33,749 bases of DNA from Claveliimonas monacensis. GTDB lineage: Bacteria; Bacillota; Clostridia; Lachnospirales; Lachnospiraceae. The notes below the pieces were generated by a model that searched no databases, was not told where the DNA came from, and worked only from the letters and a program-made list of their open reading frames with translations. The DNA lies in NCBI RefSeq assembly GCF_014982975.1, contig NZ_JADCKL010000017.1:1-33749 (forward strand), in the 5' to 3' direction. Made by a program: the position numbers and the translations under genes. Positions 1-33,749 of the stretch are shown here, in pieces; within the stretch, counting starts at the first letter, position 1, and every line of letters begins with the position of its first letter.

Positions 1-6
1 GGACAG

Positions 7-120
7 TGTAAAGAACTTCTTACCATCTCATGTAAAAAAGTCGTTACCGCATGATGTAAAAAAGATCTTACCACGTCATGTAAAAAACTCCTTACCCTGT
101 GGCTGTAAAATCACCTTACC
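7..120. repeat. 24-bp tandem repeat array, five units
   Basis: TTACC begins at 20, 44, 68, 92 and 116, an exact 24-bp period. TGTAA begins at 7, 31, 55, 79 and 104. Between these anchors lies an A-rich run (four to six A) and a few variable bases. Within each unit GTAA and TTAC are complementary, so each unit could form a small stem. The array may continue upstream of the window. No reading frame with a start codon covers it. Confidence 0.85.
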
Positions 121-130
121 ACGCACACCG

Positions 131-370
131 TTTTAACCGTACATATCCTTACACAGCTACGGTTAAAATCTGGAAAAATCATCTTCAACCGTATAAATTT
201 GTGAAGAGTACGGTTCTGATCTCAAAAAGCAAATTCTAACCGTACAATCTCGTGGAAAGGTACGGTTCTAATCTTGAAAATCAAATCTTAACCGTGCAGG
301 ACCCTTAAAAAGTACGGTTCAATCATTAAAAACCAATTTCTAACCGTGAATCCAATGAAAGTATAAAATT
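131..370. repeat. About 52-bp tandem repeats with inverted arms (4 full units and a degenerate fifth)
   Basis: AACCGT starts at 135, 187, 238, 290 and 342, spacing 52, 51, 52 and 52. In the first four units it is followed 14-16 bases later by the complementary arm TACGGTT (158, 209, 261, 313). Unit 1 has a perfect 11-bp inverted repeat, TTTTAACCGTA (131-141) with TACGGTTAAAA (158-168). The arms are conserved while loops and linkers vary, apart from a recurring ATC plus A-run. In the fifth unit the right arm is replaced by GTATAAAATTG, which contains a -10-like TATAAA just before the nuclease gene. A period near five helical turns would put all copies on one DNA face (inference). Confidence 0.85.
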
Positions 371-393
371 GCATAGCCCTGAGGAGGAAGCAT

Positions 394-1188
394 ATGGCTG
401 GTTTGAGAGAAATGTTGCTGAAGGAGCAGAGCAGACTGGAAGAAATCCTCAAAAAGACAGAAGAGCGGATGAAAGATGCCCCGGAGGGATCGCTGCGGTT
501 ATCCCGAAGCGGGAAATCCGTACAGTATTACCGGTGCATGCCGGGAAAACAGAAAAATGGCGAGTATCTTCCGAAAGCAGAGGGGCAGCTGGTCCGCAGG
601 CTGGCGCAGAAATCTTATGATCAGAAAGTGGCGAAGCTGGCCGGGAGAAGGCTGGCCCAGATAAAAAGAATGGTAAAAGATTATGAAGATGATGAAATAG
701 AAAGCCTTTTCCTGAATGAACATATGGAGAGGCAAAAACTGATCCGCCCGGTGGAACCGACGTGGGAACAGCGTCTGGAAGCGTGGATAAATGAAGAGTA
801 CCTGCAGAAAGAATTTCGGGAAGATGTGCCGGTGATCTTAACGGAACGAGGGGAGCGGGTGCGTTCCAAATCGGAAAAGCTGCTGGCTGATTACTTCTGG
901 CGAAGCGGCATACTGTATAAATATGAGCGGCCATTGCACTTGAAAGGCTTCGGCATCGTACATCCGGATTTTACATTCCTTTCCAGAAAGACAAGGCAGG
1001 AAGTGTACTGGGAGCATGACGGCAGGATGGATGACCCGGTATATGCCCAGCGGGCAATCCGGAAAATACAGGCGTACGAGCAAAATGGGATATATCCGGG
1101 AGAGAAACTGATCCTTACATTTGAAACCGAGAAGTCAGTATTGGATCTGAGGATGGTCAAAAGACTTGCGGAGAAGTATCTGATATGA
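394..1188 (+). CDS. Predicted PD-(D/E)XK nuclease-fold protein, uncharacterised
   Basis: 264 aa, started at the ATG behind GAGGAGGAAGC. The N-terminal third is charged and probably coiled-coil (about 3-30 and 65-110), with a short Tyr/Arg/Lys-rich strand pair at about 42-62. The C-terminal half (about 150-250) has the layout of a PD-(D/E)XK nuclease core: SEKLLADYF (E161), YKYERPL (E178), HPDFTFL (P191, D192) and VYWEHDG (E207), followed by a helix-strand segment. The lysine of the usual ExK motif is not obvious. It is a single gene with no partner methylase or helicase. It stands directly downstream of two repeat arrays, which suggests those are its control region or target. I cannot name a characterised homologue; nuclease activity is inferred from motif layout only. 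Confidence 0.6.
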   Translation: MAGLREMLLKEQSRLEEILKKTEERMKDAPEGSLRLSRSGKSVQYYRCMPGKQKNGEYLPKAEGQLVRRLAQKSYDQKVAKLAGRRLAQIKRMVKDYEDDEIESLFLNEHMERQKLIRPVEPTWEQRLEAWINEEYLQKEFREDVPVILTERGERVRSKSEKLLADYFWRSGILYKYERPLHLKGFGIVHPDFTFLSRKTRQEVYWEHDGRMDDPVYAQRAIRKIQAYEQNGIYPGEKLILTFETEKSVLDLRMVKRLAEKYLI

Positions 1189-1240
1189 AAAAGTGAAATA
1201 GGTTTCGATTAAAGAGGCTGGGAAACAGGAGAGGAAAGGA

Positions 1241-1269
1241 TTGACAAACTTTCCGTATGGCGGTAAACT
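1241..1269 (+). promoter_or_regulatory. Sigma-A promoter of the PTS IIC gene
   Basis: TTGACA (1241-1246), a 17-bp spacer and TAAACT (1264-1269). The near-consensus -35 and ideal spacing make this convincing. A long palindrome starts at the next base. Confidence 0.75.
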
Positions 1270-1301
1270 GAATATACATGTGTCTTGACACTTGTATATT
1301 C
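1270..1301. promoter_or_regulatory. Long palindromic operator at the PTS IIC promoter
   Basis: Two 15-bp arms (1270-1284 and 1287-1301) match with one mismatch around a 2-base centre; outer arms are GAATATACA and TGTATATTC. It begins right after the -10 box and would cover the transcription start, the usual place for a repressor operator. It could also fold as a hairpin at the mRNA 5' end. No regulator gene lies next to it. Confidence 0.65.
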
Positions 1302-1333
1302 ACTATATTTTGTTAAAGGAATGGGAGTTTGTT

Positions 1334-2440
1334 ATGGAAAAAGTAAAATCTTTTCTGAAACGGAAAAATATCGTTATCTCGGCTAAGCGGTACGGGATAG
1401 ATGCCCTGGGCGCCATGGCCCAGGGATTGTTCTGCTCACTGCTGATCGGCACGATCCTGAACACCATCGGAAGCCAGTTCCACATCGGATTTCTGACTGC
1501 CCAGATCATCACCATCAACGGTGTGGGCTACACCATTGGCGGTATGGCCTCCTTCATGAGCGGCGCGGCCATGGCGGTGGCAATCGGGTATGCCCTCCAG
1601 GCGCCGCCCCTGGTGCTGTTCTCTCTGGCTACAGTGGGATATGCCTGCAATGCCCTTGGACAGGCAGGCGGACCTCTTGCAGTACTGTTTGTGGCTATTA
1701 TCGCCGCAGAGGTGGGAAAGGCGGTCAGCAAAGAGACAAAGATTGATATTCTGGTGACGCCCATTGTCACAACTCTGGCGGGCATTGGTGCGGCCTGGGT
1801 CATCGCACCGCCCATTGGCCTTGCTGCCAGTGCTTTTGGGCAGCTCATCATGCAGGCAACGGAGCTGCAGCCTTTCCTGATGGGGGTCGTGGTGTCTGTG
1901 CTTGTGGGTGTGGCGCTGACACTGCCCATCTCCTCTGCGGCTATCTGCTCTGTCCTGGGACTGACCGGGCTTGCGGGCGGGGCCGCTGTGGCGGGCTGCT
2001 GTGCCCAGATGGTGGGCTTTGCGGTTATGAGCTTTAAGGAAAACAGATGGGGCGGCCTGGTGAGCCAGGGGCTCGGCACATCCATGCTGCAGATGCCCAA
2101 CATTGTCAAAAATCCACGGATCTGGATCGCGCCAACCGTGACCTCAGCGATTACCGGCCCTATTGCCACCTGCATCTTTAAACTACAGATGAACGGCGAT
2201 GCCATCAATTCCGGTATGGGAACCTGCGGCCTGTGCGGACAGCTGGGTGTGTGGACTGGCTGGATCGCGCCAAGTGACGCAGCAGTCGCCAACGGAGCAG
2301 TCGCCATGGCGCCCTCTGCCTTCGACTGGTTGGGACTGATCCTGATTTCCTTTGTGCTTCCGGCCATACTGGCCCCGGCCATCAACCAGGTGTGCCGGCG
2401 CATGGGCTGGGTAAAAGACGGCGATCTGACACTGTCATAG
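1334..2440 (+). CDS. PTS transporter subunit IIC (EIIC_2-type membrane permease)
   Basis: 368 aa, hydrophobic throughout with about nine or ten membrane segments rich in Gly/Ala/Ile. Segments such as GIDALGAMAQGLF, FLTAQIITINGVGYTIGG and LGTSMLQMPNIVKNP resemble the PTS_EIIC_2 family of sugar permeases or sensors. There are no IIA or IIB genes beside it, so phosphotransfer partners would have to come from elsewhere, or the protein may act as a sensor. The ATG at 1334 is preferred over the upstream TTG at 1292 because AAAGGA and GGGAG lie just ahead of it and the TTG lies inside the operator. Substrate is unknown. Confidence 0.75.
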   Translation: MEKVKSFLKRKNIVISAKRYGIDALGAMAQGLFCSLLIGTILNTIGSQFHIGFLTAQIITINGVGYTIGGMASFMSGAAMAVAIGYALQAPPLVLFSLATVGYACNALGQAGGPLAVLFVAIIAAEVGKAVSKETKIDILVTPIVTTLAGIGAAWVIAPPIGLAASAFGQLIMQATELQPFLMGVVVSVLVGVALTLPISSAAICSVLGLTGLAGGAAVAGCCAQMVGFAVMSFKENRWGGLVSQGLGTSMLQMPNIVKNPRIWIAPTVTSAITGPIATCIFKLQMNGDAINSGMGTCGLCGQLGVWTGWIAPSDAAVANGAVAMAPSAFDWLGLILISFVLPAILAPAINQVCRRMGWVKDGDLTLS

Positions 2441-2470
2441 ATTTTGTGCTGATAAAAGCAGAGAGAAAAC

Positions 2471-2504
2471 AGGGCGTTTCGGCTTTGAGCAGAAACGCCC
2501 TTTG
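2471..2504 (+). terminator. Terminator after the PTS IIC gene
   Basis: Perfect 10-bp stem AGGGCGTTTC / GAAACGCCCT with an 11-base loop. The T-run after it is short (TTTG), so termination may be incomplete. Confidence 0.6.
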
Positions 2505-2515
2505 CCATGAAGAGA

Positions 2516-2545
2516 TTGACAGGCGGCAGAAGAAAAGAGTATAGT
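2516..2545 (+). promoter_or_regulatory. Promoter of the amidohydrolase gene
   Basis: TTGACA (2516-2521), 18-bp spacer, TATAGT (2540-2545), 49 bp upstream of the start codon. This separates the gene from the permease upstream. Confidence 0.65.
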
Positions 2546-2594
2546 TATTTCAAAATGCGGCAATGGTGCTTCAGGTTGGAGGTGTAGCAGGTTC

Positions 2595-4199
2595 ATGGAC
2601 AGTTGTATCTATGAAAACGGGAAGATTTTTACAGCAGATAAGGACAATCTCTACGGGGAAGCCATGTTTGTGGAGGATGGCCTGATCCGCAAAGTCGGGA
2701 CGGCAGAAGAAGTGGAAGAGATGGCTCCGGCGGGATGCGGCCGGGTAGACCTTGGAGGACGCCGGGTGATCCCCGGATTTGTGGACGCCCATATGCACCC
2801 TGTCATGCTGGCAGATTTCAGCCGGCAGATCTCAGCCCTGCCGCCTAAGATCCACTCCATAGAGGAGCTGGTAGAGGCAGTGCGGGAAAAGAGACAGGAA
2901 CAGGGGCCTGACAAATGGATCCAGGGCTGGGGATACGATGAAGGGAAATTCGCAGAGCGGCGATCCATCACCCGCTGGGACTTAGACAGAGGATGCAGCG
3001 ATGCCCCGGTGTCCGTGATCCGCACATGCGGGCATATCCGCTGTGTGAACAGCCGGGCGCTGGAGCTGGCGGGAATAGACCGCAATACGCCGGACCCGGA
3101 CGGAGGAGAGATCGAGAGGGACGAAAATGGAGAGCCCACAGGTGTGCTGAAGGAAAATGCCAGAAATCTCGTGCTCCCCTTTATGCCTGTGCCCGATAGG
3201 CAGGAGAAAGTGGAGAATCTGACAGAGCTTGGCAGGCTTCTCACTTCCCAGGGCATTGTGGCGGTGACGGATATGGGCAACCTGGACAGCGGGGACAATT
3301 ATCCGCTTTACCAGGAGGCGGCCAAAAAGGGATTCCTCCAGGAAGTGGGCGTGTACTACATGTGGGATTTCTTTATGGATGATCCGGACTTTTCGATCCC
3401 CAGGGAACGGTTTGACAGGAGGCAACAGATCTTTGTCTGCGGGCTTAAGCTCATAGGGGATGGCAGTGTCTCCGGGCGCACTGCATGGATGGCAGAGCCC
3501 TATCTGGGGACGGATTCCTGCGGGATCTCCGTGTGCAGCGACAGGCAGATGGAGACTGCTATCCGGTTCTGCAAGGAGAATCGCTGTCAGCTTTCCATGC
3601 ATGCCATGGGCGGCAGAGCCATTGAGCGGGTCGTGGACCGGGCAGCCAAAGAGGAAAAGTGGAATGACGGGCCGGAGCCCTATGTGCGGGTAGAACACAT
3701 TACAGATCCGTCTGCGGACAGTGTATGGAAGGCGGCCCGGAAGGGCATTGGTTTTGTGACCCAGCCCATTTTCCTGTATGCGGAGATCGAGAGCTATCTG
3801 AACAATCTGGGACCGGCATGGATGAAGCGGTGCTATCCGGTGCGTGACCTGCTGGACAGCCAGGTGAAGCTCTGCTTCTCTACAGACGCGCCGGCCACAT
3901 CCTGGGCAGTTCCCTCGGATCCTTTCCCCAACCTCAAGGGAGCAGTGACCCGCCGGGCCTGGGACGGGACAGACTGCGGACAGGAGCAGGCTGTGGACAT
4001 AGAGACGGCTATTATCCTATACACAAAAGAGGCTGCCCGGATGGCGGGATTTGACAGGCTGGGACAGCTGAGGGAAGGCTACAAGGCGGATTTTCTGCTT
4101 CTGGACCGGGATATCCTGGAGATCCCGGCTGAAGAGATCGATCAGGTGCAGGTGGAACAGACTTATATTGGCGGCCAATGCGCGTATCAACGGAGCTGA
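2595..4199 (+). CDS. YtcJ-type metal-dependent amidohydrolase
   Basis: 534 aa, starting 11 bases after GGAGGT. The family hydrolyses C-N bonds with a metal centre in a TIM barrel; members of this branch act on poorly known amides. Visible features: N-terminal beta-sandwich strand (NGKIFTADKDN), the first metal motif DAHMHP (H66, H68), GDGSVSGRTAWM, a metal His in LSMHAMGGRAIERV, RVEHI and the catalytic Asp in FSTDAP. The C-terminal KADFLLLDRD strand closes the sandwich. Length fits the family. There is no signal peptide, so it is likely cytoplasmic. It has its own promoter and lies between a PTS permease and an MFS gene. Substrate cannot be predicted. Confidence 0.85.
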   Translation: MDSCIYENGKIFTADKDNLYGEAMFVEDGLIRKVGTAEEVEEMAPAGCGRVDLGGRRVIPGFVDAHMHPVMLADFSRQISALPPKIHSIEELVEAVREKRQEQGPDKWIQGWGYDEGKFAERRSITRWDLDRGCSDAPVSVIRTCGHIRCVNSRALELAGIDRNTPDPDGGEIERDENGEPTGVLKENARNLVLPFMPVPDRQEKVENLTELGRLLTSQGIVAVTDMGNLDSGDNYPLYQEAAKKGFLQEVGVYYMWDFFMDDPDFSIPRERFDRRQQIFVCGLKLIGDGSVSGRTAWMAEPYLGTDSCGISVCSDRQMETAIRFCKENRCQLSMHAMGGRAIERVVDRAAKEEKWNDGPEPYVRVEHITDPSADSVWKAARKGIGFVTQPIFLYAEIESYLNNLGPAWMKRCYPVRDLLDSQVKLCFSTDAPATSWAVPSDPFPNLKGAVTRRAWDGTDCGQEQAVDIETAIILYTKEAARMAGFDRLGQLREGYKADFLLLDRDILEIPAEEIDQVQVEQTYIGGQCAYQRS

Positions 4200-4269
4200 T
4201 GGGCATTGATAGGGCTCGAATGTGTGGGCCCCGGCCGCCCCAGAGAGAGAAAAATATTTGAAAATCTAT

Positions 4270-4299
4270 TTGACTTTTTTTAAAATAAAGTGCTAATAT
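4270..4299 (+). promoter_or_regulatory. Promoter of the MFS gene
   Basis: TTGACT (4270-4275), 18-bp spacer of A/T-rich DNA, TAATAT (4294-4299). It lies 90 bp upstream of the translation start, and an intrinsic terminator structure lies in between. Confidence 0.6.
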
Positions 4300-4322
4300 A
4301 CGTATGTTGAGTAGCGGAAAAT

Positions 4323-4354
4323 GCGTAAGTCCAAACAGGGCTTGCGCTTTTTTT
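4323..4354 (+). terminator. Intrinsic terminator or attenuator in the MFS leader
   Basis: Ten-pair stem 4323-4332 with 4338-4347 (GCGTAAGTCC / GGGCTTGCGC, two G-T pairs), loop AAACA, then seven T (4348-4354). It lies downstream of the promoter at 4270-4299 and upstream of the start at 4389. It would therefore stop the leader transcript unless antagonised. No competing anti-terminator stem was identified by eye. Confidence 0.6.
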
Positions 4355-4388
4355 GTGCTTTTTGAAATTTGATAAAGGAGTGATTTTT

Positions 4389-5501
4389 TTGTCTGATCAA
4401 ACGAACCATGGAAAAACTCTGACAGTGAGCATTCTGTCCCTGTCTCTGCTGACGGTCATGGCTGGTGCGGCTGTGGCTCCTGCGCTGGGGGTCATTCAGG
4501 CACATTTTTCTGACACAAACCCGCTTTTTGTACAGATGATCATCAGCGTGCCGGCCCTGTTCATTGTCATTACCAACTTTATCTTCCCGAAGCTGTACAA
4601 AGTGTTCAGTGCCAAGACACTGGTGCTTATGGGCCTTTTGCTCTATACGGCAGGGGGCTGCGCGTCAGGCCTTTATGACAACATCTTCGCAGTGCTTGTC
4701 ATGCGGGCGCTTGTGGGGATTGGCGTGGGGATCATCATGCCCCTGTCCACAGGTCTTCTTTCTTATTATTTCGCTCCGGAAAAGCAGGTGAGACTGATGG
4801 GTTACTCTTCTGCCATGAACCAGATGGGCGGCGTGATCGCCACATTACTGTCCGGCCTTCTGGCAAACATCAGCTGGCGGGTCAGCTTCCTGGTGTATCT
4901 GATGGGCCTGATCAGCATTGTTTTGTGCCTTTTCTATCTGCCTAATGACAAGATCACCCAGGAGACACAGGCGAAAGAGGACAAGGGGAAAAAGGAGACT
5001 GCTGGAGGCGTCGGTGTGTTTCGAGTCAATATCATGTACATCCTGGCTATGTTCCTTCTGATGTCCACCTTTTTTATCTACCCGGCTAATTTTGCGATGG
5101 AGACCATCTCTGAGGGGATCATCCCGCAGAATTACATTGCGGTCATCATGGCAGGCATGGATTTTGTCGCCTTCTGCGGCGGCCTTTTGTTCGTGCGGGC
5201 CAAGAGGCTGCTGGGAGAAAAGACAAAGTTCCTGGCGCCCCTTTGCTTTCTGATCGGATATCTGCTGCTGGCGCTTCTGGGCGGATGGACCGGCACGCTG
5301 CTTGGCTCCGTCTTTGTGGGCTTTGCCAACGGAGCAGGTATCCCTTACATCATGTCAGAGGCCTCCATGAAAGCCGGCAAGGCGGCGGCCACTACGGTGA
5401 TGCCTCTGATCTCCGCGGATTCCAAGCGGAAAAGCAGAGTAAAGATTGTTTTATCGACTTACGCCCCTTTTTGTGCTATGATAATACAGTCATTATCTTA
5501 G
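4389..5501 (+). CDS. MFS transporter, apparently C-terminally truncated
   Basis: 370 aa from a TTG start eight bases after AAAGGAG (4374-4380). About ten membrane helices can be counted, with the MFS helix-4 pattern RALVGIGVGIIMPLSTGL and the helix-5 segment SSAMNQMGGVIA. Families of this type have twelve helices. After AAATTVMPLISA (around 5416) the protein becomes polar and unrelated (DSKRKSRVKI...), and the frame runs through what looks like the promoter of the next gene. This suggests a deletion that removed helices 11-12 and joined the gene to downstream intergenic DNA. It may be non-functional. Substrate unknown. Confidence 0.7.
   Translation: MSDQTNHGKTLTVSILSLSLLTVMAGAAVAPALGVIQAHFSDTNPLFVQMIISVPALFIVITNFIFPKLYKVFSAKTLVLMGLLLYTAGGCASGLYDNIFAVLVMRALVGIGVGIIMPLSTGLLSYYFAPEKQVRLMGYSSAMNQMGGVIATLLSGLLANISWRVSFLVYLMGLISIVLCLFYLPNDKITQETQAKEDKGKKETAGGVGVFRVNIMYILAMFLLMSTFFIYPANFAMETISEGIIPQNYIAVIMAGMDFVAFCGGLLFVRAKRLLGEKTKFLAPLCFLIGYLLLALLGGWTGTLLGSVFVGFANGAGIPYIMSEASMKAGKAAATTVMPLISADSKRKSRVKIVLSTYAPFCAMIIQSLS
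5454..5485 (+). promoter_or_regulatory. Probable promoter of the GTPase-NYN gene
   Basis: TCGACT (5454-5459), 17-bp spacer and TATGATAAT (5477-5485). It lies inside the 3' end of the truncated MFS frame, in line with that stretch being former intergenic DNA. Confidence 0.45.
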
Positions 5502-5520
5502 TACAGAAAGGGGTATTTTC

Positions 5521-8235
5521 ATGGAAAATACGTCTGAAAATATAGAAAAAAACGCAGAAATGCAGACCGCCGGACACCTCTGTGTGGGCCTTGTGGCTCA
5601 CGTGGACGCGGGGAAGACGACGCTGGCGGAGGGAATCTTATACACCACCGGCCAGATCCGCAGGCTGGGGCGGGTGGATCACCGGGACGCTTTCCTGGAC
5701 ACGGACCAGATGGAAAAGGACAGGGGCATCACTATTTTCTCCAAGCAGGCGGAGACAGTGATCGGGGATAAGAAGGTGACCCTTCTTGATACCCCGGGCC
5801 ATGTGGATTTCTCGGCGGAGATGGAGCGGACCCTGCAGGTGCTGGACTATGCGGTCCTTGTCATCAGCGGGGCGGACGGTGTCCAGGGACATGTGGAGAC
5901 ACTGTGGCATCTGCTGGAGAGATATCACATCCCGGTCTTTCTGTTTGTCAACAAGATGGACCAGGAGGGGACAGATGAGGAAAAGCTCATGGAGGAGCTG
6001 AAAAAGCGGCTCTCCGACGAGTGCGAGGATTTCTCGGATCTGGAAGAGTTTGATGAGCGGATGGCCCTCCACGATGAGGAGCTGCTGGAGCATTTCCTGG
6101 AGGGAAAGGCGCCGGATAGAGGGAGCATCCGCAGGCTGATCCGGGAGAGGCGGATTTTTCCCTGCTTCTTCGGCTCTGCTCTGAAAATGGAGGGAGTGGA
6201 GGCGTTCCTGGAAGGCCTGGGAATGTATATGGAGTACCCCGGGTGCCAGTCAGCGTTCGGGGCCAGAGTGTACAAGATCACAAGAGATGCCTCCGGTCAG
6301 CGGCTGACCCACCTGAAAGTGACAGGGGGATGCCTGCGGGTGAAAATGAATATGGACGCCTACATGGCGGATCCCGGTGAAGAGGGGGCTGCCGGCCAGC
6401 GGGTGACGGGACAGAAGATCGATCAGATCCGGATCTACGCCGGGAACAGTTTTCAGACGGTGCAGGAGGCCGGCGCCGGCATGGTCTGCGCTGTCACCGG
6501 GCTGGAGGGAACCTACTCCGGTCAGGGGATGGGATGTGAGACAGCCTCCGTCCTGCCGGTGCTGGAGCCGGTCCTGACCTACCGGATGCAGCCGCCGGGT
6601 GCCTGCGACGTGCACGGCCTGTATCTGAAGCTGAAGACGCTGGAGGAGGAGATACCGGAGCTCCACATTGTGTGGAGGGAAGAGACAAAAGAGATCCACA
6701 CCCAGATCATGGGGGAAGTGCAGATCGATGTCCTTAAGTCCCTGATCCGGGAGCGCTTTGGAGCGGAGGTCTCCTTTGACGAAGGCAGCATCGTGTACAA
6801 GGAAACCATAGAGGACAGTGTGGAGGGAGTGGGCCACTTTGAACCCCTGCGCCACTATGCGGAGGTACATCTTCTGCTGGAGCCGGGGGAGAGGGGAAGC
6901 GGTCTGGAGTTTGACGTTTCCTGCAGCCGGGACATGCTGGATGTCAACTGGCAGAGGCTGATCCTGACCCACCTGGAGGAGAAGCAGCACAGAGGGGTGT
7001 TGACCGGGGCGCAGATCACGGACATGAAGATCACGCTCATTGCCGGGCGCGCCCACCAGAAACACACCGAGGGAGGGGACTTCCGGCAGGCCACCTACCG
7101 GGCCGTCCGCCAAGGGCTGATGAAAGCCCGCTCCGTCCTTCTTGAGCCCTGGTACGAGTACAGGATCGAGGTGCCCCAGGAGATGATCGGCAGGGCTATG
7201 AACGATGTCCAGAGGATGAACGGAAGATTCGACGCGCCCCTTGTGGGGGAGGAGACTGCGGTGCTGACAGGCAGCGCTCCTGTGGCCACCATGCAGGGAT
7301 ATATGCGGGAGGTGCTGTCCTACACCGGAGGGCGGGGACGTTTCTCCTGCCGGCTGCAGGGGTACGAGCCCTGCCACAATCCGGAGGAGGTCATCAGCGC
7401 GTCCCTGTATGATCCGGAGGCGGATCTGGACAACCCTTCTTCTTCTGTGTTCTGTTCCCACGGTGCAGGGTTCGTGGTGCCCTGGTATCAAGTGGAGGAC
7501 TACATGCATGTGGAAGGGATGGAGACAGGGGAGGAAGAGCCGCAGGAAGAGATACTGACCGGGATAGAGGAGAGAAAGAGGCGCATCCACTCGGAGGTTA
7601 TCGACGAGGAGGAGCTGAAGGCTATTTTTGCGCAAACCTATGGAAATGCAGGGCAGAAGCGGACCGGATGGAAGCGGACCGTCCGCACGCAGGACAGTAC
7701 ATATAAGGCAAAAGGGACGCCAAAGAAACAGGGCAGGGAGTACCTGCTGGTGGATGGATACAACATCATTTTCGCCTGGGAAGATTTAAAAGAGCTGGCA
7801 AAGGATAATATTGAGGCGGCCAGGAACAAACTGATGGATGTGCTCTGCGACTACCAGGGATACAGGCGCATGACGCTGATCCTCGTCTTTGACGCCTACA
7901 AGGTGCCCGGAAATCCCGGGGAGGTGCAGAAATACCACAACATTCATGTGGTCTACACCCGTGAGGCGGAGACGGCGGATCAGTACATTGAAAAGGCAGT
8001 CCACGACATGGCCAGGGAGCACCAGGTAACGGTGGCCACCTCTGACGGGATGGAACAGATCATCATCATGGGCCAGGGGGCCCGCCGCATCTCGGCCAGG
8101 GATCTTCTGACGGAGATCCATGAGGCGCGAAAGGAGCTGCGCGCCCTGCATCTTGATCCCGCCCCGAAGATGAAGAGATACCTTTTGGAGGATGTGTCTC
8201 CTGAGGTGCTGGAGGAGCTGAAAAAGAAGGAGTAA
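5521..8235 (+). CDS. TetM/EF-G-like ribosomal GTPase fused to a Rae1/YacP-like NYN endoribonuclease domain
   Basis: 904 aa; ATG seven bases after AAAGGGG. Residues 1 to about 650 align in order with ribosomal-protection GTPases (TetM class): G1 AHVDAGKTT (26-34), G2 RGITI, G3 DTPGH (90-94), G4 NKMD (144-147), G5 GSALKMEG, then domains II-V. After a charged linker, residues about 741-885 form a NYN/PIN-like nuclease domain: LLVDGYNIIF (D745, N748), LVFDAYK (D791), ETADQYIE (D820), ATSDGMEQ (D842). This resembles YacP/Rae1, the ribosome A-site mRNA endonuclease of Bacillus subtilis. TetM-class proteins are about 640 aa and Rae1 about 170, so the length equals the sum. Inference: a GTPase that carries a nuclease to the ribosomal A site. 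Tetracycline resistance is doubtful because the tip-loop proline of TetM is Lys (K514) here. Confidence 0.85.
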   Translation: MENTSENIEKNAEMQTAGHLCVGLVAHVDAGKTTLAEGILYTTGQIRRLGRVDHRDAFLDTDQMEKDRGITIFSKQAETVIGDKKVTLLDTPGHVDFSAEMERTLQVLDYAVLVISGADGVQGHVETLWHLLERYHIPVFLFVNKMDQEGTDEEKLMEELKKRLSDECEDFSDLEEFDERMALHDEELLEHFLEGKAPDRGSIRRLIRERRIFPCFFGSALKMEGVEAFLEGLGMYMEYPGCQSAFGARVYKITRDASGQRLTHLKVTGGCLRVKMNMDAYMADPGEEGAAGQRVTGQKIDQIRIYAGNSFQTVQEAGAGMVCAVTGLEGTYSGQGMGCETASVLPVLEPVLTYRMQPPGACDVHGLYLKLKTLEEEIPELHIVWREETKEIHTQIMGEVQIDVLKSLIRERFGAEVSFDEGSIVYKETIEDSVEGVGHFEPLRHYAEVHLLLEPGERGSGLEFDVSCSRDMLDVNWQRLILTHLEEKQHRGVLTGAQITDMKITLIAGRAHQKHTEGGDFRQATYRAVRQGLMKARSVLLEPWYEYRIEVPQEMIGRAMNDVQRMNGRFDAPLVGEETAVLTGSAPVATMQGYMREVLSYTGGRGRFSCRLQGYEPCHNPEEVISASLYDPEADLDNPSSSVFCSHGAGFVVPWYQVEDYMHVEGMETGEEEPQEEILTGIEERKRRIHSEVIDEEELKAIFAQTYGNAGQKRTGWKRTVRTQDSTYKAKGTPKKQGREYLLVDGYNIIFAWEDLKELAKDNIEAARNKLMDVLCDYQGYRRMTLILVFDAYKVPGNPGEVQKYHNIHVVYTREAETADQYIEKAVHDMAREHQVTVATSDGMEQIIIMGQGARRISARDLLTEIHEARKELRALHLDPAPKMKRYLLEDVSPEVLEELKKKE

Positions 8236-8241
8236 TCCTCC

Positions 8242-8289
8242 TTTTCAGACAGAAAATTTATGCTATAATGGACATGGACTTACATGTCC
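8242..8289 (+). promoter_or_regulatory. Promoter of the greA-like gene with a hairpin at the start site
   Basis: TTTTCA (8242-8247), 16-bp spacer, perfect TATAAT (8264-8269). A 7-bp inverted repeat GGACATG / CATGTCC (8270-8276, 8283-8289) follows at once, covering the expected transcription start and lying next to the ribosome site GGAAAGG (8290-8296). It could be an operator or a 5' mRNA hairpin. Confidence 0.55.
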
Positions 8290-8308
8290 GGAAAGGATGT
8301 TTTTCGAA

Positions 8309-8812
8309 GTGAGAGAACAGCTGACCAGGCAGGACGTGGAGAAGATCGAGAAAGAGATCGAGTACAGAAAGCTGGTTGTGAGAAAGAATGCCATAGAGGC
8401 GGTGAAGGAGGCCAGGTCCCACGGGGATCTGAGCGAGAATTTTGAGTACCATGCGGCCAAGAAGGATAAGAATCAGAACGAGAGCCGCATCCGCTATCTT
8501 GAGAGGATGCTGAAGACAGCCCGCATTGTGAAAGATGACGCGGCGGACGACGAGGTAGGCCTTGACAAGAAAGTGGAAGTTTATTTTGAGGACGACGACG
8601 AGACAGAAGTCTTTAAGCTGGTCACATCTGTCAGGGGAAGCTCCCTGAACGGGAAGATCAGCATAGAGTCCCCCATCGGCAGGGCGATCATGAAACACCG
8701 GGCAGGGGACAGAGTCTATGTGAAGGTCAATGACAATGCAGGTTATTATGTGGTGATCCGCTCCGTGGAGAAGACAGACGGGGAGGATGAGGACGCCATA
8801 CGGAAATATTGA
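8309..8812 (+). CDS. greA: GreA/GreB-family transcript cleavage factor
   Basis: 167 aa. Gre factors enter the secondary channel of stalled RNA polymerase and stimulate cleavage of backtracked RNA. The N-terminal coiled coil carries the acidic tip HGDLSENFEYHAAKKD, where the essential Asp and Glu are retained. The C-terminal FKBP-like domain ends with SPIGRAIMKHRAGDRVYVKV. I prefer the GTG at 8309, because the ATG at 8297 directly abuts GGAAAGG while the GTG is spaced 12 bases from it and matches the family N-terminus before the coiled coil. The downstream kinase-like gene starts 18 bases after the stop, so they are probably cotranscribed. Confidence 0.8.
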   Translation: MREQLTRQDVEKIEKEIEYRKLVVRKNAIEAVKEARSHGDLSENFEYHAAKKDKNQNESRIRYLERMLKTARIVKDDAADDEVGLDKKVEVYFEDDDETEVFKLVTSVRGSSLNGKISIESPIGRAIMKHRAGDRVYVKVNDNAGYYVVIRSVEKTDGEDEDAIRKY

Positions 8813-8829
8813 TCCGGAGGAGGAGAAAG

Positions 8830-9561
8830 ATGGATCGGATGATACTGGAACAGATAGAGAAAAAAGCGGAGGTGCTGACAGACGCCCTCCCCTATATCAG
8901 GGATTTCAACCGGCAGGTGGCGGTCATTGAGTACGGCTGCAGGAAATACATGAGCCCGGTGGGAGAGCAGGAGCTGATGCGGGACATTGCGCTCCTGAAA
9001 ACAGTGGGCATGAAACCGGTGGTGGTGCACGGCTGCCCCATCGGCGTGGACAAGTTCCGGGAGAACAAAAGGATCGCCAAGCTTTTGGAGCTGTGCGGCA
9101 CCAAGGCGGTGGGGATCTGCGGCATGGACATGGAGACGCCTGCCATCATGCTGGACAACGGTTATATTCCGGTCATCATGCCCAATGACATTGACACGGA
9201 AAATGTGGAGATCAACCCTATTGACGCGGCCCTGGACGCGGCGGTGGGCCTGAAGGCGGACAAGCTGGTCTATCTCTCCTCCCACAGAGGGATCTGGAAG
9301 GATGAGGCCAGGACGGAAGTGTACAGCCGCCTTACGGTTGCCCAGGTGCAGGAGATGCTGCAGCAGGGAAAAGTGACAGAGGGAGTGAGATCCCGGGTAG
9401 AGAGAGGACTGACTGCCATTGAGATAGGCGTGAACCGCGTCAATCTTCTGGATGGCAGGATGGAGCATGCCCTCCTTCTGGAGTTCTTCAGCGTGGCCGG
9501 AGTGGGCACGGTGATGATCCGGGATGAGAGCCGTCTGTATGCACATGAGAAGGATGAATAA
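8830..9561 (+). CDS. Acetylglutamate-kinase-like protein lacking catalytic residues (predicted pseudokinase)
   Basis: 243 aa; ATG after GGAGGAGGAG. The whole length follows the ArgB fold: VAVIEYGC, VVVHGCP, VGICGMD, INPIDAALDAAVGLKADKL, VTEGVRSRVE, LLDGRMEHALLLEFF, VGTVMI. The residues used for catalysis in acetylglutamate kinase are changed: the first lysine (KxGG motif) is E34 with GC for GG, the Asp of the LTDV motif is S151, and the second lysine is R189. The HGGGP substrate loop reads HGCP. It is therefore unlikely to phosphorylate acetylglutamate. Placement directly after a GreA-type gene, with no arginine genes nearby, argues for a regulatory or binding role. Family assignment is firm; function is inferred. 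Confidence 0.7.
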   Translation: MDRMILEQIEKKAEVLTDALPYIRDFNRQVAVIEYGCRKYMSPVGEQELMRDIALLKTVGMKPVVVHGCPIGVDKFRENKRIAKLLELCGTKAVGICGMDMETPAIMLDNGYIPVIMPNDIDTENVEINPIDAALDAAVGLKADKLVYLSSHRGIWKDEARTEVYSRLTVAQVQEMLQQGKVTEGVRSRVERGLTAIEIGVNRVNLLDGRMEHALLLEFFSVAGVGTVMIRDESRLYAHEKDE

Positions 9562-11310
9562 ATGAAAAAAGAAAGAAGCTTTCAGAGGAAGCTGCTGCCG
9601 ATCATACTGCTCCTGGCGGCAGTTCCTCTTTTTCTTTTCTCTATTCTGGCCCTGGTCAGTCTGCGGAGTATCCTGATAGACCGCTACCAGGATCAGGTGG
9701 ACAGTGATCTGGATCAGACGGAGAAGCTGCTGAATATTACACTGGACAGATACAGAGATGCGCTTGCCGCGGCAGGGACGGACGAAAAGTTCTGCCTGGC
9801 TGTGCAGAAAGTGCTGGAGGGGCAGGAGCCGGAGGCGGAAAGCAGAGGGGAAGTGGAAGAGCTGCTGGGGAGAATCTGCCGGCAGAGCACGGAAGCTGCA
9901 GGAATGACACTTGTCCTTGAAAACGGGGATTCATTTTACTACGATGTGTCGGCGGCGTCCGGACCGGAGGGTGGATGGATGGAGGAAGCTATGGCGGCCT
10001 GTGAGGGCTGGAAGGAGGATACAGACTTCTCTTTCTGCTGTCCGGTGCCGGATGAGATACAGACTGGCACAGGGAGTATTCATATCTTTGGTGTTTTCTG
10101 CCGTATTGTGTCTCCTGTAGATGGAGAAAGGGAAGGCACCCTTGTGGTCTGGCTGGACGAGAAAGTGCTGAGGAACACACTTGCCGGTGAAGACGGAATC
10201 CGGAGCTTTATCAGCGACGGGGATATAGTCATAAGCGCAACAGATCCTGGCGATATAGGAGGGAAACCGGAAGAGCTTTCCCGGGGAGACTACTATGTGC
10301 AGAGCATGATCCAGGAGGATACCGGGTGGAAGATCACAGAGCTTTACTCTCTTGAGATGTACCACTATACTCTGTTCAGCCAGCTTGCCTTTGAAGTTCT
10401 CATAGCTGTTGCGGTTATGGTGATCCTGGCGGTGATGGCATATCTTATGAGTGTGCCTTTGGTTCGCTCTGTCAGAAATATTGCGGGAGCCATGGCAGCG
10501 GCCAGAGAGGGAGACTTTTCTGTGCGGGTAGAGGAAAATCCGAAAAGTCCTTATGAACTGAACCGTATTGCGGAAGGCTTTAATGATATGGCTGAACAGA
10601 CGGGAAGGCTGATTGTACAGCTTAAACAGTCTGCGGAGGAACAGAAAAATGCAGAGCTGCAGGCGCTGGAAGCCCAGATAGATCCCCATTTTCTCTACAA
10701 TACGCTGGATACCATCAACTGGAAAGCCATTGAGAAAAATGAGATGGAGATCAGCGAGATGGTAGGGGCGCTGGCAGATATCCTCCGGTATTCTGTTATC
10801 AACGCGGGAGAGGAGTCGTCCATCCGCAGCGAACTGTACTGGCTGGAACAGTATGTGCTTCTGCAGCAGGAAAAGCTGGGAAAAGAGATCAAGATCAAAG
10901 TGGAGGCATCAGAGAGAATACAGAATATGAGGATTCACAAGCTTCTTCTGCAGCCATTTGTGGAAAACAGCATCCGCTACGGATTTCGGGGGAAGGAAGG
11001 AGAGTGCTGTCTGTACATTCGCATGACCTGCGAGGATGGATTTCTGCATATCCTGCTGGAGGATAACGGTCGGGGCATGGATGAGGAGACGCTTGACAGG
11101 CTGAATGACGGGACACAGACGTGGAGCGGACATGTAGGTGTGGAGAATGTAAGGAAACGTCTGCGGCTGTATTACTCTGAGCAGGCATATCTGCATTTTG
11201 AAAGCAGGCAGGGAGAGTCTGCCAGTGTTCACATTTATGTTCCTATACCAGAAGGAGAGGGTGATACATATGAAGATCGTGATCGTGGAAGACGAGGCGG
11301 CCATCCGTAA
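9562..11310 (+). CDS. YesM-type sensor histidine kinase
   Basis: 582 aa. Starts at the first base after the TAA of the preceding gene. N-terminal membrane helix at about 11-35, an extracellular sensing region (dCache-like in position) of about 230 residues, a second helix near 275-300, then HAMP (VPLVRSVRNIAGAM) and a coiled linker. The His_kinase domain has QIDPHFLYNTLD with phospho-acceptor H376, the N box QPFVENSIRYGF (N469) and the ATP motif DNGRGMD. This is the LytS/YesM class, whose partners are YesN-type regulators; one follows here, overlapping by 41 bases. Such pairs often control carbohydrate uptake, but no transporter is adjacent and the signal is unknown. Confidence 0.9.
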   Translation: MKKERSFQRKLLPIILLLAAVPLFLFSILALVSLRSILIDRYQDQVDSDLDQTEKLLNITLDRYRDALAAAGTDEKFCLAVQKVLEGQEPEAESRGEVEELLGRICRQSTEAAGMTLVLENGDSFYYDVSAASGPEGGWMEEAMAACEGWKEDTDFSFCCPVPDEIQTGTGSIHIFGVFCRIVSPVDGEREGTLVVWLDEKVLRNTLAGEDGIRSFISDGDIVISATDPGDIGGKPEELSRGDYYVQSMIQEDTGWKITELYSLEMYHYTLFSQLAFEVLIAVAVMVILAVMAYLMSVPLVRSVRNIAGAMAAAREGDFSVRVEENPKSPYELNRIAEGFNDMAEQTGRLIVQLKQSAEEQKNAELQALEAQIDPHFLYNTLDTINWKAIEKNEMEISEMVGALADILRYSVINAGEESSIRSELYWLEQYVLLQQEKLGKEIKIKVEASERIQNMRIHKLLLQPFVENSIRYGFRGKEGECCLYIRMTCEDGFLHILLEDNGRGMDEETLDRLNDGTQTWSGHVGVENVRKRLRLYYSEQAYLHFESRQGESASVHIYVPIPEGEGDTYEDRDRGRRGGHP

Positions 11311-12793
11311 TGGGCTGGCGGGTCTGCTGCCAAAGATCAGTCCGGACTATGAGGTGGCGGGAACGGCTTCCGACGGGATGGAAGGACTTGCTGTTATCCG
11401 GGAACAGCAGCCGGATCTGGTGATACTGGACATCCGCATGACTGGCATGGACGGTCTGACCATGCTAAGGACACTGCGGGATGAGGGCAATGTATGCCGG
11501 GCCGTGGTACTTTCAGCGTATTCGGATTTTGACTATGCCCGGACGGCTATAGAGCTTGGCGTGGAGAGCTATCTGCTGAAGCCGGTAAAAGTAAAGGAAC
11601 TGAAAGCAGTGCTGAGTCTGGCGGAGAAACACATCCGGCAGGAGGAAGACGAGAAGGTCAGATACACACCAAAGAAAGCATTTCTGTCCGCGCTGACAGG
11701 GACAGAAGAAATGGATCCGTACGTAAAAAAGAAGCTGGAGGAAGAGTACGGCCTTCTGGCCGACGGACATATCGGCATCTTTATCATCTGGCTTGGAGGA
11801 GAGTATGGAAAGTATGAAGAGGAAGTGGGCCGGGCGCTGACGCCGCTGGGGGAGAGAAGCGGATACTTTTCGCTGTGTACGCTGGCAAGGGAAAAAAGGC
11901 AGCTTGTGCTGGCTGCTCTCTACCGGGTACAGGACAGAGAAAAAGCGACGGAGTATCTGAGAAAGGCAGCAGCGCCTATGCTCTCCGGTCTGACAGGGGG
12001 GAAGGCGGTCATGGCACTGGCGTGGTGCGGCGGATTGAAGGAGTTTCACGAGACTGCCGTAAAGCTCTGCGGGGCGCTGGACTACAGCCTGGCCGAGGGG
12101 ACGGGAAAGCTTATTGTATATGAGGAGAGGGACGCAGATGTGCAGATATTCAAGTATCCCCTGGAGACAGAGACCATGACAAAGCAGGCGGTACTGCAAA
12201 GCGACGGGGAACTGAGGCGATGCGTCCGTAATTTTCTTGGATACTGCAGGAAAGGGCGGTTCCGGCCGCGGGAGGTCAAGGAAGGATGTTTCCGGTATTT
12301 CAATACCATCTGTCATACAGCGGAGGAGTACGGGCGCAGAGTCCCCGACGCGGCGGAAATGTCGCGCAGAATGGAACAGATCCTGGAGGCGGTGACGTGG
12401 GATCAGATCCGGGAGATTTTCGACAGGCTGCTGGATATGCTGGAAGAGAATATAGGCGGGAAGATGGAAGAAGAAAGCCTGCTTGTGCGGAAAGCCAGAA
12501 AGATGATTCTGGAATACTACAGCCAGGGGATTACACTGGAGGAGATTGCGTCAAAGCTGGGAGTCTCTGACGAATATCTGAGCACCCGGCTGAAAAAGGA
12601 GACGGGGAACACATTTACCGAGATCATAAAAAATGTTCGGATGGAACGGATCAAGGAACTTCTTGTCAGCACAAATATGAAGCTTGGGCAGATCGCAGAT
12701 GCCGCCGGCTACTCGGATCCGAAATACATGAGCCGTATTTTCCGGGAAGAGGTAGGAATGCTGCCGCTGGAATACAGAAAAATGCATCTTTAG
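11270..12793 (+). CDS. YesN-type response regulator with AraC DNA-binding domain
   Basis: 507 aa, started at the ATG (11270) placed after GAAGGAGAGG; a longer frame would extend far into the kinase gene. Receiver domain at 1-120: acidic pocket VEDEA (E7, D8), phosphorylation site D54 in LVILDIRM, and the Lys in YLLKPVK. The middle (about 130-390) has no motif I recognise, as is normal for YesN. The C-terminal AraC domain (about 405-507) has two helix-turn-helix units: TLEEIASKLGVSDEYLSTRLK and the signature IADAAGYSDPKYMSRIFRE. It is the partner of the kinase that overlaps it. Confidence 0.9.
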   Translation: MKIVIVEDEAAIRNGLAGLLPKISPDYEVAGTASDGMEGLAVIREQQPDLVILDIRMTGMDGLTMLRTLRDEGNVCRAVVLSAYSDFDYARTAIELGVESYLLKPVKVKELKAVLSLAEKHIRQEEDEKVRYTPKKAFLSALTGTEEMDPYVKKKLEEEYGLLADGHIGIFIIWLGGEYGKYEEEVGRALTPLGERSGYFSLCTLAREKRQLVLAALYRVQDREKATEYLRKAAAPMLSGLTGGKAVMALAWCGGLKEFHETAVKLCGALDYSLAEGTGKLIVYEERDADVQIFKYPLETETMTKQAVLQSDGELRRCVRNFLGYCRKGRFRPREVKEGCFRYFNTICHTAEEYGRRVPDAAEMSRRMEQILEAVTWDQIREIFDRLLDMLEENIGGKMEEESLLVRKARKMILEYYSQGITLEEIASKLGVSDEYLSTRLKKETGNTFTEIIKNVRMERIKELLVSTNMKLGQIADAAGYSDPKYMSRIFREEVGMLPLEYRKMHL

Positions 12794-12854
12794 ACAAAAA
12801 AAGATTAAAAAATTACTCCTTTCTAAAAAATATACGCCTGCCTTCCGGGCAATA

Positions 12855-12866
12855 ATCATATATGAT
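12855..12866. promoter_or_regulatory. 12-bp perfect palindrome upstream of the HPr-like gene
   Basis: ATCATATATGAT is perfectly self-complementary and contains a -10-like TATGAT. No good -35 box stands 17 bp upstream. It may be an operator or part of an activator-dependent promoter for the HPr-like gene; evidence is weak. Confidence 0.3.
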
Positions 12867-12941
12867 AGATGCTGACCCAGAACAAAGGCAGACAAAAAAG
12901 AATATATAGTTTTAAGAAAATTTTTGGAAAGGAGAAGATGT

Positions 12942-13178
12942 ATGAATCAGGTAAAAGTACAATTCAGAACACCTCAGGAAGTGATGGATTTTACGAATGT
13001 TGTTTCAAAATATGAATACAACATGGATCTGAAGAAGAGCAGCAGAAAAATTGTTGACGCAAAATCACTGCTTGGAATACTGGCTCTCGGACTGGAAAAT
13101 GTTCTGGAGCTGTGTATTTATTCCGATGACAATTGTGACGATGTGGTAAAGGCGATCAGCCGGTACGTAATAGCATAA
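12942..13178 (+). CDS. HPr-family protein without the phosphorylatable histidine (Crh-like)
   Basis: 78 aa; ATG after GGAAAGGAG. The regulatory-serine region AKSLLGILALGLENV (S42) matches HPr/Crh, where HPr kinase phosphorylates the equivalent Ser46. The active-site loop of HPr (GIHARPA) is replaced by RTPQEVM, and the protein contains no histidine. It therefore cannot carry phosphate between Enzyme I and EIIA. By analogy with Crh of Bacillus it could serve only in Ser-phosphate-dependent catabolite signalling with CcpA; that is inference. It follows the YesM/YesN pair after 148 bp and is closed by a strong terminator. Confidence 0.75.
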   Translation: MNQVKVQFRTPQEVMDFTNVVSKYEYNMDLKKSSRKIVDAKSLLGILALGLENVLELCIYSDDNCDDVVKAISRYVIA

Positions 13179-13181
13179 GAA

Positions 13182-13224
13182 AGAACATGAGGGAGCAGCA
13201 GAAGGCTGTTCCCTGTTCTGTTTT
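13182..13224 (+). terminator. Terminator after the HPr-like gene
   Basis: Two-part stem: AGAACA with TGTTCT outside, GGGA and CAGC with GCTG and TCCC inside, loop AGAAG, followed by GTTTTA. Good stability but a modest T-run. Confidence 0.65.
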
Positions 13225-13274
13225 ATAGAATTTGTTGTCCGGAGCAATCAATTATAATTAATACTGATTAATGC

Positions 13275-13303
13275 TGGAAAAATATTCGTATATCTTATAT
13301 AAT
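13275..13303 (+). promoter_or_regulatory. Probable promoter of purO-purH
   Basis: TGGAAA (13275-13280), 17-bp spacer, perfect TATAAT (13298-13303), 48 bp ahead of the purO start. The -35 is poor. I saw no purine riboswitch or PurR-box pair. Confidence 0.45.
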
Positions 13304-13351
13304 GGAGAAAGTTGGAAAACAGCAAATACCAGATAAAGAGGAGAATGATTC

Positions 13352-14065
13352 ATGGAAATGTTGTCAATTGAAAAAGAATTACAGGAAAATTCTTATCCGG
13401 GAAGAGGCATCATCATCGGTAGAAGCGCCGACGGCGCAAAGGCTGTCACGGCATACTTCATCATGGGGAGAAGTGAGAACAGTCGAAACCGTGTCTTTGT
13501 GGAGGACGGAGAGGGGATCCGTACCCAGGCCTTTGACGAGTCAAAGCTGACAGATCCAAGCCTTATTATCTACGCTCCTGTGCGGGTCCTGGGAAACAAG
13601 ACCATTGTTACAAACGGAGACCAGACAGATACCATCTACGAGGGAATGGACAGGCAGATGACCTTTGAGCAGGCCCTGAGAAGCCGGGAGTTTGAGCCCG
13701 ACGCTCCCAACTATACGCCCCGTATTTCCGGTATCATGCATGTGGAAGGCGGAAAATTCAACTACGCCATGTCCATCCTGAAGAGCAGAAACGGTGATCC
13801 GGGAAGCTGCTGCCGCTATACATTTGCCTACGAGAACGCAGTGCCCGGAGAGGGACATTTCATCCACACATACATGCACGACGGCAATCCCCTTCCGAGC
13901 TTTGAGGGAGAGCCCAAGCGCATCGCCATCCCGGACGATATGAACGCCTTCGCAGATACGCTGTGGAGCAGCCTCAATGAGGACAACAAAGTATCCCTGT
14001 TCGTGCGTTACATTGACATTGCCACAGGGAAATATGAGTCAGTGATCATCAACAAGAATAAATAA
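13352..14065 (+). CDS. purO: IMP cyclohydrolase, PurO type
   Basis: 237 aa. Closes the ring of FAICAR to form IMP, the last step of de novo purine synthesis. The sequence fits the IMP_cyclohyd (PurO) family and not the N-terminal domain of bifunctional PurH. Characteristic segments are PGRGIIIGRS near the N-terminus, YPGRG-type glycine loop, PNYTPRISG (about 122-130) and the C-terminal VSLFVRYIDIATG. ATG follows AGAGGAG. The downstream gene is the matching transformylase, 24 bp later, so the two last steps of the pathway are encoded as separate proteins in one operon. Cytoplasmic. Confidence 0.85.
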   Translation: MEMLSIEKELQENSYPGRGIIIGRSADGAKAVTAYFIMGRSENSRNRVFVEDGEGIRTQAFDESKLTDPSLIIYAPVRVLGNKTIVTNGDQTDTIYEGMDRQMTFEQALRSREFEPDAPNYTPRISGIMHVEGGKFNYAMSILKSRNGDPGSCCRYTFAYENAVPGEGHFIHTYMHDGNPLPSFEGEPKRIAIPDDMNAFADTLWSSLNEDNKVSLFVRYIDIATGKYESVIINKNK

Positions 14066-14089
14066 ATACGATATGCGGAGGGATAAGAA

Positions 14090-15268
14090 ATGAAGGAACT
14101 GGAACTGAAATACGGATGTAACCCAAACCAGAAGCCGTCCAGAATATACATGGCGGACGGAAGCGAGCTTCCCATCACCGTGCTGAACGGGAAGCCGGGA
14201 TATATTAATTTCCTTGACGCCTTTAACGGCTGGCAGCTTGTGAAGGAGTTAAAGGAGGCTACCGGCCTTCCGGCGGCAACATCCTTCAAGCACGTTTCAC
14301 CGGCAGGTGCGGCTGTGGGACTGCCTCTCTCAGACACCCTGGCAAAGATCTACTGGGTGGATGACTTGGGAGAACTCTCTCCCCTTGCCTGTGCCTACGC
14401 CAGAGCCAGAGGCGCGGACAGAATGTCCTCTTTCGGAGATTTTATCTCCCTCTCCGATGTCTGCGACGTGGATACAGCCCGTCTGATCAAGCGGGAAGTG
14501 TCTGACGGCGTCATTGCCCCGGGATACGAGCCCGAGGCGCTGGAGATCTTAAAGCAGAAGAAAAAAGGCAACTACAATGTGATCCAGATCGATCCGGACT
14601 ACGTGCCGGCGGCCCTGGAGCACAAGGAAGTGTACGGCGTCACCTTTGAGCAGGGCAGAAATGAGCTCCACATTGGGGATGACTTCTTCGACAACATTGT
14701 GACAGAGAACAAGGAGATGACAAAAGAGGCGAAGATCGACCTTGCCATTGCCATGATCACGCTGAAATACACCCAGTCCAACTCCGTCTGCTACGTGAAA
14801 GACGGACAGGCCATCGGCATCGGGGCAGGACAGCAGTCCCGCATCCACTGTACAAGGCTGGCCGGACAGAAGGCGGACAACTGGTGGCTGCGCCAGTCCC
14901 CGAAGGTTATGAACCTGCAGTTCCTGGATAAGATCGGCCGGGCCGACAGGGACAATGCCATCGACCTGTACATCGGCGACGAGTACATGGACGTGCTGGA
15001 AGAAGGAAAGTGGCAGCAGACCTTCAAGGTGAAGCCGGAAGTGTTCACAAGGGAGGAGAAACGGGAGTGGCTTGACAAGATGACAGACGTGGCTCTCGGC
15101 TCCGACGCTTTCTTCCCATTTGGCGACAACATTGAGAGGGCTTACAAGAGCGGCGTGAAGTATGTGGCTCAGCCGGGCGGATCTGTCCGGGATGACAATG
15201 TCATCGAGGCGTGCAACAGCCACGACATGGTGATGGCTTTCACAGGTATCCGCCTGTTCCATCACTAG
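14090..15268 (+). CDS. purH: AICAR formyltransferase (stand-alone PurH transformylase domain)
   Basis: 392 aa; ATG after GGAGGGATAAGAA. Transfers a formyl group from 10-formyl-THF to AICAR. The catalytic segment FKHVSPAGAAVG carries the Lys-His pair of the family, and SVCYVKDGQAIGIGAGQQSRIHC plus the terminal PGGSVRDDNVIEACN are conserved transformylase blocks. Usual bifunctional PurH is about 510-530 aa; here the N-terminal IMP cyclohydrolase part is absent and replaced by the separate PurO-type gene upstream. Expected to work together with it in purine synthesis. Confidence 0.9.
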   Translation: MKELELKYGCNPNQKPSRIYMADGSELPITVLNGKPGYINFLDAFNGWQLVKELKEATGLPAATSFKHVSPAGAAVGLPLSDTLAKIYWVDDLGELSPLACAYARARGADRMSSFGDFISLSDVCDVDTARLIKREVSDGVIAPGYEPEALEILKQKKKGNYNVIQIDPDYVPAALEHKEVYGVTFEQGRNELHIGDDFFDNIVTENKEMTKEAKIDLAIAMITLKYTQSNSVCYVKDGQAIGIGAGQQSRIHCTRLAGQKADNWWLRQSPKVMNLQFLDKIGRADRDNAIDLYIGDEYMDVLEEGKWQQTFKVKPEVFTREEKREWLDKMTDVALGSDAFFPFGDNIERAYKSGVKYVAQPGGSVRDDNVIEACNSHDMVMAFTGIRLFHH

Positions 15269-15275
15269 AAAATAG

Positions 15276-15304
15276 TTGTATATTTGAAGAAAACGCAGTA
15301 TAAT
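15276..15304 (+). promoter_or_regulatory. Promoter of glmM
   Basis: TTGTAT (15276-15281), 17-bp spacer, perfect TATAAT (15299-15304). Confidence 0.65.
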
Positions 15305-15315
15305 ATACGAGGGAA

Positions 15316-15350
15316 TGGCCGATTGTGCAAAAAAAACGGACAATCGGCCA
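15316..15350 (+). promoter_or_regulatory. Strong hairpin in the glmM leader
   Basis: Perfect 11-bp inverted repeat TGGCCGATTGT (15316-15326) and ACAATCGGCCA (15340-15350), loop of 13 bases containing eight A, followed by AAATTTT. It lies between the promoter and the ribosome site AAGGAG. It may stabilise the mRNA 5' end or act as an attenuator; it could also serve as the terminator of purH. The catalytic core of a glmS-type ribozyme was not recognised. Confidence 0.6.
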
Positions 15351-15381
15351 AAATTTTAGCTGTGATAAGGAGATAATTCAA

Positions 15382-16731
15382 ATGGGAAAATATTTTGGAA
15401 CAGACGGTTTCCGCGGAGAAGCCAACGAAGTCCTGACTGTGGAGCATGCCTTCAAGGTGGGGCGTTTCCTGGGATGGTACTATGGCCAGGATCACAAGGC
15501 CAGAGTTGTCATTGGAAAAGACACAAGGCGCAGCAGCTACATGTTTGAGTATGCGCTGGCAGCAGGACTGACTGCTTCAGGTGCGGACGCATTCCTTCTC
15601 CATGTGACCACTACTCCCAGTGTGTCCTACGTGACAAGGACAGAGAATTTTGACTGCGGGATTATGATCTCCGCCAGCCACAACCCGTTTTACGACAATG
15701 GGATCAAGGTGATCAACGGGAAAGGACATAAGCTGGAGGCTGAAGTAGAGGAGAAGATCGAGGCGTACATCGACGGGGAGATAGGAGAACTGCCCCTGGC
15801 AAAGAGAGACCAGATCGGCCGCACGACAGACTACGTGGCCGGAAGAAACCGCTATGTAGGCTATCTTATTTCTCTTGCCACCCGGTCTTTTGAGGGGATC
15901 AAGGTAGGACTGGACTGTTCCAACGGAAGTGCGTTTATGATCGCCAAGAGCGTGTATGATGCGCTGGGCGCCAAGACCTATGTGATCAACAATGAGCCAA
16001 ATGGTCTGAATATCAATCTGAACTGCGGTTCCACCCATATAGATGTGCTGAAAAAATATGTGAAGGACAATGGCCTGGATGTGGCCTTTGCCTTTGACGG
16101 CGATGCGGACCGCTGCATTGCTGTGGATGAGAACGGCAACGAGGTGAACGGGGATCTGATCCTTTACATCTGCGGGAAATACATGAAAGAAAACGGCCGG
16201 CTCAACGGGGATACTATTGTCACCACCATTATGTCCAATCTGGGTCTTTACAAGGCCTGCGACAAGGCGGGACTGAAGTATGAGAAGACGGCTGTGGGAG
16301 ACAAATACGTATACGAAAATATGGTAAAGAACAACTTCTCTCTGGGCGGAGAGCAGTCAGGACATATCATTTTCAGCAAACATGCCACAACCGGAGATGG
16401 CATTCTTACTTCTCTTATGGTTATGGAAGTCATGCTGGAGAAGAAGATGAGTCTTGCCAAGCTGACAGAGGAGGTTAAGATCTATCCTCAGCTTCTCAAG
16501 AATGTCCGCGTAACTGACAAGAAGACAGCCCGTGAGAACCCGGCTGTAGTAAAAGCTGTGGAGGAAGTGACGAAGGCTCTCGGAGACGACGGCCGGATTC
16601 TTGTGCGCGAGAGCGGTACAGAGCCGGTGATCCGCGTCATGGTGGAGGCAGAGACAGATGAGCTCTGCGAGAAGTATGTGGACCAGGTTGTGGATGTGAT
16701 GCATGCGGAAAACCTGGCTGTGGAGGCATGA
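15382..16731 (+). CDS. glmM: Phosphoglucosamine mutase
   Basis: 449 aa, started at the ATG behind AAGGAGATAATTCAA, not the in-frame upstream codon at 15325, which lies inside the leader hairpin. Interconverts glucosamine 6- and 1-phosphate on the route to UDP-GlcNAc for peptidoglycan. Family motifs: MGKYFGTDGFRG at the N-terminus, active-site phosphoserine loop ISASHNPFYDNGIK, metal loop FDGDADRC, sugar-binding GEQSGH and phosphate-binding RESGTEPVIRVM. Length is that of GlmM. Monocistronic by its own promoter and terminator. Confidence 0.9.
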   Translation: MGKYFGTDGFRGEANEVLTVEHAFKVGRFLGWYYGQDHKARVVIGKDTRRSSYMFEYALAAGLTASGADAFLLHVTTTPSVSYVTRTENFDCGIMISASHNPFYDNGIKVINGKGHKLEAEVEEKIEAYIDGEIGELPLAKRDQIGRTTDYVAGRNRYVGYLISLATRSFEGIKVGLDCSNGSAFMIAKSVYDALGAKTYVINNEPNGLNINLNCGSTHIDVLKKYVKDNGLDVAFAFDGDADRCIAVDENGNEVNGDLILYICGKYMKENGRLNGDTIVTTIMSNLGLYKACDKAGLKYEKTAVGDKYVYENMVKNNFSLGGEQSGHIIFSKHATTGDGILTSLMVMEVMLEKKMSLAKLTEEVKIYPQLLKNVRVTDKKTARENPAVVKAVEEVTKALGDDGRILVRESGTEPVIRVMVEAETDELCEKYVDQVVDVMHAENLAVEA

Positions 16732-16778
16732 TCTCCGAAAGAGAAAAACACGAAAAGAAAAGATACGTATGAGAAAAG

Positions 16779-16808
16779 ATGCGCCGCACATTTTGTGCGG
16801 CGCATTTT
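16779..16808 (+). terminator. Terminator after glmM
   Basis: Perfect 12-bp stem ATGCGCCGCACA / TGTGCGGCGCAT, three-base loop, then TTTT. Very stable. Confidence 0.8.
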
Positions 16809-16879
16809 CGTCTGTGAAAACGGATATACTAAATTTCGGCTGAATGCATTTTAAGATGAAGACAAGAAGGAGGAGCAGG

Positions 16880-18172
16880 ATGTTGTATCAGTATTTACCG
16901 ATCACAGACGTGTACGCGAGAGAAATCCTCGACTCCAGAGGAAATCCAACGATAGAGGTGGAAGTCCTTGCAGACGGGAAATATGTGGGCAGGGCCAGCG
17001 TCCCGTCGGGGGCCTCTACCGGACAGTATGAGGCAGTGGAACTGCGGGATCAGGAGGAGCGCTACGGGGGAAAAGGCGTAGAGCAGGCGGCAGACAATGT
17101 GAACGCCAGGATCGCCCCGGAGCTGGTAGGGAAAAATGTATTGGAGCAGATCCAGATCGATCAGCTGCTCACCCGTCTGGATGGCACAGAAAATAAAAGA
17201 AATCTGGGAGCCAACGCCATGCTGGGGGTGTCCATGGCGGCCGCCAGAGCCGCCGCGCAGGCCTTAGGGCAGCCGCTGTACGCCTACCTTGGAGGAGTTC
17301 ACGCCAGAACTCTGCCTGTCCCTATGATGAACATCATAAACGGGGGACGGCATGCGGACAACACGATAGATATACAGGAATTTATGATCATGCCCTGCGG
17401 CGCCTGCTGCTTTAAGGAGGGGCTGCGCATGTGCGCGGAAGTGTACCAGCATCTGAAAGGGCTGCTGAACAAACACGGATACAGTACAGCGGTGGGGGAC
17501 GAGGGCGGATTTGCTCCGGATATGAAAGATGCCGGGGAGGTCCTTGGCTTTATAACAGAGGCCGTCCAGCTGGCAGGCTATATCCCCGGGGAGGATGTGC
17601 GCATCGCCCTGGACGTGGCCGCCTCGGAGCTGTATGACAGAAAACTGAAGAAGTATGTGTTTGACGGTGAGAGCCGCAAGCACGGCTACAAGGTAACCCG
17701 GTCTGTGGAAGAGCTGATCGACTACTATGAAGAGCTGGCCAGCGACTATCCGGTGGTGTCCATCGAGGATCCCCTGGACGAGGAAGACTGGGACGGTTGG
17801 GAGCTTTTGACTGCCCGGCTGGAGCGGGATATGCAGCTGGTGGGGGATGACCTTTTTGTGACAAATACAAAAAGGCTCCGCAAGGGTATTGACCGTGATG
17901 TGGCAAACGCCATTCTCATCAAGGTCAACCAGATCGGAACCCTCACAGAGGCCTTTGATGCCATAGAGACGGCCCGCAGCGCAGGCTACAGGACCATCAT
18001 ATCCCACCGCTCCGGGGAGACGGAAGACGCCATGATCGCGGATATCGCAGTTGCCTTCAATGCCGGCCAGATCAAGACAGGGGCGCCCTGCCGGGCAGAG
18101 CGGACCGCCAAGTACAACCAGCTCCTGCGCATTGAGGAGAGGCTGGGGATGGCCGCCAGGTACGGCGTCTGA
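16880..18172 (+). CDS. eno: Enolase
   Basis: 430 aa, started at the ATG six bases after AAGGAGGA; an upstream in-frame start at 16844 lacks a site. Converts 2-phosphoglycerate to phosphoenolpyruvate in glycolysis. Motifs: [50 protein letters not shown], the metal ligands in [20 protein letters not shown] and GDDLFVTN, the catalytic Lys in [10 protein letters not shown], and the signature HRSGETED. All catalytic residues appear present. Two cysteine-rich positions (PCGACCF) are unusual for the family. It is convergent with the YeiH-type gene, with only one base between the stops and no clear terminator. Confidence 0.9.
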
Positions 18173-18173
18173 C

Positions 18174-19208
18174 CTACCAGATGCCCAGTATGTGCTGCAG
18201 CACAAGGCTGACGGCAGTGATGCCGATCCAGCAGCACAGCCCCAGGAGGATAGGTTTTCCGCCGGTTTTGACCAGCTTGACAATGTTGGTGCTCAGGCCG
18301 ATGGCTGCCATGGCCAGGACGATAAAGAACTTACTCATCTCTTTGAGCGGTGAGAAGAAGTCTGCCGGCACACCGGCCAGGCTTGTGGCCGCGGTGGTGA
18401 TGACGGATGCAATGACAAAATAAATGATAAAGAAGGGGAAGATCTTCTTCAGGCTGACCGAGCTGCCTGCGGAAGATTTTTCCTTTTTTGCGCGGTAAAA
18501 TGCCAGCACCAGGGTGATGGGGATAATGGCCAGGGTTCGGGTCAGCTTTACGGTCACTGCCTTGTCCAGGGTGGCGCTCCCCAGGCCGAACATGGTGTCC
18601 CAGGTGGAAGCTGCCGCTGTCACGGAGGAGGTGTCGTTGATGGCCGTGCCGGCGAAGATGCCGAAGGCCTCCCCGCTTGTCTGGGAAAAGCCCAGCAGAT
18701 TTCCGAAGTGGGGGAAGAGGACAGCTGCCAGTACATTGAAGAAGAAGATCACGGAGATGGCCTGGGCCACTTCCTCATCGTCCGCGTCAATGACCGGGGC
18801 GGTGGCTGCGATGGCCGATCCCCCGCAGATGGAGGAACCTACACCTACAAGGGTGGAGATCTTTCCCGGGATGTGCATTACCTTGCTCAGGACAAAGGCA
18901 ATGACAAGGGAAGTGGTGATGGTGCAGATGATGATGGGGAGGGACTGGCGCCCGGTCTCCAGGATCACCGACAGGTTCAGGCCAAAGCCCAGGAGGATGA
19001 CCGCATACTGCAGGATTTTCTTGGAGCAGTAGTTTATGCCGTCCTGGAAGGCGGATTTGTCCTTGATAAAAAGTGTGACGATCATGCCCAGGATGATGGC
19101 GATGACCGGACCGCCGATGACGGGGAAGGCGAGCCCTGCGAACCAGGAAGGAACCGCGATGACGAGACAGAGCAGGAGCCCTTTTGTATTTTTGCTGAAA
19201 AATTCCAT
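18174..19208 (-). CDS. YeiH-family putative sulfate/organosulfonate-type exporter
   Basis: 344 aa, about ten membrane helices. The family (UPF0324) is annotated as putative sulfate exporter; the substrate is not experimentally settled. The conserved block [20 protein letters not shown], then [20 protein letters not shown] and the final [14 protein letters not shown] fit the family. The start ATG follows AGAGG on the minus strand. A LysR regulator is transcribed divergently from 19360, a pairing commonly found for YeiH genes, so it is the likely controller. Confidence 0.85.
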
Positions 19209-19359
19209 GATAAACCTCTTTTCTTTTTGGATGTCTTTTTGTTTATGTGCCTGCCAATAAATCTAGCACGGAGAAATAATAATGTAAAATTATAATAAAT
19301 TATGATATGATAAAATAAATTTATTAAATTGCTGTGGAATGGGAAGAAGGAGGGAGCTT
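19209..19359. promoter_or_regulatory. Divergent control region between the YeiH and LysR genes
   Basis: A 150-bp A/T-rich spacer. It contains a perfect 12-bp palindrome AATAAATTTATT (19314-19325), a TATAAT usable on each strand (minus 19289-19294, plus 19291-19296) and several ATAAT/ATTAT half-sites. This is the expected place for a LysR-type operator of T-N11-A form, but I cannot single out one site or a good -35. Confidence 0.45.
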
Positions 19360-20265
19360 ATGCTTGATTTCAGGATGGATACGTTTTTAGCGGTGTGCAG
19401 GCATATGAATTTTACAAAGGCAGCCCGGGAGCTGCACATCACCCAGCCGGCTGTCACCCAGCATATCCATTTCATTGAAAAAGAATACGGGATCCAGCTC
19501 TTTTCCTTTCAGGGCAAGAAGATCAGCCTCACCGGGGAGGGGCGCCGGCTTTTGGGGGCTGTGACCACCATGAAGCACGATGACATAGCGCTGCGGCGGA
19601 TGTTTGACGAGGAGAAGACGGGGGAAAGACAGCTGATCTTCGGCGTCACTATGACCATCGGAGAGTACGTGATCGGGAGATACCTGGCATCCTACATCCG
19701 CAGGCATCCGGCGACCAGGATACGTCTTTCCATTGCCAATACGGAAGAGCTTCTGGGAAAGCTGGACCGAGGGGAGATAGATTTTGCCCTGGTGGAGGGA
19801 TTTTTTGAGAAGAGGGACTATGATTTCCGGACTTTCCGTCGGGAACAGTACCTGGGAGTCTGTGCGCCCGGATTTCTGCAGCCCCAAGAGAAGCCCCGGA
19901 GTTTTCAGGATCTTTTCTCCAACACACTGATCACCAGGGAGCCGGGCTCCGGCACAAGGGAAGTACTGGAGAGAGCCCTCTCGGAGGAAGGCTGGGGAAT
20001 CGGAGATTTCGCCAACGTGGTGGAGATCAGCAACATGGGGGCCATCAAAATGATGGCGGAAGGCGGAGGCGGGATCGCCTTTCTCTACGAGGCGGCGGTG
20101 CGAGGGGAGCTGGAGAGAGGCTCCCTGGTTCAGGTCAGCCTGGAAGGTTTTCCGCGGTATCACGACTTTACGTTCATATGGAGGAAGAACAGCCTCTTTG
20201 CAGGCCAGTATATGGAACTGCTGGATGAGATGGCGGGGAGCGGGGCAGGACCTTTACAGATGTAA
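19360..20265 (+). CDS. LysR-family transcriptional regulator
   Basis: 301 aa; the ATG at 19360 follows AAGGAGGGAGC. The N-terminal winged helix-turn-helix spans about 5-62: FLAVCRHMNFTKAARELHITQPAVTQHIHFIEKEYG is the standard LysR recognition region. The remainder is a periplasmic-binding-like effector domain (FGVTMTIGEYVIGRYLASY, LDRGEIDFALVEG, PGSGTREVLERAL). The PGSGTRE segment is typical of the CysB/CysL/YeiE branch. Divergent placement suggests control of the YeiH-type permease. Inducer unknown. Confidence 0.9.
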   Translation: MLDFRMDTFLAVCRHMNFTKAARELHITQPAVTQHIHFIEKEYGIQLFSFQGKKISLTGEGRRLLGAVTTMKHDDIALRRMFDEEKTGERQLIFGVTMTIGEYVIGRYLASYIRRHPATRIRLSIANTEELLGKLDRGEIDFALVEGFFEKRDYDFRTFRREQYLGVCAPGFLQPQEKPRSFQDLFSNTLITREPGSGTREVLERALSEEGWGIGDFANVVEISNMGAIKMMAEGGGGIAFLYEAAVRGELERGSLVQVSLEGFPRYHDFTFIWRKNSLFAGQYMELLDEMAGSGAGPLQM

Positions 20266-20274
20266 AAAAATCCC

Positions 20275-20303
20275 TTGCCATACGGAGCGCCTTGTGCTAG
20301 AAT
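20275..20303 (+). promoter_or_regulatory. Promoter of secG
   Basis: TTGCCA (20275-20280), 17-bp spacer, TAGAAT (20298-20303), 31 bp upstream of the secG start. Confidence 0.65.
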
Positions 20304-20334
20304 AAATGTGGTTTATCCGCAGGAGGTGTTAACG

Positions 20335-20577
20335 GTGGAAATTTTAAAAGTGGTTTTAATGATCATATTTGCTATAGACTGTATTGCACTCACAATCATT
20401 ATTCTGATGCAGGAGGGCAAGCAGGCAGGACTGGGAACGATCGGAGGCATGGCCGACACATACTGGGGCCAGAATAAAGGACGTTCCATGGAAGGGGCGC
20501 TTGTGAAGTCTACCAAGTTCCTTGCCATTCTTTTTATTGTTCTGGCAGCAGTCCTGAACATGCAGGTATTTGCGTAA
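20335..20577 (+). CDS. secG: Preprotein translocase subunit SecG
   Basis: 80 aa from the GTG at 20335, which is spaced six bases from AGGAGGTG; the longer frame would start upstream within the promoter. SecG is the small accessory subunit of the SecYEG channel. Two membrane helices (about 3-22 and 57-77) flank the conserved cytoplasmic loop LMQEGKQAGLGTIGG. The central segment YWGQNKGRSMEGAL is typical of clostridial SecG. Its position ahead of rnr and smpB is a common Gram-positive order. Confidence 0.9.
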   Translation: MEILKVVLMIIFAIDCIALTIIILMQEGKQAGLGTIGGMADTYWGQNKGRSMEGALVKSTKFLAILFIVLAAVLNMQVFA

Positions 20578-20598
20578 AACGGGAAACGTACAAAAGCG

Positions 20599-20637
20599 GA
20601 ACACTCTTGTTTGCATAGACGGGAGTGTTCTTTTTTT
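20599..20637 (+). terminator. Terminator between secG and rnr
   Basis: Eight-base stem GAACACTC / GAGTGTTC with a 16-base loop, then seven T (20631-20637). Confidence 0.75.
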
Positions 20638-20720
20638 ATTCTGCGGGAAAGGCAGCGGCCTCCTGCGCAGAATAAAAGCCCTGTGCGGGGGCACACTTAC
20701 GACAGAAGGGAAGTGATGAG

Positions 20721-22922
20721 ATGGACGGGACATTTGAGAAGAGAAAGAAGATCATCTATGAATTTATCTGTGATGATTTCTATATACCCATGAAACAAAA
20801 GGAGATGGCAGCACTGCTCCAGGTGTCGAAAGAGCAGAGAGGGGAGCTTAAAGAAGTGCTGGACAGTCTGGTGGATGAGGGTAAGATCTACGTCAGCAAA
20901 AAGGGAAAATACTGCAAAGGAGAGGCGCAGACACTCACCGGCGTGTACCAGGCTCATCCCAGAGGATTTGGATTCGTCACTGTGGAAGGCCGGGAGGAGG
21001 ATATCTTCATCGGCGAAGATGACACGGGCGGCGCATTCCACGGCGACACGGTGGAAGTGGCGCTGACACGGGACGGAAGCCACAGAAGAGACGGCCACAG
21101 GCAGCGGCAGGAGGGACGTGTCGTAAAGATCCTGTCCAGGGGGATGACCACCCTGGTAGGTCTCTACGAAAAGACAAAGAAGAAGAACTACGGCTTTGTC
21201 ATCCCGGACAACCGGCGTTTTCTGGAAGATGTGTTTATTCCGGAGGGGAGAGACGGAGGAGCCGTGGACGGACATAAGGTGGTTGTGGAACTGACTTCCT
21301 ACGGTGGACCGGGAAGGAAGCCGGAGGGAAAGATCACGGAGATCCTGGGGCATGTCAATGACCCCGGAGTGGACATTATGTCCATTGTGCGGGGGAGCGA
21401 TCTGCCCTGTGAGTTCCCGGAAAAAGTTCTGAATCAGGCAGGCCGGGTTCCGGACCATATCAGCGAAGCGGATATGGCGGGCCGGAAAGATATAAGAGAC
21501 TGGCAGATGGTCACCATAGACGGGGAGGACGCCAAGGATCTGGACGACGCTGTCTCCCTGACAAAGGAGGGAGACAGGTACGTGCTGGGCGTCCACATCG
21601 CGGATGTGGCCAACTACGTGCAGGAGGGGAGCGCCCTGGACCGGGAGGCCTTAAAGAGAGGGACGAGCGTGTACCTGGCAGACCGGGTGATCCCCATGCT
21701 GCCCCACCGCCTGTCCAACGGGATCTGCTCCCTGAATGCGGGGGAGGACCGTCTGGCCTTAAGCTGCATCATGACCATCGATGAGAACGGCGATGTGACA
21801 GACCACGAGATCGCGGAGACCGTGATCCGGGTAGATCAACGGATGAGCTACACAGGAGTCAGCAGGATACTTAAAGGGGAGGACCCGGAGGCGATAGAAA
21901 AATATCAGGACGTAGTGCCCATGCTCGCGCAGATGGCTGAGCTCTCCGGCATACTCAGGGACAGAAGACACAGGAGAGGCTCCATTGATTTTGATTTTCC
22001 GGAGGCCAAGTTGATCCTGGACGAGAAAGGCCGGCCGGTGGAGATCAGGCCCTACGAGAGAAATGCGGCCACACGGCTGATCGAGGATTTTATGCTGCTG
22101 GCAAATGAGACCGTGGCGGAGGAGTATTTCTGGAGGGAAGTGCCTTTTCTCTACAGGACTCACGAGGCGCCGGATGAAGATAAGATGAAGACTCTGGCGG
22201 CCTTTATCAACAATTTTGGCTACACCATGCACATCGGCAGCCAGAAAGTGCCGCCTATGGAAATACAGAAACTCATGGGCAAGATCGAGGGCACGCCCCA
22301 GGAGGCTCTTATCAGCCGGCTGGCCCTGCGCTCCATGAAGCAGGCAAAGTACACGCCGGAAAATACCGGGCATTTTGGCCTGGCCGCCAAGTATTATGCC
22401 CATTTTACATCCCCCATCAGGCGGTATCCGGATCTCCAGATACACCGGATCATCAAGGATGACCTGCGGGGACGGCTGAACGGGAAGAAGATGGAGCACT
22501 ACGAAAAGATCCTGCCTGAGGTGGCAAAGCAGACCAGCCAGACAGAGCGCCGGGCAGAGGAGGCGGAGCGGGAGACCGTGAAGCTGAAAAAGGCGGAGTA
22601 CATGTCGCAGCACATTGGACAGGTCTTCGACGGGGTAGTCTCCAGTATCACCAAATGGGGCATGTACGTGGAGCTGCCCAACACAGTGGAGGGTCTGGTC
22701 CACGTGACAGCCATGAGTGATGACCACTATGAATATTATGAGGATCGATATGAGATGGTGGGCAGCCACACGGGCCGGGTCTACAAGCTGGGCCAGGAGA
22801 TCCGGGTGAAGGTGACCGGGGCGGACTGTCTGCAAAGGACGATAGATTTTGAGATCGTGAAGGAAGGAGAGCCGGAAGATGGCGAAAAAGAAGACAGACG
22901 GGAAGATGATTGCCAACAATAA
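20721..22922 (+). CDS. rnr: Ribonuclease R
   Basis: 733 aa; processive 3'-5' exoribonuclease able to degrade structured RNA, and in trans-translation it degrades the faulty mRNA with SmpB/tmRNA. Order: N-terminal helix-turn-helix (about 1-65), cold-shock domains ([31 protein letters not shown]), RNB catalytic domain with DAKDLDDAV (270-278, metal-binding D270, D273, D275, D276) and HIADVANYV, and a C-terminal S1 domain ([20 protein letters not shown]). The end overlaps the smpB start by 44 bases, so translation is coupled. Confidence 0.92.
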
Positions 22923-23352
22923 AAAGGCATATCACGATTATTTTATACTGGATACCTATGAGGCCGGCATTTCTCTGGCGGGGACGGAAGTCAAGTCCCT
23001 GCGCATGGGAAAATGCAGCATCAAGGAGTCATTTATCCGCATTGAGAACGGGGAAGTCTGGATATACGGCATGCACATCAGCCCCTATGAGAAGGGGAAT
23101 ATTTTCAACAAAGATCCGCTGCGGGTGCGCAAGCTCCTTCTCCACAAGTCGGAGATCAACAAGATGACAGGGAAGATGAAGGAGAAGGGGATTGCCATTG
23201 TGCCTCTAAAGGTTTATTTTAAAGGCAGCCTTGTGAAAGTGGAGATCGGTCTTGCCAGGGGTAAGAAACTCTACGACAAGAGGCAGGATATTGCCAAGAA
23301 GGACCAGAAGAGAGAGGCAGAACGGGAATTTAAGGTGCGAAACTTCGGATAG
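22879..23352 (+). CDS. smpB: SsrA-binding protein SmpB
   Basis: 157 aa; ATG after AAGGAGAGCCGGAAG within the end of rnr. SmpB binds tmRNA and guides it to stalled ribosomes. Typical blocks: [69 protein letters not shown], and the basic C-terminal tail [17 protein letters not shown]. Its RNA partner ssrA lies 2.2 kb downstream, separated by three genes. Confidence 0.95.
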
Positions 23353-23370
23353 GATATAGGAGGAAACGAT

Positions 23371-23637
23371 ATGGTACCTGTGAGTAAAGAGGAACTTAGG
23401 AAACTGGTCTCCCAGACGACGATCGAGACGTATGAGGAGCTGACGCCTCAGCTCATCCAGCTCATCCAGGAGACGAACGCGAAGACAGAGCTGACAGAAG
23501 CGCAGCGGCAGGATGAGATATCCCTTCACATGATGGGCTACATCAAGTCCTGCACCAATGAGATCATCATTGAGGTCCTTGCGGAGATCCTGGGATTGGA
23601 GGACGAGAAAAAGCCGGTGCACATAGGAGGAAAATAA
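23371..23637 (+). CDS. Small helical protein of unknown function
   Basis: 88 aa. Not recognised. ATG follows ATAGGAGGAAACGAT, a good ribosome site, and the gene is packed between smpB and a zinc-ribbon gene with 18-bp and 1-bp gaps, so it is very likely translated in that operon. Predicted mostly alpha-helical with many Glu/Gln/Thr; no Cys, no membrane segment, no signal peptide. The C-terminal KKPVHIGGK could be flexible. Confidence 0.65.
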   Translation: MVPVSKEELRKLVSQTTIETYEELTPQLIQLIQETNAKTELTEAQRQDEISLHMMGYIKSCTNEIIIEVLAEILGLEDEKKPVHIGGK

Positions 23638-23638
23638 G

Positions 23639-24109
23639 ATGGCATATTGTGTGAAGTGCGGAGCAAAGGTAGATGACGGGATACGGTACTGCCCATACTG
23701 CGGGGGCGAGATCCCTCTGGGTCAGGGACAGTACGATCAGCAGGGGCCTTATGACCAGACGAGGGAGGGGGCTTTTCACCCGGAGGATGTGAAGGCGAAC
23801 AAAGTGATGGCGGTTCTGTCTTACATAGGAATCCTAGTCCTGGTGCCTCTCCTTGCAGGAAATAAAAACTCAGAGTATCTGAGGCACCACATCAATCAGG
23901 GACTTGTGATATGGATCGGGAGCCTTCTGGCAGACATACTGTCCGGAGACAGCTTTCTGGGCTTTTCGCTCTTCTCCGTCTGGCCTCTTGAGATGGCAGG
24001 CGGCATCCTGAGCCTTGTGTGCTTCATCCTTATGATCGTGGGCATTGTGGATGCCTGCCGGGGTGTGAAAAGGGAGCTGCCCGTTGCGGGGGCTTTCAAA
24101 ATACTCTAG
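23639..24109 (+). CDS. Zinc-ribbon membrane protein (DUF4870-like)
   Basis: 156 aa; the ATG follows ATAGGAGGAAAATAAG. N-terminal zinc ribbon with C4, C7, C18 and C21 (CVKCG and CPYCGG), a Gly/Gln/Tyr-rich linker, then three membrane helices (about 54-74, 88-108 and 120-142) in a layout like DUF4870 proteins. Ends with ACRGVKRELPVAGAFKIL. Function is unknown. It is the last gene of the smpB cluster; no terminator is visible before the next promoter. Confidence 0.7.
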   Translation: MAYCVKCGAKVDDGIRYCPYCGGEIPLGQGQYDQQGPYDQTREGAFHPEDVKANKVMAVLSYIGILVLVPLLAGNKNSEYLRHHINQGLVIWIGSLLADILSGDSFLGFSLFSVWPLEMAGGILSLVCFILMIVGIVDACRGVKRELPVAGAFKIL

Positions 24110-24140
24110 TATGCATCCAGGTGTGATTGAATAATTTATC

Positions 24141-24169
24141 TTGATAAAGCGATAAAGCGGATGTATAAT
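24141..24169 (+). promoter_or_regulatory. Promoter of the aminotransferase gene
   Basis: TTGATA (24141-24146), 17-bp spacer, perfect TATAAT (24164-24169), 30 bp upstream of the start. Confidence 0.75.
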
Positions 24170-24199
24170 AGATCATATGGAAAAAGAGAGGAAGAACAT

Positions 24200-25381
24200 A
24201 TGATTTCTAAGAGGATACAGGAAGTAGAGCCGTCCAGTACGGTGGAGCTGACAACGCGCATAACTGTAATGAAGAGGGAGGGGATCCCTGTCATCGGGCT
24301 CAATGTGGGTGAGCCCGATTTTGATACGCCGGCGCATATCTGCCAGGCTGCCAGGCTGGCCATGGAAGAAGGATTTACAAAGTATACGCCGGTCATGGGC
24401 ACGCTGGAGTTAAGAGAGGCCATAGCTGATAAGCTGGCGGCGGAGAATCATGTGCAGTACGGGACAGATGAGATCACCGTGGGACCGGGCGCCAAGCAGT
24501 GTATCTATGCGGCTCTCCTTGCCCTCTGCGACCCTGGAGATGAGGTGATCATTCCCTGTCCCTGCTGGGTCAGCTACACAGAGATGGTGCGGATGGCAGG
24601 CGGCGTGCCGGTAACCGTGAGAGAGGCCGGGGATTTCAGCCTTGACCTGGAGAACATCGAGCAGGCAGTGACGGATAAGACAAAGGCAGTGATCATCAAC
24701 ACACCCAATAATCCAACCGGGGCGGTGTACAGCCGCGAGAGCCTGGAGGGCCTGGCGGCCCTTGCAGAGAAATATGCGTTTTACATCATATCGGATGAGG
24801 TCTATGAGTGCATGGTGTACGGAGGGCGGGAGCATGTGAGCGTCAGTTCCCTGTCCGAGGATGCCAGGAGGAGGACTGTGCTGATCAACAGCTTTTCCAA
24901 GACCTACGCCATGACAGGGTGGAGACTTGGCTATCTGGCTGCGGAGAGGGAAGTTGTGAAGGCGATCAATGTGGTCCAGAGCCAGATGATCTCCTCTGTC
25001 AATTCCATTTCCCAGAAGGCCGGGACAGCGGCTCTTCGGGGCAGCCAGGACTGTGTCAGGGACATGGCGGCAGAGTACGAGAGGCGCTGCGCGTTCCTCC
25101 ATGAGCGGCTGAACAGCATAGAAGGGATCTGCTGCCGGAAGAGCGAGGGAGCCTTTTATCTGCTGCCGGATGTGACAGATTATATGGGCCGGGAATATAA
25201 TGGAAAGAAGATAGAGGATGATCTGGCCCTGGCGGAGTATCTCCTGGAAAAGGCCCGGGTGGCGGTGGTCCCCGGCAGCGCCTTCCTGGCGCCCGGTCAT
25301 CTGCGTATCACCTGTGCGGCCTCCATGGAGACGCTGGAGAGGGCGGCGGATGCCATGGAGGAGGCCCTTCGCCTCCTTTAG
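24200..25381 (+). CDS. PLP-dependent class I aminotransferase (aspartate aminotransferase-like)
   Basis: 393 aa, started at the ATG after GAGAGGAAG. Fold-type I, subgroup I-gamma features: GLNVGEPDFDTP, substrate and cofactor segments YTPVMGTLELREAI and GAKQCIYAALLAL, INTPNNPTGAVYS (the Asn that holds PLP), ISDEVYE, and the Schiff-base lysine K234 in NSFSKTYAMTGWRLGY. The C-terminal arginine for the substrate carboxylate is in HLRITCA. Probably transaminates aspartate or a related amino acid; exact substrate is open. It has its own promoter and lies directly before the ssrA promoter. Confidence 0.85.
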   Translation: MISKRIQEVEPSSTVELTTRITVMKREGIPVIGLNVGEPDFDTPAHICQAARLAMEEGFTKYTPVMGTLELREAIADKLAAENHVQYGTDEITVGPGAKQCIYAALLALCDPGDEVIIPCPCWVSYTEMVRMAGGVPVTVREAGDFSLDLENIEQAVTDKTKAVIINTPNNPTGAVYSRESLEGLAALAEKYAFYIISDEVYECMVYGGREHVSVSSLSEDARRRTVLINSFSKTYAMTGWRLGYLAAEREVVKAINVVQSQMISSVNSISQKAGTAALRGSQDCVRDMAAEYERRCAFLHERLNSIEGICCRKSEGAFYLLPDVTDYMGREYNGKKIEDDLALAEYLLEKARVAVVPGSAFLAPGHLRITCAASMETLERAADAMEEALRLL

Positions 25382-25405
25382 AGGCGCGCTTCTTAGGGGA
25401 AAGCC

Positions 25406-25434
25406 TTGACAGGCGGGGCGGCGGTCACTATAAT
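25406..25434 (+). promoter_or_regulatory. Promoter of ssrA
   Basis: Consensus TTGACA (25406-25411), 17-bp spacer, consensus TATAAT (25429-25434). A leader of about 75 bases precedes mature tmRNA. Confidence 0.85.
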
Positions 25435-25512
25435 AAATTAGACAGCAACAAGAACGTCTGCGGACCAGACAGCGCAGGGCGGGCAGAAGCGTGTGCCGCC
25501 TGACAGACACAG

Positions 25513-25861
25513 GGGCTTGTACTGGTTTCGACGGGGGTTTGGAAGTTGGAGAAGCCATCCGTAGCGGGACACTACGTTAAAAGTTCCAATTAAATATAAA
25601 CGCAGACAATAGAGAATTAGCGTACGCTGCCTAATTTTGGCGGCAGTCGGCCTTAGGTCATCCGCTGCTTAAGATCCCGGCTTCAACAAGGCGGAGCACT
25701 TCGTCCTCAAAGCTTTGAGGGGATGGAAGACTTTATGAAGCTACTGAAACCGGAAGCCTGTCATTAGGCGGCCGGCAGAGGGAATGTCAAACTAATGACT
25801 GTGATGGGAGATGCTCTGATGGAAAGGCTTTCGGACGCGGGTTCGATTCCCGCCAGGTCCA
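25513..25861 (+). ncRNA. ssrA: tmRNA (SsrA)
   Basis: The tRNA-like ends pair: GGGCTTG (25513-25519) with CAGGTCC (25854-25860), discriminator A at 25861; CCA is not encoded. The 5' part has the typical TTTCGACGGGGG and the 3' T-arm reads GCGGGTTCGATTCCCGC. The tag frame starts at GCA 25602 and encodes ADNRELAYAA with TAA at 25632-25634. Rescues stalled ribosomes together with SmpB, encoded upstream. Exact ends are inferred from stem pairing. Confidence 0.92.
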
Positions 25862-25875
25862 TTTTTGGAGTAAAG

Positions 25876-25910
25876 GAAAATGCCTGTTTTTACAGGCATT
25901 TTCTTTTTTT
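25876..25910 (+). terminator. Terminator of ssrA
   Basis: Perfect 12-bp stem GAAAATGCCTGT / ACAGGCATTTTC, loop TTTT, then seven T. Confidence 0.88.
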
Positions 25911-25961
25911 GATATTTTTGCAGGCATTGTCCGAGAAATTATTCATTGAAACAACAACAAT

Positions 25962-25986
25962 AAAAAAGCCCTCAAACGGAAAACCG
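25962..25986. repeat. Left copy of a 25-bp direct repeat bounding the TetR cassette
   Basis: Identical over 25 bases to 28713-28737 (core GCCCTCAAACGGAAAACCG preceded by six A). After it the two sites diverge. The left copy contains the T-tract (minus-strand sense), one full arm, the loop and three bases of the other arm of the tRNA-Ser terminator, so it is a partial copy of that terminator. Confidence 0.85.
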
Positions 25987-26064
25987 TTCCCATTTTCAAC
26001 TTGCGTTGGTGACTTCCAAAGCCTCAAATGTTCAGCTGTCCGCATTTTTAAAGTAGATCGGTTG

Positions 26065-26697
26065 TTATCTTCCAAAAGGGGCCAGCATCTTTGCGGCAAA
26101 GGACCTGGTCAGCTCATAAATCGAGCAGTGGGTGTAATCCACATGGGCCAGCCGCATCGCTTCCAGCTGTTTTTCCGTATGTGAAGTATAGGGGTAAATC
26201 CCAAATAGAAACGGAAAAAAAGCATAGAGGAACTCCTGAATATTATTTACTGTCATATCGGGAAAAAACTTTTCCAGACAACAGCTGATGGTTCTTAACG
26301 CATTTGCGTATTCCTTTTTAAAAGATACCAGGTTTTCAATCCGGCTGTTGCATTCCATATCATACAGGTTCATGCACATCAGCTTCAGCATACATCCTCT
26401 CTTTTCAAGAGTACGGGCTAATGCGTCTGCAAATGCATCGACAGATAAAGAACGATTTACCCTGGTGATTTCCTCCAGATCTGCTATCCACAATCTGTGT
26501 TCCCGTTCCAGAAGTGCCAGAAAGATTTCTTCTTTTGTTTGAAAATAGTTATAGATTGAGGTGCGTGTAAACGAGGTTTTTTCGCCTATATCCCGGATTG
26601 TAATATCCTTAAATCCCGTTGTTTCATAAAGGGAAGCACAGGCGCCTATGATTTCTTCTTTTCTTGCATTTGTTAATTCTTCTGAGCCCCTTGGCAT
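26065..26697 (-). CDS. TetR-family repressor
   Basis: 210 aa from the ATG at 26697 (after AAGGAAGG on the minus strand); longer in-frame starts exist but would reach into the promoter. N-terminal helix-turn-helix at about 10-57: ARKEEIIGACASLYETTGFKDITIRDIGEKTSFTRTSIYNYFQTKEEIF is typical TetR. The rest is the helical ligand/dimer domain with several Cys and Met; no ligand can be named. Its own promoter carries the same palindrome as the adh-flavodoxin promoter, which suggests autoregulation and control of that operon. Confidence 0.88.
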   Translation of the reverse strand: MPRGSEELTNARKEEIIGACASLYETTGFKDITIRDIGEKTSFTRTSIYNYFQTKEEIFLALLEREHRLWIADLEEITRVNRSLSVDAFADALARTLEKRGCMLKLMCMNLYDMECNSRIENLVSFKKEYANALRTISCCLEKFFPDMTVNNIQEFLYAFFPFLFGIYPYTSHTEKQLEAMRLAHVDYTHCSIYELTRSFAAKMLAPFGR

Positions 26698-26764
26698 AAC
26701 GATTCCTTCCTTCCTCATCAGCCGTTCCATTTTTAACTGCGGAGAACGGCAAATTCTGTATTGT

Positions 26765-26793
26765 ATTATAGTCTTTTTCTGACACTGCGTCAA
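26765..26793 (-). promoter_or_regulatory. Promoter of the TetR gene
   Basis: On the minus strand TTGACG (26788-26793), 17-bp spacer, TATAAT (26765-26770). Operator copy 1 overlaps the -35. Confidence 0.75.
26780..26792. promoter_or_regulatory. TetR operator, copy 1
   Basis: TGACACTGCGTCA, one position off a perfect palindrome, lying across the -35 of the TetR gene promoter. The identical 13-mer recurs at 28633 and a perfect-palindrome version at 28669. Confidence 0.75.
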
Positions 26794-26860
26794 AGAAAAA
26801 CCGCTGTTACCACATGAAAAGCAGGTACCGGAAGAAACCGTTTTGCCGGATTTAGGAAAC

Positions 26861-27331
26861 TCATGCTTCAATCATTCGTTTTGCCCACTCTGCCACTCCT
26901 GTTCCGTTCAAAAGCTGACCCTTTTTCCACACTGCATTGGGGCAATGTTCCTTCAGGCTCTTTTCGGCCTTCCCAATTCCGCTTCCACCGGAGGTGGCAA
27001 ATGGGATCAACGTCTTGCCGGAAAAGTCATAGCTTTCAAGGAATGTATCTACGATGCGGGGCTCCACATACCACCAGATGGGGAAGCCGATCAGAATGGT
27101 ATCATATTGTTCCATATCCTTTACCGGCTGTGCGATGGCAGGGCGGCAGGACGAATCATTCATTTCCAAAGTGCTGCGGCTATTTTTATCCATCCAATTC
27201 AGATCTGCGTCTGTATAGGCTTCCGCTGGACAAATTTCATATAAATCAGCTTTTAACGCCTTTGCCATCTCATTAGCTGTGCGGGCGGTAACGCCGCTGG
27301 CGGAAAAATATGCAACTAATATTTTTTTCAT
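26861..27331 (-). CDS. Flavodoxin
   Basis: 156 aa. FMN-binding electron carrier. The N-terminal phosphate loop VAYFSASGVTARTANEMA fits the flavodoxin_4-type proteins of Clostridia, followed by ILIGFPIWWYVEPRIVDTFLE and IPFATSGGSGIGKAEKSL, which contact the isoalloxazine ring. The ATG at 27331 overlaps the stop of the upstream adh gene (TGATG) after AAGGAGAG, so translation is coupled. In the operon it may deliver or accept electrons in detoxification chemistry beside the alcohol dehydrogenase (inference). Confidence 0.88.
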   Translation of the reverse strand: MKKILVAYFSASGVTARTANEMAKALKADLYEICPAEAYTDADLNWMDKNSRSTLEMNDSSCRPAIAQPVKDMEQYDTILIGFPIWWYVEPRIVDTFLESYDFSGKTLIPFATSGGSGIGKAEKSLKEHCPNAVWKKGQLLNGTGVAEWAKRMIEA

Positions 27332-28500
27332 CACAAACTCTCCTTCAAAATCTTAACAATTTCATCATGTTCCAGAACTTTATATCCGCCGGGCAGGATG
27401 ATCGTGCCGTCGGCTATGCCTTCCAGCATATCCTCTGTGGCTCCCAGGTCAGAAATGTTCATCACCAGCCCCAGTTCCTTCATCCATGCCTCCATGGCAT
27501 TCAGACCCTCCGCGGCAATCTGCTCATCAGTTTTGCCTTCCGGATTTACATCCCATACATTGATGGCAAACTTTTTAAACTTTTGTACGCCGTAAGGAAA
27601 GATGTAACGGTAGTAGGGGAGAGAGACAGCTGCCAGTGTCATGCCATGGGTAGCGTTGGTATATGCTCCCACCGACTGCCCGATCATGTGTACCATCCAG
27701 TCTGTGGATTTTCCACGGGAAACCAGGGTGTTCAGTGCCCAGGTCGCTGCCCACATCAGATTGCTCCTTGCCTCATAATCCTGCGAATCTTTATTTGCGA
27801 TCCGGCTGGCATGAATGACCGAACGCATCAGGCCTTCACTGATATAGTCGCTGGTATTGTCATCCTCACCGGAGAAATACTGTTCACAAATGTGATTAAA
27901 AATATCGTAGATCCCAGATACCATCTGGTAATGGGGCAGAGTCAGCGTATATTTCGGATTTAAGATGGCAAACCTGGGCATAATCTTTTCGTCCGCAAAT
28001 ACATGACCGATCTTCTGATGTGTGTGTGGATTGGTGATCACTGCTCCGGCATTCATCTCAGATCCAGTTCCGACCATGGTCAGGACACAACCTACCGGAA
28101 GTGTCTTGCAGGAAGGCTCCTCAAAGCGCAGATAGTATTTCTCCCACGGGTCTTCCTCACAATTTACGGAAACGGATACCGCTTTTGCATAGTCGCAGAC
28201 AGAGCCGCCGCCCACTGCCAGAAGCAGATCAGCTTGATGCTTCCTCGCGATCTCAACGCCTTCATAAAGTTTATCTACGGTCGGATTCGGCATGACGCCG
28301 GAAATCTCCGCCACATTTTTCCCGTTCTCACTCAGAATTTGGATCACTTCATCGTAGATACCATTTTTCTTGATTGAGCCTCCGCCGTAGATCAGGACGA
28401 CATTTTTCCCGTACTTGGGAAGCTCTCTATTCAAATCGTTCAGGGACTCATCGCCAAAGTACAGTTTCGTGGGGGTGCAGAATGAAAAATTACCCAACAT
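27331..28500 (-). CDS. Iron-containing alcohol dehydrogenase (YqhD/butanol dehydrogenase type)
   Basis: 389 aa, started at the ATG eight bases after AGGAGG on the minus strand. NAD(P)H-dependent reduction of aldehydes or ketones with a divalent metal. The N-terminal FSFCTPTKLYFG, dinucleotide-binding GKNVVLIYGGGSIKKNG and AVGGGSVCDYAKA mark this branch; metal ligands lie in GIYDIFNHICEQYF (Asp, His), MIGQSVGAYTNATHGMTLA (His residues). Such enzymes often detoxify reactive aldehydes, and TetR control with a flavodoxin partner fits that; substrate is not known. Confidence 0.88.
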   Translation of the reverse strand: MLGNFSFCTPTKLYFGDESLNDLNRELPKYGKNVVLIYGGGSIKKNGIYDEVIQILSENGKNVAEISGVMPNPTVDKLYEGVEIARKHQADLLLAVGGGSVCDYAKAVSVSVNCEEDPWEKYYLRFEEPSCKTLPVGCVLTMVGTGSEMNAGAVITNPHTHQKIGHVFADEKIMPRFAILNPKYTLTLPHYQMVSGIYDIFNHICEQYFSGEDDNTSDYISEGLMRSVIHASRIANKDSQDYEARSNLMWAATWALNTLVSRGKSTDWMVHMIGQSVGAYTNATHGMTLAAVSLPYYRYIFPYGVQKFKKFAINVWDVNPEGKTDEQIAAEGLNAMEAWMKELGLVMNISDLGATEDMLEGIADGTIILPGGYKVLEHDEIVKILKESL

Positions 28501-28512
28501 AATCAAAACCTC

Positions 28513-28605
28513 CTATTCTTTGATCCGTATTGCTTTGCCATTTACATCAGCCAGCACGATCGATGCGCCGGATTCCGCAAAAGACTTTGCTGTTGTTAAG
28601 GGCAT
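28513..28605 (-). pseudogene. Short-chain dehydrogenase remnant
   Basis: A 30-codon frame (ATG 28605 to TAG 28513) whose residues TAKSFAESGASIVLADVNG match the second alpha-helix and beta-strand region of short-chain dehydrogenases, normally residues about 15-40 of a 250-residue protein. Just upstream, in frame, GTASDMPLT resembles a decayed TGxxxGxG cofactor motif. The rest of the gene is missing: the frame stops at the ribosome site of adh. It lies between the operators and adh, so a deletion probably brought the promoter close to adh. Confidence 0.6.
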
Positions 28606-28632
28606 ATCAGAAGCAGTTCCTGCTTTTTATTC

Positions 28633-28645
28633 TGACACTGCGTCA
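28633..28645. promoter_or_regulatory. TetR operator, copy 2
   Basis: TGACACTGCGTCA, identical to copy 1. It lies just downstream of the -10 of the adh operon promoter, over the expected transcribed start region; 36 bp centre to centre from copy 3. Confidence 0.75.
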
Positions 28646-28653
28646 GTACCCTT

Positions 28654-28682
28654 AATATAGCACCGTTCTGACACTGTGTCAA
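28654..28682 (-). promoter_or_regulatory. Promoter of the adh-flavodoxin operon
   Basis: On the minus strand TTGACA (28677-28682), 17-bp spacer, TATATT (28654-28659). Operators sit on the -35 and just after the -10. Confidence 0.8.
28669..28681. promoter_or_regulatory. TetR operator, copy 3 (perfect palindrome)
   Basis: TGACACTGTGTCA, a perfect 6-1-6 palindrome that overlaps the -35 of the adh promoter. Confidence 0.8.
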
Positions 28683-28711
28683 TATACTTTTTACTTATGG
28701 AGTGTAGGAAT

Positions 28712-28744
28712 AAAAAAAGCCCTCAAACGGAAAACCGCTTGAGG
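28712..28744 (-). terminator. Terminator of tRNA-Ser; contains the right copy of the 25-bp repeat
   Basis: In minus-strand sense the stem CCTCAAGCGG / CCGTTTGAGG (one G-T pair) with loop TTTT is followed by GGC and seven T. The direct-repeat copy covers 28713-28737, which is the T-tract, one arm, the loop and three bases of the other arm. Confidence 0.85.
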
Positions 28745-28758
28745 ACTGGATTTTCTGA

Positions 28759-28850
28759 CGGAGACGGAGGGATTCGAACCCTCGTACCGGCGATAAAACC
28801 GATAAACTGATTTCGAGTCAGCCCCGTTACGGCCACTTCGGTACGTCTCC
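28759..28850 (-). tRNA. tRNA-Ser (anticodon CGA)
   Basis: Acceptor stem GGAGACG / CGTCTCC, anticodon stem-loop CTGA-CTCGAAA-TCAG giving anticodon CGA (reads UCG), T-arm GAGGGTTCGAATCCCTC and a long variable arm as in class II tRNAs. Length of 92 fits serine. CCA is not encoded. Terminator follows on the minus strand. Confidence 0.92.
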
Positions 28851-28926
28851 AGAAACATGCTGCCCGTCTTAAAAGCGCTGAACAGCACAAATCATTATAG
28901 CATGTTCCAAAAAAATAGAAAAGATT

Positions 28927-29214
28927 TTATTTGGATTTTTTTCTGCGGCCGAACAGCCCTTTCTTTCCCTCGCGCTCTTCCTTGCCGATGGCCAGAAGTT
29001 CATCGTAGGCCCGGCGCATCTCTGTCTCACGCTTCTCGCGCACAGCCTTGGGCGGGATATTGGCGTACTTGGGATAGTGTTCCTCCTCTTCCTCCTGTGC
29101 CTGTGGAGCCTTCTGCTCCGGCAGGCGGTATTTTTTTCTGCAGGTGTCACAGAGACCAAATCTGGGGTCTTTCCTGCTGATCCTTAATTCGTTTCCACAT
29201 CTGGGACAGTTCAT
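28927..29214 (-). CDS. Small zinc-ribbon protein, unknown function
   Basis: 95 aa from the ATG at 29214, after GAGGAGGACAACC; a longer frame would reach into the promoter region. N-terminal zinc ribbon with C3, C6, C22 and C25 (CPRCG and CDTCRKKY), followed by an acidic linker with six consecutive Glu (EEEEE stretch) and a strongly basic helical tail ending RRKKSK. The charge pattern suggests a nucleic-acid or ribosome-associated protein (inference). Divergent from the response regulator gene. Confidence 0.7.
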   Translation of the reverse strand: MNCPRCGNELRISRKDPRFGLCDTCRKKYRLPEQKAPQAQEEEEEHYPKYANIPPKAVREKRETEMRRAYDELLAIGKEEREGKKGLFGRRKKSK

Positions 29215-29340
29215 GGTTGTCCTCCTCCTCATTAGATCTTGCTGATTACCCATTATACCATATTTCTGAAAAAATTTCACAAAAGGAACATAGAATACTG
29301 CTATAATAGTGTAAAATGGAAGCGGCAGGAGGTAATTTTG

Positions 29341-30018
29341 ATGGAAAAGCTGAAAATACTGGTGGTCGATGACGAGAGCCGCATGCGCAAACTGGTCCGG
29401 GATTTCCTGGAGAGAGAGGGATTTCTGGTGCTGGAGGCCGGGGACGGCATGGAGGCCATGGATATTTTTTATGAGAATAAAGACATCGCGCTTATGATCC
29501 TGGATGTCATGATGCCGAAGATGGACGGATGGCAGGTGTGCAGAGAAGTGCGCCAGTCTTCAAAAGTGCCCATTATCATGCTGACAGCCAGGGGAGAAGA
29601 GCGGGATGAGCTCCAGGGCTTCAGCCTGGGAGTGGACGAATATATATCTAAGCCCTTCAGCCCCAAGATCCTGGTGGCAAGGGTGGAGGCGATCCTGAGG
29701 CGTACCCGGGACGGGGAGGCGCAGGAGACGCTGGAAGCAGGCGGCATTGAGCTGGACAAGACAGCCCACATTGTGAAGCTGGACGGGGAAGTGGTAGAAC
29801 TCAGTTACAAAGAGTTTGAGCTTCTCACCTACTTTATGGAAAATAAGGGCGTAGCCCTCTCCAGGGAAAAGATCCTGAACAATGTGTGGAACTATGACTA
29901 TTTCGGCGATGCCAGGACGATAGACACTCATGTGAAGAAACTGCGGAGCAAGCTGGGAGACAAGGGAAATTACATCAAGACAGTCTGGGGCATGGGTTAT
30001 AAATTTGAGGTGGCATAG
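29341..30018 (+). CDS. OmpR/PhoB-family response regulator
   Basis: 225 aa; ATG at 29341 behind CAGGAGGTAATTTTG. Receiver domain 1-120 with the acidic pair D10/D11, phosphorylation site D55 in MILDVMMPKMDG, Thr in MLTARGEE and Lys in YISKPF. Winged-helix DNA-binding domain at about 135-225: ELSYKEFELLTYFMENKG, VWNYDYFGDARTIDTHVKKLRSKLG, VWGMGYKFE. Its upstream region holds an extended -10 (TGCTATAAT, 29299-29307) without a clear -35. The kinase gene starts on the next base after its stop. Confidence 0.92.
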   Translation: MEKLKILVVDDESRMRKLVRDFLEREGFLVLEAGDGMEAMDIFYENKDIALMILDVMMPKMDGWQVCREVRQSSKVPIIMLTARGEERDELQGFSLGVDEYISKPFSPKILVARVEAILRRTRDGEAQETLEAGGIELDKTAHIVKLDGEVVELSYKEFELLTYFMENKGVALSREKILNNVWNYDYFGDARTIDTHVKKLRSKLGDKGNYIKTVWGMGYKFEVA

Positions 30019-31476
30019 ATGAAGCATTCAATACGCAGGCAGATGATCGCCATATTTGTGGGACTGATCGTCTGTATGCTGGTGATTCTCCTTGTACTGG
30101 TTGGCGCCGGCCTGGAGCCCTACTATGTCAGGGAAAAGGAAGAAAATTTTAAAGAACTATACAAGGAGATAGAAAGCCTGGCGGAAGGAGAAGAACTGAC
30201 AGAGGACGAGGTCAGCCAGATCAACCGCACGGCAGAACGCTACAATTTCTACTATATCGTGTGGAATTTTTCCAATGAGAATGGTTTTTCCAATCTCCAC
30301 GACAGCCAGATGCTGCTGGTGCAGCTGGGCGGCGTCCTGTTCAATAAGATCGACAGCCGGGTGATGGAGAGAAATGACAATTACCAGGTGGTGGAGTTCC
30401 GGGATAATACCCAGCAGGTGGACTATCTCGCCCTCTGGGGAACAGTGGGGAATTCCTACAATATCTTTATCCGCAGTCCTCTGGAGAGTATCCAGGAGAC
30501 CATGGGACTGTTTTTCCGCTTCCTTCTGATCGTTGGTATCGCTGTGATCGCAGGGGGAATCCTGTTTGTCTGGTACTTTTCCAGACGGCTCACGGAGCCT
30601 CTGCGGGAGCTGGCTGTCCTGTCTGCCAGGATGGCTGACCTGGATTTTAATGCCAAGTACACCAGCGGCGGCGGTGGCGAGATCGGTGTGCTGGGAGAGA
30701 ACTTTAACATCATGTCCCAGAAGCTGGAAAACACCATCTCAGAGCTGAAGAATGCCAACTTCCGCCTGCAGCAGGATATTGAGCAGAAAGAAAAGATGGA
30801 GAAGATGCGTACCGACTTCATGGGGAATGTATCCCATGAGCTGAAGACGCCTATCGCCCTCATTCAGGGCTACGCAGAAGGGCTGAAGGAAGGAGTCAGC
30901 GACGATCCGGAGAGCAGGGAATTCTACTGTGACGTGATCATGGATGAGGCCTCCAAGATGAACCAGATGGTGAAAAACCTCATGACTCTGAACCAGCTTG
31001 AATTCGGAGATGAAAATGTGGAGTTCCAGCGGTTTGACCTGACGGAACTGATCCGTGGCGTGCTCCAGAGCATGGAGATCATGGCCCAGCAGAAGGAGGC
31101 CAAGGTCCAGTTCCGGCAGAAAGATTCGGTCTATGTGTGGGCGGATGAGTTCAAGGCGGAGCAGGTTGTGAGAAACTATGTGAGCAACGCGTTTAACCAT
31201 CTGGACGGAGACCGGGTAGTGGATGTGAAGATCATCCCCGCCGGGGAAAAGGTGAAGGTGACTGTGTTCAACACAGGCACCCCCATTCCGGAGGAGGATG
31301 TGCCCCACATCTGGGAGAAGTTTTACAAGGTGGACAAGGCCCACACCAGAGAGTACGGGGGCAACGGCATCGGGCTTTCCATTGTGAAGGCCATTATGGA
31401 CTCCTTCCATCAGGAATATGGTGTCAACAACTACGATAACGGCGTGGAATTCTGGTTTGAGCTGGATGTGAAATAG
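30019..31476 (+). CDS. Membrane sensor histidine kinase
   Basis: 485 aa; partner of the preceding regulator. Two membrane helices (about 8-31 and 165-188) enclose an extracellular sensor of about 130 residues; then HAMP (SRRLTEPLRELAVLSARMADLDF), a coiled coil, and the HisKA domain with VSHELKTPIALIQGYAEG (H273). ATPase boxes: N box NYVSNAFNHL, G1 VFNTGTPIP, F box WEKFYKVDKA, G2 GGNGIGLSIV. Resembles cell-envelope/antibiotic-sensing kinases of Firmicutes, but the signal cannot be named. Confidence 0.9.
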   Translation: MKHSIRRQMIAIFVGLIVCMLVILLVLVGAGLEPYYVREKEENFKELYKEIESLAEGEELTEDEVSQINRTAERYNFYYIVWNFSNENGFSNLHDSQMLLVQLGGVLFNKIDSRVMERNDNYQVVEFRDNTQQVDYLALWGTVGNSYNIFIRSPLESIQETMGLFFRFLLIVGIAVIAGGILFVWYFSRRLTEPLRELAVLSARMADLDFNAKYTSGGGGEIGVLGENFNIMSQKLENTISELKNANFRLQQDIEQKEKMEKMRTDFMGNVSHELKTPIALIQGYAEGLKEGVSDDPESREFYCDVIMDEASKMNQMVKNLMTLNQLEFGDENVEFQRFDLTELIRGVLQSMEIMAQQKEAKVQFRQKDSVYVWADEFKAEQVVRNYVSNAFNHLDGDRVVDVKIIPAGEKVKVTVFNTGTPIPEEDVPHIWEKFYKVDKAHTREYGGNGIGLSIVKAIMDSFHQEYGVNNYDNGVEFWFELDVK

Positions 31477-31540
31477 AAAATATGGTAGACTGGAACTGCG
31501 TACAGACTGTGACACATACAGAAAGGAACCGGGAAGACAG

Positions 31541-32146
31541 ATGATAGCGATTATTGATTATGATGCGGGAAATATAAAAAGTGTGGAGAAGGCGATGCAC
31601 TACCTGGGCCAGGAAGTGGAGATCACAAGAGACCAGGAGCGGATCCTGGCGGCGGACAAGGTGATCCTGCCGGGGGTAGGGGCTTTTGGAGATGCCATGG
31701 AGAAGATCCGGCAGTATGACCTGGAGGGTGTGATCCGCCAGGTGGTGGACAGAGGCACCCCCTTCCTTGGCATCTGCCTGGGACTGCAGCTTCTTTTTGA
31801 GGAGAGTGAGGAGAGCCCCGGCGCGAAGGGACTTGGCATACTGAAGGGAAGGATCCGCAGGATCCCCGGAGGAGAAGGACTGAAGATTCCCCACATGGGA
31901 TGGAATACGCTGGAACTGTCGGGAAACGGACGCCTGTTCAGAGGAGTGCCGGAAGAACCATTTGTGTATTTCGTACACTCCTACTATCTGGAGGCGGAAG
32001 AAGAGGAGATCGTGAAGGCGGTCACCTGGTACGGGACAAAGATCCACGCCTCAGTGGAGAAGGGCAACGTGTTTGCCTGCCAGTTCCACCCGGAGAAGAG
32101 CAGCTCCACAGGGCTTCTCATGCTGAAGAATTTTGTAGAACTATAG
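31541..32146 (+). CDS. hisH: Imidazole glycerol phosphate synthase, glutaminase subunit HisH
   Basis: 201 aa; ATG after AAAGGAACCGGGAAGACAG. Class I amidotransferase that produces ammonia for HisF. Oxyanion segment PGVGAFGDAM, nucleophile Cys in GICLGLQLLFE (about residue 80), and the His-Glu of the triad in CQFHPEKSS. Followed by hisF 17 bp later. No other histidine genes are visible in the window. Confidence 0.92.
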   Translation: MIAIIDYDAGNIKSVEKAMHYLGQEVEITRDQERILAADKVILPGVGAFGDAMEKIRQYDLEGVIRQVVDRGTPFLGICLGLQLLFEESEESPGAKGLGILKGRIRRIPGGEGLKIPHMGWNTLELSGNGRLFRGVPEEPFVYFVHSYYLEAEEEEIVKAVTWYGTKIHASVEKGNVFACQFHPEKSSSTGLLMLKNFVEL

Positions 32147-32163
32147 ACGGAGGTACATAGAAG

Positions 32164-32925
32164 ATGCATACAAAACGGATCATTCCCTGTCTGGATGTGA
32201 AAGGCGGAAGGGTAGTGAAAGGCGTGAATTTTGTGGATCTCAAAGATGCGGGAGATCCGGTCGAGATCGGAAAGGCCTACGACGAGGCCGGTGCGGATGA
32301 GCTTGTGTTCCTGGATATCACAGCTTCCTCCGACGCCAGGGCTACGGTGGTGGATATGGTCCGCAAGGTGGCGGAGACCGTCTTTATCCCCTTCACGGTT
32401 GGGGGAGGCATCCGCACGGTGGAGGATTTCCGGGCGCTCCTTCGGGAGGGGGCGGACAAGATCTCCATCAACTCCTCCGCCATACAGACGCCGGAGCTCA
32501 TCTGCGCGGCGGCGGACAAGTTCGGCAGCCAGTGCGTGGTGGTGGCCATTGACGCCAAGAGGCGTCCCGACGGTACGGGCTGGAATATCTATAAAAACGG
32601 CGGCCGGATCGACGTGGGGATCGACGCCCTGGAGTGGGCGGCAAAAGTGGAGAAGCTGGGGGCAGGGGAAATCCTCCTGACCAGCATGGACTGCGACGGT
32701 ACCAAGGCGGGCTATGACCTGGAGCTTACCAGAGCGGTGGCGGACGCCGTGTCTGTCCCGGTCATCGCTTCCGGGGGAGCCGGCACACTGGAGCACTTTA
32801 AAGAGGCCCTGACAGAGGGCGGCGCAGATGCGGCCCTGGCGGCTTCTCTTTTCCACTATAAGGAGCTGGAGATACGGGAAGTGAAAGAATACCTCCGGGG
32901 CGAGGGAATTCCCGTGCGCCTGTGA
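32164..32925 (+). CDS. hisF: Imidazole glycerol phosphate synthase, cyclase subunit HisF
   Basis: 253 aa; ATG after GGAGGTACATAGAAG. TIM-barrel enzyme that makes imidazole glycerol phosphate and AICAR from PRFAR using ammonia tunnelled from HisH. Catalytic D11 in [15 protein letters not shown] and the second Asp in [11 protein letters not shown]; phosphate-binding VGGGIRT and VIASGGAG. Complete length. The AICAR by-product feeds the purH/purO route encoded 17 kb upstream. Confidence 0.95.
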
Positions 32926-32958
32926 TCCGGCTACAAAAGATTAAAAGGAGATAAAACC

Positions 32959-33645
32959 ATGGCAGCGATTTCCAATGACTGGCTGGAAGCTCTCCGGGGA
33001 GAGTTTAAAAAGCCCTATTACAGACAATTGTTCGAGACCGTGAAGAAGGAGTATGCGACCCATCTGGTCTTCCCGCCGTCGGATGACATTTTCAATGCGT
33101 TCCACCTGACACCTTTGAAGGATGTAAAGGTGGTGATACTGGGACAGGACCCTTACCACAATGTGGGGCAGGCCCACGGCCTGTGTTTTTCGGTTCAAAA
33201 GGGAGTGGCTATCCCGCCCTCCCTTGTCAATATTTATCAGGAGCTCCACGATGACCTGGGATGCTCCATACCGGATCACGGCTATCTGGTGAAATGGGCC
33301 CGCCAGGGTGTGCTGATGCTCAATACCGTGCTGACAGTTCGGGCGCACCAGGCCAACTCCCACAGAGGGATCGGCTGGGAGGAGTTCACGGACGCGGCCA
33401 TCAAAGTGCTGGATGAGCAGGACCGGCCCATTGTGTTCATCTTGTGGGGGACGCCGGCCCAGCGTAAGAAGACCATGCTCCACAACCCGCGGCATCTCGT
33501 CCTGGAGGCGCCGCACCCAAGCCCTCTGTCTGCATACAGAGGTTTCTTTGGCAGCAGGCCTTTCAGCAAGACCAACGCGTTTCTTGAGGAGAATGGTGTG
33601 GAACCTATTGACTGGCAGATTGAGGTAGTGTCAAATAAGTTATGA
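32959..33645 (+). CDS. ung: Uracil-DNA glycosylase, family 1
   Basis: 228 aa; ATG after AAAGGAGATAAAACC. Removes uracil from DNA in base excision repair. Water-activating motif GQDPYHNVGQAHGLCFSV with the catalytic Asp, PPSLVNIYQEL, uracil-recognition Asn in VLMLNTVLTV, and the DNA-intercalation loop HPSPLSAYRGFFG with the catalytic His. Full length. Starts 33 bp after hisF, possibly cotranscribed. Confidence 0.95.
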   Translation: MAAISNDWLEALRGEFKKPYYRQLFETVKKEYATHLVFPPSDDIFNAFHLTPLKDVKVVILGQDPYHNVGQAHGLCFSVQKGVAIPPSLVNIYQELHDDLGCSIPDHGYLVKWARQGVLMLNTVLTVRAHQANSHRGIGWEEFTDAAIKVLDEQDRPIVFILWGTPAQRKKTMLHNPRHLVLEAPHPSPLSAYRGFFGSRPFSKTNAFLEENGVEPIDWQIEVVSNKL

Positions 33646-33653
33646 AAAAGCGA

Positions 33654-33670
33654 AGCCTAAAAAATAGGCT
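33654..33670 (+). terminator. Possible hairpin after ung
   Basis: AGCCTA / TAGGCT six-base stem with a loop of five A, 8 bp after the ung stop. No T-run follows, so a terminator role is uncertain. The remaining bases to 33749 hold a second small stem (CGATT / AATCG) and no gene I can support. Confidence 0.35.
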
Positions 33671-33749
33671 CCGATTGAACCTTGAAAATCGCAGATATGA
33701 AGTTTGATGGCAGCTCACGCCACCCTTGACAGCACACAAAAGCAATGCT

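Follow-up and report, generated by a model that had tools for sequence, protein, structure and literature searches.

Rae1, the product of yacP, is described in Bacillus subtilis as a nuclease that cuts mRNA in the ribosomal A site (PMC12320835, PMC10100781), and factors of the Tet type are described as binding the A site as well (PMC8161019). Proteins in which a GTPase of the latter kind is joined to a NYN nuclease domain have already been in print since 2015, when Tet-NYN fusions were reported in ten Clostridiales species (Atkinson et al., 2015; PMC4342817). Nothing further on the GTPase-NYN fusion was found in the later literature, the search having been mostly confined to papers outside subscription.

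In this study, a fused frame of this architecture from Claveliimonas monacensis was analysed computationally within a stretch of 33,749 nucleotides, referred to below as the window. The protein has the same two-part architecture as the Tet-NYN fusions and comes from the same bacterial order, and by description it is one of them (Atkinson et al., 2015; PMC4342817). Whereas that report gives ten species and files them under Tet, the fusion was found here throughout the family and in some further families, and outside the plain Tet clade. What is added to the 2015 report is that the protein is non-Tet by sequence, that it is the usual YacP of the family, that five NYN residues are kept and that the trees allow one fusion followed by transfers.

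Domain composition and conserved residues

The gene is an open frame of 904 amino acids with an ATG start, located at 5521–8235 on the forward strand. Pfam places GTP_EFTU at residues 19–234, EF-G_D2 at 248–331 (below its cut-off), EFG_III at 349–419, EFG_IV at 423–536, EFG_C at 539–620 and NYN_YacP at 742–902, the last with an E value of 1.8e-52. The sequence matches in the PDB agree with this division, the GTPase part matching EF-G, TetO and TetM and the tail matching YacP (5mq9 and 5mq8). The original prediction, in which a single frame joined a complete TetM/EF-G-type GTPase to a YacP/Rae1 NYN domain, was confirmed in this respect: the front part has domains I–V and intact GTP-binding motifs, as in translational GTPases of the EF-G/EF2 group, and the tail has the NYN_YacP domain with its conserved acidic residues. 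A search for other proteins with the same two-domain order, which had been proposed together with the prediction, found that the order recurs in many genomes, and the fusion is therefore not an accident of assembly. The features of the gene are as follows.

5521..8235, + strand: GTPase-NYN fusion, whole gene (open frame, translation, Pfam)
5507..5513, + strand: AAAGGGG, putative ribosome-binding site, 7 bases 5' of the ATG (read from the sequence)
5575..6222, + strand: G domain, residues 19–234 (Pfam GTP_EFTU)
6262..6777, + strand: domains II and III, residues 248–419 (Pfam EF-G_D2, below cut-off, and EFG_III)
6787..7128, + strand: domain IV, residues 423–536 (Pfam EFG_IV)
7051..7086, + strand: domain-IV tip loop, residues 511–522, AHQKHTEGGDFR (alignment, conservation count)
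7135..7380, + strand: domain V, residues 539–620 (Pfam EFG_C)
7381..7509, + strand: C-terminal extension, residues 621–663 (alignment; pLDDT > 80 to about residue 660)
7510..7737, + strand: linker, residues 664–739 (mostly pLDDT < 50; length and sequence vary)
7606..7641, + strand: short modelled linker helix, residues 696–707, around EELxxIF (model, alignment)
7744..8226, + strand: NYN_YacP (Rae1-like) domain, residues 742–902 (Pfam; D745, N748, D791, D820, D842)

The GTP-binding residues K32, T33, T71, D90, G93, H94, K145 and D147 are invariant in 41/41 full fusions, and the GTPase motifs are thus intact, as expected of a complete factor. D745, N748, D791, D820 and D842 of the NYN domain, whose positions in the original prediction were found to be correct in the translation, are likewise invariant in all 41. 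The prediction had been made to depend on the conservation of these residues in homologues; as putative catalytic residues, all five are kept in 126/126 NYN domains used for the tree, comprising 84 in fused frames and 42 in separate frames (the latter include L055 and L169, which probably represent fusions that are broken or split). The likeness to Rae1/YacP of Bacillus subtilis (5mq8 and 5mq9) extends over residues 741–879 in a whole-protein search (E value 1.6e-26) and includes the same five acidic or asparagine residues, which by a hand count align with D7, N10, D53, D81 and D104 of 5mq9. D7 and D81 are reportedly the residues that were mutated in the study of Rae1.

At the tip of domain IV, T516 is present in 41/41 fusions, H512, H515, D520 and F521 in 40/41 and K514 in 37/41. 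F644, G648 and W655 of the C-terminal extension are found in 41/41 full fusions, and the unfused relatives of the GTPase stop at, or soon past, the end of this extension. In the linker, a strict ELxxIF-type motif is present in 24/41 fusions. A divergent fusion (G178) keeps the NYN residues together with an altered domain-IV tip and without a recognizable motif of the C-terminal extension; the GTPase tip therefore cannot be needed everywhere.

The AlphaFold2 model, calculated from a 41-row alignment, has a mean pLDDT of 79.1 and a pTM of 0.60, and because of the latter value it says nothing reliable about the placement of the domains. The pLDDT mostly exceeds 80 in the GTPase as far as about residue 660 and in the NYN core; in the linker it falls below 50 at residues 668–695 and 705–736, with a helix at 696–707. 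Furthermore, in a search for anti-phage defence, none of the PADLOC-DB families was matched by the fusion protein at an E value of 1e-3.

Distribution of the fusion and of the separate yacP

In Lachnospiraceae, sampled as one genome per genus, NYN_YacP was detected by Pfam in 220/250 genomes. The frame that carries it is at least 800 amino acids long in 197 of these 220, 445–738 amino acids long in seven and shorter than 300 amino acids in 16, the counts being joined from 150 matches and the remaining 71 genomes. Two matches each were obtained in five genomes of the family, at least three of which represent contig-end pieces or a single gene that was aligned as two segments. The single NYN_YacP match in the Claveliimonas monacensis genome is the fusion, which is the sole YacP of this organism. 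A near-identical locus (L009) comes from Eubacterium sp. ER2, and further fusion loci come from Lachnoclostridium, Mediterraneibacter, Dorea and [Clostridium] aminophilum. The fusion looks like the usual form of YacP/Rae1 in Lachnospiraceae. In a sample of the phylum, NYN_YacP was found in 155/299 genomes, mostly in frames of 165–210 amino acids, and fused forms also occur outside the family of the window, in the families f4, f7, f10, f14, f58, f61 and f73.

Separate yacP genes were counted in 13 genomes of the family; these are the 15 short-frame genomes among the matches listed, minus G095, which is probably broken at contig ends, and G042, in which two frames overlap. In 10 of the 13 separate loci, yacP lies directly behind rlmB, and the order is cysE-cysS-mrnC-rlmB-yacP-sigH where the stretch is long enough (the genes were named at locus L161 by NCBIfam for CysE, CysS, RlmB and SigH, and by Pfam for the RNase III domain of MrnC and for NYN_YacP). 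The order rlmB-yacP-sigH was also seen in seven phylum loci that were examined. When the old place of yacP was searched via the mrnC locus in 21 fused genomes, a YacP match was found in 0/21. RlmB and SigH were both present at this locus in 16 genomes and RlmB without SigH in the stretch in four, and only MrnC was present in the remaining one (G318). In the genome of the window itself (locus L205), CysE-CysS-MrnC-RlmB-SigH follow each other without a YacP match, and 46 bases separate the match to RlmB from that to SigH. The fusion does not occupy the place behind rlmB; therefore, the NYN domain became joined to the GTPase, and yacP was lost as a separate gene. Rae1 of Bacillus subtilis is a single-domain protein encoded behind rlmB, whereas here the NYN domain is attached to the C terminus of a GTPase and the old gene has disappeared.

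The GTPase also occurs without the nuclease tail. Unfused GTPases of 650–700 amino acids, such as that of Ligilactobacillus salivarius pMP118, are 39–50% identical to the fusion through the extension to about residue 663 and have the same domain-IV tip, but they are without the linker and the NYN domain; in RefSeq, they are named translation factor GTPase family protein or TetM-like. An unfused orthologous GTPase is present in 9/13 of the separate-yacP genomes of the family, one copy being truncated (G099); among the other four, G007, G016 and G020 have none and G068 has only a remoter Tet-like gene. By comparison, no GTPase ortholog was found in the 30 genomes of the family without NYN (0/30); of these, G213 carries a plain Tet-like gene, and the match in G226 is short, covering residues 22–164 only. 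In the phylum sample, where three candidates per genome were scored, the ortholog was present in 20/299 genomes, 18 fused and two unfused, and all 20 have NYN; most YacP of the phylum occurs without the GTPase. In the class of G467, which is probably Bacilli, an unfused ortholog was found in 38/299 genomes, and YacP is present in 36/38 genomes with the GTPase versus 40/42 without it, which amounts to no association. Furthermore, two genomes of one genus in this class (G744 and G815) have the unfused GTPase and no YacP. The pairing is therefore strong in the family of the window and not obligatory elsewhere, and the idea of an obligatory GTPase-YacP pair was dropped.

Relation to tetracycline protection proteins and origin of the fusion

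The best NCBIfam match of the fusion protein is tet_protect (NF012153), which covers residues 21–615 with a score of 404.1 bits and does not reach the curated cut-off of 775. The likeness to the Tet family (TetM/TetO) lies in a GTPase with EF-G-like domains I–V over residues 21–616; the fusion protein is approximately 28–34% identical to plain Tet-like proteins, from which it differs in the tip of domain IV and in a longer C-terminal extension. In a quick GTPase tree of 78 rows, the 11 plain Tet-like proteins form a clade of their own with an SH-aLRT value of 100. The tip AHQKHTEGGDFR is common to the fusions and the unfused orthologs, whereas plain Tet proteins have YYSPVSTPADFR and EF-G is also different. 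The fusion is without the Tet-type loop III (SPVST with Pro509), and Lys514 replaces Pro509 of TetM. The loop proline of TetM is described as entering the tetracycline site (PMC8161019). However, the S508A/P509A/V510A triple mutant of TetM is said to remain active (PMC4750697), and the missing proline is therefore a hint only, which proves nothing alone. The description of the GTPase as of the ribosomal-protection type in the original prediction is thus not supported in the tetracycline sense: judged by its sequence, the fusion GTPase is not a tetracycline-protection protein and is a distinct sister lineage of the Tet proteins. Genes of this kind are annotated as 'translation factor GTPase family protein' or 'TetM/TetW/TetO/TetS family'.

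In the same GTPase tree, the unfused orthologs branch first and the fusions form one clade (98), which includes two split or broken fusions and to which the unfused GTPase of G202 is sister (99); the divergent fusion G178 lies outside this clade on a very long branch. In the NYN tree, the 13 separate yacP genes of the family form one clade (100/98), and the fusions of f10, f14, f58, f61 and f73 sit among those of the family of the window (100/99), which suggests that the fusion was transferred between families. Independent fusions were also considered. Taken alone, a careful NYN tree requires five changes of the fused label, with long branches at its base and unsettled bootstrap values. A constrained one-clade test with 62 fused versus 33 separate rows, from which 14 loci with long branches and near-copies were left out, was not rejected (p-AU 0.878), and the constrained tree was even better. 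The trees thus allow a single fusion followed by transfers.

Proposed function

As both Rae1 and Tet-type factors bind the A site, the fusion plausibly joins a factor-site GTPase to an A-site nuclease. We consider it an even chance that the gene, as the only YacP/Rae1 of the organism, encodes a housekeeping, ribosome-targeted mRNA endonuclease, the GTPase of which brings Rae1 to paused ribosomes. In such a system, the GTPase in its GTP form would bind the factor site and the A site of a paused ribosome and place its distinctive domain-IV tip in the decoding centre, while the NYN nuclease would hang on a flexible linker of about 75 residues behind the C-terminal extension. Domain IV and Rae1 can hardly share the A site, so that the GTPase would act first, testing or clearing the A site. 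The NYN domain would then cleave the mRNA in or beside this site, most likely once domain IV withdraws on GTP hydrolysis; alternatively, the cut might be made where the mRNA enters, or on an adjacent ribosome. The GTP-driven delivery of the nuclease in the original prediction may hold; the same competition disfavours a simple simultaneous delivery. Cleavage of the mRNA would result in a non-stop complex, on which tmRNA-SmpB and RNase R would then act. More tentatively, the Rae1 of Lachnospiraceae may be the tail of a dedicated factor, in which a new type of domain-IV tip reads the state of the A site and a tethered nuclease, coupled to GTP hydrolysis, cuts the mRNA of paused ribosomes and feeds tmRNA rescue; the protein would then be a GTP-clocked counterpart of the A-site nuclease that belongs to the core of the family and is misnamed as tetracycline resistance.

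It is also conceivable, if rather unlikely, that the two halves work independently, with the NYN domain as an ordinary Rae1 that finds the A site unaided, the GTPase as a separate rescue or back-translocation-like factor, and the fusion fixing only their ratio. YacP is usually separate in the phylum, Rae1 of Bacillus subtilis is described as acting without such a GTPase (PMC12320835, PMC10100781), the association of GTPase and YacP is absent in the class of G467, and the linker is long and variable, all of which would suit such halves. However, the fused form has been retained throughout the family with loss of the old yacP, and the GTPase is found in 9/13 genomes with a separate yacP versus 0/30 without NYN, which argue for a joint action; the genomes of the family are related, and these observations are therefore not independent events. 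A role in the maturation of stable RNA (rRNA or tRNA), with the nuclease recruited to ribosomes or precursors, was the one first proposed for NYN domains, as cited by Atkinson et al. (2015; PMC4342817), and the neighbours in the old operon, an RNase III-domain protein (mrnC) and the 23S methyltransferase RlmB, would fit it. It is nevertheless highly improbable, since A-site cleavage of mRNA is what has been described for the characterized relative, Rae1 (PMC12320835, PMC10100781), and a factor-site GTPase better suits translating ribosomes.

Resistance to tetracycline is an improbable function in our judgement. The protein would in this case be a ribosomal protection protein with an acquired nuclease, freeing ribosomes of the drug while its RNase activity serves resistance; RNase-based resistance via Tet-NYN was suggested by Atkinson et al. 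(2015; PMC4342817), who place such fusions with Tet. The best NCBIfam match, tet_protect over residues 21–615, and the RefSeq-derived annotation of an Agathobacter rectalis relative as a TetM/TetW/TetO/TetS family protein point in the same direction. Against this stand the score of 404 bits versus the cut-off of 775, the position of the plain Tet proteins in another clade (SH-aLRT 100) and, with the reservation given above for the loss of the proline, the lysine where TetM has Pro509. In addition, the fusion is distributed over most of the family's genera and is not patchy, and the fused genomes G207, G318 and G541 carry a separate, plainer Tet-like gene as well. The resistance label is thus not borne out, and the protein most likely acts as the family's own Rae1 in a ribosome-linked cleavage of mRNA. 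If this is true, a gene of most genera in a dominant gut family, annotated as tetracycline resistance or as a nameless translation factor, would be the ribosome-associated mRNA nuclease of that family, and a false entry would be removed from resistome counts. The fusion would also provide a natural single-polypeptide system for the timing of A-site mRNA cleavage and its tie to ribosome rescue, for which the domain-IV tip, the linker and the unfused pair in other genomes offer ready comparisons.

Other ribosome-rescue genes had been pointed out in the same region. They are indeed present within the window, where rnr (20721–22922), smpB (22879–23352) and ssrA (25513–25861) lie approximately 12.5 to 17 kb downstream of the end of the fusion gene, with greA (8297–8812) and a histidine kinase gene (9562–11310) among the genes between the fusion and rnr. 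The argument from their nearness does not hold: among the 18 fused genomes searched, 17.8 kb separate the tmRNA gene from the NYN start in the genome of the window, and among the remaining 17 it is found on another contig (three genomes) or at distances of 35 kb (the nearest, G035) to 2.3 Mb (14 genomes). A functional linkage with rnr-smpB-ssrA was accordingly rejected. A conserved operon was rejected as well, as no neighbour cluster is common to more than five of 36 fusion loci.

Among 72,556 plasmid records, the whole fusion was found in two, from Monoglobus pectinilyticus and Agathobacter rectalis, on replicons of 518 and 252 kb, respectively, and megaplasmids of Ligilactobacillus salivarius carry the unfused GTPase. 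The fusion is also present in two unannotated 'Bacteriophage sp.' records, in view of which a phage origin was considered. In one of these, marked UNVERIFIED, an NAD(P)H-hydrate dehydratase is among the neighbours, as is a peptidoglycan-binding protein with additional matches to endolysin families, and the record may therefore be bacterial DNA.

Residue 793 of the NYN domain

Two positions past the putative catalytic residue D791, residue 793 is tyrosine in all of the fused NYN domains (84/84), and in the separate NYN domains (n = 42) this position is occupied by histidine in 25, tyrosine in 13, methionine in three and glutamine in one.

Divergent and possibly split fusions in other genomes

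Fusion-related frames were located at two further loci, each listed in its own coordinates.

L199 (G178:C1:1206000-1218500), 4674-7460: fusion frame
L169 (G042:C93:1567-11468), 3947-4519 and 4497-6632, (-) strand: frames carrying NYN and GTPase

The GTPase of L199 shares 25% identity with that of the window, and in this fusion the domain-IV tip is altered and the motif of the C-terminal extension is absent, with the NYN residues intact. In L169 the NYN domain and the GTPase are carried by two overlapping frames, an arrangement that may represent either a natural split or a frameshift.

Occurrence on a megaplasmid and in a phage-labelled record

The unfused GTPase is adjoined by a ribosomal protein S14 gene on pMP118, a megaplasmid of Ligilactobacillus salivarius.

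L226 (pMP118), 3538-3807 and 3995-5929: ribosomal protein S14 gene and unfused GTPase

The whole fusion is also present in MT835563.1 (L238), a human faecal record that is labelled 'Bacteriophage sp.' and marked as unverified. This DNA may be either phage or bacterial, the matches of the neighbouring genes being compatible with both.

Other genes of the window

Three further features accompany the fusion in the window.

4353-5501: MFS-type frame preceding the fusion, 382 aa
13352-14065 and 14090-15268: PurO-like IMP cyclohydrolase-like protein (PF07826) and separate AICARFT-type protein (PF01808)
23639-24109: small zinc-ribbon protein, 156 aa, between smpB and ssrA

Eubacterium sp. ER2 has a near-identical locus (L009), in which the region corresponding to the MFS-type frame (4700-5922) shows a pair of shorter frames, 235 and 186 aa long. 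The PurO-like and AICARFT-type proteins, adjacent yet separate, are present in place of a single bifunctional PurH.
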